Shown here: positions 1-64,000 of the stretch, one piece after another
Layout: each line of letters begins with the position of its first letter
Position numbering within the stretch: position 1 is the stretch's first letter
Program-made: the position numbers and the translations under genes
The notes under the pieces: model-generated
Told to the model about the DNA's origin: nothing
Database searches by the model: none
Seen by the model: only the letters and a program-made list of their open reading frames with translations
Assembly (NCBI RefSeq): GCF_035083965.1
Contig: NC_089724.1
Coordinates: 2,632,501 to 2,696,500, forward strand
Direction: 5' to 3'
Source of the DNA: Branchiostoma lanceolatum
Lineage: Eukaryota > Chordata > Leptocardii > Amphioxiformes > Branchiostomatidae
DNA length: 64,000 bases

Positions 1-1088
1 TCACACTCCTCACATGCATAGGGTTTCTCTCCAGTGTGAGTCCTCGCGTGCCTCACCAGCATGCACTTGTGTGCCGCCTGATAACCACATTTTGCACACA
101 TGAAACATCTCACTTCTGCACGAGCTTTCTTGTGTTTCTTTGTGCGTTTCATTGTACAACTCTTTGTACGTGCCCTGTGTGTTTTCATGTGGCTTTTAAT
201 GGTACTCTTCTGAGCTGCCCTGTAGTCACATTCCTCACACTTGAATGGTTTCTCACCTGTGTGAGTCCTCATGTGCCTGTCTAGATTGCATTTGCGAGAT
301 GCTATGTACTCACATTCCTCACAGGGATACAGTTTCTCCCCTAAGTGAGTCCCAACGTGTTTGGCCATATTATTCTCGCTTGCTGCCCTGAAACCACATA
401 TTTGGCACTTATGTTTTTCCTCGCATGTGTGAGCTTCCAAAATGTGCCTCTCCAGTGTGAGCTTCCTGGTTGCACTGAACTCACATTCTCCGCACCGAAG
501 ATTTTTCTCACCAATGTGAGTTCTGAGATGCTTCTCATATCTAGACTTGAATGCCGTTCTGTATCCACAATCCTTGCACACATGGGGAGATCTAGACCCA
601 TCCGTGTGAGTCTTCATGTGCATCTGCAGTGTGTGAAGGGAGGATGTTCTGTACTCACACTCCCCACACATGAAGGGCTTACCCTCGTAAGTCGCGTGTG
701 TCAGCGCGTGACACTCCAGCTGCTTTTGGTCAGTCGCGGCGAACTCACAGAGGGGACAACTGTGCTGCGGCATCTTGGACAACGAGTCGTTGCCAATGGC
801 AACCCCCTCTTTCTCACCTGGCGTGCTGACTGCTTCCGCCATGGTGAAGGATGAACAGTTCTCCCTCCCTCCGCTCACCAAAGGTTTCCCATCTGTGTGT
901 GTTGCCATGTGTTGGATCATGTTGCTGGCCACGGTTGTCCGGTGTCCACAGGTGCTGCACTGGAATGGTCTGGTGCAGCCAGCTGAGGCAACCAGCACCT
1001 CGATCTGTAGTTCCCCATCAGTGGTGCCCTTACTGAGCTCACTGCCTGCTGCTGCCATTTTGTGCTGATTGCTGTTGGGTGCCAACAT
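1..1088 (-). CDS. C2H2 zinc-finger protein A, 3' part beyond window
   Basis: Seen: an open minus-strand frame runs from ATG at 1088 off the left edge (about 362 codons). A second in-frame ATG at 1058 begins MAAAGSEL, matching the MAAA(G/S)SDL start of the paralogues, so 1058 may be the true start. A likely acceptor (TTCTACAG) lies just before 1091. Nine complete C2H2 fingers and one cut finger are present: FQCSTCGHRTT.., CPLCEFAATD.., FMCGECEYRTS.., HVCKDCGYRTA.., LRCGECEFSAT.., HKCQICGFRAA.., YPCEECEYIAS.., FKCEECDYRAA.., FMCAKCGYQAA... The spacer between fingers 8 and 9 is very basic (several K/R). Known: tandem C2H2 fingers with TGEKP linkers usually bind DNA in the nucleus. The gene is inverted relative to B-H. 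Confidence 0.9.
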   Translation of the reverse strand, partial: MLAPNSNQHKMAAAGSELSKGTTDGELQIEVLVASAGCTRPFQCSTCGHRTTVASNMIQHMATHTDGKPLVSGGRENCSSFTMAEAVSTPGEKEGVAIGNDSLSKMPQHSCPLCEFAATDQKQLECHALTHATYEGKPFMCGECEYRTSSLHTLQMHMKTHTDGSRSPHVCKDCGYRTAFKSRYEKHLRTHIGEKNLRCGECEFSATRKLTLERHILEAHTCEEKHKCQICGFRAASENNMAKHVGTHLGEKLYPCEECEYIASRKCNLDRHMRTHTGEKPFKCEECDYRAAQKSTIKSHMKTHRARTKSCTMKRTKKHKKARAEVRCFMCAKCGYQAAHKCMLVRHARTHTGEKPYACEEC

Positions 1089-1224
1089 GCACTGTAGAAC
1101 AAGACATGGGGAATCGTGAGTAAGGTAAGGTAAAGGTAAAGCAGTCATCCTCAATTGAGGTGAAGCATAATGCTTTTTCAAGTAGATAGTGGTAGTGCAA
1201 TGCGGCTTCGCTACGGCTCACGTT

Positions 1225-1500
1225 TTTGGCCAAGCACACCGGGTCACCCCTACTCTTCTCGATAAGTGTGTTGGGTTCTTTTACATGCAGAGGTTTGACG
1301 CTTGAGGCTTACGACCGAAGCTTCCTCATACACGGGGCCGCCAGCTTTACGTCACCATCCGAAATGACAAATGCAATCCCTTACAACATGTCCAAGCTCG
1401 AGTAGACCACTGAGGATTGAACCCGGGCCCTTAGGATCAACAGAATTTGATCCAGATGGCGAAGCAGCGAGGTTGCATTACCGCTTGCGGCACGGGGACA
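1225..1500 (-). repeat. SINE-like tRNA-derived repeat
   Basis: Read on the minus strand, the right end has a B-box-like GGGTTCAATCC after a GGTAATGCAACC stretch. The body then contains the GGGTTCTTTTAC-type segment that recurs at 27.77 kb and 54.87 kb. It looks like a degenerate tRNA-derived SINE; exact ends are unclear. Confidence 0.5.
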
Positions 1501-1539
1501 TGTCTGAGTAAGAATATTAGATTAGCCTGGATGTCAGCC

Positions 1540-1645
1540 TGGTAAATATACCATCGGGGACTCCCCGGTATCTCTACGGTGCTGGGAGGGGTGCCCGCCC
1601 GCCCCGGTAGATTAGCCCGCTTGGGGTGGGTTTAATGACGGGCTC
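1540..1645 (-). repeat. Fragment of the TAGCCTGG inverted-repeat family
   Basis: Reverse-complement match to the inner part of the complete elements at 32466-32729 and 52209-52473: the GCGGGCGGG, CGTAGAGATACCGGGGAG and GGTAT blocks occur in the same order. No terminal repeats or target duplication remain. Confidence 0.6.
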
Positions 1646-2199
1646 AAATTATGGCTTAATTAGTACTCTCCTGAAGAGATAGCTCTATGGAGAGGCGATA
1701 ACTCTATATGCCAACTAAGAAGACAGGCTGACAGCGGTCACAGGGTCACAGCGGTTACGGATCACAAGCAGATACGGGGGCTCAAGCAGATACATGTACG
1801 CGGCGCATCGGAGGCTAAGCAACACTATACATTGCCTTCCCTCTAGCCCACCCACAGCTTGACCCAGTTTCTCCTCAAGGAAATTCCATAAGAGGCCAAA
1901 CCCCCATGTATAGCCTTGAGGCCCAGAATTCGAAAGGGTAGCATACCGATGTAGACCACTACTAGCCCACCCCACCCCACCTTTTCCGCATACCCGTAAT
2001 GTTACACGTTGAAATGAGTTCTTAGCATGTAACTGATTATATGGTTACATTCTTACAATAAGTACATGTAATATGATATAAAGATCCTTAAATACATCAA
2101 AATCAACAGACAATGCCCTCACAGACTCCTTACATAATTACCAATACTGACTGGATGTGTAAAAGAACTTGACTTGAAAATAACTGAGACTATGACACA
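1646..2199. other. Intergenic, nothing recognised
   Basis: No finger-type coding sequence, tRNA-like box or clear inverted repeat was found. Short open frames here have no recognisable composition. Confidence 0.4.
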
Positions 2200-2653
2200 T
2201 AGCATACACACACCTCTTGTTTTCTGTGCTGTCTTGAGAAAAGTACGCGTGCACAACTCTGTACGTCTTGAAGTTGTACAGCAATTTCAGGGCATCTTTT
2301 TCCATTCAGATAACATCTCTCGACCTACCAGGGAAAAGGTCAAGGGTTATATTTCCAGGGACTGCTCTCGTACCCAGAGCTAAATCTTGAGTTCTGAGGT
2401 TACCAACGTTGTTATTCTTGCCACACAGATATAAAATAAGATGCTACGCTAACGTTTGGTTGAGATTAGCGATACAATGCATTATTTTAACACTAACCAC
2501 AATACTAGTAGAAACAGCTGATAAGAACTCTGGACAGAAGAACACAGTTCTGAGTATGTTGACCTTTGACCCTTATGAGACGGGTGGAAGGAAAGCGTGA
2601 TTCGGACAGACGTTCACAACTCGGACGAGTCTATTCTGCACATCCACATTAAA
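2200..2653 (+). promoter_or_regulatory. Promoter and non-coding exon 1 of ZNF B
   Basis: This block is homologous to the 5' blocks of units C, D and F (same order of short motifs, including GGGAAAAGGTCAAGGG, CTCGTACCCAGAGC and TTCTGCACATCCACA). A direct-repeat-1 site TGACCTTTGACCC is at 2560-2572. Exon 1 is inferred to end at 2653 before GTAGGT. The intron then carries the family-specific TGGGGAGGGGGG tract (about 2778) and TTTTTGGCAACGACTCAGGG (about 2933). No TATA box is seen. Factor binding is inference from known RXR/HNF4/COUP-TF DR1 sites. Confidence 0.6.
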
Positions 2654-3052
2654 GTAGGTACCACGGGTATTAAAGATACCTAAGACTTTCAGCGTGTGGA
2701 GGTAGAGACTAAAATTTAATTTGGTTGTATTTCTTTGTTGTCATTGTAGCTCAAACTTTCTTTCGTTGTTGGTACCGTTGGTGGGGAGGGGGGCATTAGC
2801 TGAGTACTAGTAGTAGTAGACTGTTTTCACAATACACGTACGTGCGTAGTGTAATGAAATGTTTCAAATCATCTCAGTGTTTTCACATGTTTCTTCAAAA
2901 ATTTGTAGTGCTTTTCAGTACTAGTATTGCACTTTTTGGCAACGACTCAGGGGCGAGCCTAAGAAACTCGAAGCCTATTTAGCTATAGGTAGTCCATTGA
3001 CTGTTTATTCCTGTTTCTATCATATTCAGAACTGAAGACCACAGCCAGGTAT

Positions 3053-3443
3053 GGCCATGTTGATTTGATTACATGGATGGCATCCTCTGGGAACCCCAAA
3101 ACTGATGCGAGCGTGCGAATAAAAGAAGTTGTCTTCATTATGAAATCTACGTGGTCAGTAAGGATTAACAAAGCAACACACAAAGTACATTTGTATGGTA
3201 TACCGAAATATAGATTCCTCAGTTTTGTTCTTTCAAATCCTCTTCTTTGACTTTGGAATTGACTTTAAAATGCTACGACATTAGTATCCGTTATCTGAAA
3301 TTGTTTTGTTATTGCAATTTACAGCATGTAGTTTATCATTTTGCAGCTGTTTTTTTTATGATTTTCAGTTTTGCCGAAAACTGGAAACAGACAAACATTG
3401 ATGTGTGCGTGGATGCCATCTATATAATCACATCAACATGGCC
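3053..3443. repeat. MITE-like element, GGCCATGTTGAT family, copy 1
   Basis: The ends are inverted repeats: GGCCATGTTGATTTGATTA at the left and a TAATCACATCAACATGGCC-like end at the right. The copy at about 46743-47066 shares the ends and the internal AAACTGATGCGAGC segment. It sits in intron 1 of ZNF B, at a position where unit C has continuous sequence (GAAGACCACAGG). Confidence 0.7.
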
Positions 3444-3904
3444 TTACTAGTACTTTGTAAAACTGTACATGAGGTGCAAGTATAACTGTATACCTGATCC
3501 TCTGTACCTGTCATGCTCAGATACACAGTTGAATAGCTATAGAACTGTCACAGTTCTATAGCTAGTCAGTGGACTCTTTCTCATTCTTAAACATTTTGTA
3601 TGTCTTTCTACAATGTAGTATCACACTTAATAACCTCATTACAAAGTACAACACAAAAAGGCATACATGTACTAAATTGTTGTTGCAAAAGCACACATGG
3701 GACACTGGAAATGAGGATGCCGGTCTACCTTCGTTGTTGCTTGAGTAACTGTCCGTTATCTTGCATATCTTATAATAATTATGGTTTTTATTGGTCAGAA
3801 ATTACCCGCAATGGCAGCCGTTCTAGCGCTGAATTGATGCAGGGTATTACAGGTTTCACACAATACACGACATATATAATATCTTATCCACACTTGCATT
3901 TTGT

Positions 3905-4140
3905 GCAACTGTCGCAAGGGTCTGGGCGGCTGCCATTCGGCGCCACCAGGTGACCTCAATACAACTTTCCCCAACCGAAGTCAGGTACCCATTTACACCT
4001 GGGTGGAGTGAGGACAGTCGTGTAAAGTGCCTTTCTCAAGGGCACAAGATCGGTGACATGACAGGATTCGAACTTGGGACCTCTTGGTTCTGAGTCGAAC
4101 GCTCTGTCGTTGCGCCACACAACCCCACCACTACCCGGAT
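3905..4140 (-). repeat. tRNA-derived SINE
   Basis: On the minus strand the head has A-box-like TGGCGCAACGACAGAGCG and B-box-like GTTCGAATCC. These are followed by a conserved body with GCCCTTGAGAAAGGCACTTT and GGTGTAAATGGGTACCTGA. The same head occurs at 44078-44165 and the same body at about 60960-61072. It ends about 30 nt before the coding exon of ZNF B. It is a repeat, not a working tRNA gene: no cloverleaf can be folded beyond the head. Confidence 0.75.
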
Positions 4141-4182
4141 GTCTAACCGTATATTTGTGAACTTTATTTTGCAGTTTGTGAA

Positions 4183-7167
4183 ATGGCGGCGGCCAGTAGT
4201 GACCTTCCTCTGGACAAGGCAGTCGTGGCAAGCTTCGACCCCGGCGAAGACAAGATGGCGACCACCAGCGGTGAGTCCCGGGAGGATGTAACCCGACACA
4301 GCTGTCCCCTCCGCGAGTTCTCCACAGCGGACCAGCAGCAACTGGAGTCCCACATGTCCACTCATGGAGAGGAGCCTGCTGAAAGTTTACCTCGTGGGGA
4401 ACGTGGCCAAATCAGGATTGCTTCCATAACCAGCAGGGACACACACATGGCAACACACACAGGGGAGAAACCAGATACGTGTGGGGACGGAGGCCACAGT
4501 GTGGGTCACCAGAGCAAAATGGCTTCCGATATGAAAACGCCCACTGAGGAGAAACCCTTTGCCCATGAGGAATGTGAGTACCGAACAATTAACAAGAGTA
4601 AATCAAAAGAACACATGAAAACTCACACAGTTGAGAAACCATTCAGTTGTGATGAATGTGGCTACAGGACAGCTTGCAAGGGCGACCTGGTCAAGCACAA
4701 AAAGACTCACTTGGTAGAACACATCAAGACTGGCACAGGTGAGAAACTGTTCATATGTAAAGAATGTGGCCTCCAGGAAGCTGCCCACATGCAAGAGACT
4801 CACACAGGTGAGAAACCCTTTGCAGATGAGATATGCAGCTGCAGAGCAGCATCAGGCGATGAGGAACCCTTTATGTGCGGAAAATGTGACTATCGGGCAA
4901 CCAGTAAAAGCAAACTGGACGTCCATACGAAAATTCACACTTTAGAGAAACACTTTGCCTGTATGGAATGTGGGTACCTAACAGCTCATAAGTATAGATT
5001 GAAAATACACATGAAGACTCACACAGGTGAGAAACCATTTAGGTGTGATAAATGTGGCCATAGGACAGCTTTCAAGAGCAACCTGGTTCAGCACATGAGG
5101 ATTCACTCAGAGGACACACCTGTCAGGTGTGAAAAATGTGGCTATGTGGCAGCATCCAGGTTTGACCTTAAAACACACGTGAAGATTCACAACGGTAAGA
5201 AGCCCTTCGCTTGCAAGGAATGCGAGTACAGGACGTCTCAGAAGAGCGATTTGGAAAAGCACCTCAAGACTCACACAGGTGAGAAACCATTCAAGTGCAA
5301 GGAATGTGGCTATAGGACAGCTCAAAAGTGCACCCTGGTCAAGCACATGAAGATTCACACAGGTGAGAAACCCTTCATGTGCGGAGAGTGTGGCTTTCGG
5401 GCATCCAGCAAGAGCAAAATGGACATTCACGTGAGAAGTCACACTGGTGAGAAACCCTTTGCTTGCGAGGAATGTGCGTACAGAACAGCTGATAAGGGCA
5501 GCCTCTTCAAGCACATGAAAACTCACACAGGTGACAAACCCTTCGCTTGCGGGGAATGTGAGTACAGGGCAGCTCACAAAAGCAACCTAGACAAGCACAT
5601 GAAAGAGACTCACCCAGGTGATGATGAGAGTAAGAAGCCTTTCATGTGCGGAGAATGTGGCTTTCGGGCACCCTGGAAAAGCAGATTGGACGTCCATCTG
5701 AGGATTCACACTGGAGAGAAGCCCTTCGCTTGCGAGGAATGCGAGTACAGGGCATCTAGCAAGGGCGATTTGGAAAAGCACCTCAAGACTCACACAGGTG
5801 AGAAACCATTTTTGTGTGAGGAATGTGGCTACAGGACAACTCAAAAGTGCAACCTGAACCAGCACATGAAGACTCACACAGGTGAGAAACCCTTGATATG
5901 CGGAGAATGTGGGTATCGGGCGAATTGCAAACGCAAAATGGACATCCACATGAGGATTCACACTGGGGAGAAACCCTTCACTTGCGAGGAATGCGGGTAC
6001 AGAGCAGCTAGCAAGACCACCCTCGTCAAGCACATGAAGACTCACACAGGTGAGAAACCCTTCGCTTGCGAGGAATGTGCGTATAGAACAGCTGATAGGA
6101 GCACCCTTGTCAAGCACATGAGGATTCACGCAGGTGAGAAACCCTTCGCTTGCGAGGAATGCGAGTACAGAGGATCTAGAAAGTACAACCTGATCCAGCA
6201 CATGAAGACTCACTCAGGGGAGAAACCAGAATTCAGGTGTGAAAAATGCGGCTACCTGGCAGCATCAAGGCTTGACCTTAAAACACACATGAAGACTCAC
6301 ATAGGTGAGAAGCCCTTCATGTGTGGTGAATGTGGGTATCGGGCGACCAGTAAAAGTAAAATGGACATCCACGTGAGGATTCACACAGGGGAGAAACCCT
6401 TCACTTGCGAGGAATGCGGGTACAGAGCAGCTAGCAAGACCACCCTCGTCAAGCACATGAAGACTCACACAGGTGAGAAACCCTTCGCTTGCGAGGAATG
6501 CGAGTACAGAGCATCTCACAACTACAGCCTCGTCAAGCACATGAAGACTCACACAGGTGATGCTGAGATGCCTTTTATGTGCGGAGAATGTGGCTATCGG
6601 GCAGCCTGCAAGAGCAAAATGGACATCCACATGAGAATTCACACTGGCGAGAAACCCTTTGCCTGTGGGCAGTGTAGCTACAGGACGACTCTAAAAGACA
6701 GTTTGAAAAGACACATGGAAACTCATAGTCAAACACAAGACGGACCTTCTAAATGTGATAAATGTGGCTACAAGTACAAGACAGATCTAGACAAGGTTGG
6801 CCACACCGGCCCCTTTATGTGTGCAGGATGTGATTACAGGACTTCATGCGAGTTTGCCATTGACGTGCACATGAAAACGCACACCACCTGCAAAGATTGT
6901 GGGTACCAAACAACTGACAAGGCTGAAATGCTTACACACAAGAGCACAAACTGCATCCGTGTCAAACCGCATTTGTATGTCAAGCCGCATCTTTGTAAAG
7001 AATGTGACTTCAGGACAGCCACAAAGCATGGCTTGGCTCAACATTATAAAACTCACGCAAAGAAATATTTTATTTGCGAGAAGTGTAGTTTTGTGTTGCC
7101 CCACAAGGATTCTCACAACATATTGCAACATATGGCGACCCATGTTCAGGCAGGAGTCAGCATGTAA
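4183..7167 (+). CDS. C2H2 zinc-finger protein B, about 26 fingers
   Basis: 994 codons, ATG 8 nt after the acceptor TTATTTTGCAG (ends 4174). Residues 1-40 contain FDPGEDKMATTS, the module that gene H expanded. Next comes a broken copy of the family's first finger: CPLREF in place of CPLCEF, so one zinc ligand is lost. Residues about 75-225 hold decayed fingers (for example FAHEECEY, with Cys to His). From about residue 225 onward come roughly 24 well-formed C2H2 fingers with TGEKP linkers. The finger FTCEECGYRAASKTTL appears twice identically, so an internal finger block was duplicated. The C-terminus has the family's odd module (CDKCGYKYKTDLDKVGHTG, a C2HC finger CKDCGYQTTDKAEM, and two last fingers). 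Expected role: nuclear DNA-binding regulator; target unknown. Confidence 0.95.
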   Translation: MAAASSDLPLDKAVVASFDPGEDKMATTSGESREDVTRHSCPLREFSTADQQQLESHMSTHGEEPAESLPRGERGQIRIASITSRDTHMATHTGEKPDTCGDGGHSVGHQSKMASDMKTPTEEKPFAHEECEYRTINKSKSKEHMKTHTVEKPFSCDECGYRTACKGDLVKHKKTHLVEHIKTGTGEKLFICKECGLQEAAHMQETHTGEKPFADEICSCRAASGDEEPFMCGKCDYRATSKSKLDVHTKIHTLEKHFACMECGYLTAHKYRLKIHMKTHTGEKPFRCDKCGHRTAFKSNLVQHMRIHSEDTPVRCEKCGYVAASRFDLKTHVKIHNGKKPFACKECEYRTSQKSDLEKHLKTHTGEKPFKCKECGYRTAQKCTLVKHMKIHTGEKPFMCGECGFRASSKSKMDIHVRSHTGEKPFACEECAYRTADKGSLFKHMKTHTGDKPFACGECEYRAAHKSNLDKHMKETHPGDDESKKPFMCGECGFRAPWKSRLDVHLRIHTGEKPFACEECEYRASSKGDLEKHLKTHTGEKPFLCEECGYRTTQKCNLNQHMKTHTGEKPLICGECGYRANCKRKMDIHMRIHTGEKPFTCEECGYRAASKTTLVKHMKTHTGEKPFACEECAYRTADRSTLVKHMRIHAGEKPFACEECEYRGSRKYNLIQHMKTHSGEKPEFRCEKCGYLAASRLDLKTHMKTHIGEKPFMCGECGYRATSKSKMDIHVRIHTGEKPFTCEECGYRAASKTTLVKHMKTHTGEKPFACEECEYRASHNYSLVKHMKTHTGDAEMPFMCGECGYRAACKSKMDIHMRIHTGEKPFACGQCSYRTTLKDSLKRHMETHSQTQDGPSKCDKCGYKYKTDLDKVGHTGPFMCAGCDYRTSCEFAIDVHMKTHTTCKDCGYQTTDKAEMLTHKSTNCIRVKPHLYVKPHLCKECDFRTATKHGLAQHYKTHAKKYFICEKCSFVLPHKDSHNILQHMATHVQAGVSM

Positions 7168-7180
7168 CCAACTGCAGACT

Positions 7181-7258
7181 TGCAGAGAATGCGGCTATGA
7201 GACATTTACAGCTAGTAGTAGTAAGCTCATACAGAAACTTACAAAGGGGCAAAACTAA
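7181..7258 (+). pseudogene. Out-of-frame extra finger behind ZNF B
   Basis: Just after the stop of B, another frame reads CRECGYETFTASSSKLIQK, a recognisable half finger. The same remnant follows gene C (15288 on: CRECNYKTCTACKLIQK) and gene E (about 21090). The family once had a longer C-terminus, or the remnant is reached by another route. Confidence 0.6.
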
Positions 7259-7508
7259 GTGTAGAGAGTGCCTTTAAGAGTGCTGAAAAAGACAAGCAGG
7301 ATCTCAGTCACAGCTACACACGAAAATCCAAGCCATTCCAGGGGGTTTCTGACTACATGTATATCTTTGTATGAGACAACTACACATTGATAAATCATTT
7401 GGCAACCTCACACAGGAGGGAAACCCTACTCTCCTAGCAGAGGTTAGACTCCAGCTCAGACCAACTTTTTAGGCATTCTATCAAGCTTTCTTTCATCCTT
7501 GATAAGAG

Positions 7509-7703
7509 GTAGCCTCCATCACAGACTTCCTAGAACGGCGGCGTATATATTTGGGGGAGGGGGGTCTTCCCTTGACGATATAACTCCCTCCGCGGCAAAA
7601 GTCCCTTGCCGGCATAAGAGAACCTTGGCCCGTGTAAAAATTGCGTCACCCCCCTCCCACAAATATATACACCGCCGTTCTAGGAAGTCTGCAAAGGAGG
7701 CTA
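7509..7703. repeat. MITE with 8-bp target duplication, in 3' flank of B
   Basis: The arms of about 57 bp are inverted (TAGCCTCC... to ...GGAGGCTA; both contain GACTTCCTAGAACGGCGG or its complement). They are flanked by direct repeats GATAAGAG at 7501-7508 and 7704-7711. Unit C has the empty site (CCTTGATAAGACTCTTTAAGAGG, near 15596). An 8-bp duplication is typical of hAT-type elements. Confidence 0.85.
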
Positions 7704-8091
7704 GATAAGAGGTCTATTCTACCAAGTTTAGTTGGTGGACAAAAAAGTAAAACTGACAAAGCAGAAAGCCAGATAAAAACACCTAGAACGATGTCCAAAA
7801 CAAGTCGGAGCCTAACCTCTGCTTTGAGAGTAGAGAAACGCTTGGCCTATGGGGAATGTACATGTAGGCCCCTTTAGCAGGCCTTTAAGCCCTACGGGTC
7901 TAACTTTTTTTTCTGATTGTATATCAGTTCTGTTGCGCTCAGTTTTCCCAAGGAGGTTTTATATAAAATCTCCTTGGTTTCCCAGGCCTGGTGACAAGAA
8001 ACTGCAGGCAATAGAAACCGTATGGACACAACCGTTAATGATAAATGTACATACATGTACATATATGAAGTGCTGTTGAAAATCACATTTT

Positions 8092-8097
8092 AATAAA
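8092..8097 (+). terminator. Polyadenylation signal of unit B
   Basis: AATAAA lies in a block that is conserved with the end of unit C (15931). It is about 0.9 kb after the stop codon of B; the MITE lengthens the distance. Confidence 0.45.
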
Positions 8098-8292
8098 TGC
8101 TGCTGTTAACAAATATATTATTGAGTCACAGTTTTTTAATGAATGAATGAAGACCTTTTTCTTGCACATATACCAACTGCCTTGAGACAAGTATTCATCC
8201 ACAACTCAAGAAAATTGTACGTCTTGTCAAGGCTTAAGGAGCCTTGGTCTTGTACAGCAGATTCAAGGCATCATTTTTCGTATGAATAATAA

Positions 8293-8769
8293 GGGGAGAC
8301 TAAACAGTTAGCGCCTGCACCTAGACCCCACGATGAAGTAAACACCAGGGTTTAAACCATTGAAAATCCTTTTTCCTGGGATTTTTGTGTGAAATCTGGA
8401 CAGTATAGGAGTGGCTGTGGTGGGATAGACTCTGTACATGCTGAATTAGTTAAAATCTGTCTCTACCTTGTTGGTTTTGGCACCCGCCTGATATAGTGGG
8501 ATGGTCTTCAGCTGGGTGTCTGAAGCCTGTAGGACCTATCCAAGGGCTCTGATTAGGGGGAAGGGGGATATCTGGAGAATAGCCGTATAGATTAGAATTC
8601 GAATTTGTCAGGAATGAATCTGATGACAGTTGACGTACTAATTTCAGGGTAAGTTTTTGTAGTCTGTTGTTTTGATTCCTGAGATAATGACACCTTCTTT
8701 TTCTTCACTTCCCCAAAGGGCTATATGCATTACTGGCATTTACTGTACTAGTAACTGTTTAGTCTCCCC
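8293..8769. repeat. MITE with GGGGAGACTAAACAGTTA ends
   Basis: Perfect 18-bp inverted ends (GGGGAGACTAAACAGTTA and its complement) are flanked by direct ATAA at 8289-8292 and 8770-8773. It interrupts the 5' block of unit C, which continues in the paralogues. Confidence 0.8.
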
Positions 8770-8779
8770 ATAACAGCAA

Positions 8780-9670
8780 AAGTACCGGGGTCACGGGTTC
8801 CTTAGTAATCACTCGGTGTCCAGCACCGAAGGCGCCTTCATCGCTAGACTTCCAGTGATGAAGTTTTGTCATCTGTGGCCTTCCAGCAATGAGGCGACTT
8901 CATTACTGGAAATCACTGAATTATCACTGGAAACCGAGAGATGAGAGTACCCGCGGGGCTGGAAAACCAGATTCCGCACCGTAATTGTAAACCGAGCCAG
9001 CTAATCCGATGTGCAGTTTACGCTAACGTACGCATCAATTTACGTAACATTACGCTTTAATACGAAAAAAGGCCAAAATACCTGCCGGGCGGTAGCAAAG
9101 CCGGGCAAGCTCCCGGACGGAATAAAATATATCCAGATGCTTGAATAAATAATTGTTCGTGTCACATAAAAGTACCGTACACTGACAAATCAATCATTAA
9201 AAAATTATACGGTATAAAGGTTCCCGGCTTTGTCTTATTGTAGTACGCCGTAACGGTATCGACTCAAAAATGCACTCAAAATATCAGATATTGTCTAATA
9301 GTTAGCACTGGAACATTCCAGTGATAAATGATATGTGATCACTGGAAGGCCACTAACAAAGTAATGTCATCACTCGGCTTCCAGCACTAGAGACTCAGAG
9401 AGTCACTCATCACTGGTAAATCTAGCGTGGAACCCGTGACCGCGGGACCTCCGTACTGGGTAACCAGTGATGAATGACCTTTGAACCAGCCTACTTGTCT
9501 GGCACCCGAGTGACGAGCGGAGATCATCACTAGAAGCCGAGTGATGAGCGGGTAATTCATTTCTGGAAACCGAGCACCGAGGCAAGATTCAGTGCTGGAA
9601 TTCCAGCACCGAGGGGGCTTCATTACTGGAATAAAGCCGTTCGTCACTGGATTTCTAGTGATGAACTTTC
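8780..9670. repeat. Foldback-like element with arrays of CCAGTGATGA motifs
   Basis: Two arrays (about 8815-8945 and 9305-9665) contain many copies of CCAGTGATGA or its complement TCATCACTGG, often followed by GCTTCCAGCAC-type words. They flank a centre (8950-9300) without them. A GGGGTCACGGGTTCC word at 8787-8801 is answered in inverted form near 9429-9443. It looks like a transposon with subterminal repeats; ends not fixed. Confidence 0.6.
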
Positions 9671-9734
9671 TTTCCAAAGGTGAAGGTAGAGCCTGGAACT
9701 GAAACAGGATGACACTCAGGCTAAACATCGCTCG

Positions 9735-10070
9735 ACCAATCAGGGAAAAGGTCAGGGGTTATCTTTCAGGACTGAACTCGTACCCAGAGCTCATCTTGTC
9801 ATTTGAAGATACTGACGTTGTTATTCATGCTACAGAGATGCTACACTAACATAACATTGAGTATAGCAATACACTGACATACATTACCCATGTTACCCAA
9901 CAGGGTACAGCGGATGATACACAAACAAACACACTGTCCTGGACACGAGACCACATTTTAACCTTTGACCCTTATCAGACGGGAAGCGTGCGTTCTAAAA
10001 GTTCTAAACTCGGACGTTTTCAGGCATTTTGAGTTTATTCTGCACGTCCACATCACAGTAGGTATTGCAG
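9735..10070 (+). promoter_or_regulatory. Promoter and non-coding exon 1 of ZNF C
   Basis: Homologous to the B, D and F blocks. The DR1 site is slightly changed (TAACCTTTGACCC, 9959-9971) and is followed by CTTATCAG, a GATA-type word. Exon 1 ends at 10070 in ATTGCAG before GTAACATG. The intron then has GGCGGGCTACCAGGGGTGGG (10156 on) and TTGCACTTTTTGGCAGTGCC (about 10366 on), both shared with the other units. Confidence 0.6.
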
Positions 10071-10770
10071 GTAACATGTGTCAAACTTTCTGCGTATGAA
10101 TGTAGAGCTAAAAGTTTTATTTGAAGGAATTTTCGCTGTTTTTCGGACATTTTTTGGCGGGCTACCAGGGGTGGGAGGGGGGCATGCACAACAACAAAAC
10201 TGACATGCAATTTTATACTTTTCTTGACTTTTCGAGCACACCTTGCCTCTGTCAAGAAGTTAATGACTGAGAGGATTTTTTTAGTTGCTGTTTATGATGT
10301 CGATCTGGACTTAATCCATCTCGCATGTTTCTAGTACTAGTAGTGAGTAGTATGCACCTTTCCAGTATTGCACTTTTTGGCAGTGCCTCAGGGGCGAGAC
10401 TAGTAGTAATATGCTAAGATAAGATACTTGAAGCCTAAATAGTATCCGTAAACTAACATTCATTTATATGCCTACCAACTTTGAAGACCACAGGTTACTT
10501 GAGAAATTGTTCAGCAACAGGTACCTGTCTACACAAACCATGAAAATGAGGGTTTCTGTAATGTTATGCCTATAACTACCCATTTATTGTTTCTTTAACT
10601 TTTAACTTCTCGTCCAGTCATTGGACAGATCATTAGCAGCTAGCCGTAAATGGGAGGGATGTAACAAAAATGTGATGAATGGGAAAAAAAATGAACATGT
10701 ACAAAAGACAATGGTGCATGTTTTCAATAAAGTAATGCACATTGGTGCATTTTGTTTTGCAGTTTGCAAC

Positions 10771-10908
10771 ATGGCAGCAGCCTGTAGTGACCTTCATCAA
10801 GACCACGTAACCTCGTCAAGCTCCGGAGGTGAAGACAAAAATAAAATGGCAGCAAATAAGGAGAAGCCCTTTGCCTGTGAGGAATGTGAGTACAGGACGA
10901 CTCGCAAG
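10771..10908 (+). CDS. ZNF C, 5' coding fragment ahead of the transposon
   Basis: ATG follows the acceptor TTTTGTTTTGCAG by 8 nt. The 46 codons read MAAACSDLHQDHVTSSSSGG.. up to the first half of finger 1 (FACEECEYRTTRK). At 10909 the transposon begins. The last codon AAG is the 3-bp target duplication, repeated at 13820-13822, where the finger resumes in the same frame. Whether a joined mRNA is made is unknown. Confidence 0.75.
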
Positions 10909-13819
10909 CGGCTATTTCACAATCAGGTGTACCCCAACCTTGCCACTGGGGGCCAAAATTCAACTTCATTATATTGTAAATTTGTTGTTGCCAGTTCAAA
11001 GGTACATGCTTTGGGCATGCTATCCTAAAGGATCTCCGCACAACAAGCTTTTATAAGTTCGTTGCAGGGTTTTCTATGGATGGACCATTGGGGGGGTACG
11101 GACGCTACAACTTTAAAACTACTTGGACAGTAACATACTGTTGATTCAAATAAGGAATGACAAATGGTTGCTAATCCTTATCATCTTCAATAACTACCAT
11201 TTCCTACCCTAGAAAACCACAATAAGTTGCAGTATATCCATGTGTGGGCATTTTCTGGTCATTTATTGCAAAATAATTTCAAACGCTATTCTATTGTTTA
11301 TCTGTAAAATAAGGTCAAATAGTATTATTCTTCACCCAGGCACTTCAGCAGCTAAAATTTGGCACTATTTCATCCAATAGATGATCCTACATGAAACTCC
11401 AGCAGTAATGATTATAGCATGACTTGCAAACATTTCTAATTACTATAAATGAACATGTGGGCAAGGGGGTACGGACGCTACACAACAGACTTCATACATT
11501 GGTGCTTTATCAATTTGTCTGAACTGTTTAAAACAATAATTAAAACAGTAATTATTTGCTTATGGCTGTTCTTTAAAGCATTCACAAATGCTGTCACAGT
11601 GTTTTAACAAAAAAAAGGATGAGCAGGATAGTTTGATTTAAGATTTCTTCCGAATTCCATTATGGATCTTTAGCGCTTCAGAACAAGCTGTTGGAAGGGT
11701 GGGTCTTACCTATCAAACAAGCTTAGATTGCACACAAGACTGAAACAACACTTCTCATATCGTCAAAGTATCACAAGGAAACAAAAGAACAGTTCATTCG
11801 ATCTTGTTATATGCAAATTTCGCAGTTTACTCCAGGAAAAGGGACAATAATGTAGGGGTACGGACGCTACATACGTACATATGTAGCTCTGAAAATCTTG
11901 TACTTTTACATCTACTAATTGATACAAAGAAAATAAAAAGGATCCTATTATACTAACCAACATAGTTTATCCATACTAATCAATTGAATTAAAAAGACTG
12001 AGAACTACAAACTGTGTCCTATAACACTGAATGAATTACTTGAACTTGTTGGTATTGTTTCAAGATCTTGACTGAAATTTTCATTAATTTTTCAATGTCT
12101 TCTTCAGAGAATCAGACTTGCCTGCTCTCTGAAGTTGTTCAGGAGAGAAAAGCCCACTGTTCAGAGGATGTTTTCTGTTGGTTCTCCTGAGGTGTTCTTG
12201 ATTTCTTGCCAAATGTATACGTCTTCATTTTTTTTCATGAAGGATAATTGAGCTTCTTCCCCCAGACCTGTTCTTCAAATTCAATCACCCCAGCCATGTA
12301 AATGATGCATGTCTTTTCTCCTGCCCATCAGCCTGAGTTATCTAATAAGTATGTTTCAATATGTTCACAATAAAATACACAGGTGAATTGGTGGTTGTCT
12401 GATGTTCTGTTCTTGAGATATATGAAAAATGATAAAATTGCTTACTTAGCGAATCTTGTAGGGAATCAAAGGCCCAAAATCTTAAATTGCCAATTTCTCA
12501 GCCATACAACATCAAATTTGCTTCAAACAAAAACCATATTGTTTCTTACAGTGCGCTCTTTCTGATTTTTGATAGCTAACACAGTGGCTTTATCTCTTTT
12601 GTTCAATATCCTTATTTTGAGCTGACTCTCATCCTGGGGTCTAGCCTCAGCTGCTAATACCTTATCCCCCCCCCCCCCTCCCTTCACCAACTGAATTGGG
12701 ATCAGGGCACATGGTGTGAGAATTCTGGGACATTTAAATTTCTTGGAGGGTATCATCTTTCATCTCAAAGACATCTGGCTGGTTTGGAAGTAACCATTTA
12801 CAATGTTTGGGAGGGGTGTTACTGTGTACCAAACGTATGCTGAGGTTTGTCCCAAAAATAGGGAAAAACACATCTAAAATTCATCACAAAGTCACAAATT
12901 TACTGAAAATTTTAACATTTTATATTTGTTTCAACTGTCATTGATGTATTACCTCAGATTCGTACTATTTAGATAGCAATTTTGGCAGTATTTTGCTGAA
13001 AACTTTAAATGGGGGTACGGATGCTACAGGTAGGGGGTACGGACGCTACAGGGGGTACGGACGCTACAAATTGATGTTCATGGTGCTATATCAGACAAAG
13101 TCTTTATGACAGCAATGGTTTAAATGGTGTTTTAGTATGTGCCAGTAGAGGCCTCCTAACCATCAGTATCATTAGCCTGCAGGACTTTCCTAGTATTGAA
13201 ATCAAGGGGGGGTACGGACGCTACAGATTTTTTCGGAAAATGGCGTCCTGGACTTTGATCTCCAACTGTACGTCATAAAATGGAGCGAGCGATTCCATTC
13301 TACTTCTGTACCTTCGTACATATCATACATTGATTTTAAAAGCCAAATCAACAGCTATACAAGAATATTATTAAGTGTTACAGGTTCAGAAATATTCATT
13401 TAAAACTAGACAGAAAATTGGTAACACGTGGGTAAAAGTGGAAAATAGCCCTGTTGGAGCAAAAAATGGCATAGAATCATCCAATAAAAGTAAAATATCA
13501 CAAGTAGACATATAACTGCATGTAGAAAGCAAGTGGTTTTTAATTTGCAAGTACAAAATGTGCTTTTAGGTCTTATGCAAAGTATTAGTAAAAATGAATG
13601 GTCCCTGGTAACGCTTAAAATTGACCAATTTTAGGTCACGTTTTGGTCAATATTTTTCTTAAATATTAATCAATTTTGAATTTTTTTTTTTCCTTGCATT
13701 CCTTCTTGCACAAGTTGTCAGGAAATGATAGTCTGAAACAGTCATATGTTATGTAGACTTTGCTATCCACTGGTAACATGTTGGAAGAAAAAGGGGTACA
13801 CCTGATTGTGAAATAGCCG
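10909..13819. mobile_element. 2.9-kb DNA transposon in ZNF C, 27-bp perfect terminal inverted repeats
   Basis: The left end (10909-10935, starts CGGCTATTTCACAATC) and right end (13793-13819) are perfect inverted copies over 27 bp. They are flanked by AAG on both sides (10906-10908, 13820-13822). The host finger codons are continuous once it is removed, so the borders are exact. No transposase is recognisable; the longest frames are 60-77 codons. A minus-strand frame at 12523-12756 (charged, lysine/arginine rich) could be an exon relic. The 17-mer GGGGTACGGACGCTACA occurs seven times inside. A 3-bp duplication is known for Harbinger and CACTA types, but the ends do not match either clearly. 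Confidence 0.9.
11093..13225 (+). repeat. Seven direct copies of the 17-mer GGGGTACGGACGCTACA
   Basis: Copies start at 11093, 11466, 11855, 13012 (one base changed), 13034, 13052 and 13209, all on the same strand. Three lie toward the left end and four toward the right. The first seven bases GGGGTAC are also the inner edge of the right terminal repeat (13793). None was noticed elsewhere in the window. Confidence 0.9.
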
Positions 13820-15271
13820 AAGGGCCACTTGGAAAGGCACATAAAGACTCACACAGGTACCAGTGAGAAGCCTTTCATGTGTGGAGAATGTGGGTATCGG
13901 GCAGCCTGCAGGAGCAAAATGGACGTCCACGTGAGAATTCACACTGGGGAGAAACCCTTCGCTTGCGAGGAATGTGAGTACAGGGCAACTCACAAGGCTA
14001 GTCTCGTCAAGCACATGAAAACTCACACAGATGAGAAGCCCTTTATGTGTGGAGAATGTGGCTATCGGGCGGCCTGCAAGAGTGAAATGGACATCCATGT
14101 GAGAATTCACACCGGAGAAAGGCCCTTTCCTTGCAAAGAATGCAAGTACAGGGCAATTAGCAAGTCCAGCCTCGTCATGCACATGAGGATTCACACTGAG
14201 AAGAAACCCTTTGCTTGCGAGGAATGTGAGTATAGGGCAGCTCACAAGACTAGTCTCGTCCAGCACATGAAGACTCACACAATTAATGATGAGATGCCCT
14301 TTATGTGCGGAGAATGTGGCTTTCGGGCACCCAGCAAGAGAAAAATGGACATCCACACGAGAATTCACACTGGGGAGAAACCTCAAGCTCTTGCCTGTGG
14401 ACAATGTAACTACAGGACGACTCTAAAAGACATTTTGAAAAGACACATGGAAACTCACAAACCCTCTAAATGTGAGAAATGTGCTTACAAGTACAAGACA
14501 GATCAAGACAAGGTGGGCCACACCGGCCCATTTTTATGTGCAGAATGTGGTTACAGGACTTCATGCAAGTTTGTCATTGACATGCACTTATTGGCCTGCA
14601 AGAGCAAAATGGACGTCCACATGAGAACTCACACTGGGGAGAAACCCTTTGCCTGTGAGCAGTGTAGCTACAGGACGACTCTAAAAGACAGTTTGAAAAG
14701 ACACATGGAAACTCATAGTCAAACACAAGACGGACCTTCTAAATGTGATAAATATGACTACAAGTACAAGACAGATCTAGACAAGGTTGGCCACACCGGC
14801 CCGTTTATGTGTGCAGAATGTGATTACAGAACTTCATGTAGGGTCGCCATAGAAACGCACTTCAAGACCCACAGCACAACCCAGCCAAGTAAATGTGAAC
14901 GGTGTGGCCTGGTGACAGACATGTACAATGTCACTCACTACGGCCCGTTTGTGTGTGAAGAATGTGGTTATGAGACATCATGCGAGTTTGCTATGAACAT
15001 GCACATGAAAACTCACACCATCTGCAAAGACTGTGGGTACAAAACAACCGACAAGGCTGAAATGCTCGCACACAAGGCAAACTGCGCTGTTAAACCACAT
15101 CGGTGTGGAGAATGTGGCTTCAGGGCAGCTACAAAGTACGACTTGGCTCGACATTATAAAACTCACGCAAAGAAATATTTTATTTGCGAGAAGTGTAGTT
15201 TTGTGGTGCCCCACAAGGATTCTCTCAACATATTGCAACATATGGCGACCCATGTTCAAGAGTCAGCATGA
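13820..15271 (+). CDS. ZNF C, 3' coding part
   Basis: The open frame continues gene C after the transposon: GHLERHIKTH completes finger 1, followed by about a dozen C2H2 fingers and the stop at 15271. Residues around 14570-14620 show a fusion: the finger CGYRTSCKFVIDMHLL jumps into ACKSKMDVHMRTH. As a result the GQCNYRTTLKD..KYKTD.. block is present twice. In the second copy one cysteine is lost (CDKYDYKYKTD). The C-terminus has the family module (CERCGLVTD..HYGPF, C2HC finger CKDCGYKTTDKAEM, last fingers ending HMATHVQESA). No own ATG is obvious at the 5' end; the frame is open from the transposon border. Confidence 0.8.
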   Translation, partial: KGHLERHIKTHTGTSEKPFMCGECGYRAACRSKMDVHVRIHTGEKPFACEECEYRATHKASLVKHMKTHTDEKPFMCGECGYRAACKSEMDIHVRIHTGERPFPCKECKYRAISKSSLVMHMRIHTEKKPFACEECEYRAAHKTSLVQHMKTHTINDEMPFMCGECGFRAPSKRKMDIHTRIHTGEKPQALACGQCNYRTTLKDILKRHMETHKPSKCEKCAYKYKTDQDKVGHTGPFLCAECGYRTSCKFVIDMHLLACKSKMDVHMRTHTGEKPFACEQCSYRTTLKDSLKRHMETHSQTQDGPSKCDKYDYKYKTDLDKVGHTGPFMCAECDYRTSCRVAIETHFKTHSTTQPSKCERCGLVTDMYNVTHYGPFVCEECGYETSCEFAMNMHMKTHTICKDCGYKTTDKAEMLAHKANCAVKPHRCGECGFRAATKYDLARHYKTHAKKYFICEKCSFVVPHKDSLNILQHMATHVQESA

Positions 15272-15287
15272 CAACCCACTACTGAAT

Positions 15288-15413
15288 TGCAGAGAATGCA
15301 ACTATAAGACATGTACAGCTTGTAAGCTCATACAGAAAGCTCATCCCGGAAATGACAAAGGGGCAAAACCAAGTACAGAGAGTGTGAGCGAGCACTGGAA
15401 AAGACATGCATGA
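15288..15413 (+). pseudogene. Out-of-frame finger remnant behind ZNF C
   Basis: In another frame the sequence after the stop reads CRECNYKTCTACKLIQK, homologous to the remnant behind B. No complete finger remains. Confidence 0.55.
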
Positions 15414-15930
15414 TCTCACATCTACACACGAAAAACCCAGCCATTTCTGACTTTAACGTTGTATAAGACAACTACACTTTGATATTATGATAAATCATTT
15501 GGCAACCTCACACGGGAGAGAAACCCTACTCTCCAAGCAGAGGTTAGACTCCAGCTCGGACCATCTTCTTAGGCATTTTATCGAGATTTCTATTATCCTT
15601 GATAAGACTCTTTAAGAGGTTTATTCTACCGAGTTTGGCTGCTGGACAAAAAAGACAAAACAGAGAAACAGATGAAAACACCTAAAAAGAAGTTGGAACC
15701 TAATTTCTGCTGAGTTAGAGAGTTGAGAAATCCTTGCCTATGGGTAATGTACTAGTACATGTAGGCCCCTTAGCAAGCCCTACTAGTCTAACTTTTTTCT
15801 GATTGGATATCAGTTTCGGTTTCCCTGGCTTGACGACAAGAAACCTTGTTCAATAGAAACCAAAAGGACACGACTGTTAATATAGAATATGTACATATAT
15901 AATGTAGTTCTGTTTTGAAAATGACATTCT

Positions 15931-15936
15931 AATAAA
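15931..15936 (+). terminator. Polyadenylation signal of unit C
   Basis: AATAAA in the 3' block conserved with unit B (8092). Confidence 0.45.
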
Positions 15937-15976
15937 ATACTATTGTTAACATTTGTGTCATTGAATTACAATTTTT

Positions 15977-16039
15977 GAATGAATGAATGAATGAATGAAT
16001 GAATGAATGAATGAATGAATGAATGAATGAATGAATGAA
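15977..16039. repeat. (GAAT)n microsatellite
   Basis: About 15 units of GAAT, followed by GAAGACCTTTATTATAC. That flank looks like the end of a minus-strand retroposon tail; the related site at 8140-8160 has only a few units. Confidence 0.9.
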
Positions 16040-16359
16040 GACCTTTATTATACACATACACCAACTGGGTTAAGTACAGGTCACAACAAAAGATAGCACA
16101 CACATGTCAGATACATCTATACATTGTCAACAAGCAAGGACACGAGTTACTACAAGAATTATGAACTACGTGGATTCAACTTCTCTTCACTTCTTTGTGC
16201 CGGTAATTGTAGTAATGTATTAAAGAATATATTTTCATTACCAATGCCAGTTTGTGTAAATAGAAATATACATTTGTTTGTGTTACCACTTGACTGGTTG
16301 TGTAAAAGAACTATTAAATGACTTGAAAATATCTGAGAAACATCTTGTTTCTCTGTAGT

Positions 16360-16893
16360 CTTGAGAAAAGCACCCATGCACAACTATGAACGAACATTGC
16401 ACGTCTTGTCAATGACATTATTATATATCTATATAATAATATGCCCTTGGTCTTGTACAGCAGTTTCAGGACATCTTATTTCGTCTAGGTGGCATCTCGA
16501 CCTATCAGGGAAAAGGTCAGGGGTTATCTTTCAGTGACTGATCTCGTATCCAGAGCTCAATCTTGTGTTTCGAAGATACAAACTTTCTAATTCTTGTACC
16601 AGAGATGCTACACTAACGTTACGTTGAGTACAATGATAAACTGACATCCATTAACCGTATTATCCAACAGGGTACAGCGGAAATTACACCAACGAACACA
16701 CTGTCCTGGACACGAGACGACATATTGACCTTTGACCCTTATCAGGCGTGGGGCTGAGAAGCGGGAGGTCTTACCTTTACCTTTACCTTTAGCGGGAGGT
16801 CTAAAAGTTCTAAACTCAACTTCAACTTCAACTCGGACGTTTTCGGGGATTTGGAGTTTATTCTGCACGTCCATATCACAGGAGATATTGCAG
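16360..16893 (+). promoter_or_regulatory. Promoter and non-coding exon 1 of ZNF D
   Basis: The 5' block of the family without large insertions. A perfect DR1 site TGACCTTTGACCC is at 16726-16738, followed by CTTATCAGGCG. A short extra stretch of TTACCTTTACC-like repeats (about 16770-16795) lengthens the distance to the donor (GTAAGA at 16894). Confidence 0.6.
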
Positions 16894-17588
16894 GTAAGAT
16901 GTAAAACTTTCTGCGTATGAATGTAGAGCTAAAAGTTTTATTTGAATGAATTTTCGCTGTTTTTCGGAGTTCTCTTTTTGGCGGGCTACCAGTGGTGGGA
17001 GGGGGGCATGCACAACAACAACGAAATTATTGACATGCAATTTTATAATTTTTTTTATTTTCTCGACTTCTCGAGCACACATTGCCTTTTTCAAGAAGAC
17101 AATAGCTAAGGGGATTTGTTTAGTGCTGTTTGTGTGTGGATCTGGCTTATTAGTTTCAGTACATTTCGCATGTTTCTACTACTAGTAGTACTACACCTTT
17201 CCAGTATTATTTGCACTTTTTGGCAGTGCCTCAGGGGCGAGACTAGTTCATGTAGTAACATACGAAGATAAGAAACTTAAAGCCTAAATACACTAACCAA
17301 TAATTCAACATTCATTCACAAGCCTACCATCTTTGAAGACCACAGGTTACTTAAGAAATTGTTCGGCAACAGGTACCTGTCTACACAAACCCTGCAAATG
17401 AGAGGATCCTGTTATGTAATGTTATGTCATGTCAATAGCTACTCATTTATTGTTTCTTTAACTTTTAAAGTCTCGTCCAGTCATCCGACAGATCATTAGC
17501 AGCAGTAAATGCAATGTAACAGACAGGTAATGACTAAGAAAAAAACTGAATGTGTACAAAAGACAAGGACCATGTTGTTGAATTTGGG

Positions 17589-17696
17589 TTAATGACCCGC
17601 CCCGAGGTGTATATGGTGTCATAACTTTATGAGGTGGTTATAGCACCTGGCCAGGCGTTATGACACCATATACACCGAGGAAGAGGCGGTCATTAA
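17589..17696. repeat. Short inverted-repeat element (MITE) in intron of D
   Basis: TTAATGACCCGCCCCGAGG and GTGTATATGGTGTCATAAC are mirrored by GTTATGACACCATATACAC and a GGCGGTCATTAA end. The loop is about 35 bp. Confidence 0.75.
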
Positions 17697-18126
17697 CGTT
17701 ATTATCATATAGCTTATTCAAACTGACACATATAAGAGTAGACAATTTCTGTTTGACGCATAGATCCCTTATACTATCAAGAATGCATTTCAGAATTCAC
17801 ATTTGTCCTTTTTTAACAGAAGATGATGAAGAATATGTACAGCTGTTGCCTGATTTATTTATTTCAACCACACAGGATAGGAGGGTCGGTTTCAGGTCAG
17901 TCAGAAAAGGTTATCATTGAAGAATCTCCCTGCAACATGACCTCAGGTAACCTGAATAGAACACAGGTTCTTTGGCCAGCAGGAAATGGAATGCGCGGAA
18001 CCTTAGATAGAACGTGGTTTCTTTGGCCAACAGCAAATGGAACACGCGGAACATTTTTGGGAATTTTAAATTTGTTTTCCCTTTTTCATGTATTCTAAGG
18101 AAATTTTTAGGAATTCTAAGACAATA

Positions 18127-18268
18127 AAGATTTTTTTAAACAAGGTTAAGAAAAAGATTCATCAAATAGATACCCCCTCTACAAAATGCAACGGTTATAA
18201 AGATTTTTTAAACAAGGTTAAGAAAAAGATTCATAAAAAAGATACCCCCTCTACAAAATGGAACGGTT
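18127..18268 (+). repeat. Tandem duplication, about 70-bp unit
   Basis: Two adjacent copies contain AACAAGGTTAAGAAAAAGAT and ATACCCCCTCTACAAAATG. The following GGGCAATGGAGGCTTCTGAT (about 18330) occurs also near 47391, so it belongs to a dispersed repeat. Confidence 0.8.
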
Positions 18269-18421
18269 GTGTTCTGACATGACGTCAATAAGTGGTGTGT
18301 TATGGCGTGATAACAGACCACTTATTGTGGGCAATGGAGGCTTCTGATTGGTCGACGCCATCTACCTATGTGATAATTTGAAATAATGCATGTTTGTGGA
18401 TTTTGTTTTGCAGTTTGTAAC

Positions 18422-18787
18422 ATGGCAGCAGCCAGCAGCGACCTTCATCAGGACAAGGTCACCTCATCAAGCTCTGAAGGCGAAGACAAAATCAAAATGG
18501 CAGCAAGTATGGAGAAGCCTTTTGCCTGTGAGGAATGTGAGTGCAGGACAACTCGCAAGGGCGACCTGGAAAGGCACATGAAGACTCACACAGGTACCAG
18601 TGAGAAGCCCTTTTTGTGCGGAGAATGTGGCTATCGGGCGGCCTGCAAGAGCAAAATGGACGTCCACGTGAGAATTCACACTGGGGAGAAACCCTTTGCC
18701 TGCAAGGAATGCAAGTACAGAGCAGCTCACAAGTGCAACCTCGTCCAACACATTAAGACTCACGCAGGTAATGATGAGATGCCTTAA
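18422..18787 (+). pseudogene. ZNF D, truncated after three fingers
   Basis: ATG is 8 nt after the acceptor. 121 codons: MAAASSDLHQDKVTSSSSEG.. then three fingers (FACEECECRTT.., FLCGECGYRAA.., FACKECKYRAA..) and a stop in a new junction. Behind ..AGNDEM the sequence jumps to ..CTCTAAAAGACAGTTTGAAA, which in B and C lies many fingers later. Then at about 18835 it passes straight into the promoter of unit E. Such a short protein is probably not functional, although the promoter and start look intact. Confidence 0.8.
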
Positions 18788-18837
18788 CTCTAAAAGACAG
18801 TTTGAAAAGACACATGGAAAGTCATAGTCAAACACGA

Positions 18838-18958
18838 GACTACATTTGACCTTTGACCCTTATCAGACGGGGAAGCGTGCATCCTAAAGTTCTAAACCCG
18901 GGAGTTTTCGGGAATTTGGAGTTTATTCTGCACGTCTACATCAAAGTTGGTATTGCAG
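18838..18958 (+). promoter_or_regulatory. Shortened promoter and exon 1 of ZNF E
   Basis: Only the last about 120 bp of the family promoter remains: a perfect DR1 site TGACCTTTGACCC at 18847-18859, then CTTATCAGACGGG and exon 1 ending in ATTGCAG before GTAACATA. Everything further upstream was replaced by finger DNA of unit D. Confidence 0.6.
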
Positions 18959-19534
18959 GTAACATATGTAAGATTTTTTGCATGTTAGTGAAGAGCTAAA
19001 AATTTGATTTGAATGGATTTTTTGCTGTTTTTTGGACTTCTCTTGGTGGCGGGCTACCAGGGGTGGGAGGGGGGCATGCACAACAACAACAAAATTGAAA
19101 TGCAATTTTATAATTTTCTTGACTTCGAGCATGCATGCGCAGTGACATTTATTGTGGGTGACATGTCAAAGGTGAAGGCCACTGAGACATACACAAAACC
19201 GTCTGGACATTGTTTTATATGCAAATTGAGACAGTATCTAGTACTACTTTAGTATGCATGTTTCTGTATCAAATTAAGTACACCTTTCCAGTATTGCACT
19301 TTTTGGCGATGCCTCAGGGGGGAGACTAATATCAATATACTAAAATAAGATACTGGAAACCTAAATAAACTATATGTTAACTTCATCATGTCTATCATCA
19401 TTGAAGATCATAGGTTACTTTTTAAAGAATTGTTCAGGTACCTGTTCGGACATTAGGGGTGGGTACCCGTACCATGAACCTGTGCAAAACTTAAAGTAAT
19501 GCACTTACGTTGATTTTGTTTTGCAGTTCGTAAG

Positions 19535-20698
19535 ATGGCAGCAGCCGGCAGTGACCTTCATCAGGTGACCTCGTCAAGCTCTGAAGGTGAAGACAAAATC
19601 AAAATGGCAGCAACTGAAGAGAAGCCTTTTGCCTGTGAGGAATGTGAGTACAGGACAACATGCAAGAGTGACTTGAAAAGGCATGTGAACACTCACAAAG
19701 TTAAACCTCACAAAAGGAAGAAGCCCTTCATGTGTGGAGAATGTGGCTTTCGGGAATCCTGTAAAAGCAGAATAGAAGCCCATCTGAGGATTCACACTGG
19801 AGAGAAACCCTTTGCTTGTGAGGAATGCAAGTACAGGACAGCCCGCAAAGGCGACTTGGAAAGGCACATGAAGACTCATACGGGTGAGAAACCATTCAGG
19901 TGTGATAAGTGTGGCCATAGGACAGCTTGCAAGTCCAGCCTAGTCAAGCACATCATGATTCACACAGGTGAGAAACCATTCAGGTGTGATAAATGTGGTC
20001 ATAGCACTGCTTGCAAGGGTAATCTCCTCAAGCACATAAAGACTCACTCAGGGGAGAAACCATTCAGGTGTGAAAAATGTGACTACATGGCAGCATCAAG
20101 GCTTGACCTCAAAACACACATGAAGACTCACATAGGTGAGAAGCCCTTCATGTGTGGAGAATGTGGGTATAGGGCGACCAGTAAAAGTAAAATGGACGTC
20201 CACATGAGGATTCACACAGGTGAGAAACCCTTCACTTGCAAGGAATGCGAGTACAGAGCATCTCACAAGTACAGCATCGTCAAGCACATGAAAACTCACA
20301 CAGGTGAGAAACCCTTCGCTTGCGAGGAATGTGAGTACAAGGCAGCTCACAAGTCCCACTTGGTCCAGCACATGAAAACTCACACAGGTAATGATGAGAA
20401 GCCCTTTATGTGCGGAGAATGTGCCTTTCGGGCAGTCTGCAAGAGCAAAATGGACGTCCATGTGAGAACTCACACTGGGGAGAAGCCCTTTGCCTGTGAG
20501 GAATGTGGGTACAGAGCAGCTCACAAGTCTAGCCTCGTCCTGCACATGAAGACTCACACAGGTGACGATGAGAAATCCTTTATGTGCGGAGAATGTGGCT
20601 TTCGGGCACCCAGCAAGAGCAAAATGGACATCCACATAAGAATTCACACATCACAGGATGTGGTTACAGGATCGGACTTCATGCAAGTTTGTCATTGA
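19535..20698 (+). CDS. C2H2 zinc-finger protein E, 12 fingers, C-terminus lost
   Basis: 387 codons, ATG 8 nt after TTTTGTTTTGCAG. N-terminus MAAAGSDLHQVTSSSSEGED, slightly shorter than in F. Twelve well-formed fingers follow, from FACEECEYRTTCKSDL to FMCGECGFRAPSKSKM. After HIRIHTS a deletion fuses into the TGTGGTTACAGG..CTTCATGCAAG region out of frame, giving SQDVVTGSDFMQVCH and a stop. The family C-terminal module is therefore absent from the protein, though its DNA is still behind the gene. Confidence 0.9.
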   Translation: MAAAGSDLHQVTSSSSEGEDKIKMAATEEKPFACEECEYRTTCKSDLKRHVNTHKVKPHKRKKPFMCGECGFRESCKSRIEAHLRIHTGEKPFACEECKYRTARKGDLERHMKTHTGEKPFRCDKCGHRTACKSSLVKHIMIHTGEKPFRCDKCGHSTACKGNLLKHIKTHSGEKPFRCEKCDYMAASRLDLKTHMKTHIGEKPFMCGECGYRATSKSKMDVHMRIHTGEKPFTCKECEYRASHKYSIVKHMKTHTGEKPFACEECEYKAAHKSHLVQHMKTHTGNDEKPFMCGECAFRAVCKSKMDVHVRTHTGEKPFACEECGYRAAHKSSLVLHMKTHTGDDEKSFMCGECGFRAPSKSKMDIHIRIHTSQDVVTGSDFMQVCH

Positions 20699-21073
20699 CA
20701 TATACAGCCTCGTGACGGACAGTTCTATTCACACCGGCCCGTTTGTGTGTGCGGAATGTGGTTACAGGGTTTCCTGCAAGTTTTCCTTCGCACGCACATG
20801 AAAACCCACACGACATGCAAAGACTGTGGGTACAAGAGGACTGACAAGGCTGACATGCTCGTGCACAAGGCAAACTGCGGTGTAAAGCCATATCTTTAAT
20901 TTGTAGAGAACGCGACATCAGGGCAGTCACAAAGCATGACTTGGGTCAACATTATAAAACTCACACAAAGAAATATTTTCTTTGCGAGAAGTGTAGTTTT
21001 GTGATGCCCAACAAGGAGTCTCACAACATCTGACTGGAACATATGGCGACCCATGTTCAAGAGTCAGCATGAT
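20655..21073 (+). pseudogene. Decayed C-terminal module of ZNF E
   Basis: Recognisable pieces of the family C-terminus occur in several frames: CGGCCCGTTTGTGTGTGCGG (HxGPFVCAECGY), TGCAAAGACTGTGGGTACAA (CKDCGYK) and AAATATTTTCTTTGCGAG (KYFLCE). They are interrupted by frameshifts and stops (for example TATCTTTAATTTG at about 20890). It ends like gene C in CATGTTCAAGAGTCAGCATGA. Confidence 0.8.
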
Positions 21074-21488
21074 AACCCAGTACTGAATTGCAGAGAATGT
21101 GACTATAAGACATGTAAGCTCATACAGAAACTGACAAAAGGCAAAAACCAAGTGGAGAGAGTGTGCCTTCAAGACAGAGTACGGGATTAAAAAATGCAGC
21201 TAGGATCTCACACATGAAGAACAGGCCATTCCAGTGTGGGTAATGTGACTATAAGACATGCCAGGAAGAATTTGATGAATCAAGTTAGACTCCAGCTTGG
21301 ACCGTCTTTTTCACCGTTTGTTTAGGTGTGTGTATCGGCCTTCCTTTTAACCATGGTCTAATCTACCAAGTTTGGATGGTGGACAAAACATTAAAAAAAC
21401 AGGAAACTAAAGGTTTACTACTTACTACTACTACTGTAGTACTAAAGATGAATGAAAACACCAAAAAATATGTCTAAATAGAGTGTGA

Positions 21489-21760
21489 GCAAAACGTCTG
21501 CTTGGAGAGTGGAGAAACCCTTTGCCTATGGTGAATGTACATGTAGGACCCTCAGCAAGCCCTACGAGTCTAACTTTTTTTTCTGATTGCCTGTCAGTTC
21601 TGTCGCACTCGGTTTCTGAGGCCAGGAGTCAAGAAACCGCGTACAATAGAACTGAGATGCAATCAGGGAAAAAGTTAGACTTTCTTGATGTTTTTATCGG
21701 GCTTGCTGAGGGCATGTACATTCCACATAGGCGAAGGATTTATCTAGTCTCCAAGCAGAG
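21489..21760. repeat. MITE with CTCCAAGCAGA ends in the 3' flank of E
   Basis: The left arm begins TCTGCTTGGAGAGTGG and the right arm ends CTCCAAGCAGA. The arms (about 80 bp) pair over CCTATG..GAATGTACATG, CCTCAGCAAGCCC and GTCTAACTTTTT. The left half also lies behind B (about 7820-7910) and C (about 15720-15800). Confidence 0.75.
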
Positions 21761-22829
21761 GTTAGGTTAGAAAAAAAATCAAAATTCGTAGAGGCTGCCA
21801 AGGAGGTTGTGGGGAAAGGCTTCTCTTCCCCCACAGGACAGTTCGGCAGAGTACTTAGACCTTAAGGCCGCAGAACACAGTATTAATGGGCGACCCCCGT
21901 GGACAATAGTAGTTTGGGTATGAAGTAGTGCGTCACATTGCTTGAAAAGGCCATATTTTTTCTTCTGTGCACGTTAGCGAGGCTGAAACTGTGGTGAATG
22001 GTAGAGGAAAACGTCAGTTTTGAGACTGTAGGAGTTGGATTACGATGTTTGTTCTTTGCCTGAATATTGTTACCACCCGACTACTGTGAGTCGGCTGCAG
22101 TGCAATGGGGTCATATCAAAGTGGCTTTTAAAAGAGAACGAGCCAGCAAATTTAAGCTCATTTTCGTCATTGTTTTTGCCTGATAGTCTCTCAATAGATG
22201 CGATTTCCTTTCATACTATTCCCCATTTTTATAGCAGGAAAACGGTGTATACTATGTGCAATTGTGTATGTCAAGTGAATACTACTTCTGTTGTTACCTA
22301 CAGTCTGAAAATGACTGGTATAGGTTTTATATCCACGTTAACGGTGCAGTTGTACCTTGGGCAGCAAGGGGGAGCCGTTGGATGGACACCACAATCACAC
22401 CATGTACCATCATATGACTCCAGACAACTCAAGTAGGTATGAAGAAAGAACAAGATTAAATGATTTTCTGTTCATCATTCTACAGCATCTCTTTTAAATA
22501 AATAAAAAATTGACTTTTGAGACATCGTCTTTAATTTGTGGGCATGACTTTGTGATTTGGCACCGTTTTTTAAAAAATCGCTTAAAATAAAAGTACATAC
22601 AGGAAGACAACTAAAAATAACAGATATTTTTCTACGTGTGCGACAAAGTAGCTTGTTGTTTTTACAACAATATGTTACAGCAAGGAGGTTATATATACTA
22701 TATAACCTCCTTGGTCTTTTACTGCAGTTTCAAGACATCTTTAAGACTTCCTTCAAGAGACTCTTGAAGTAACGGAAATGAACTAAACGAACGGACACGG
22801 ACCATGAACCAGCTTTCGCCCTACTTTAT
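21761..22829. other. Intergenic, no gene recognised
   Basis: A 133-codon open frame (22035-22436) starting MDYDVCSLPEYC has no recognisable domain, and nothing around it looks like splice structure. Near 22690-22710 there is a perfect short palindrome (AGGAGGTTATATATACTATATAACCTCC). Confidence 0.35.
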
Positions 22830-23041
22830 GTTGTATGTTGTAGAAATTGTATATTGTTGTACCATAAATATGTAATGATATATGTTGATAGAGTTATTAG
22901 GACTCAAATGACTGTGTATCTCTGTTATATTGTATCTGACCCTTACCTCTTCCCTCATGACCTCAATGAAAAGCGGCCTGCGTGCCGATTTGAGCTTATC
23001 ATGAATAAACAAAGGTTCAAACAAACAAACAAACAAACAGT
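22830..23041 (+). repeat. 3' tail of a non-LTR retrotransposon
   Basis: A stretch rich in CTGTGTATCTCTGTTATATTG and CTCAATGAAAAGCGGCCTGC ends in AATAAACAAAGGTTC and a short (CAAA)n tail, as LINE 3' ends do. The coding part is missing (5' truncated). Confidence 0.6.
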
Positions 23042-23049
23042 ACCTGACA

Positions 23050-23389
23050 ACCAGGGGTAAGGTCAGGGGTTATCTTTCAGGGACTGATCTCGTACCCAGA
23101 GCTCAACCTTGTGTTTCGAAGATACAAACTTTCTAATTCTTGTAACAGAGATGCTACACTAACGTTATGTTGAGTACAATGATAAACTGACACGCATTAC
23201 CCGTATAACCCAACAGGGTACAGCGGGTAATACACCAACAATCACACTGTCCTGGACACGAGACCACATCTTGACCTTTGACCCTTATCAGGCGGGGTGA
23301 TGAGAAGCGCGCGTTCTAAAAGTTCTAAACTCGGCCGTTTTCAGGGATTTTGAGTTTATTCTGCACGTCCACATCAGGAGGTATTGCAG
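23050..23389 (+). promoter_or_regulatory. Promoter and non-coding exon 1 of ZNF F
   Basis: Family 5' block. Perfect DR1 site TGACCTTTGACCC at 23272-23284, then CTTATCAGGCGGGG. Exon 1 ends at 23389 in ATTGCAG before GTAACATA. The retroposon tail directly upstream cuts the block off at about 23045. Confidence 0.6.
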
Positions 23390-24110
23390 GTAACATAGTG
23401 CTAAACTATATGTGTGTGAATGAAGAGTTAAAAAGTTGATTTGAATGAATTTTCGCTGTTTTACGGACTTCTCTTTTTGGCGGGCTACCAGGGGTGGGAG
23501 GGGGGCATGCACAACAACAACGATATTATTGATATGCAATTTTATAATTTTCTTGACTTCTCGAGCACACATTGCCTTTTTCAAGAAGACAATAGCTAAG
23601 GGGATTTTTTTAGTGCTGTTTGTGTGTGGATCTGGCTTAATTTCAGTACATTTCGCATGTTTCTAGTACTAGTAGTACTACACCTTTCCAGTATAGCACT
23701 TTTTGGCAGTGCCTCAGGGGCGATACTAGTTCATGTAGTAACATACGAAGATAAGAAACTTAAAGCCTAAATAAACTAACCAATAATTCAACATTCATTC
23801 ACAAGCCTACCATCTTTGAAGACCACAGGTTACTTAAGAAATTGTTCAGCAACAGGTACCTGTCTACACAAACCATGAAAATGAGAGGGTCCTGTTATGT
23901 AATGTTATGTCATGTCATTAGCTACTCATTTATTGTTTCTTCAACTTGTAACTTCTCGTCCAGTCACCCAACAGATCATTAGCAGCCGTAAATGCAGTGT
24001 AACAGAAAGGTGATGACAAAGAAAAAAAAAGAATGTGTGCAAAAGACAAGGTGTATGTTGTTAAACTTGAAATACTTGCAAATTTGTGCATTTTGTTTTG
24101 CAGTTTGTAA

Positions 24111-25535
24111 ATGGCAGCAGCCGGCAGCGACCTTCATCAGGACAATGTGACCTCGTCAAGCTCCGAAGGTGAAGACAAAATCAAAATGGCAGCAAGTGAG
24201 GAGAAGCCCTTTGCCTGTGAGGAGTGTGAGTACAGGACAACTCGCAAGGGCGACCTGGAAAGGCATGTGAAGACTCACACAGGTACCGGTGAGAAGCCCT
24301 TCATGTGTGGAGAATGTGGCTATCGGGCGGCCTGCAAGAGTAATATGGACATCCACGTGAGAATTCACACTGGGGAGAGGCCCTTTGCTTGCCAGGAATG
24401 CGAATACAGAGCAGCTAGCAAGACCAGCCTTGTCCAGCACATGAAGAATCACACATTTATGTGTGGAGAATGTGGGTATCGGGCAACCTGCAAGAGCAAA
24501 ATGGACATCCATGTGAGAAATCACACTGTGGAGAAGCATTTTGCCTGCGGGCAATGTGACTACAGGGCTACTAGCAAGAGCAATCTAGACCAGCACCTGG
24601 AAACTCACACAGACAGTTTGAAAAGACACATGGAAACTCACAATCATGCAGAAGAAAAACCCTCCAAATGTGAGAAATGTGGCTACAAGTACAAGACAGA
24701 TCTAGACAAGGTGGGCCACACTGGCCCCTTTATGTGTGCAGAGTGTGGTTACAGGACTTCATGCAAGTTTGTCATTGACATGCACTTACTGACCCACAGA
24801 AGGACCCACAGAAGTAAGTGTGACCGCTGTGGCCTCGTGACAGATACTGTCACTCACTACGGCCCGTTTATGTGTGCAGAATGTGGTTACAGGGTTTCCT
24901 GCAAGTTTGCCATCGACACCCACATGAAAACCCACACCACCTGCAAAAGCTGCGGGTACAAAACAACCGACAAGGCTGAAATGCTCGCCCACAAGGCAAA
25001 CTGCGATGTTAAGCCACATCCGTGTGGAGAATGCGACTTTCGGGCATCCACAAAGTTTCAATTGGATCGACACATGAAAACTCACACAACTGAGAAGAAA
25101 ACTTTTATGTGTGATAAGTGTGGCTTTTTGACACCATTCAGTAATACAATGAGTAGTCATATGATAACTCACCTGCAGGAAAAACCGTTCAAATGTGAGG
25201 AATGCGACTTTAGAACAGCTAGAAAGGGCAGCTTAAATAGACATTTGGCTACTCACACAGGTAAAAAGCCATTTAAGTGTGAAGAATGTGATTTTAAGGC
25301 AGCGATAAAGGGTCGCTTACTAAGACATATAGAAACTCACAACAGCACACGAAAGAAGCCATTCCAGTGTGGGCAATGTGACTTCAAGACGGCTACAAAG
25401 TACACCTTACAACGTCACATGACAACCCACACAGGAGAGAGACCCTATGCCTGTGATAAATGTGACTACAGGGCGGCTCAACAGGGTACATTAAAGATGC
25501 ACATGGAAACTCACAAAAAGGCCAAGTCGTCCTAA
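24111..25535 (+). CDS. C2H2 zinc-finger protein F, 13 canonical fingers
   Basis: 474 codons, ATG 7 nt after TTTTGTTTTGCAG. N-terminus MAAAGSDLHQDNVTSSSSEG. Five canonical fingers come first, one linker being shortened (KNHTFMCGEC). The full non-canonical module follows: KCEKCGYKYKTDLDKVGHTG, KCDRCGLVTDTVTHYGPF (only about 8 residues between the second Cys and His) and a C2HC finger CKSCGYKTTDKAEMLAHKANC-type. Interleaved with these are ordinary fingers, and six more end the protein (last: YACDKCDYRAAQQGTL..). It closes with KKAKSS. This is the best intact example of the family. Expected role: nuclear DNA-binding protein. Confidence 0.95.
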   Translation: MAAAGSDLHQDNVTSSSSEGEDKIKMAASEEKPFACEECEYRTTRKGDLERHVKTHTGTGEKPFMCGECGYRAACKSNMDIHVRIHTGERPFACQECEYRAASKTSLVQHMKNHTFMCGECGYRATCKSKMDIHVRNHTVEKHFACGQCDYRATSKSNLDQHLETHTDSLKRHMETHNHAEEKPSKCEKCGYKYKTDLDKVGHTGPFMCAECGYRTSCKFVIDMHLLTHRRTHRSKCDRCGLVTDTVTHYGPFMCAECGYRVSCKFAIDTHMKTHTTCKSCGYKTTDKAEMLAHKANCDVKPHPCGECDFRASTKFQLDRHMKTHTTEKKTFMCDKCGFLTPFSNTMSSHMITHLQEKPFKCEECDFRTARKGSLNRHLATHTGKKPFKCEECDFKAAIKGRLLRHIETHNSTRKKPFQCGQCDFKTATKYTLQRHMTTHTGERPYACDKCDYRAAQQGTLKMHMETHKKAKSS

Positions 25536-25675
25536 GACTGTTAAATAGCATCTATGTTAGTTTGCTTTGCAATTTTCCAAAAAGGAGGAAAGATCCTATT
25601 TTACTGTATATTTTCTTTTGACTGTTCGTCTTTGTTGACAGAAGTTATTCTAAATCAAAGTTGAGCATCAAATTG

Positions 25676-25765
25676 CCAACACAAAAATAGGACTTACCCA
25701 AATTTTCGACCTATTTTTCCTTGACAAAGGCTGGAGCTGATCAGTCAAAAATTTGGGTAAGTCAG
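25676..25765. repeat. Inverted repeat with GACTTACCCAAATTTT arms
   Basis: GACTTACCCAAATTTTCGA at the left is mirrored by AAAAATTTGGGTAAGTC at the right. A related left arm occurs at about 47508-47543. Part of a dispersed repeat. Confidence 0.7.
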
Positions 25766-26128
25766 AGCAATTTATTCTCTTCTTACCTGGAAACGGAACC
25801 TATTGTAGATGCCCATTCTTTTTCGTCCTTAGATTGTTTTCTATACTAAGTAGCAGTTCTTTGAATAGTCACTTGTTCCACCATTGTTAACTTGCACTGT
25901 CTGTATACGTATACGTTTTTCTATACATTGTTTCATAATGCAATTAGCCCTCGCGGACAATAATCAAAAAAATTGTTAATGAATAATATGAATTGACATT
26001 TTGTTTGGTTTGAGTGAAGTTTTAGAGGAAGCAGTTGTTTTCTACTTTGACCCATTGTTGTGTAGCCTAGTTATTAAACCAAAGAAATTACTTCTTTGAC
26101 TGCAAATGTAACCTAAAGTAAACCATGT

Positions 26129-26450
26129 AAAAGGGGCCCCAGGCAATATTAGGGCCTGAAAAAAGGATTTTGAAAGTCAATCTATTTAGTCATTTCTATA
26201 CACGTCCATGATGGAAAAAATATGCGGTCGTTGTTATATGAGAACTCACTGAAAATTGCGCTGGGATTTTTGTAGGCTTGCTAAACTACGGTGATCTTTA
26301 TACGGCACGTTTTTGCACGGTTTTAAAATGCTCAACGTATGAAGTTATAACGCAAATGAGCTAAACAGTGTTTAACTTTAAGTTAGTAAATGTCACTACC
26401 ATAAAGATTTTCAGCATTTTTTCTATTTCCATTTTTTTAGCCCATATACG
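26129..26450. repeat. Dispersed repeat, AAGCAATATTAGGGCCC family, copy 1
   Basis: Shares, in order, TTTGAAAGTC, ATTTAGTCATTTCTATACA, GTCCATGATG, GAGAACTCACTGAAAAT, GGTTTTAAAATGCTCAA and TCAGCATTTTTT with the copies at 38895-39256 and 49321-49614. The better copies end in inverted GGCAACC..AAGCAATATTAGGGCCC sequences, so this is a MITE-type family. Confidence 0.75.
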
Positions 26451-26473
26451 CGTGAAGGGTGAAGGGGGCGTGA

Positions 26474-26603
26474 GATAATCTCTAAGCAGATTGAACAGTT
26501 ACAAAGAGCGCATCCAACCTGCAAAAAAAGTTTGTATTGCAACAAAATTTCTCTTACAAGTTTGATACGGTCTTTGCAACCATTAGATCTGCTTGGAGAT
26601 TAG
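26474..26603. repeat. Short element with TAATCTCYAAGCAGAT inverted ends
   Basis: TAATCTCTAAGCAGAT at the left, ATCTGCTTGGAGATTA at the right. The ends resemble those of the hairpins at 27386 and 28346. Confidence 0.6.
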
Positions 26604-26844
26604 GCTTTACATTGTATTGTATTGTAACTGAACCTAAATTTGATTTGTCGCAAATGAACTGTCCGATGTTTTTTTGTTTTTTTTTGCGCTCGCAGTTAAG
26701 GCATGGTCTTCTAAGGAGTTACAAGCTAATTAGTAACCGACAGTTAAAGTGTCGAGGATTCTCATGGATCACATGACCTTACGAATTAAGACACGCGAGA
26801 TTTAACGTGATCTTGGAGAACGCTGTGCAGACCAAATGCCCACA

Positions 26845-26966
26845 GCGGTTCGACAGGAAAAATTATGATGCAACGTTTACTTAACATCCAACAAAAACCT
26901 AGGTTTTCTGTTGTTTTCGGTCTGAGGTTTGGTAAACGTTGCATCATAACTTTTCCCGTTGAACAA
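26845..26966. repeat. Hairpin MITE
   Basis: The GTTCGACAGGAAAAATTATG..CAACGTTTAC arm is mirrored by GTAAACGTTGCATCATAAC..CCCGTTGAAC. The loop is about 50 bp. Confidence 0.75.
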
Positions 26967-27039
26967 GACATCTTTTTCGTCTAAACATTTGGGACTATAG
27001 ACGGGATATTATCCTTATTTATGCGAACACGACCTTATA

Positions 27040-27210
27040 TGGTACGTTTTTCTGAATCCCTATGCACGCAGGCGCAGTACGTTCAGGTGACGTGCTCTGC
27101 GCAGACCGGATGCGCACGGCGGTTCGACAGGATCGGGCGGAAGTTTGGAACTCGCGCGATCTCGAGGACTTTACTGACATTTGGATTCCATTCTGCACAT
27201 CCATATTAAA
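27040..27210 (+). promoter_or_regulatory. Putative promoter and exon 1 of ZNF G
   Basis: Only the end of the family block is recognisable: ATTCTGCACATCCATATTAAA before GTAGGTAAAC (donor at 27211), and GGGAAGGTGGGGGGCATACACAAC in the intron (about 27350). No DR1 site is seen; a GC-rich stretch (27060-27160) replaces that part. Confidence 0.45.
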
Positions 27211-27385
27211 GTAGGTAAACATCTGTAAAACGTTTGTGTGTGTGTGTGTGTAAAATCTATAGAGCTGGAAATTGTATGATAGAATTTTTGGCTGTACCAG
27301 GGTTGGTTTCCTTCAGAGTCGCAAAATAGTATTGTTGTGGCTACCAAGATGGGAAGGTGGGGGGCATACACAACCCCCTTTATAT

Positions 27386-27583
27386 TCTCCAAGCAGATCT
27401 CCACGGTGCACCGAAAATCGTATATGCTAGCCAGAGAAGCTCTAGTCAGCCAGATAAGAGCCAGTCAGCCAGATATAGATAAGCTCTTATCTGGCTGACT
27501 GGAGCTTCTCTGGCTGACTGGAGCTTCTCTGGCTAGCATACTAAGTATACGATTTTTGTGCACCGTTTAGATCTGCTTGGAGA
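27386..27583. repeat. Long hairpin MITE, CTCCAAGCAGATCT ends
   Basis: Near-palindrome of about 198 bp. Ends TCTCCAAGCAGATCT / AGATCTGCTTGGAGA; the centre repeats CAGCCAGATAAG words in both orientations. Lies in intron 1 of G. Confidence 0.85.
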
Positions 27584-27639
27584 TTACCTCCTTTATACTA
27601 GTACTCGGGGCCAGAGGAAACAGCTTTGTTTTGTCTGTG

Positions 27640-27970
27640 CAATAACTTTTTGCACACGCGGCCGGTAAACCGCATCAGTTTAGTACTGAAGAGTACAGGT
27701 TGCATGTCAAGACAAATTTATTTGATTAGCTCACACCGGGAAGGACTCTTTTCGATGTGTTTGATTGGTGGGTTCTTTTACGTGCTCGAGGTGTAGCTCC
27801 CCTCCAACACGAGTCCTCCATAATTTAACGTCGGGTCCGAGGGACGTCCCTAACCGAAGCTAGGTCCTCATTTCCGAGTGAAGTGAGAAAATTCGTTTAA
27901 AGTGCCTTTCCCAAGTGCACAACGTCAACAGAACGTGCCGGTCCCGAGATGTACCCAAGTCTTGCCTCTG
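27640..27970 (-). repeat. SINE-like repeat
   Basis: Shares GGTAAACCGC, ACTGAAGAGTACA, TTTATTTGAT, CTCACACCGGGAAGGA and GGGTTCTTT with 54725-54935. The second part (CCTAACCGAAGCTAGGTCC.. and AAGTGCCTTTCCCAAG) is like the tRNA-SINE bodies. Confidence 0.6.
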
Positions 27971-28345
27971 AAGGCATTTTTGTCCCGATCTTTGCTGCGC
28001 TATTTCCCTGTATTATCTGTCGGGGTTTGCGTGCAAACTACAATGTGGTAAAAATAGCCATGTCGATGAAGAAAATCAAGATGGCGACAGCGTGGTCTTC
28101 TTTTGTTTTGTTTTGACATTGTTGGGTTTGGTGTGAATGAGGGGTGTGAAAATGTACCCCCTTCGCATCGTGATAATCCAAGGCTTAGGATAATAAAATT
28201 TGAAAGGATAGAAATAAACAAACAAAAAACCTGGACATGTTCAAAGACAGTAGTCTCTGCCAGACTAACCGCGCCGGCTATAGGGAGAACATTTGCCGGG
28301 GGACTTTGGCTATGGAGGGTAACATTCGCAGCCGCAGTTATGCTA

Positions 28346-28537
28346 CTCTCCAAGCAGAGGAGTGGGTCCGACAGGTTTTTGGAGTGTTTTTAGGCGTTTT
28401 TGTCGGGCTATCTACTTTGTCATGGTTTCTTTATCTCTGGTTATAGAGATAAAGAAACCATGACAAAGTATATAGCCCGACAAAAACGCCTAAAAACACA
28501 CTAAAAACCTGCCGGACCCACTCCTCTGCTTGGAGAG
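28346..28537. repeat. Hairpin MITE, CTCTCCAAGCAGAGG ends
   Basis: Nearly perfect palindrome of 192 bp. Ends CTCTCCAAGCAGAGG and the complement, flanked by TA on both sides. Arms contain GTGGGTCCGACAGG and GGCGTTTTTGTCGGGCTA. The copy at 61340-61540 shares the arms. Lies in intron 1 of G. Confidence 0.9.
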
Positions 28538-29015
28538 TAATATTGGACCCTATCTCCGTAGCCGACTCCCTTCATACAGTTGACTCTATTTTGGCCAATT
28601 TTTACTATTTTCCCAGCGACCCGCGGATGCCTACAAAGACATGATGCATGTGGTTAAGTAACTCAGCCGTAATGTAATGTAACTTTGTAAGTTGTGTATG
28701 TCTGCGGCGGATGGGTCCGTATTAGCCCATTCATAGGGGTAAGGTCCCCTGGCTTGTACACAGTTGTCGCAGTTCTTGTCTCGACCATTGTCTCGATTTG
28801 CATAACAATGTCCAAACGGGTTTGTTTACGTCTCAAGGGCCTTCAACTTTGACACTGCACATGCATATTCGAATCTAGGAGTCATCCAAAAAAGTCCCAA
28901 ATTTTTTTGTTCTTGGTAAATAAAATCTAGCCTTTAAATGATATAATTTACCAACAGAGATTGACTTTTATGCCAAGTAATGGACGTTTGCGTATTTTGT
29001 TTTGCAGTTTATAAG

Positions 29016-30670
29016 ATGGCATCAGGCAGCAGTGACCTTCATCAAGACAAGGTCATGTCAAGCTTCGACCCTGGCGAAGACACAATGGCAGCAACGAGCT
29101 TTGAGGCCCAGGAGAACCAACACAGCCAGTACTCTAAAACGTCCATGAAGACTCACACGGGTGAGAAACCCTTCATGTGTGGTGAATGTGGCTATCGGGC
29201 ACCCAGCAAGAGCAAAATGGACAACCATATGAGAATTCACACTGGAGAGAAACCATTCGCCTGCGGGCAATGTGACTACAGGGCAGCCCAGAAGGGAAGT
29301 CTCCACTACCACATGAAGACCCACACAGGCGAGAAACCCTTCGCGTGTGAGGAGTGTGGGTACAGATCTGCTCTTAAGGGCAACTTGGAGAAGCACCGTA
29401 AGAAAATGCACTCAAATAAACAACTATCAGATCAACACACAGGAGTACAAGGGAGACCATATATCTGTGGGGAGTGTCAGTATAAGACGATCCGCAAGGG
29501 GGACTTCGACAGGCACATAGATACTCACAGAAAGATCCACGTGAAGACAAACACGGATGAGATGCCCTTCATGTGCGGTGAATGTGGCTATCGGGCACCC
29601 AGCAAGAGCAAAATGGACAACCATATGAGAATTCACACTGGAGAGAAACCCTTTGCCTGCGGGCAATGCGACTATAGAGCAGCCCAGAAGGGGAGTCTAG
29701 ACTACCACATGAAGACCCACACAGGCGAGAAACCCTTCGCGTGCGAGGAGTGTGGGTACAGATCTGCTCTTAAGGGCAACTTGGAGAAGCACCGTAAGAA
29801 AATGCACTCAGGTAAGCGACTATCAGATCAACACACAGCAGTTAGCGGGAGACCCTACGCATGTGGGGAGTGTCAGTATAGCACCGTCCGCAAGGGGGAC
29901 TTCGACAGACGTATAGACACTCACAGACGGACCCAGCCAAACAGATGTAACAGGTGCGGCCTCGTGACGTACAATGCGGCTCACTACGGCCCGTTTATGT
30001 GTGCAGAATGTGGTTACAGGGCATCCTGCAAGTTTGCCATCGACACGCACATGGAAACGCACACCTTCTGCAAAGACTGTGGGTACAAAACAGCCGACAA
30101 GGCCGAAATGCTCGCGCATAAAACAAACTGCGCTGCGATGTCAAACCACATCCGTGTGGAGAATGCAACTTCAGGGCAGCTACAAAGAATGACTTGGACC
30201 GACACATGAAAACTCACACAGCTGAGAAGAAATCTTTCATGTGTGATAAGTGCGGCTTTACAACACCACACAAGTATTCCCTGAGTTGCCATATGAAAAC
30301 CCACATGCAGGAAAAACCATTCAAATGTGAGGAATGCGACTTTAGTACAGCTTTGAAAGGTAGCTTAACAATACATATCAGGGCGACTCACACAGCGGAG
30401 AAACCGTTTAAGTGTGAAGAATGTGATTTTAAGACGGCAAGAAAGGATCTCTTGAAAAGACATGCAGAGACTCACAGCAACACGCGAAACAAGCCATTCC
30501 AGTGTGAGCAATGTGACTATAGGGCAGCAAGAAAGGATCAGTTAGACCGTCACATGACAACCCACACAGGAGAGAGACCCTACGCCTGTGATAAATGTGA
30601 CTATAGGGCGGCTCAGCAGGGTACTTTAAAGAAACACATGGAAACTCACCAAAGCCTAGGGACAAATTGA
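29016..30670 (+). CDS. C2H2 zinc-finger protein G, frame broken near the end
   Basis: ATG at 29016, 8 nt after TATTTTGTTTTGCAG. N-terminus MASGSSDLHQDKVMSSFDPG. A block of four fingers (FMCGECGYRAPSKSKMDN.., FACGQCDYRAAQKGSL.., FACEECGYRSALKGNL.., YxCGECQY..) is present twice. In the second copy the last finger has DFDRRIDTH instead of DFDRHIDTH, so a zinc ligand is lost. The non-canonical module follows (NRCNRCGLVTYNAAHYGPF, C2HC finger). At 30128-30137 CTGCG stands twice. This 5-bp tandem duplication shifts the frame, so the first frame stops at 30209 while six more fingers continue in another frame to the stop at 30670. Real mutation or assembly error cannot be told apart here. Confidence 0.85.
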
Positions 30671-32099
30671 TCGTATGGATATGTACCTAAACGTAACATC
30701 ATGTACCGGTACAGAGGCTTGCGTACCCGACCTATTTGACAAGGTAACCCGTGGTCTTCAATGATGATAGAAATCTGAAGAAACACTTAACATGATGTTT
30801 ATCTGGACTTATGGTATCTTAATTCTTAAGCAGAGAACCAGTACATGTGCTTATGAGCGGACCTCAATCAAAAAAATGTGCAATTTTCTCACGTTTTCCC
30901 TGGTAGGCTGTACCACGAAGATGAACACTAAAACTGAAAACTGAAGTTATTTGGCTGCAAAATTAATCTAAACCAAAAGCATATTGATAAGCAACTCATG
31001 CGGGCTTGTATATACACACGTGTGACAGGGGCTTAGGAAACGTAAAATACGTCAGCATGTATCTGTAGCTGGTATCATGCTACAAAGTGTCCTGTGGATA
31101 ACAATAGCAAAGGTCCCAAGGCTTCTCGTCGCAATCTGGTGGTAGTTGTTTTCGGCAATACGCACATAGAATAATAATAATGGTTTATTGGGTTCAAACA
31201 ATCAAACAGCGAAACACCACATGGCAGCCACAGGCTGAATTGCGTGGGTTATCGTTACAATAGTCGACCTTCGTATTAAAATATTAAGATGACTTACATA
31301 TAAATTGCTCACTTTTAACAGGTTAAAATAGCTTCAATAAAGCCTATGTTACTTACACGATATATAGAACATTTAAAATTTGACAAACAAGTATTAACGA
31401 AAGTACGACATCAAAGAATGGGCTGGAATTGACAATATATCAGATCACATGTTGTTTAACAACCGTATCATGTATGGAATTGCACTATATAACTAGAATA
31501 TAACTGTACTTAAATTGTTCCACAATTATAGGTTCCTCTTCTTAGTCGTTCTGTTTTTATCTAGAGTGTGTATGGTAAATATTGTTCTAACGAGTTTTCT
31601 CTATGTACTGTTGTATTATTTTAATTGTTGAAAGGGTTGATTGCTGGCAAGGACATAGAAATTTAATCGCATCTGGTTTAGAATCGTTGTGTAAGTCATG
31701 GAAATTGTACTGAGTGTAATTGCTAGTGTATGAATGAAATTGCACTGCATTCAGTACAATTGCGAAGTATTCGGTTAAATTTCTTTGGATGACCCAAATG
31801 AAAGACCTATGTGAATTTGTGTACAAATGTTTCAAGAAGAGAGAAGAGACTCTGTAGATTTAGATGGAACATAGCACAATGTTCCTTTTCTTTTACTTCA
31901 TGTTACCTAAATGCATTTAGCCCATGTTGGGCATGAATATGCAATAAAGGTCATTGTCATTGTCATTTTAATACAACTAGCGGGCACAGAATCATAATCA
32001 TTTTGAGGTCTCAAGAAGATGTACCAACACATACCAAGTATCAAGACAATCCATCTAGGCATTTTTTTAGTTATCTTGTTCACACACACGAACACTGAC
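30671..32099. other. Intergenic, retroposon tails only
   Basis: No gene seen. 31165 onward (AATAATAATGGTTTATTGGG) looks like the reversed 3' end of a retroposon. 31640-31980 ends in GCAATAAAGGTCATTGTCATTGTCATTTT, a LINE-type 3' tail on the plus strand. Confidence 0.45.
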
Positions 32100-32337
32100 G
32101 AAAACATTAACCTTCTCGAGAATGGAGCCCTGGAAATTAGATCATCAGGTAAGCGGCTGACCTTTAACCCTTCCCCTGCGACCTCGGTAGGGAGTGGTAG
32201 CCGAATGAACCGCGGTCGGTGACGGATTACAAAACGGATTTTCTCTGGAGCTGGGAGGGTTTTCCGTCGCGATAGAAGCAGTCAGATGATCCTAACAAGC
32301 TTCTGGACGTTATGAGTCGATTGTTACTCAGATAGCG
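32100..32337 (+). promoter_or_regulatory. Putative promoter and exon 1 of ZNF H
   Basis: A DR1-like word TGACCTTTAACCC (one change) is at 32158-32170. A donor GTGAGT follows exon 1 at 32338, and the intron soon has GGGTGGGAGGGGGG (about 32384), the tract that follows exon 1 in the other units. A stronger-looking alternative donor CAG/GTAAGC is at about 32148. The rest of the family block is not recognisable. Confidence 0.4.
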
Positions 32338-32465
32338 GTGAGTTTGATACGCCCAGACTTTGCATGTACATAGCGGACAATGTAGGGTGGGAGGGGGGCG
32401 GCCTGTAAAATGTCACGTACTTTTTCTTGTATACTGGACATGTAGTAGCCCCTACCAGGCTCCCC

Positions 32466-32729
32466 TAGCCTGGTCCCAGTCTCTAAGGGTCGGCTTAGGG
32501 GTTTTTATCAGGCCCAGTTTGCTATATTGAACCGTTTCTGATAGCCTTCCTACCGCTACTACTACTTCCGCTTGCCACCCTACTTTCCCAGCCGCCCTAG
32601 ACGGTGGCGACGTAATCTAAGCCAAGGCCGAAACACACCCCGAGCGGATTAAGGTGTCTGGGCGGGCGGGGGTCACTCACAGTGCCGTAGAGATATCGAG
32701 GAGCCCCCGATGGTATGGATTCCAGGCTA
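32466..32729. repeat. TAGCCTGG-family element, complete copy
   Basis: Ends TAGCCTGGTCCCAG and a GGATTCCAGGCTA end are inverted. Direct GGCTCCCC on both sides (32458-32465, 32730-32737) is an 8-bp target duplication, typical of hAT-type elements. No coding capacity. Confidence 0.85.
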
Positions 32730-32754
32730 GGCTCCCCCGGTTGCTGGAAAGATA

Positions 32755-32951
32755 CTGTAAATGCAGAAATGTTTGCGGTGGTTTTATGTTCGCGGTTTTC
32801 CCGGCGACCGTTTCACCGCGAACATTGTGTCCAATACTGTAGCAGCGTGCGACTATCAGTAAAGCGCTGCCGTGAACATGAACCCACCGCAAACTCTTCA
32901 TCTTTCCCTTAGCGCGAAATAAAAACCATGTGAACTTAAATGCATTTACAG
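32755..32951. repeat. MITE, CTGTAAATGCA family, copy 1
   Basis: The ends CTGTAAATGCA and TGCATTTACAG are inverted, and each is flanked by TA. Subterminal GGTGGTTTTATGTTCGCGG and TTAGCGCGAAATAAAAACC are also partly inverted. Copy 2 is at 37293-37436. Confidence 0.85.
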
Positions 32952-33975
32952 TAGTAGAAATAGACAGATAAGATGCCGGATCAGTTATTCCGATAAAGGA
33001 GTGCAGTTTGCGACCGATATAGTTTTATAGCGGACTGACTAAAAATAAAAGTTTGGCAAAAACTTAAAGATTATGATTATTTAAGTTTCAGCTTAAAAAA
33101 AAGAAAGCGAAAACACTCTACGGCAGACGTCCAACTCATCCGGGTACTCCCATTAAACAGTAGATGCATCTGTTTGTTGAAAATGATTAAAGTTACAGAT
33201 TTTGTACATGTTTCTAATGTACTTTTGTCATTCATGAGAAAAAAAACATAAGTGTTGAATATAGAAATATCGGCAGACCAAAAATGAGTAAAGGCATTTT
33301 GGGGCATTATGCTGTACTGGAAAATTATTGAAAGGCTTTAACCCTAGCTATGTGGCATTATACTACAAATAGATTACAAACATTTATATTACAAATAGTT
33401 ACCAAGGTTTCGAATTAGTTCTAAACAATGGCAAAAAACACCCGTGCGGTGTCTTGGAATGGACTCTAAGTACAGTACTAATAATTTCCTGTGTGGTGAA
33501 TTTTTTTTTGGTTGTCGTTGGTTCAGGAATAATAGAAGAGGCCAATCTGAGAGCAAACAAAATAGATTTGTGTGGCCTAAGTTGCTACCAATTATGCATG
33601 CTAGTAAAAGTAGTATCGCATTCACATTGATTACCTATAGTACATATGCATGGACATTTTTTGCTCATTGAATTACATCGCAAACCACTACATACAGTAG
33701 ACGTCATTGCCATTACTGAATCTACATCTGTAGTAGACAAGACCCTAGAAATTGAAATTTATGTTAAGGCAACGCGTCCAGGTTAGATGTTACAAAATGT
33801 TTGTACCCTCTAGTCGCACACTAGGGTTCATTTATTTGTTTTATGAGAAGAATCTCTCAGGTACCTGGCATACATGTAGAACCCAAAAATACAACAACAA
33901 AAAACTGAGGATATGCCATGGCCACAGTCTTAAACTTGAGCCTAAGCATGCCATGTTTGTTTTACAGATTATAAG

Positions 33976-36900
33976 ATGGCAGCTGGCCGTGACCCTGGTA
34001 CAGAGATGTCGCAGCACAGATCTGTCGGTGAGTTCTCAACTGAAAAACAACAGCAGCTAGAGGCCCACATCTTCAATCATGCAAGCCCCTCTAGTTATGA
34101 ACAATATGGCCACAGTCAGGACAAGATGGCTACCTGCAGAGACCCCAGTCAAGACAAAATGACCACCAAAAGTGAGCCCAGTAAAGACATTATGGCTGCC
34201 AAAAGTGGGCCCAGTCAGGACAAGATGGCCATTAAAACTGAGCCCAGTCAGGGCAAGATGGCCATTAAAACTGAGCCCAGTCAGGACAAAATGGCCACCA
34301 ACAGTGAGCCCAGTCAGGACAAGATGGCCGCCAACAGTGAGCCCAGTCAGGACAAGATGTCTGCCAACAGAGACTACAGAGAAAAGGACAAAAGCACAGA
34401 GGACACTCATTATTTGAAACACACTGGAGAGAAACCCTGTTCCTTTGGTGAATGTGAGAGCAGATCTAATCAAGAGGGTGAGTTGGGCAGGCATCCTAAG
34501 ACTCCCAAAATCTACCTGTGTGGGGAATGCGAGTACAGGACGACTAGCAGCGGTGACTTGGTCAGGCACTTGAAGGCTCACAGCGGTGAGAAAATCTACG
34601 CCTGCGGACAATGCGGGTACCGGTCGAATCGCAAGTACAACTTACATCTCCACATGAAGAGACACGCAGGAGAGAAACCGCTGACATGCGGGATGTGCGG
34701 CCACAGGGCATCCAACAGGAGCCTCATGGCCAAGCACATGAAGATTCACACAGGAGAGAAACCCCACGTGTGCGGGGAGTGCGGGTACAGGGCTCACTAC
34801 AAGAGCATACTGCTGGTCCACTTGAAAACTCACACTGGGGAGAAGCCCTTCGTGTGTGTGGAATGTGACCACAGGACCGGCACCAAGGATGCGATGGAGA
34901 AGCACGTTTCTAGAGTCCACACCAGTTACAACATGCTGACATGGAAGGTGTGTGGTAATAAATATAGGGTAAGTGTGAAAACACTCAATCAGGGCAAGAT
35001 GGCTGCCAACAGTGGGCCCAGTCAGGACACAATGGCCACCAACAGTGAGCCCAGTCAGAACAAGGTGGCCACCAACAGTGAGCTCAGTCAGGACAAGATG
35101 GCCACCAACAGTGAGCCCAGTCAGGAGAAGATGCATATGGCCACTGACAGTGATGAGCCCAGTCAGGACAACATGGCCACTAACAGTGGGCCAAGTCAGA
35201 ACAAAATGGCCACCAACACTGGGGCCAGTCAGGACAAGATGGCCGCCAACGGCGATGAGCCCAGCCAAAACAAGATGGCCATTGAAAATGAGCCGAGTCA
35301 GGACAAGACAGCAGTGGCCAATACCAAGCCCAGAAGTGAGGGGGGCCAGAACAGTTGTCCTCTCTGTGAGTTCACCACAGCAGACAAACAGGTGCTTAAG
35401 TCCCACGTTTCCAAACATTTGAGCTACAAAAATACATCCCCAAGCCACACAAAAACTCCCACTGGCAAAGACCCCTTCATGTGCGGGAAATGTGGCTTCA
35501 GAACATCCGTAGCCACCGAACTGAGGAATCACATAAAAACCCACATTACAGTTCATACTACCAGTATGATTCGTGAACAACGGGGTGTACGAGGGAAGCA
35601 TGTAGTAGCCAACGAGCTACAAATCCAGTCTTTGGACGAACCGTTCACCTGTGCGCTGTGTGGGTTCAAGACAGCTTCGGGTTGCGAAATGAAGAAGCAC
35701 TTGACGGCTCACGCCAAACTGCTCGTGTGTGCCGAGTGCAGGTACAGAGCTAGTAGCCAGGCCAGGTTGGATGCACACATGAGAAAGCACACTGGGGAGA
35801 AACGCTACGTCTGCAGACAGTGCGGCTACAGGGCTGACCGAAAGAGTCGCATGATCCGACACCTCAATACTCGAACACACAGAGCCGAGAAGTATTTCGT
35901 CTGTAAAGACTGTGACTATACGGCGGTTAGCAAGTACACATTAGAGAAACATGTTTTCTTAGCTCACGCCTCTGGAAATATGCTGACACGGAATGTATGT
36001 GGTGATAAAGCGGCTGAAAATAGCTGTACAACTAGTCGGGACAAGATGGCCGCCACCAGTGAGCCCGATCAGAACAAGATGGCCACCAACAGTGAGCCCG
36101 GTCAGGACAACATGGCCACCAACAGTGAGCCCAATCAGAACAAGATGGCCGCCAACAGTGAGCCCAGTCAGGACAAGATGGCCGCCAACAGTGAGCCCAG
36201 TCAGGACAAGATGGCCACCAACAGTGAGCCCAGTCAGGACAAGATGGCCACCAACAGTGAGCCCAGTCAGAACAAGATGGCCACCAACAGTGGGCCCAGT
36301 CAGGATAAGATGGCCACCAACAGTGAGCCCAGTCAGAACAAGATGGCCACCAACAGTGGGCCCAGTCAGGATAAGATGGCTGGTAGCTGTGACTCCAGTG
36401 CAGAGCTGTCCCATTGCAGCACTAATTATCGATCCCGTAAGTTTACTTCATCAGCCCAACAGCAGGTGTTCACACATGCAACTCACAAGGTTAAACCAAA
36501 TAAATGCAAAGAGAGCAGCTACAGAACTCCTTCCAAGTGCACACTTGAGAAGAATCTGGAAACTCAGCCCGATGAATTGTCCCGGATCGGTCCCGAAAAA
36601 CCCTTTCTGTGTGGAAAATGCAGTTACAGGACATCACTGAAGAGCTCGCTGAGGAAACACGTCATGATTCACACAAAGCCGTTCATATGCGGAGAGTGCG
36701 GCTACCGAGAAATATCCAAGAGCAAGCTGGAGGCACACATGAGGATTCACACTGGAGAGAAACCCTATGCCTGCGGGGAGTGTGGCTACAGGACGGCTTT
36801 CAGGGGCAACCTCGACAAACACATCAAAACTCACAGTGGTGAGAAACCCTACTTATGTGACGAGTGTGGCTACAAGGCTACCGTCAAGAGAACGCTGATC

Positions 36901-37272
36901 AGACATATGAGGACTCACACAGGAGAGAAACCGCTTGACTGCGAGGAATGCGGGTACAGCGCGGTTGACAAGGGCGACTTTGATCGACACTCTAGAACCC
37001 ACACAGGAGAGAAACCATTCAAGTGTGAACAATGCGACTACCGTGCAGCCCAGAAGAGTGCGTTGACTAACCACCTGAGGACCCACACAGGGGAGAGACC
37101 CTACGCTTGCGGGGAGTGTGACTACAGGGCGGCTCAGAAGAGTGCTCTGAGGAATCACATGGACATTCACAAGGGAGAGATACTTTTCATGTGCACAGAG
37201 TGCGGCTTTCGGGCAGCCTGCAAGAACACTATGGCCGCCCATATGAAAAACCACACAGGAGAGAAACCCTGA
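33976..37272 (+). CDS. C2H2 zinc-finger protein H with three SQDKMA repeat blocks
   Basis: 1098 codons, ATG 8 nt after the acceptor TTTGTTTTACAG. Order: short N-terminus; repeat block 1 (residues about 48-138, 8 units); five fingers ending in EKHVSRVH and the tail SYNMLTWKVCGNK; repeat block 2 (about 337-455, 10 units); six fingers starting with CPLCEFTTADKQVLKSH and ending in EKHVFLAH with SGNMLTRNVCGDK; repeat block 3 (about 685-805, 11 units); one decayed and eight good fingers. The two NMLT(W/R)xVCG(N/D)K tails show that [repeat block + fingers + tail] was duplicated as a unit. The unit resembles the FDPGEDKMATTS segment near the N-terminus of B and G. The stop comes right after a TGEKP linker, where the next finger is destroyed and a MITE is inserted. 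Confidence 0.95.
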   Translation: MAAGRDPGTEMSQHRSVGEFSTEKQQQLEAHIFNHASPSSYEQYGHSQDKMATCRDPSQDKMTTKSEPSKDIMAAKSGPSQDKMAIKTEPSQGKMAIKTEPSQDKMATNSEPSQDKMAANSEPSQDKMSANRDYREKDKSTEDTHYLKHTGEKPCSFGECESRSNQEGELGRHPKTPKIYLCGECEYRTTSSGDLVRHLKAHSGEKIYACGQCGYRSNRKYNLHLHMKRHAGEKPLTCGMCGHRASNRSLMAKHMKIHTGEKPHVCGECGYRAHYKSILLVHLKTHTGEKPFVCVECDHRTGTKDAMEKHVSRVHTSYNMLTWKVCGNKYRVSVKTLNQGKMAANSGPSQDTMATNSEPSQNKVATNSELSQDKMATNSEPSQEKMHMATDSDEPSQDNMATNSGPSQNKMATNTGASQDKMAANGDEPSQNKMAIENEPSQDKTAVANTKPRSEGGQNSCPLCEFTTADKQVLKSHVSKHLSYKNTSPSHTKTPTGKDPFMCGKCGFRTSVATELRNHIKTHITVHTTSMIREQRGVRGKHVVANELQIQSLDEPFTCALCGFKTASGCEMKKHLTAHAKLLVCAECRYRASSQARLDAHMRKHTGEKRYVCRQCGYRADRKSRMIRHLNTRTHRAEKYFVCKDCDYTAVSKYTLEKHVFLAHASGNMLTRNVCGDKAAENSCTTSRDKMAATSEPDQNKMATNSEPGQDNMATNSEPNQNKMAANSEPSQDKMAANSEPSQDKMATNSEPSQDKMATNSEPSQNKMATNSGPSQDKMATNSEPSQNKMATNSGPSQDKMAGSCDSSAELSHCSTNYRSRKFTSSAQQQVFTHATHKVKPNKCKESSYRTPSKCTLEKNLETQPDELSRIGPEKPFLCGKCSYRTSLKSSLRKHVMIHTKPFICGECGYREISKSKLEAHMRIHTGEKPYACGECGYRTAFRGNLDKHIKTHSGEKPYLCDECGYKATVKRTLIRHMRTHTGEKPLDCEECGYSAVDKGDFDRHSRTHTGEKPFKCEQCDYRAAQKSALTNHLRTHTGERPYACGECDYRAAQKSALRNHMDIHKGEILFMCTECGFRAACKNTMAAHMKNHTGEKP
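34126..34380 (+). repeat. Coding minisatellite block 1 in ZNF H
   Basis: About 8 units of 33 nt (consensus protein unit EPSQDKMATNS); more diverged than block 3 (AIKT, TTKS, SANR variants). Confidence 0.9.
34990..35310 (+). repeat. Coding minisatellite block 2 in ZNF H
   Basis: About 10 units of the 33-nt repeat. Two units carry an extra codon or more (KMHMATDSD, KMAANGD), but the frame is kept throughout. Confidence 0.9.
36040..36384 (+). repeat. Coding minisatellite block 3 in ZNF H
   Basis: About 11 units of 33 nt, the most uniform block (GAGCCCAGTCAGGACAAGAT core), with a higher-order alternation of EPSQNKM and GPSQDKM at the end. Confidence 0.95.
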
Positions 37273-37292
37273 GCTGCCAGGGAATGGGAGTA

Positions 37293-37436
37293 CTATAAAT
37301 GAATAAATGTTCGCGGTGGTTTTATGTTCACGGTTTTCGTGACAACTATTTCACCGCAAAATTAGATCCACCACGAACACTCCATTTTCCCCTTAGCGCG
37401 AAAAAAAACAACACACAAACTTAAATGCATTTACAG
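37293..37436. repeat. MITE, CTGTAAATGCA family, copy 2, at the end of ZNF H
   Basis: Right half matches copy 1 (CCTTAGCGCGAAA.., TTAAATGCATTTACAG); left end is CTATAAATG. It starts 20 nt after the stop codon, inside what resembles the next finger (GGGAATGGGAGTA for GGAATGTGAGTA). Confidence 0.8.
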
Positions 37437-38142
37437 TATATTGCACCTCAGTGGAGTTTTATCAAGTACTTTGCATGTCTTAAATTTGTAATTGACTACT
37501 ACATGATATCTCCTTATAAAATTTACAAAGGCTATGTCCATGAAGAACCTACAAATATGATGTACTGGCTCATGGAAGAAAAACATTAACAAGAAGCCAT
37601 ATGTGCGAAGAGAATGTTGTTTGTTACACAGCATCTTGTAAAGTTGCAACTGTCTACCATGTATAACTTTATACACACCATGTACAGAGACGTCGATGAA
37701 GGTTAGACATCCAGGTAATCCAAAAAATAGCAGTTACTCAAACAACTTGATATGATTTTGGAAACGGTAATTGTCTCCACTTTATTTTAATATCGATTCA
37801 TAGTTCGCGGTTAAAAACCTTCTGTTCAAAACAAATCTTGCTCTGTGTCACTGAAGAAAAGTGGATGCTACTTGAAACGTCTGTTTTCAAAATTATATCC
37901 AGTTGCTCGATTAACTGATTTTTATCATGTATAGAGACTTTGACTCTCCCCGGATGTTGAGTGCCAGACGTGCTCCCACATAGATGTGTTGAAAAGAAAC
38001 ATCTTGTTGATATGCGTAGAGACTTAAACAGCGTATTGTAATTTTGTAACGCGAGTACAACGCGATAACTGTTATCAAGTGTAGAGGCTGTGTTTGTGAA
38101 ACGATCCACAAATACGATGTACTTGCTGATTAACTTAAGCCT
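37437..38142. other. Intergenic with CTGAAGA-hairpin-GAAAC motif
   Basis: No gene. At 37851-37881 CTGAAGA, a 6-bp stem (AAGTGG/CTACTT), GAAAC and GTC stand in this order, followed by ATCCAGTTGCT. A related arrangement is in the element at 54972-55216 and, reversed, near 52745-52800. Confidence 0.5.
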
Positions 38143-38342
38143 CCCTCTCACTGGACCCGCGGCGCGCTGGCGGCGTTGATGCCGATCGAATTGACAAAGC
38201 ACTCAACGTGTTGTGTGTTCTGTTGTCATTTTGGTCATACTTGTACGTTTTGAATGATATTCCAATTATAAAGTCAAGGGTAACACAAATCCAGTTTAGG
38301 GCGCAGCAACGCCGCCAGCGTGCCGCGGGTCATGTGAGAGGG
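38143..38342. repeat. MITE-like inverted repeat, CCCGCGGC family, copy 1
   Basis: Left arm CCCTCTCACTGGACCCGCGG.. (38143-38178) and right arm ending ..CCGCGGGTCATGTGAGAGGG (38307-38342) are inverted over about 36 bp. Copy 2 at 45189-45418. Confidence 0.8.
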
Positions 38343-38894
38343 TCCGGCTTTACTATCCGGTTTGTCGTCTGTTTTTCTCCGACTCCGAGTGTCAGACATG
38401 CTTGCACATAGATGTGGTGGAAAATATATTGTGGATATGTGTAGACTGTAGAGAGTGGTTACACATCTTTTAATTTTGTAACGGTAGGGCATGACTACTA
38501 TCATGTATATAGGCTATGCTCACGAAATAGCCAACAAGTATGATGGGCTGTTTTGGGGCTCTACTAGGCCCCCATCATTTTAACTCGTAGTTAAAATCAA
38601 CACGGTTCCCGGTGACACCCTCTACGAACACCGGCGTAAAATGGCACACACCGTGTCACATAAATCATCCAGTCATGCGCGCGCAAACACACACACTGGC
38701 GCGCACACTGTCACACATAAAAACACACACACGAACGCTGACAAAAACACACCCTTCTCGGCGGAGGTAAAGAACGATCCTGGATATTGGTTAAAGCGTC
38801 GCATCAAGAGAAACCTTAAAGGTGCAGTCCATTTGGCGTTTTCATGTGGGCCAAACTGAATTCTACTTAAGCATGGATTATCATTTGTGTACTT

Positions 38895-39256
38895 AAAAGG
38901 AAACCCAAGCAATATAAGGGCCCGAAAATTGTGAATTTTGAAAGTCTGTTTATTTAGTCATTTCTATACATGATTATTTCAAACAACACTATCACAATGT
39001 ATAGCTAGCAACGTCCATGATGCAAAAATACGCTGTCCTTGTGATGTGAGAACTCACTAATAATCGTCGCTGTTTTTTTTTTGTAGGCTCGCAAAACTAA
39101 GGGGATCATCGTACGGCACTTTTGTGCATGGTTTTAAAATGCTCAAAGTATGAAGTTACTACACAAATGTGCTAGACAGTGTTAGTAAATGTTAAAAATT
39201 TCAGCATTTTTTCATTTCCATTTTTGGGGCACTAATATTTCTTTGGTTGCCTTTAA
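38895..39256. repeat. Dispersed repeat, AAGCAATATTAGGGCCC family, copy 2
   Basis: Begins AAAGGAAACCCAAGCAATAT, ends ACTAATATTTCTTTGGTTGC (inverted to each other). Inner blocks as in the copies at 26129 and 49321. Confidence 0.8.
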
Positions 39257-39468
39257 ACATATGAGATGTTGTAGAGTATCATGGTACCATTGAGTAGAAT
39301 ATACTGTAATGTTGTGCAACATCCAAATCACATTACAGAAATCAGTAATATTGCCACGAATGCCACCCTATGTTATCCCGGCACCATAGCCGATGCTGTA
39401 GGGCTGTTGTGAAGCAGGATTTTTACCATGGTCAATACTCAATACTGGCCGACGGAGGCTACATATGA

Positions 39469-39717
39469 TATGATCAAAGGTTTTGTCCATTCTGCCCAAA
39501 TGAGATTGAAGATGAAAATCACTTTATCATGAATTGTTCAAGATATGAGGATAAACGCTCAAAGCTATTCACCTTTATCTCCACTTGTTCAAATGAATTC
39601 AATGCGCTCCGTTCTGTCGATAGATTCAATTACATACTAGGAGATGATAATCCCTACTGTGTACAGATAGGTATATACATCAAAGAATGTTTGGACATTA
39701 GAACAAGCAATGTATAA
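39469..39717 (+). pseudogene. LINE ORF2 C-terminal remnant
   Basis: 82 codons from YDQRFCPFCPNEIEDENHFI to a stop. The C-x2-C..IEDExHF..NCxxYxxxR pattern is the zinc-knuckle-like end of the reverse-transcriptase protein of many non-LTR retrotransposons. A 3' tail with CAATAAAGATC follows (to about 39885). The 5' part is missing, so it is a dead copy. Confidence 0.75.
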
Positions 39718-39889
39718 GTATATGACATATGATATTTCGATATGTTGCTCTATCCCATATGACTGTGTGTAATCAAACTCATTTGTATCCACTTATTCGT
39801 TTGTATGTATGTACAGATGTAGTAGACCTTACGAAAGTCGCTGTACTTTTGTTGTGTCAATAAAGATCTTCTATAATGTCATCTCGGTA

Positions 39890-40792
39890 ACGCTACATGC
39901 TGTGAACAACATGCAAAGGTTCAGTGGCTTATCAACTCCGCCAGAAAGGTCACAATTTACTACGAGTAAATTCATACGGCTTTGATGTGCAGCTAAGCGA
40001 AAACAAGATCATTTTAAGAACATGATTTGATACTCGGTTAACTCAGACAATTTGTTGAAATTATCATGCATGAATTCTTGCGCATGTTTAGACTTACCGA
40101 CTTTGCTTTGAGAATGCCGAAATCTACTTTAATTATTTTCTGAATCGTGATGTTTTTGTGTTTCTGATCAGAAAGCGCCTACCATCTGAATTTGGATGCT
40201 CCCTGAAATATTACACTTAAGAGCAGAGCAGAGACTCATATATTCTTAAGGGTACCATGGCAGCGTTATGTAGCTTAAACTAGCGATAGTCTTTTTTTTT
40301 TTAAGAGGTCCGTGTCCGTCTACGGCACTTTATTTTTCTGGATTAACACCAGTAACAAAGCTTAGTGTTCACAACAGTTTTGGTAACACCTTAGCACTAA
40401 GTCGTCTATAGTGTACATTTTAAGAGTTTGAAATTCAGGGATATTGCAGTACATTTTTTTTTTGTGTATATAACGTTTCATCAACATTACAATATTACAC
40501 AATATGGATAACATCGTGGTGAACAATTTTGAGGATTTATTTTATACAAATCAGTGTAAGGTAATACACAGTATAGGCTCTGACGCTAAGTCCCCTGCAG
40601 GGCTTCTCCTAGAGTTTGCAATGCAGGGATCTTACAATATACGATAGTGTTTTTAATATCGGTTAGCGATAGTCTTATTGAAAATTAACCACTGGTTCGA
40701 GCTGAGAAAGCGGGCGGAATAAGAGACGCGTCCTTCGTCCTTCGTGCGAGAATTTCATATCAAAGCCGGTACCGCGTTTACATATGTATGAC
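39890..40792. other. Intergenic, nothing recognised
   Basis: AT-rich sequence with poly-T runs. No frames with domain-like composition and no clear inverted repeats. Confidence 0.35.
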
Positions 40793-41017
40793 TAGCCTGG
40801 GTACCAGACCACCGCGCTACAGTCGCTAATCCTTCGGCCGGGGAAGCAACTTGCCCCGCCACCACAGATTGCACACGGACCCCTGATTATCGCGCGATAA
40901 GTATCAGAGATCGGCTGCCAAGTGAGACTGGGTGCAAACTCTATATCGTGTATATGATGTCCTCACCCAGCCAAAAAGGGGTTATCGTCTTGCGCGAAAG
41001 GTCTGGTATCCAGGCTA
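40793..41017. repeat. TAGCCTGG-family element
   Basis: TAGCCTGGGTACCAGAC at the left, GTCTGGTATCCAGGCTA at the right (16 of 17 inverted). ATGTATGAC stands on both sides (8-9 bp target duplication). It is 30 bp before the pseudo-copy of exon 1. Confidence 0.85.
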
Positions 41018-41049
41018 ATGTATGACGTATTTGTTGCGCACATTCCCAA

Positions 41050-41150
41050 TTGTCGCTCCCCCAGCGAGAGGGTTCGACTACAGTTTATTTGCCAACCAGG
41101 TCCGGAGTTGGGCTAAGAATGCGACAGTCGGCAGAAGTACGGACAGATCC
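41050..41150 (+). pseudogene. Duplicated first part of fibrinogen-gene exon 1, without ATG
   Basis: TGTCGCTCCCCCAGCGAGAG.. matches exon 1 from its start codon on (GTCGCTCCCACAGCGCGAGG, TCCGGAGT, AAGTACGGAC in the same order). At the ATG position it has TTG, and several indels break the frame. Confidence 0.8.
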
Positions 41151-41280
41151 ATCGGTTTATACACGGCGGGGTCCATCGAAATCTAGCTACTGTTTCCTGC
41201 TAAAAATCCAAGAATAATAGTGGACGCTTCGTGACGTCTACGTATCCGACATACGCCTTTGTTGTAGCGCAGATTCTAAC

Positions 41281-42784
41281 ATGTCGCTCCCACAGCGCGA
41301 GGGTTCGGCTACAGTTATCTACCAAGCAGATCCGGAGTCTGGCAAAGAATTCGACAATCCGAAGTACGGACGGGCCCCTGATTTGAGCCGCGTTGCTATG
41401 GCGACGTATGCTACTACGGGACCGTCCAGCAGAGCCGGTCAGGATGGGGATCAAAACTACACGGATCTTCGCAGCGATGGGGGAACGGTCTGTGGTACAG
41501 AGGAGTCCAGACAGGGAGCTCGCAACCAGGACTACGAGCCAAGAGCGGAGTTGGGGGGTGGCGATACGGAATTCGCAACGAGTCCAACACTGGATTGGGG
41601 CGATATAGGTATGAGTTTCTATTCTTGTATGAGGTTCTATTCTGATTTATATTTTAAACTCGTTTAATACATCATGTTAGAAATAGAAGATGATAGTGTC
41701 AGAAAGTTTTGAAAAACTTTATCCAGTTGCTTGAGTAATTATCTTTGGCGTATCTTACTACCTGGATGTCTAACTTTCATCAACGTACGTAAGACATGTT
41801 AAAAAAAAGTGGAATTCATTTTCAAAAATATATTGCAAGTAAGACAGGTCTCTGGCTGGTATATTATTACAACGATTTTTTTTTATTTATAAACAGTGTG
41901 CGCTGATTCGCAGTTTGGTTATGTTAACAACAAATGATTTATTTTGGATTGATGAAAGGTACTTTTCAAATCACAGGAGACGACAGAAATCAGCGGCACA
42001 ACAATGCCGATGCTTCGCTTGCCACGAATGACACCCAAAGCGATAAAAATGGTGTACAAGACGAGAAAGACGACCCATACGACCACACGTACGAACGGTG
42101 CTCAGAGGGCGACCCCGAAAATCACACAAACAACCGGCTGTCACAAGCGGCGGAAGACGGGCCCGAAAACCACACATACTACAACCGATGGTCAGAGGGC
42201 AACCCCGAAAACCACACATACAAAAACCACGCGTACAAATGCTCGGAGGGCGACCGCGAAAGCCGCACATACAACCAAGGACAAGCGACGGAAGACGGCC
42301 TCGAAAACCACACGAATAACCGGTGCTCAGAGGGCGACTCCGAAAACCACACGTCAGAGGGCGATCCCGAAAGTCACACGAACAGCCGATGGTCAGAGGG
42401 CGACCCGTACGTGCCTATGAGATCTTTAGACGCGACTGAAGAGTCCACGCCCCACAGTGACCAACAGGAGCAAGTGGAACGTCGGATCCCAAACAGGAGT
42501 TCTGACCAGTCTACTCAACATCAGCCATCTGGTAAGTGTTTAATGATAATAAGTAATGATAGATTTATTGCAGCCCATTGCAATCATATTGCAGCCCACC
42601 CCTAGTGGCGTCCAATGGTCGATTGGCTAGGCTAGCGTACACATGATCGGGTTATGTGTGTGTGTGTGTCGTGTGTGTCGTGTGGTTGTGTATGTGTGTC
42701 AGTGTATGAGTGTGTGTGTGTGTATGTATGTATATGTGTGTGTCTTTGTGTGTCTGTCTGTGTGTGTGTGTGTCTGTCTGTGTG

Positions 42785-42825
<41 letters not shown>

Positions 42826-45680
42826 ATGTGTGTGTGCGAGTGTATATGAGCGAGTGCGTGTGTGTGCGTCACGGTGTGGGAGGCTGACACTGCGACGGGT
42901 TTTCCTTTCGTTGTGAAGAAAACGAGCCCAGTTCAGTAGAAATTAAGTTTTTTTCAGGTAAATGAGTGAATAAATCGATATGCGACTAATCAAATAACAT
43001 ATCGAGGTTATATTCGTGAGATCAAACGACCTTTCAGGCAGTCGTATCAAAACATGAAAAAAGAATGTTTGGATCAAACGTCTGCCATTCACAAGGGAAT
43101 GAAAATTGTTTTTCAGCAAAAATCAAGCAAGCGTAGAAAGACCGAGTGTGGCAGCCAGTTATCTATATCAAACATAGCAGATTTCGTCCTCCAGAAAGTT
43201 TAATAAGAGTGATTTTTTACCAGTTTAACCTGTCAGCCTGTCTACTTAGCTGCTATATAATAATAGCTTTATTGCAAAACAATTGTACATGGTACAAACT
43301 ATGGAATCCACTGGTACATAGATGAAGTTCTATTAGGCTAATCAATCTATCTAATAACAATATGGTGTAGTATTATGGGATGACAATGGGATTTTACAAT
43401 CATTGGAGGGGTTTCTAATGTCTAGATATTCTTTAATATATTTTCCAATCTATACCATGAGTTTCACCGCAACCGGGAGCGATCTAGTTAAGCTAAGGCC
43501 GTAAACCACCCCCGAGCGGGCTAATCTGTCTGGGCGGGCGGGCACCACACCCAGCGCCGTAGAGATACCGGGGAGCTCCCGATGGTATGCTAGACAGCCT
43601 GTGGTGACAACCTTTTCCTGTCACTCTACTATATCCAAATGACTACGGACACACACCAGCACAAACAAACACACACCGAAAACAATTCATCCGTTTACAC
43701 GTTACAACTTTTATTTACTTTCTTTGTGATACTGGTTCTTCCATTGTTTGTGTAAACTGGGCCCCGTTGAAAATCAATTAGGTCGAATGGCGCAACCCAG
43801 TTGACTTTGTCTGAATTTCAAATGATTAGATAGATGTAATTATGCACTTTTACAGGCAGGCGCAGTAGCGCCAAGGCCGACGAGGACAAAGCCGAAGACC
43901 ATGGACGAATGACTTTCCTTGCCCGGATCCAACAGGCGGTGAAGCGTTCCCGTGTTCTTCTCGTGGCCACCGCTGCCCTCATCACTGCCGTCGTGGTCAC
44001 CTTGGTCTTCGTCGCGATTTTTAGCACTTCCCGACCACAAGCATTTCAGACACAGGTTAGTTCATCGTCATCATCATCTCATTGTGTGGTTGTCTGGCGC
44101 AACGGCAGAGTGTTCTGCTCTGAACCAAGTGGTCCCGAGTTCGAACCCTAGCATATGTCATCGATGTTAGATTTGTCACGTATAGATATGTATATATACA
44201 GTACATGTACATGTATTCGAATCTGCTTTTGACATCGAGTATCTTGAAAGTTATTGTACTTAAGCAAAGAAATGCTACTTACTACTTAAAGTAAACGTAT
44301 CATGTAAAGTCATGTGTAGATCATACTTAAGGCAAAATGAAATTAAGCAAAACCACAACCACATATTCAACAAGAGCCAACGTTTCGGGGACTGTCTCTG
44401 TCATCTTCATCATGGCAAGACTGGCTGGTTTCACTGGTTTCCCTGTGCACTGAAGCTAGGTGTTACTGCTAACAATTAATACGTTTGGGACTTCATTTAC
44501 AGAGCAGTGAGAAGGACCAGTTAAACACGGTTTCAACGCCCTCCAGTCTCTCTCCTCCAACAACTCTTCAGACTTCCTCTAACGGAATTAAGACGGTTAG
44601 AAACGCCGTTCTGTTTCTATCTAGCACACCATGATTCACATGAGTAAGGCCACAGCAAATAAACTGTATGAATGCCATCCCCTGCAGACTCCAAATCCAA
44701 TGCGAGAGTGCAAAAGAAAAAAAAAGTATGCCAAGATTTTCAAGATAGAGACCATCAACACTGTAACAAGAACTGCAGGGACAAAACTTTGTTTTGCAGC
44801 CAACAAGTCTTTCATTCTTGTATTCAAGAAGTGCAGAAAGTGATGCTAGACGTGCTTGAGACTCCCGTGCTTAGTGTACGGGAAACCTTGTCCGCTTTTT
44901 CTTTTCGTCCGTGCTCACTACAGTTGAAGTCTGCAGAGGATTTCGTACATAAAATTTACTTGCTGTAGCCTTAGTTAGTATCAATACTACAAGTGCACTA
45001 ACGGCTATCTCGATCACGACATGCATGGTCTTCATTCAGTTTTGGTATTTTCTTGTGGATATGGCACATCGCCGAAGGGGGGCGATGTTTCTGTACGATA
45101 TACTCGCTGTTGCCTGATTTAAAAGTTGTATTTTTTCATGTAAGAAAGATCGTTTTCGCAAAGATAAAAGAGAGCATAAAGATCACTTAGGCCCCTGTCG
45201 ATCTCATTGGACCCGTGGCACGTTGGCGGCCTCACTGCGTTCTAAATTGGATTTGTGTTACCTTGACATTATAATGGGAATATCATGCAAAACGTTCAAC
45301 AAAACACACACATCTTAAAAAGATCCGTTTTTGATCGATGAAATATGTTGAGGGCTCTGTGACATCGTCAGGCCGCAGTGAGGTCACCATCGTGCCGCGG
45401 GTCCAGCGAGATAGGGGCTTTTGTGTCGCGCAATGTCACCAATGTTTTTTTCTTCTTTTCTATTCTCTGCAAAGGGTACGCTTGGGACTGAGAGTGACAT
45501 GACAAGCCGCCAGGAAACAATCCCTACACGTGGGTCTTACATATCGTTTGAGGCATCCTTTGTTATTTACCGGCTTTTCTTTACGGTACCCGTACAGTTA
45601 GCCTTCGGGCATGGATTTGAACCTAAGAATGACACATACACACGGGCACAAAATTAACGTGCGCGCGCACACACAAACAA

Positions 45681-45763
<83 letters not shown>

Positions 45764-48700
45764 CTTCAGTAAACAGTCTACGTTGGAAATAAGAGTACTG
45801 GTCTCTTCAAAAGCGCTCATGTTTGTTTCCTTTGGACTCCAGACTCCTTCAGCTCCTCCACCGTTGCCATGGAAACGGTGACGTCGGCCCCGCCCCTGCT
45901 GGCTGGCTACAGGACTACAGGGGTCCACACCATCCGTCCTCCGGGCGTGGAACGGCCAATCCAGGTTCTTAGAGCAGCCTCCAGTTTAATTTGGGAATTT
46001 CCTTCCTTCCTTCCTTCCTTCCTTCCTTCCTTCCTTCCTTCCTTCCTTCCTCCCTCCCTCCCTCCCTCCCTCCCTCCCTCCCTCCCTCCCTCCCTCCCTC
46101 CCTCCCTCCCTCCCTCCCTCCCTCCCTCCCTCCCTCCCTCCCTTCCTTCCTTCCTTCCTTCCTTCCTTTATGCCTTATTCTTTCCTTCCTTCGTTCATTT
46201 ATCTATTCATTCATTCATCCAGGTTCTTGAAGCAGCCTCGAGTTTAATTTGGGAATTTTAGTTTAATTTGGGACTACCTCCCTTGTTTCATGTAGTCTTA
46301 AATCCAAATGGTTTAATATCACAGTTATCATTGTTGCCCTCTGCTAGTTTTATGCAGGTAATGTAAAATGTATGCAATTCAGTCTGCGGCAGTGATGCAC
46401 TTTCAATAGTTTATCATAATAAACTTCCTTCCTTCCCTCCTTCTTTCTATCCTTTCTTCCTTCCTTCCTTCCTTCCTTCCTTCCTTCCTTCCTTCCTTCC
46501 TTCCTTCCTTCCTTCCTTCCTTCCTTCCTTCCTTCCTTCCTTCCTTCCTTCCTTCCTTCCATCCATCCTTCCTTCCTGCATTCCTTCCTTTATTCCTTTC
46601 TTCCTTATTCCTTCCTTCGTTCATTTATCTGTTCATTCATTCATTCATTCAGGTTCCCTGCGAAACGGACACCTCGGGTAGTGGCTGGACAGTAATTCAG
46701 CGCAGGTTTTTATTTATTTTCTTTTTTTATTCATTTACATCTAGGCCATGTTGATTTGATTATATGGATAATATCCCATGGGCAGCCCAAAACTGATGCG
46801 AGCATGCGAAAAAAATTGAATTCTTAATGGTTAGGAAGGTTAACGTTGAAAAATGACCAAACACTAATAATAAACTATATTTCTGTTCTGTCATATTTTT
46901 GATTTCGCTCATTAGTATCCATTTTCTGGTGTGTTTTGTTTTGTGTTGCATTTATTTGCTTATTCTGCAGCTTCTTTGTCGCAAATCCTCTCTTTTTGCA
47001 AATGGACGAAAAGTGATGCTCGCGTGGATGCCATCCATATGATTAAGTCAGTGTACATATGGCACTGCACTCTAGTTGGTAACTTATGTTAACAGCAACA
47101 TAGATGAACAAAATTAACCTAATGATTAAAAATATAATAACAATGATTAATAACGTCATGGAAACGCCCAAGAAGTCGCCCTAGAGGAAGATGGGAAGAC
47201 CAGATCTTCGACACGCTCCAAGGGCTGGGGGTCACCAGAACCGACTGGATAGTCTACACCGAGCAAACCTTGATTTATTCTAAGATTCATTTGGGAACGA
47301 ATAACCATTATACGAATGTTAACAAAAAGATAACCTAGCCCTCTACATAATGGAACGGTCGAACGGGTGTGTTATGACGTCATAACACATGGGCAATGGA
47401 GGCTTCTGATTGGTCGATGCCATCTGGCCATGTGATAATGATTGATAACATTTATTAGTCAATAGGGATTGATGTGAATTCTGAAACAAGTTTTAACTTT
47501 TAAATTTCCAACACAAAAATTGGACTTACCCCAATTTTCGACTGCACAACACCAGTCTTTGTCAATATGTGAGCAATCCACCGCTGAGATGACGTCACGT
47601 TATGCAAACGCCACACGTGACTCGGTGAGCAGTTGATCTTGAGTTGTAGAAAGTCTGTGGCGCCCCCCGTCTCTATTGAGAGATGGTTGTAAGACCCTGA
47701 TGTAAATGGCTTCCTTAATTCCTCTTGCAAGAAAGTCCGGTATTATTTGTTTATTAGCTTAGCTGTTTTGGACACACAGCCAACTAACCTGAGGCTTTTA
47801 CAAAGGGCTAGCCCTGCTGACAAGGACAAGGCAGTACAAATGCATAACGAGCTACAACAATATTCTAAATACATGAACATATTAAAAACTATCCTACATA
47901 ATAATTCAAAATATTAATAACGTCTATAATGGTGTCTACATCGGGAGGTCAGGATCAGTACGTCACAAACTACGTGTACATTGTGTGTATATATATATAA
48001 ATGGTTTTCTTCAGGAATTGACATACAGAAATTAAAACAGCATTGCAGGCGATGTTACCTTCTTTCAAGTAAACCGGCTGAATTACGCAGATTTAAGATT
48101 AAAAGTACAAAAGACCACACTCAAACAATCGGAAAATATATACAAAAGACAAAATGTACAACCAACAGTAGCATATATAACAGATTACACCTTACAAATT
48201 GGTGTTCAGTAGTTGAACACCAATTTGTCAGGTGTAATCTGTTATATATGCTACTGTTGGTTGTACCGGCTTTCATGTAACTCCTGTTTCTGCGCAGGTT
48301 TGACGGGAGTGTGAGTTTTGAGCGGCCATGGCGCGACTGCAGGGACGGGTTTGATGTAACTCCTGTTCCTGCCCAGGTTTGACGGGAGCGTGAGTTTTGA
48401 GCGGCCATGGCGCGACTACAGGGACGGGTTTGATGTAACTCCTGTTCCTGCCCAGGTTTGACGGGAGCGTGAGTTTTGAGCGGCCATGGCGCGACTACAG
48501 GGACGGGTTTGATGTAACTCCTGTTCCTGCCCAGGTTTGACGGGAGCGTGAGTTTTGAGCGGCCATGGCGCGACTACAGGGACGGGTTTGATGTAACTCC
48601 TGTTCCTGCCCAGGTTTGACGGGAGCGTGAGTTTTGAGCGGCCATGGCGCGACTACAGGGACGGGTTTGATGTAACTCCTGTTTCTGCCCAGGTTTGACG

Positions 48701-50052
48701 GGAGCGTGAGTTTTGAGCGGCCATGGCGCGACTACAGGGACGGGTTTGGTGACCCACAGGGCGAATTCTGGCTGGGGTTAGAGGTCATCCATCAGCTGGT
48801 AAGCCGAGTGGCTACAATTATATTTATGCTATCTAGGACCCCGTTCACGCACAAAAAAGTGAACCGGATCAAACATTGAGTCCGATAGAAATGATCCGAT
48901 CGCGATTGATTTTTGCAGTGTGAACGCTCCCAATCAGATTGGGTCTGGTCCAAGCGCCACTTACTGACCAGTCTAACGGATCCGAACCTTTTAAATAGCC
49001 TAGTGGTATTTAAGTGAGTTACTTGAAGCACGCTATTACAATGGGAGGATTGGACCGGCCCTTGGACTGACCCTACAAACAGTTTGGTTTATGCAAACTA
49101 TCCTTTTGTACTGTATCATTATGTACAGTAAATTGTATTCTAATGTATATTGTAATGATTCTTTACTCCATTTATTGTAGGTTCACAAGTTGTATGTCCG
49201 TCTGTACTTTTGTGGGTCAGCTGTTACCAGCGAGAGCTGCCCAGGCTGACCCAGTGTAACAACTTGTTATCATTGTCAATAGATACCAACTGCGTTGATT
49301 TATAATCAGCATATTAATCGAAGCAATAGTAGGGCCCGAAAATTGGATTTTGAAAGTCAGCTTATTTAGTCATTTCTATGCATGATTAGTTCAAACAGAA
49401 CTATGCCCGTGTATAGCGACATCCATGATGCAAAAATATGATGACGGTGTGATGTGAGAACTCACTGAAAATCGTCTCGTTTTTTTTTGTTTTTTTTGTT
49501 AAAACAGTTTTAGCAGAAACCTCCTTGGTTTTAGTAAATGTCCCTACCATATAGATTTCAGCATTTTTTTTATTTCCATTTTTTGGGCCCTAATATTGCT
49601 TTGGTTGCCTTTAAAATATATGCGATCTTCTATCACAGGTGAGCCGGGAGACTCACGACCTGCGGATCGAGCTGGGCGACTGGGAGGGGAAGGAGGCGCA
49701 TGCGCAGTACAGCCGGTTCAACGTCAGCGACGAGGCGGATGGATATCGGCTCGACTTCGGTGATTACACCGGGACCGCGGGAGACGGTCTGGCCGCTTAT
49801 GAGAAATATTCTGCCGCGGGGTCGGAAACGCAGCTGGACTATCACAAGGGCCGCGCGTTCAAGGTTTCGAAAGAAAGACAGGGCTGGTGGTACGGGGATT
49901 TCACATTGTCCAACCTGAACGGACCTTACATCAACTCATCGGTTAGTGCAGATGTACACTCTACTATTTACTGGATGCCTTGGTCGAGATGCTCCTTGAA
50001 GACCACCTGCATGATGGTACGACCAGCGACATTCGTATCTGGACGGGGGTAG
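41281..50052 (+). CDS. Type II membrane protein with fibrinogen-related domain (FIBCD1-like)
   Basis: Exons read by eye: 41281-41608, 41977-42531, 43856-44055, 44503-44595, about 45843-45964, 46653-46705, 48693-48798, 49639-50052. All junctions keep frame except the left border of exon 5, which is unresolved (an extra exon may be missing). About 615 codons. Exons 1-2: long polar tail with FDNPKY (an NPxY-type motif) and NYTDL, then 7-8 degenerate [13 protein letters not shown] repeats. Exon 3: basic stretch VKRSR, then a membrane helix [20 protein letters not shown]. The positive charge before the helix implies N-terminus inside. Exon 4: Ser/Thr/Pro stalk. Exons 5-8: fibrinogen domain ([68 protein letters not shown]). 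The usual Asp-rich calcium loop and the late cysteine pair are missing. Known relatives bind acetylated sugars in innate defence. That role is inference here, and the missing loop argues for altered binding. Confidence 0.8.
42655..42870. repeat. (TG)n-rich microsatellite in intron 2
   Basis: Imperfect TG repeats with TGTC and TATG interruptions. Confidence 0.95.
43495..43600 (+). repeat. Fragment of the TAGCCTGG family
   Basis: GGCCGTAAACCACCCCCGAG, TGTCTGGGCGGGCGGG and GCCGTAGAGATACCGGGGAG match the inner right half of 32466-32729 and 52209-52473. Left end absent. Confidence 0.7.
44078..44165 (+). repeat. tRNA-like head of a SINE in intron 3
   Basis: A-box-like TGGCGCAACGGCAGAGTG and B-box GAGTTCGAACCCTAG, same head as the SINE at 3905-4140. 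The body is missing. Confidence 0.7.
45189..45418. repeat. MITE-like inverted repeat, CCCGCGGC family, copy 2
   Basis: Left arm GCCCCTGTCGATCTCATTGG.. and right arm ..GTCCAGCGAGATAGGGGC are inverted over about 45 bp with gaps. Same inner words as copy 1 (TTGTGTTACCTTGAC, ATTATAA, reversed orientation). Confidence 0.75.
45658..45762. repeat. (CA)n microsatellite in intron 4
   Basis: Nearly pure CA repeat of about 100 bp, starting with a GCGCGCGCA run. Confidence 0.95.
45993..46168. repeat. (CCTT)n / (CCCT)n microsatellite in intron 5
   Basis: Pure pyrimidine tract: CCTT units, then CCCT units, then CCTT again. The copy of exon 5's downstream flank (TTGAAGCAGCCTCGAGTTTA) follows at about 46225, so the tract lies between duplicated flanks. 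Confidence 0.95.
46425..46590. repeat. (CCTT)n microsatellite in intron 5
   Basis: Second long CCTT tract, about 60 bp before exon 6, followed by ATTC repeats (46632-46650) that form the pyrimidine-rich side of the exon 6 acceptor. Confidence 0.95.
46743..47070. repeat. MITE-like element, GGCCATGTTGAT family, copy 2
   Basis: Left part GGCCATGTTGATTTGATTA..CAAAACTGATGCGAGC, right part GATGCTCGCGTGGATGCCATCC and ATGATTAAGTCA, inverted. See the copy at 3053. Confidence 0.7.
47165..47274 (+). pseudogene. Reverse-transcriptase-type C-terminal remnant
   Basis: One frame reads [20 protein letters not shown] followed by [15 protein letters not shown]. The [10 protein letters not shown]...DW arrangement is common at the end of LINE-type polymerase proteins. 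Only about 36 codons remain. Confidence 0.5.
48156..48266. repeat. Near-perfect 111-bp hairpin in intron 6
   Basis: Arms of about 53 bp: GTACAACCAACAGTAGCATA.. and ..TATGCTACTGTTGGTTGTAC, with TTACAAATTGGTGTTCA near the centre and a 4-nt loop. Lies 30 bp before the tandem acceptor array. Confidence 0.9.
48276..48692 (+). repeat. Tandem array of intron end plus partial exon 7, 79-bp period
   Basis: Exon-start copies lie at 48298, 48377, 48456, 48535 and 48614, and the real exon at 48693, all exactly 79 bp apart. Each has a TGTAACTCCTGTTYCTGCSCAG acceptor and the first about 57 bp of exon 7 (GTTTGACGGGAGCGTGAG..). Only the last copy runs on into the full exon with a donor. Entering at an earlier copy gives ..[13 protein letters not shown] and a stop. 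Confidence 0.95.
49321..49614. repeat. Dispersed repeat, AAGCAATATTAGGGCCC family, copy 3
   Basis: Starts AAGCAATAGTAGGGCCCGAA, ends GGGCCCTAATATTGCTTTGG (inverted). It lies directly before the acceptor of exon 8. Confidence 0.8.
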
Positions 50053-50275
50053 GGCTTCTTTTTGTCTGAACAAACTCTCTCAGTGCAAGGCCGTAGCATC
50101 TAAGCACTGACTAATTCTAACTGTACCAGCATCTCTTCACCCTAGATCAGAAACATCAATGCTCGAGACAAGCATCACTTCACTGACCCATTAGGAGAAG
50201 CAGGGCTTACGAAGGCTTGTGCCTTAACCTCCTTGCCCATTCACACCGCAAGCTCGAGAGAACCATTCCTAATCT

Positions 50276-50404
50276 CTGAACGGCCCGTACATCAACTCAT
50301 CACTCCCTGCACATGTTAGCTCTATTCACTGGAGATCTAGGTCGAGATAATCCCTGAAGTGCATCTGTATGATGGTGCGACCAGCCACAGTCCTACCTCT
50401 GTAA
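50276..50404 (+). pseudogene. Second copy of the terminal fibrinogen exon piece, with stop
   Basis: Reads [20 protein letters not shown] then RSR and TAA, then [14 protein letters not shown]. Homologous to the end of exon 8 ([19 protein letters not shown]). Confidence 0.8.
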
Positions 50405-50586
50405 CATATTGTGGGTTCAAAACCCTCCAGAACTCAAAATAACCCTGGGAATCAGTCCAATAGGAGGTCAGGATTCTCTGTCACCATGGAAACCAGTCAT
50501 TAAAGCCTCCGACACCATGGTAACAGACAGTTCTCATTCTGACAGTAGTAGGTCGATGTTAGTTCAAGCTTTCTATAGCAAGACAG

Positions 50587-50745
50587 TATGGGGACTTCAC
50601 GTTATCCAATCTGAACGTCCCGTACATCAATTCATTAGTCCCTGCAAATGTAAGCTCTATTCATTGGAGATCTTGGTCGGGATTTTCCCTGAAGTCTACC
50701 TGTATGATGGCACGACCAGCGACATTCGTATGTGGACAGGAGTAG
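50587..50745 (+). pseudogene. Third copy of the terminal fibrinogen exon piece, frame open
   Basis: 52 codons and a stop: [53 protein letters not shown]. An AG directly precedes it (TATAGCAAGACAG), so it could serve as an alternative last exon, but no matching donor inside exon 8 is evident. Confidence 0.7.
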
Positions 50746-51199
50746 GGCTTTTTTTTTTAACGAACTCGCTCAGGGCAAGGCCGTAGGGGGGCACTCATCT
50801 AAGCACTGAACTAATTGTCACTGTAGCAGCATCTCTTTACCCTAGGTCAGAAACATCGATGAATGAGACATGACTTCAATGACTCATTAGGAGAAGCAGG
50901 GGTTACGAAGGCTTGTGCCCGTACCAAGAAGGCTAAAATAAGATCTCATTTTAACACCTCGCTAGCTCGAGAGAACCATTCCTAATCCCAGAACTACCAA
51001 TAGGAGCTGTGGATTTTTTATCACTATGAAAAACGGTCCAATGGGAGGTCAGGATTCTTTATCACTGTGAAAATCAGACCAATAGGAGCTCAGGATTCTT
51101 TATCACTGTGAAAATCAGACCAATAGGAGCTCCTAGGAGGTAGGCCTCAGACACTTCAGTATTTTTATCTGTATATAGCCGGTATAACCGAACTTTAGC

Positions 51200-51800
51200 G
51201 CAATACATCAGCTTCTGTATCTGTAGTATCTATAAAGCTGGTAGAAACGCCTTCGGTGTAACACACCAGTCACCAGCTTCTGTATCTTTATATAGCCGGT
51301 ATAAACGCCCTTTGGTGTAACACACCAGCTTCTATATCTGTATCTGAATAGCCAGTATAAACGCCCTTTGGTGTAACACACCAGCTTCTATATCTGTATC
51401 TGAATAGCCGGGTATAAACGCCCTTTGGTGTAACACACCAGCTTCTATATCTGTATCTGAATAGCCGGTATAAACGCCCTTTGGTGTAACACACCAGCTT
51501 CTATATCTGTATCTGAATAGCCGGGTATAAACGCCCTTTGGTGTAACACACCAGCATCTATATCTGTATCTGAATAGCCGGGTATAAACGCCCTTTGGTG
51601 TAACACACCAGCATCTATATCTGTATCTGAATAGCCGGGTATAAACGCCCTTTGGTGTAACACACCAGCTTCTATATCTGTATCTGAATAGCCGGGTATA
51701 AACGCCCTTTGGTGTAACATACCAGCTTCTATATCTGTATCTGAATAGCCGGTATAAACGCCCTTTGGTGTAACACACCAGCTTCTGTATCTGTATCTGG
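51200..51800. repeat. Minisatellite, 56-57-bp unit, about 10 copies
   Basis: Unit contains CGCCCTTTGGTGTAACACAC and CAGCTTCTATATCTGTATCT; the last bases vary between CCGGTATAAA and CCGGGTATAAA. Diverged units flank it on both sides (51140-51290, 51800-51900). Confidence 0.95.
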
Positions 51801-52208
51801 CCAACCACTAGGATTCAGTATCTGTAACGTGTAAGTTACCGGCCTGTTAAACGGAACATACCAGCTTCAGTATCTGTACCTTCTGTGATTCTGTATCTGT
51901 ATCGTCGTATTTCATTGATGGACATTAAGACCTTGAGGGCTTAAGTCTGTTAACACAAGTCTGTTGTCAGAATTAAAAGCGGAAATAGAAACAAAGTATA
52001 CGTACAGCACACTGTTTCCTTAGTAGCTTTACTGCACAAATACATTTTACAACATTATCGTTATACCCAATGATAATTCCATTGGATAACTTATTACATG
52101 TGATTCCAGTTTTAACTTCTGCATGAAGTAACAGTTCATTATTCCTAGACTTAGCTTCAGTGTAGTTGCCACCAACTTGGTAAGTGATGTTAATCTACCA
52201 CACTAGTG

Positions 52209-52473
52209 TAGCCTGGTCCCAGTCTCTAGGGTCGGCTTAGTGGTGTTTTACCGGGCCAGTCAGTTTCTGATGGCCTTTCTACCTCTGGCTGCCACCCTAC
52301 TTCCGCTATACCCTACTTCCGCTGCCATCCTACTTTGCCGCCCTAGGTGGCGAGCTAATTAATCCAAGGCCGTAAACAACATCCCGAGCGGGCTAAGCTG
52401 TCTGGGCGGGTGGGGGTCACTCACAGTGCCGTAGAGATATCGGGGAGCCACCGAGGGTATGGATTCCAGGCTA
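52209..52473. repeat. TAGCCTGG-family element, complete copy
   Basis: Inverted ends TAGCCTGGTCCCAG and GGATTCCAGGCTA. CACTAGTG stands on both sides (52201-52208, 52474-52481), an 8-bp target duplication that is itself palindromic. Confidence 0.9.
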
Positions 52474-52609
52474 CACTAGTGTCGCTTTGTGCACTTCTTG
52501 AAATACAGGAATAAAACACTTTTTGGCTGTGATACCATGTTTTGTTGTTTCAATTCTTGTTACAACATTTCTGGTCTCTAGTTTGAAAAATTAGGCCCAT
52601 CTAGGCTCT

Positions 52610-53105
52610 TGGATTAGATTTGGAACCTGCAAAGATGTCATCCATAAAACTTACTTGCAGTGGTCTTTATCAAAAGAACAACACTTCAGCACCTAATATA
52701 AAAGTTATCCAAGCAGCTGGATGTATACATTAAGTTTACTGATGTTTCAGACAGAATCCGCTGTCTTTTGTCAGAGACTGATCAAACTTATCCAGTTGCT
52801 TGAGTAACTTTCGCTTTGAGTATCTCATTATCTGGATGTCAATGTTTCAAAAGAACAACAAATGAAATTGGTGTGGCATTATCATCAGAGTTTGTCTGCA
52901 CAGCAAGTTTACACTGTAGGTACCGGTATCTATTTGTACCCATCTTGGGGTTTTTTCTTGCCTTTGCATTAGATTTGGAGCCAGAAGAGGTCCGGATGTA
53001 ATCCATGAAGTTTACTTTCTGTGGCCTAAATCAAAAGAGCAACAAAAAATTGAATGGGTGGCATTATCATCAGAGCTTGTCTGCACAGCACGTTTGCATG
53101 TGCTC
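52610..53105. repeat. Tandem pieces of the 3' end of ZNF J
   Basis: GGCATTATCATCAGAG(T/C)TTG and TCTGCACAGCA occur at 52878 and again at 53060, the latter at the stop codon of J. CAAAAGAACAACA-type words precede each. A third, more diverged piece lies near 52610-52690. Between them at about 52745-52800 is a reversed GAAAC-hairpin motif. Confidence 0.65.
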
Positions 53106-55391
53106 TCCAATCTTACCGGCGCACGTTGTCCAGTACCGGCGACACTTTCCACACATGATCGCTGCCGCGCCTCCCGCATGAGTGTCGGCCATGTGTGCGT
53201 CTATGTCCTCCATGGTGGTCGCTACAAAGTCGCAGTCCCCACAAGTGAAGCGCTTCACGTGCTGCTTGGCGTGGTCGTCCATGCTTTTCTCTTCATCTGT
53301 TCCATAACCGCACTCGAGGCACCGGAACGTCTTTTTGTGCTTGTTCGCGATGTGGATCCTGAGGGTGGCCTTTGCCTTGGCCCGGTAGCTGCACTCCGAG
53401 CAAGCGAAGGGCTTCTCACCCGTGTGTTTACGCAAGTGGACTTCGAGACAGGGCCTGCTGATGGCCTTATAGCCACACACTTCACAAGTCAATGCCTTCT
53501 CCGATTCTTCCTTCCGATGGTTTCTCATGTGCTTCTCGAATTCCTCTTTCGAGTTCAGAACGGCGTCGCACGTCTTGCACGTGTAGGTGTGGTTCTTGAG
53601 ATGCATCCGCATGCCTCTCTTACAGGTCGTGCTATAGTCGCAATCCTGGCACGCCAAGGGCTTCTCGCACCTGTTGGTCTTGAGGTGCAGCGTCAGCGAG
53701 TTCTTAAAGGCCGTCTTGTAGTCGCACTGTCCGCAAGAGAAGGGTTTCTCCCCCGTGTGGAGTCTGAAGTGCGAGACCAGGTTGTCTTTTCTAGTCGTCT
53801 GGTAGCCGCATTTCCGGCACACCAGGGGGGGTGTCTTGGTGTTGGTGTGAGTCTGCCTATGTTTACGCATCGCCACCTTGCAGGAGACAGTGTAACTGCA
53901 CTTTTTGCACTCGAGTGGACGCTCCCCTGTGTGAGCCTTGATGGCCAGGTCGTCCCAGGCCTTGAAGCCGCACTTCTCGCAAACGAACGCTTCGTTGTAG
54001 TGAATTTTCAAGTGGTTGCGCAGTTCGTTTTCGTACTTCGCCTTGTACCCACACTCCCCGCACAACAGCGTCTTTTCCACGGTTTGAGCGTTCTGAGCTG
54101 TTTTTTTACTTTTTGTTGACTCCCCATCCTTAGGAAGTCTCCTGCTTGCCCTCTTGTAGTGAGTTTTCAAGTGGCTGCTCAGTTCCTTCCTGGTCCGTGC
54201 AGTGTACCCGCACTCCCCACACCACAGAGGTTTTTCCCTGGATCTCTGAGCTGTTTTTCTGCCTCTTCTAACAACTCTTTTGCTTGCTCGGACTGCCGCC
54301 AGTCCTTTTGTGTTACTATCGCTACCCGTAAGGTCCACAAAGCCGTCACCGTCTCGGCACAGCAAGCCATCAGCAAGCTTTTCCGCGTGAGCATACCCAG
54401 CGTGAGCATTTTGAGCTGTCCTACCGCTTCCTTGAACCGACACCAGTTCTTCTGCTTTGCCGTCGCTAAGTATAATGTCCGTGAGGCCGTTGTCGTCGCG
54501 GCACAGTAAGAGATCGCCGAGTGTCTCTGTGTGGGTGAACATGTGGAACTCGAGCTCGAGTCTGTCGGCCGCTGCGAACTCGCACAGGAGGCATCTCGGC
54601 TTCGATGACGCCGCCTTCCTGTTGGTTTTCCTGGTCTTGTGCATCTCCACGTGATCCTCCATACTACTGCGGGACACCGTGTGGTACCTGGAACAGGGCA
54701 AAGAACACCAATCAAAATCTGTGTTTGTTTGCTTGTTTGTATTGCCTACCTTAGGTAAACCGCCTCATGGCGTAACACACCAGGTTTGTACTGAAGAGTA
54801 CAAGATGCACATCCAGACAGATTTATTTGATCCACTCACACCGGGAAGGACCCTGCTCTTTTTAATATGCGTGATGGGTTCTTTAATGTGCTTGTGGTGT
54901 GGCTCTCCTCAAAATACAGGACCTGATTGACTGAGGCCCAACTGTTAATAATTTCATCAGGTTGGTAGAACATAGGATATAGGAGATTCGCGACTCCACA
55001 AGCAGGTAATCTCACCTGGTAACGTTTCGAGGGGGGATACAAGCTTAGCCACGTTTGGGATTGTGTTCTCGCCGCAAAAGCGCCAACTACATCGGCTACT
55101 TATAGAGGCGAGAAGCAGTACTCCAGTCAGAAGCTCTGAAGAAGGTGTCTGACAGACACCGAAACGTCAGCAGGTGATATTACCTGGTTGTGGACAAAGA
55201 TTCTCCTATATCCTGATAGTGATACCAAATTCTACGTACCCGCAAATCCGGCAGGTGAACTGTTCTGGCTTGCTTCTCACGTGACTCGACATGTGGGACT
55301 CTAGCGCCCCCTGGCACGCTGAGGCGAAATCGCAGAGAGGGCAGCACAGCGGAGACATCTTCGCGCTGGGACCACTGTTGGCAGCTGCCAT
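53070..55391 (-). CDS. C2H2 zinc-finger protein J, two coding exons
   Basis: Minus strand. Exon 55391-55240 (51 codons) and exon 54687-53070; 589 codons in all. The intron falls inside finger 2: FTCRICG / YHTVSRSSMEDHVEMH, donor GTACGT, acceptor TTCCAG, frame kept. ATG is 8 nt after an acceptor (GTGTGCTATAG), as in the other genes. The N-terminus MAAANSGPSAKMS resembles the repeat unit of H. Then come CPLCDFASACQGALESH (family first finger), a second CLLCEFAAADRLEL finger, an acidic region with two related segments (LLCRDDNGLTDIILSD and LLCRDGDGFVDLTGSD), and about 12 further fingers. One is a half finger without its second His (CEKCGFKAWDDLAIKAH). The last, CGKCRRYWTTCAGKIGEHMQ, is of C2HC type. 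Expected role: nuclear DNA-binding protein. Confidence 0.92.
54725..54935 (-). repeat. SINE-like repeat in intron of J
   Basis: Matches 27640-27800 (TTTGTACTGAAGAGTACA, TTTATTTGATC, CTCACACCGGGAAGGA, GGGTTCTTTA). Head with clear A/B boxes not seen. Confidence 0.6.
54972..55216. repeat. Foldback element with hammerhead-like motif, intron of J
   Basis: Arms of about 58 bp: ATAGGATATAGGAGATTCGC.. (54972-55029) and its inverted relative (55160-55216). Both arms contain CAGGTAATxTCACCTG and CGAAAC or its complement. Inside the right half, at 55136-55168, CTGAAGA, the stem GGTGTCT/AGACACC, GAAAC and GTC follow each other. It ends only 23 bp from the donor of J's first coding exon. Confidence 0.75.
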
Positions 55392-56010
55392 CTCCTTCAC
55401 TATAGCACACATTACAAAGGATTGAAATACTGAGGACATATGATCACTATGCATGTATACCCGAGCATGCAGAAACATCTTTCAAAGTTTGCACTGGGAC
55501 CAAGTTGTTGGACCACTGTTTCTCGAATAAATCGAAATTAGTCGGCATGAAACACAATCTTTATCTTGCAAGATATCAGGACCAACACCCCAGGTGACGC
55601 TTTCCCTAGGTGAGATCATGTAGTAAATGAATCTAAATCATAGTAAATGCAAACTGAATAGAATTGAATATATAACATACTAGTTAGTTATATATACTAG
55701 TTGTGTGACTGGAAAAACGGACGACGAAAGTCGTTCCCTGGTATGAAACCATCCGCAAAACTTTAACCCGGGACACTGAGGGATATATGATTACGAACCA
55801 TATATGAACCATATAGATAACCATGCATTATGATCTCACGGGGCCGGGAAGGGACTATATCATAACTTTATTCATTTCAGGAAGCGCCCCCCTCCCACCT
55901 ATCAAAATATAAGCTTGATTGCCGCCATTATCACAACGATTACTTTACCATTCCCTTTTCCTTTCTGGTCATAAGAAGTTACTAAAACACCCTGTAGCCT
56001 GTACCCTTAC

Positions 56011-56137
56011 CTTGGATTTGGAAGACCAAAAGGTGCAAGAAAACGTCAAATAAATCGGGCCGGAGCGGATATTCCGGCGCCTCAAAATTATGACAGAACC
56101 GGTAGGTCACCAACTCTGGTTCAAAGGTCAAAGGTAA
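56011..56137 (-). promoter_or_regulatory. Promoter and non-coding exon 1 of ZNF J
   Basis: On the minus strand a DR1-like site TTACCTTTGACCT (56137-56125) lies 114 nt before a strong donor AAATCCAAG/GTAAGG (exon 1 ends 56011). The distance is almost the same as in units C, E and F (112-118 nt), although the sequence between has little similarity. The intron to 55399 is about 610 bp. Confidence 0.55.
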
Positions 56138-56377
56138 TATTTGAGCCTGATGACCCTGTACTCCTCGCACAGTCACTTAAGTTTGAACCGTTAGAATATG
56201 ATAACTATTTAATGCATTGGTTATATGTTCTAAATTCCTTATGTCTTCATGAATTTCAAAAATTTTAGAGGCCTGGATTCAACATGATTTTCTCCCTTTT
56301 AGATAAAGAGGAGAGTGGAACTATTTTCCGTGCAGTAGAGCCCCCTGTTGGATTCCAATAGTTTTGCACATCATATT

Positions 56378-56720
56378 TAGTTTCCTATTTGTCATGCGCA
56401 GTCATAGGTCCTCCGGAATGGGTGATGCGGAAATTGCCGTCTGGAGCCTAAAGATTCATATCGGCTGATTCGAACGCCCCTGAGCGGATATCTATGCCCC
56501 CGGAGAAAATGTCCAGGGGTTTGGGTGGGTGGGTCGCTTCAGACTCCATCGGCGGGCGGAGGCCTATAACTAACACCCGGGTGTGGTTACACGCTGCCTT
56601 ATATAGTGTGAAGGTATCATCTGATTCCTTCTGACCAATGGCTGCGCTTGACAAATAGTTTCCTATTTGTCATGCGCAGTCATAGGTCCTCCGGAATGGA
56701 TGATGCGGAAATTGCCGTCT
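56378..56720. repeat. Two 65-bp direct repeats
   Basis: TAGTTTCCTATTTGTCATGC.. to ..GCGGAAATTGCCGTCT at 56378-56442 and 56656-56720, nearly identical. The 213 bp between them contain the left 115-bp repeat of the next entry. Confidence 0.85.
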
Positions 56721-57828
56721 TCCGCCAATGCTGTGTCTGTCAGTCTACCTACCTTTTACTTTCATCACAACGTCACATATATCCCTTACTGACTCTATCT
56801 AATGCTATCCTTCTGCAACTGATATCTCATTCCTTCCCCTCACTCATCCTCTATTCTTCGCCCCTTTTGCTCAAAGTACATATTGCCATCCCCTTTGATA
56901 AATTGATAAAGACTCATGTTCAATGTGCCTTAATCTCACTCGAATTACTTCAACAACTTCAGCAATAAGTTAACCTTGATATTGCTTTCTATTTTTCTTC
57001 CCATTCTCAATTCTCCATTATAACATCAAATATGTCTTAATCCAAAATTGAAGGGAGGGAATGAATATTACTGTTTCCCTTAAAGGTGAAGAAAAATAAG
57101 CGATGACGAAAATTTTTGGCTGATGACTATCGAACGTTGAATAAACTAAATCAAGTTAGTTAACAAATCACTAATTACAGTATACTTATAAACGTGTACA
57201 CGTACCCACAGCCAAACCAAAACATATATATATAACTATACATAAATACGCGTAAACGTACCTCAGTACAAATGCGTACAATTATTGATGACAAAATATA
57301 GAATACCACAGGCAGATAAACAGACTTTTAATAAGTATGCCCAAGGAAGGACAAACATGATGCGAATTTATAAACTCATCAAATATAATTATATGTTATC
57401 AAGCCCTTGAAAAGACTAGACCTCCCTCAGTAGCCGCATGGTGGTTTGTTCTGTTTCTCTTTGCTCAAGATGTTCCGTGCGTTCCCATTAACGCTTGCAT
57501 TTCCTGTTAAAACCATGCAAATAAAAGAAAACAAGAATACAAAACACCTCCTGTTATCATTACACATTATACAACAATGCACTTTTGCTAATCTAACGCC
57601 GGGCAAAAAGAATTACTGAAACTTTCTCGACAAAGCATTGTCAGTCTCTAAATACCGGAACAAAAACTCAAAATCTCATCACATAACACTCGGCCAAAAC
57701 GTAAATAAAATAACACTGTGTCGAACAGGTAACACTTCACCTGGTGAAACGTCTTGCTAACAACGCTCATTCACAGCTGAATAAACGTTAATACTGAAAA
57801 AAAAAGACACACAAACATAAAAATTACT

Positions 57829-58560
57829 GCCTTAACGGGAACACATGCACACCGCAACACGTACCCCGTTCGACCAAGTGTCGAATCGGGAAATAATACA
57901 ACACTCCCACTTGGCTTAATGCCTTACCGGGAACACATGTACACAACAACACATACCCTGTTCGACAAAGTGCCGAACCCGGGAAATAACACTCCCACTT
58001 GGCTTAAACTGCCTTACCGGGAACACATGTACACAACAACACATACCCTGTTCGACCAAGTGTCGAACCCGGAAAAAACACTCCCACTTGGCTTAATGCC
58101 TTACCGGGAACACATGTACACAACAACACATACCCTGTTCGACAAAGTGCCGAACCCGGGAAATAACACTCCCACTTGGCTTAATGCCTTACCGGGAACA
58201 CATGTACACAACAACACATACCCTGTTCAACAAAGTGCCGAACCCGGGAAATAACACTCCCGCTTGGCTTAATGCCTTACCGGGAACACATGTACACAAC
58301 AACACATACCCTGTTCAACAAAGTGCCGAACCCGGGAAATAACACTCCCGCTTGGCTTAATGCCTTACCGGGAACACATGTACACAACAACACATACCCT
58401 GTTCAACAAAGTGCCGAACCCGGGAAATAACACTCCCGCTTGGCTTAATGCCTTACCGGGAACACATGTACGCAACAACACATACCCTGTTCGACAAAGT
58501 GCCGAACCCGGAAAATAACACTCCCGCTTGGCTTAATGCCTTACCGGGAACACATGCACA
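57829..58560. repeat. Minisatellite, 88-bp unit, about 9 copies
   Basis: GCCTTACCGGGAACACATG starts at 57921, 58011, 58098, 58186, 58274, 58362, 58450 and 58538, and a diverged first copy at about 57831. Later units drift together (CCCACTTGG to CCCGCTTGG, TTCGACAAAG to TTCAACAAAG). Confidence 0.95.
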
Positions 58561-58854
58561 CATTAACACATACACAAAATAACACATACTCACCTGCCAA
58601 AACCGGGACACACAACAGGGAAAATTACGAAATGCAGAAGTAAATAAACAACAACGAAAACATTCACAACGTAAAAGGGGAAAGCAAAACAACAATCAAA
58701 TATTTTGTCAAAACATTAGAGAAACGCAATCACGACAAAAAAATATATTACAGAGCTCAACAAAGCAATGATAATTTCGTCATAACTCATGTAAATCAAA
58801 ACTAGAGAGGGCGACACGAAACTGTAGGGATCTCTTGTGAGAAAGCGTACACCT

Positions 58855-59175
58855 GTGTAGCGTGCGTAGTCCAGTGGTTAGCGATCTTGCCTCTGGAACT
58901 AAAAGCCCCGGGTTCGATCCCGGCTGTGTCGCTCACCCGACATGCACGCTACCGTTAAAGATCGCAGTCCTTAGGACAGGACGTTAAGCCGTGGTCCACT
59001 GCTCATTGTGCTTGTCGAAAAGAGCTAGGGGAATTTCCCCGGTACAATGAACCTGTAAATACTGTACATAGCGTCTGTCTTCTCTGTCACGACCAGTGGA
59101 AGAGTAGCTCATCTGTTCATTGAGTTCATTTGAGCTAAACTGGTTCGAGATTCCTTTCCTTTCCTTTCCTTTCCA
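58855..59175 (+). repeat. tRNA-derived SINE, nearly complete
   Basis: Head with A-box TAGTCCAGTGGTTAGCGA and B-box GGGTTCGATCCCGGC. The body has GGACAGGACGTTAAGCCGTG and GGGGAATTTCCCCGGTACAA; the tail is (TTTCC)n. The tRNA arms cannot be paired fully, so it is not a tRNA gene. Confidence 0.85.
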
Positions 59176-59264
59176 AACCCTTGGAATATACCAACAAGGA
59201 AACCAAACTACCAGGTGTGCACAAAAAACTGGCTACCACTAGGGTGAGACTGGCGTGATAGGGA

Positions 59265-59470
59265 CGTCAGACACCTTGGGTTGCCTCGTCGCATGTCGAT
59301 GGAAATGCCTGAGGTAGAGCGGGCTCATGGGACGGTGAAGCTCTTGCATGATGCCTGCATGGCGCTTGGTAGCCGTTGGCAGGATCCCTTGGGTTGCCCG
59401 GGCGCATCATCGGTCGAGGGAACTGCCGGAGGTAGAACGGGCTCGTGGGACAGTGAAGCCTGCATAGCCA
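59265..59470. repeat. Two tandem copies of a 115-bp unit
   Basis: CCTTGGGTTGCC..GAGGTAGA(G/A)CGGGCTC(A/G)TGGGAC(G/A)GTGAAGC occurs at about 59273 and 59388. Confidence 0.8.
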
Positions 59471-60740
59471 AAACACATTGAAGAGAACTGAGAGATGTGT
59501 CCCAAAACACAAGGTAACAAGACAAAGGAAAACAATGTCAAATCCTTGCATGTCCTGAACCACACTGCCCGGGCCTCAAGGGACCACAACGTGCCGATTA
59601 CATGACTATCCCGGGCCAGCCATACAACATCCAGCACCCATACACAATCTCACAATCAATCGTGTAACGTCTGAAATAAATTCAACCGAAAACAAACAAA
59701 AGAAATCCTCGAGAACGGGAAGTGTTTACCGCCTACTCTACCGGGAAATCGGGAATCTGAGTGAGGGCGCACGGCTCCACTGCTTGCCGGATGGCCAAGG
59801 TGACTCCTCGTTAAGGTCCCGCAGTGTAACGACCTGGTCTAACGCCTGAGCTGTCCCTCGCTGGACCAGACCACTCGTCGCCGCCGTCGGACCCGGGGCT
59901 GGTGCCTGATGTACCGGAGCCGCTATTACCTGACTGGAGCCGTTCGAGAGGCCAGGCTTGACATTGCTGTACCTCGCACACAAACACCTGAATAATAACA
60001 GACATGAGGAAGAAAAACAATGGCATTCCCACGTGCAGCCAGGTGTCGCATACCTGTAACCAGTTTGCAGGAACAGACTACACAAGGAAACAAAACGCCC
60101 GTAAAATGCAACGAACAAGTGCACGAAAAAATGGAATAGTCCTGGCCTCGTGGCAGTAGCTTTCCGAAGTTTAACCTGCTAAGTTCCTAAAATATCTACA
60201 AACAAACGTAGATTAGACATATCCCGCTATCCAAACATTCAGCGAGTGTCTACGAGTAAGCGGCGTCCACTGAAAAAAGAACGTAAATTAATTAGGCCAC
60301 ACGTGTTGGAGCACCTGGCCGCGTGTCAGCGTGGCTGGAAGAGAACAAAGGAGGACAAAGGAAATGACCAAATAGCACGAGAATATAACTCCGGCTGTCT
60401 CTAATCAAGCAAAAATCTTGCGCAACTGTTGAACAACAAATAAAAAACCCACCAAAGACTAGAGTCTCTCGAACACAGCTTTTCAAAGATAGGATAAAGC
60501 AACACGTGGACAAGCAAAAAAATTCGACACAACTAGAAAATAAATGCTTAAACTTTCACCCCTACCAGTTCATATAACCACTAACAAACCTATCCTTCCC
60601 CTTCGAAAAGAAGGGACAACGGAGAGCAAGCTGCCGTACAGACGTGCCCGAACGCATTCGCGGCTTGCAGACAAATTTCCTCGGCTTCGCTTGCTGGACA
60701 TTTTCTCCGGGTGGTTGATCTCGTAGACGAAGAGCTAGGG
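59471..60740. other. No gene established
   Basis: A 128-codon minus frame (60124-59738) ends in a Pro/Ala/Ser-rich stretch (VHQAPAPGPTAATSGLVQRG) that could be an exon. There is no domain and no partner exon to support it. Confidence 0.3.
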
Positions 60741-60859
60741 ACTCCGTCGGCGGGCGGAGGCCTATAACTAACACCCGGGTGTGGTTACACGCTGCCTTAT
60801 ATAGTGTGAAGGTATCACCTGATTCCTTCTGACCAATGGCTGTGCTTGACAAATATTTC

Positions 60860-61075
60860 ATTTATTTTGTTTTATTTTATTTTATTTCATTTTATTGGAA
60901 TTGCAACAGCGCAATACACGTAGGACACAGGCAGCTATTGCTGATGTCGTGGCCCACACATAATGCACCCGTTTTTTACACTTGGCTAGAGTGGGGAAAG
61001 TCGTGTAAAGTGCCTTTTTCCAAAGGACACAAGATCGGTGGCGTCAGGGGATTCGAACCTGGGACCCTTGGGTCA
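60860..61075 (-). repeat. tRNA-SINE, body and B-box
   Basis: On the minus strand GGTTCGAATCCCCTGACGCC, then ATCTTGTGTCCTTTGGAAAAAG and GGCACTTTACACGAC as in 3905-4140. The plus-strand left end is TTTTATTTTATTT. Confidence 0.7.
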
Positions 61076-61339
61076 CATCATATCTACATCATCATAACTT
61101 CATCATCATATCATTTCTCGATGATTTCAATCCATAGGTATTTGTTGCTCAATTCATTGTGATCGGAATAGGTCCCAAATATTGCTTTACAGACTACGCT
61201 ATCTAGAACAGAATCTCCTACTTAAAAAGCTAAAACACCTGATAAGACACATATCCTGAGGGCGAGATGTACACTTCCAATAGAGCTTGCCAAGAGCTGT
61301 GTCGTAATCAGTGATTTTTGCCTATTTGCCTCTTTCACT

Positions 61340-61540
61340 ACTCTCCGAGCAAAAGAGTGGGTCCGGCTGGTTTTTGACGCGTTTTATGCGTTTTTGTCGG
61401 GCTTTCTATTTTGTTTCTATTTTGTTTTATCAGTATGTCGCCAACCCACATCAAGAGAACGGGACAAAATGGAAAGCTCGACAAAAACGCATAAAAACAC
61501 GTCAAAAAACAGCCGCACCCACCCCTCTGCATGGAGAGAA
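61340..61540. repeat. Hairpin MITE, CTCTCC family
   Basis: Arms CTCTCCGAGCAAAAGAGTGG.. and ..CCCTCTGCATGGAGAG, with TTTTTGTCGGGCTTTCTATTTTG. CTCTTTCACT stands on both sides (61330-61339, 61541-61550). Relative of 28346-28537. Confidence 0.85.
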
Positions 61541-62461
61541 CTCTTTCACTGCATGGACGTGCGGGCATTCACTGTGCCAACACACTGGAACACTGCATGC
61601 CAGAACTACATGACCTCGTATATCGGCGGCGTCGATCAAGGGCCAGGTTGCCACAAAATAGTCACAATAGAGCGCCCGGCGACGTGTCGGCGTCCCCAGT
61701 AGACTAGTTTTGCCATCCACTGCCCCAGGATAACACATAGTGGACATAGTGAAACAATCCAAGATCCATGGAACCCGTTCCTGATCGCTATCGCGGCATC
61801 GCTAAAACCTTTCCCGGTAGTAACCATGTCAATTTACCGGTCCTCCTGAATTTAACGTAGAGGTTGATTATCGGAAGATTACCATTACCGCCACCTTGCC
61901 GCTAGGCGTTGCCGTTTTCAATATAAGTTGCCAGTAGCCGTGGCGACTATTAACGAAGGGCATTTTTCCTTGATATTGCATATACTAGGATAGTATATCA
62001 ATTTATTCAAGCAAAAACGCCCCGCTCGTTAATCGCCACGGCTAAGTTGCCGTACCCCATACGCATGCCCCCACTCAAAGGGTTGGTAGCACTAGCAGGC
62101 TATTTCCTATGTACTAAACTTGACCTTGTAGCCAAAACACACCATGGCGTGAACCGTGCCACTAGACACGTCTCCTCCCTGACAAACAAGGTTCAAACAA
62201 AAGGTATCAAGTAACCTGGTCAGCAGTTTCTACAGGTTGGCTTAGGGGTGTTCTGCCGGGCCCAGTCTGTATTTTAGCCTGCTTCTGTTAGCCTATATTT
62301 TATACTTTTTTTTATCTTGGCAAACGATCAAAACCGGCCTCGCGGCAGTGCAAAGTCTGCACCTTGTATTGACAGAACTGGAATGAGAGGGGTCGCAAAG
62401 ATGAACTTGGGTAACCCTCCGATGTTTAAACAAGGGCAGAGGTCAAAATTGACACATTCAA

Positions 62462-62560
62462 TACTCTCCAAGCAGAGGTTGGTTGGGAAAATTGTGACCA
62501 CAAGAGCGGACAAAAACGGGGTATATGATAAAACGGTCACAATCTTCCCAACCAACGAGA
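62462..62560. repeat. 99-bp hairpin MITE with 8-bp target duplication
   Basis: Starts TACTCTCCAAGCAGAGG. The arms GGTTGGTTGGGAAAATTGTG and CACAATCTTCCCAACCAAC are inverted. ACATTCAA stands on both sides (62454-62461, 62561-62568). Confidence 0.85.
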
Positions 62561-62689
62561 ACATTCAAGTCGATTGAGCCTCGCGTACGGTTTGTGCAGA
62601 ATGTAATAGAGCACTTATTACCTCCACATGTGAACTGAGAATGTCAGACCACCGGCTAGATTTCCAAGAAACCTCACAAATACACGACT

Positions 62690-62990
62690 CTGTACGCTCC
62701 AAGCAGAGGTTCGGTTCCGCCTGTTTTTTTTACGTGTTTTAATGCGTTTGTGTCCTAGCCTGGGTGCCATCCTATTTCTACCGGGGCTCCTACACTCGCT
62801 ACCCTCAAAAAATATGAGCTAGGGTAGCGAGTGTAGGAGCCCCGGTAGAAATAGGATGGCACCCAGGCTATTTGTGTCAGGCTTTCTACTTTGTACCGAT
62901 TTCTTTATAAAAGAGAAAACGACAAAAAAGCCAACAACACGTAAAGAAACCAGCCCGTGCTGTCGAAGCTCTGGTTGGAGAGTATCTTCT
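62690..62990. repeat. CTCCAAGCAGAGG-family MITE carrying a nested element
   Basis: Left arm CGCTCCAAGCAGAGGTTCGG, right arm ..CTCTGGTTGGAGAG; inner words TTTTACGTGTTTTAATGCG and CAACACGTAAAGAAACC are inverted. Interrupted at 62755-62870. Confidence 0.75.
62755..62870. repeat. 116-bp perfect-type palindrome inserted in the MITE
   Basis: CTAGCCTGGGTGCCATCC.. and ..GGATGGCACCCAGGCTA, arms of about 54 bp around ATATGAG. TTTGTGTC stands on both sides (62747-62754, 62871-62878). It belongs to the TAGCCTGG family by its ends. Confidence 0.9.
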
Positions 62991-64000
62991 GACTGTGCCC
63001 TGAGACTGAGATAAGGAAGTAAGGACCGAAGAGAGGAGGGCTAAATCAGCTGAAGAACGTAAGATATCACTTGCCTTTTTTTAATTTACGTTACCAGGAG
63101 CACCCCCCCCCCCCCCAACACACACACACGCACATACACGCAGACACTCACAACAGGGTTGGAACCCAGGCTATCCCTTGTATACCAAACTTGATCTTGC
63201 TACAAAAAAACACAGTACTGTACGTGCCACTAGCCACGTCTCCTCCCTGACAAACAAAAGTGACCTTGGCAAAAAAGCATAGCCAGATTCAGGGCTTTTC
63301 TTGATCACAACTGTAAGGAGGGCATGAAGGATGAAGATGAACTCGAGTAGCCCCCCGATCTTTAAACTTTAGACATGCAAGTCAATGAAGGCGACTAAAC
63401 CTTGGCCGCGGATCCGATAGCTGAAAAAAATAGTAGAAATTGGCCAATAGAGTGCATAGTATGCTAAGGGAGTCGGTTACGGAGAGAGGGTCCAATATGC
63501 AAACTGTAACTTCTATAGCGGGCTAACTTCTCTGGCATGTTATCCGTCTATTCGGCCAATTTCTACGATTTTTCCAGCGACCTGTGAAGCCTGGTAGAGG
63601 CTAACTAAACCTCGTATAGCTTGCTGTAGAACACTCGGTGAGATCGGACACGAAGAAGGGTTAAACGTTTTCTTATTATTTTCTGGAAACCGCTGACGCG
63701 GTTTCTTGGTTTTCTTCATACTGGAAGAAAATTTGCGATAGCCAGCAAAATCGGACAACACAAGGACGTTTCCTTGTTGGTATAGTACTGCCGGCTGGCT
63801 ACCAAGAAGCGCCCAGAAGTGCTGATGTTTGCTCCAAAGCTTAAATCGTTTTGGCAGCAGAGAGGAGGGTCTGCATGCTCTTTTCCGTAAGGCGTAGGCA
63901 GCCCATTTTTATTTCTCGTAATTCCTAGGGAAAGTCTTATTCACGTAATTCGTAGTGAGTGGACCAAATTTTGCGTAATTACCTTCCTTGATTTTAGCGT
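62991..64000. other. Intergenic, nothing recognised
   Basis: Contains a C-tract with ACACAC (63104-63140) and a repeat of the words TTGATCTTG and GTGCCACTAG..CACGTCTCCTCCCTGACAAACAA that is also at 62120-62190 (a duplicated non-coding piece). No gene seen. Confidence 0.4.

Follow-up and report, generated by a model that had tools for sequence, protein, structure and literature searches.

Results

The gene considered here lies on the forward strand of the window, by which we mean the whole stretch of 64,000 nucleotides analysed from the Branchiostoma lanceolatum contig NC_089724.1, and all positions count from its first letter. An open reading frame runs through part of exon 5 and through exons 6–8. 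Exon 6 (46653–46705), an upstream coding exon with an 18-residue translation that was assigned from the sequence and the reading frame, ends with CGCAG|gttttt, and exon 7 (48693–48798, 106 nt), which is followed by the donor CTG|gtaagc, was recognised by its open frame and by Fibrinogen_C residues matching at 3.3e-10 on their own. The last coding exon, exon 8 (49639–50052), carries the remainder of the Fibrinogen_C domain (3e-19 alone) and the stop codon. When these exons are joined through the last of the six acceptors described below and the native donor of exon 7, the resulting 226-aa product matches PF00147 (Fibrinogen_C) over residues 16–218 with 1.3e-49, and its best match in the PDB is angiopoietin-2 (4.6e-44). 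Intron 7 measures 840 nt, and exon 6 is separated by 1592 nt from the first acceptor and by 1987 nt from the sixth. Two extra partial copies of the end of exon 8 are found downstream of the gene; one has an in-frame stop, as judged by eye, and the other is open but without a Pfam match.

At the boundary of intron 6 and exon 7 we found a tandem array of 79-bp units (48267–48748, forward strand), which was defined by TRF (period 79, 6.1 copies, 98% matches, score 915) and by alignment of the units. Every unit consists of 23 bp of intron end and 56 bp of exon, and the word CAGGTTTGACGGGAG occurs six times in the array at a constant spacing of 79 bp. A preliminary description made from the letters alone had placed six tandem acceptors of a 79-bp unit in front of a fibrinogen-domain exon, which TRF, the unit alignment and the PF00147 match bear out. 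Its order of intron end, acceptor and exon also holds, but the repeat starts at 48267 and not at 48276, and each unit copies 56 bp of the exon rather than 57 bp, since position +57 reads A where units join but G in the real exon. Four middle units without a difference, flanked by diverged edge units, agree with the proposal of a young or homogenised array: in pairwise comparison units 2–5 show zero differences per 79 bp, unit 6 differs from them at 2 positions and unit 1 from each other unit at 4. Three of the changes in unit 1 are private, and one of them replaces a Tyr codon of the copied exon part by a Cys codon, as expected of an untranslated copy. A 35-base pattern of the unit gave no exact match in the collections genome_contigs and viral_contigs, as expected for an animal gene.

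All acceptors lie on the forward strand and were placed by unit alignment, the first and the sixth also by the reading frame. Acceptor 1 (48275–48297), with the intron end ...gcgcag, is followed by acceptors 2 (48354–48376), 3 (48433–48455), 4 (48512–48534), 5 (48591–48613) and 6 (48670–48692), the second coordinate being the last base of the acceptor in each case. The six are complete and near-identical, and an open exon with a donor stands directly after the last one only, where the last unit continues into exon 7 and then gtaagc. In every unit a branch-point-like A is located 22 nt upstream of the AG, and 12 of the 16 bases at −20 to −5 are pyrimidines; the AG-free stretch covers 32 bases per acceptor and, as the longest of the six, 64 bases at acceptor 1. 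Acceptors 2–5 share the same 30 bases before the exon, from which acceptor 6 departs in a single T/C, so we dismissed the idea that local sequence strength discriminates between them. As acceptors 2–6 are locally almost indistinguishable, the choice among them should therefore come largely from context. Folding of 48100–48850 did not single out acceptor 6 among the six, its mean unpaired probability being 0.43 for branch point and tract (0.38–0.43 across all six), 0.35 for AG|GT (0.28–0.51) and 0.42 for GTGAGT (0.20–0.42). Two further AGs of intron 6, at 47731 and 46915, ranked higher than the AGs of the array when scored ad hoc.

Between exon 6 and the native donor of exon 7 in-frame joining is achieved via acceptor 6 only, which gives an exon of 106 nt and the intact domain, compared with 185–501 nt for acceptors 1–5. 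With the same donor these five lead to a TGA after 28 codons, 100–416 nt before the next exon junction, and the truncated form retains positions 11–67 of the 221 in the domain profile only. We also enumerated splice paths with the AG|GT of the units, the internal GTGAGT and the native donor as possible donors and a minimum intron of 40 nt. The C-terminal frame is kept in 12 of the 728 paths, namely the normal one, five in which one of units 1–5 replaces exon 7 as a 79-nt exon, and six with a microexon. Such a replacement drops a 17-residue segment of the domain and lowers the Pfam score from 169.4 to 125.5 bits, and the microexon form reaches 103.1 bits. Productive isoform diversity was rejected, as the 11 in-frame paths besides the normal one all shorten the domain.

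Discussion

Tandem repeats of splice boundaries have been published as "mirage" minisatellites for amphioxus Adh3, globin and other genes, and their authors state that the data, for example cDNA of BflGb6, suggest no interference with regular splicing (excerpts of PMC3087553 and PMC3902484). As in Adh3, BflGb6, BflGb9, troponin C and PGBD5, the unit described here spans an intron/exon boundary, which we predicted from the reading frame, and carries splice signals within it. The likeness to BflGb6, as far as the excerpt of PMC3087553 describes it, extends to the repeated part (3' intron end and exon start), to the number of units (six here, six and three in two BflGb6 haplotypes) and to the homogenised inner units, here units 2–5, from which the diverged boundary units, here 1 and 6, are excluded. 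Unlike the published amphioxus mirages, the array belongs to a fibrinogen-domain gene, has a 79-bp unit (10–72 bp in Adh3, 150–160 bp in BflGb6 and 157 bp in BflGb9, according to the same excerpt) and has a palindrome beside it. No mirage in a fibrinogen gene was found in the literature searched, as judged by titles and abstract openings. The array probably belongs to the mirage kind known from lancelets and probably does no harm.

The explanation we favour, with a probability of roughly 0.7, is a neutral mirage minisatellite in a fibrinogen-domain gene, whose last acceptor wins by its closeness to the donor of the exon. The 3' intron/exon boundary would have been duplicated in tandem and then amplified to a minisatellite, which is presumably transcribed together with the rest of intron 6. 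Owing to the length of the two introns beside it, exon 7 would be recognised across itself, so that the acceptor nearest the donor, acceptor 6, would win and the five upstream unit copies would leave as intron. Rare use of acceptors 1–5 would give mostly premature-stop messages that are degraded; the array would serve no function of its own and would probably vary in copy number among haplotypes. In the excerpt of PMC9225289, alternative 3' splice sites overall prefer the upstream site, but with long introns on both sides this bias is significantly reduced and the reported tendency is towards the nearest pair across the exon. That overall preference counts against a neutral mirage, as do the weak native donor of exon 6 (U1 duplex −5.6 kcal/mol), the long AG-free stretch of acceptor 1 and the two higher-ranked AGs in intron 6. 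The same applies to the published cases themselves, as the cDNA coverage of BflGb6 is only partial, as listed in the globin paper, and for PGBD5, where the sole cDNA covers the N-terminus, the automatic gene model takes the repeats as an exon.

It is also conceivable, if rather unlikely, that early acceptor use corrects itself by recursive splicing. Because exon 6 ends with CAG and every unit begins with GTTTGA, an early splice re-creates the donor CAG|GTTTGA, and re-splicing could cut out exact 79-nt pieces up to acceptor 6 and yield the normal message. The re-created site CAG|GTTTGACG is identical for all six acceptors, an AG with its pyrimidine tract and a branch-point-like A lies in every 79-nt step, and the U1 pairing of the re-created donor (−6.4 kcal/mol) lies between those of the native exon-6 donor and the exon-7 donor (−8.0 kcal/mol); between 5 and 10% of the 3802 GTs on the forward strand pair as well as the re-created donor. 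The site is weak in absolute terms (the consensus reaches −14.0 kcal/mol), because its duplex rests on CAGGU and one isolated pair. Donors re-created at junctions have been described for recursive exons in animals, the share being similar in those deuterostomes that were examined, but in human cells the exon junction complex acts as a repressor of re-splicing of this type (excerpt of PMC6224609). Correct splicing would moreover leave the identical donor and threaten exon 7. Like recursive splicing exons and ratchet sites, the array has a GT at once after the acceptor; unlike them it has six such sites in tandem, a weak donor and a minisatellite origin, and its recursive use is a prediction. 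We found no recursive-splicing account of mirages in the literature searched, again judged by titles and abstract openings. That the array acts as a ratchet erasing its own splicing errors over exact 79-nt steps is unlikely in our estimate; if true, it would explain why boundary minisatellites of the AG|GT type are tolerated and would make them a reservoir for new introns.

A regulated switch, the idea put forward in the preliminary description, in which the early acceptors are poison sites that tune the amount of full-length receptor or yield truncated proteins, would agree with the common stop of acceptors 1–5 and with the loss of most of the domain. The preliminary description had seen a stop after about 28 codons behind each early choice, which is correct with the native donor, but "each" does not hold in view of the 11 further in-frame paths. 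Identical decoys contain stops without needing any function, and mirages elsewhere are said in the excerpts of PMC3087553 and PMC3902484 not to disturb splicing. The analysis, which covered sequence repeats, folding and Rfam as sources of regulatory elements, lent the regulatory idea no positive support; the array can be explained without it, and we consider it improbable. An incipient intron or cassette exon, where a 79-nt unit exon (from acceptor i to the AG|GT of unit i+1) replaces exon 7 or a 13-nt microexon arises via the internal GTGAGT, could draw on the frame-keeping paths and on the potato RdRp gene, which gained an intron from such a boundary duplication using as its donor a cryptic site taken over from the exon upstream (excerpt of PMC4974935). 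As in intron gain by AGGT tandem duplication (Rogers model, potato RdRp), AGGT is duplicated here with branch site, tract and possible donor, but there are six units, the reading frame needs no extra one, and the intron is a candidate only. Since 79 and 106 leave the same remainder of 1 on division by 3, an agreement that chance gives in one of three cases, since the replacements shorten the domain, and since the microexon path is present in unit 6 even without an array, we regard this origin as very unlikely. Equally slim is the prospect of a decaying gene or a misassembled copy number. The copies of the last exon's end downstream would suit the former, and for the latter a draft misassembled the copy number of the BflGb6 mirage (excerpt of PMC3087553, legend to additional file 4) and the PGBD5 copy number differs between assemblies; against them stand the open frame with its Fibrinogen_C match, the distinct variants of units 1 and 6, and an array of 482 bp that fits inside single reads.

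Six near-identical complete 3' splice sites in one intron, of which one gives the intact domain, represent a natural experiment. As in NAGNAG and other tandem acceptors, 3' splice sites compete, but here they are 79 nt apart and each has its own branch-point-like A and tract. The locus offers a way to ask whether distance to the donor, the order of transcription or re-splicing decides which site the spliceosome uses. It could also show directly if new introns arise by way of boundary minisatellites.

Palindrome beside the array

Folding and a hairpin search revealed a near-perfect palindrome in intron 6 (48156–48266) with 53-bp arms (1 mismatch) and a 5-nt loop, which directly adjoins the array start. 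The fold of 48140–48290 reaches −87.6 kcal/mol (z −16.5), and none of 200 shuffles was equally stable. Rfam gave no match at gathering scores within the window. A random 111-bp segment would fall within 5 bp of an edge of one of the 23 arrays listed with a chance of 0.005, a statistic that was chosen after the adjacency had been seen, so that a causal role of the palindrome in the origin of the array is suggestive only. Among the four non-overlapping hairpins of the window (arms of at least 25 bp, loops of at most 30), one abuts the 79-bp array and another overlaps 19-bp repeats at 27429–27534; the distance to the nearest listed array is 601 and 1644 bp for the other two.

Results and Discussion

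The preliminary description had proposed a run of tandem splice acceptors in front of a fibrinogen-domain exon, and we could confirm six in-register units of 79 bp, each with its own acceptor, at the boundary of intron 6 and exon 7 (exon numbers are those of that description). Tandem Repeats Finder placed the array at 48267–48748 (79-bp unit, 6.1 copies, 98% matches, score 915), and a second repeat search reproduced the 79-bp spacing. The intron end contributes 23 nt to each unit and the exon 56 nt, and the last bases of acceptors 1–6 lie at 48297, 48376, 48455, 48534, 48613 and 48692 of the forward strand. When compared in register, units 2–5 show no difference among themselves. Unit 1 departs from every other unit at 4 of 79 positions, and unit 6 departs from units 2–5 at two, one within the tract at -9 and the other at +57, already in the continuation of the real exon. 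At -9, units 1 and 6 carry a T and units 2–5 a C; the simplest history would be a duplication carrying the T, a change from T to C in one inner unit and the amplification of that unit.

The array is directly abutted by a palindrome at 48156–48266 (53-bp arms, one mismatch, 5-nt loop), and the predicted RNA fold of 48140–48290 reaches -87.6 kcal/mol, a stability found in none of 200 shuffles. Elsewhere in the window we found no second copy of any 14-mer taken from the initial 50 bases of the palindrome arm. We conjecture that this palindrome may have caused replication slippage. By eye, the duplication junction of the array shows no perfect microhomology, and exon CGGGTTTG is similar to intron CGGCTTTC there. 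Two further long palindromes are located at 28340–28543 (100-bp arms, 7 mismatches) and 62756–62870 (51-bp arms, 1 mismatch).

Joining the forward-strand exons 46653–46705, 48693–48798 and 49639–50052 with their native donors gives a translation that is in frame only via acceptor 6 and is then open to the stop. The 226-residue product, which includes part of the preceding exon, matches Pfam Fibrinogen_C (1.3e-49, residues 16–218), and among the best 60 of 68 distinct sequences in a PDB search angiopoietin-2 is the top match (4.6e-44), with angiopoietin-1, ficolins and FIBCD1 also present. Its gene content suggests that the window comes from a lancelet. In the region ahead of a 13-residue segment, in the alignment of 49639–50052 with angiopoietin-2, the cysteines and acidic stretch of the latter are missing, and therefore the fibrinogen domain looks unusual in this region, which we take to be the calcium site. 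Three copies of the terminal part of the last coding exon lie 335–361 bp apart (49915–50063, 50276–50421 and 50611–50756); by eye, the second has an in-frame stop. Upstream, 41928–42605 and 43840–44053 hold an open frame rich in GDPENHT-like repeats and a hydrophobic segment, which may represent this gene's own tail and membrane anchor; Pfam gave no family above its cut-off for either.

With the normal donor at 48798, acceptors 1–5 yield exons of 501, 422, 343, 264 and 185 nt versus 106 nt via acceptor 6, and in all five cases the frame closes with a TGA after 28 codons, leaving 416 to 100 nt to the next junction. The early stop after about 28 codons, the main claim of the preliminary description, thus holds for this donor, but its interpretation is supported only in part, as other paths stay in frame. 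In a fuller splice graph, which adds as donors the AG|GT of each unit (CAG|GTTTGA) and an internal GTGAGT at +14, the C-terminal frame is kept in 12 of 728 paths. One is the normal path, five use a single unit (1, 2, 3, 4 or 5) as a 79-nt exon that replaces exon 7, and six contain a 13-nt microexon. Since 79 and 106 share the same remainder, such frame retention is expected by chance in 1 of 3 cases. Useful protein diversity from the replacement paths is unlikely, because a 17-residue stretch is dropped and the Pfam score falls from 169.4 bits for the normal product to 125.5 or 103.1 bits.

An early splice could also be repaired by a recursive route, in which a re-created donor is reused, exact 79-nt steps are removed and the normal message is left. 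Exon 6 ends with CAG and the units start with GTTTGA, so that joining exon 6 to any of the early acceptors forms CAG|GTTTGA anew. The U1 duplex of this site, calculated with the presumed U1 5' end sequence, has -6.4 kcal/mol; the corresponding values are -5.6 for CAG|GTTTTT, the native donor of exon 6, -8.0 for the exon-7 donor and -14.0 for the consensus. However, we consider this route improbable, as the donor is weak and also persists once exon 6 has been correctly joined to exon 7. Passages of PMC6224609 moreover describe repression by the exon junction complex in human cells, both of donors at junctions and of internal ones close by whose use would create microexons. Every unit of the array has both donor kinds, and therefore the locus is well suited as a test case.

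How acceptor 6 might be chosen is hardly visible locally, as all six acceptors are near-identical, with a branch-point-like A 22 nt upstream and 12 of 16 pyrimidines in the tract. Acceptor 1 reaches 6/7 in an ad hoc branch-point score and has 64 AG-free bases, acceptors 2–6 reach 7/7 and have 32, and predicted RNA accessibility did not set acceptor 6 apart from the others. The array tract score is equalled by 40 of 4064 forward-strand AGs, the six acceptors included, if an AG-free stretch of 30 bases or more and a pyrimidine at -3 are also required, and by an ad hoc score the intron 6 AGs at 47731 and 46915 outrank the array. Judged from the sequence, acceptor 6 is singled out by its context, unlike by local sequence or predicted accessibility: it gives the shortest exon, between long introns of 1592–1987 and 840 nt. 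Parts of a database study (PMC9225289) state a preference, where the flanking introns are long, for the splice sites that lie nearest to each other across the exon; they also state that alternative 3' sites overall favour the upstream site, a bias significantly reduced if both introns are long, and this upstream preference counts against a choice of the nearest acceptor across the exon.

On the two features tested, a boundary-spanning unit and inner homogenisation with diverged edge units, the array fits the amphioxus mirages, minisatellites whose unit spans an intron/exon boundary. Passages of PMC3087553 report BflGb6 units that are 81–100% identical and homogenised inside, edge units excepted, and cDNA data of Adh3 and globin said to suggest undisturbed regular splicing, with partial cDNA coverage of BflGb6 (Table 1 therein). 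Excerpts of PMC3902484 cite PGBD5 and troponin C as further cases; in PGBD5 the repeat number varies between assemblies, the sole cDNA is limited to the N-terminus, and repeats are taken as an exon in an automatic gene model. In a potato gene, according to part of PMC4974935, a boundary duplication of this type gave rise to an intron. What makes the array interesting is not a demonstrated function but its value for testing how acceptors are chosen and how introns arise.

A second boundary duplication is found in the preceding intron 5, where ATCCAG|GTTCTT and 36 bases past the AG of the exon 5 donor boundary (45959–46000) recur 258 bp further on (46217–46258) with 39 of 42 bases matching. A pyrimidine-rich, TTCC-rich tract precedes this copy, which, with its acceptor juxtaposed to a donor, has the look of another mirage or of a ratchet site. 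Past the last exon two minisatellites are located at 51166–51799 (57-bp unit, about 9 copies) and 57824–58573 (88-bp unit, 8.5 copies).
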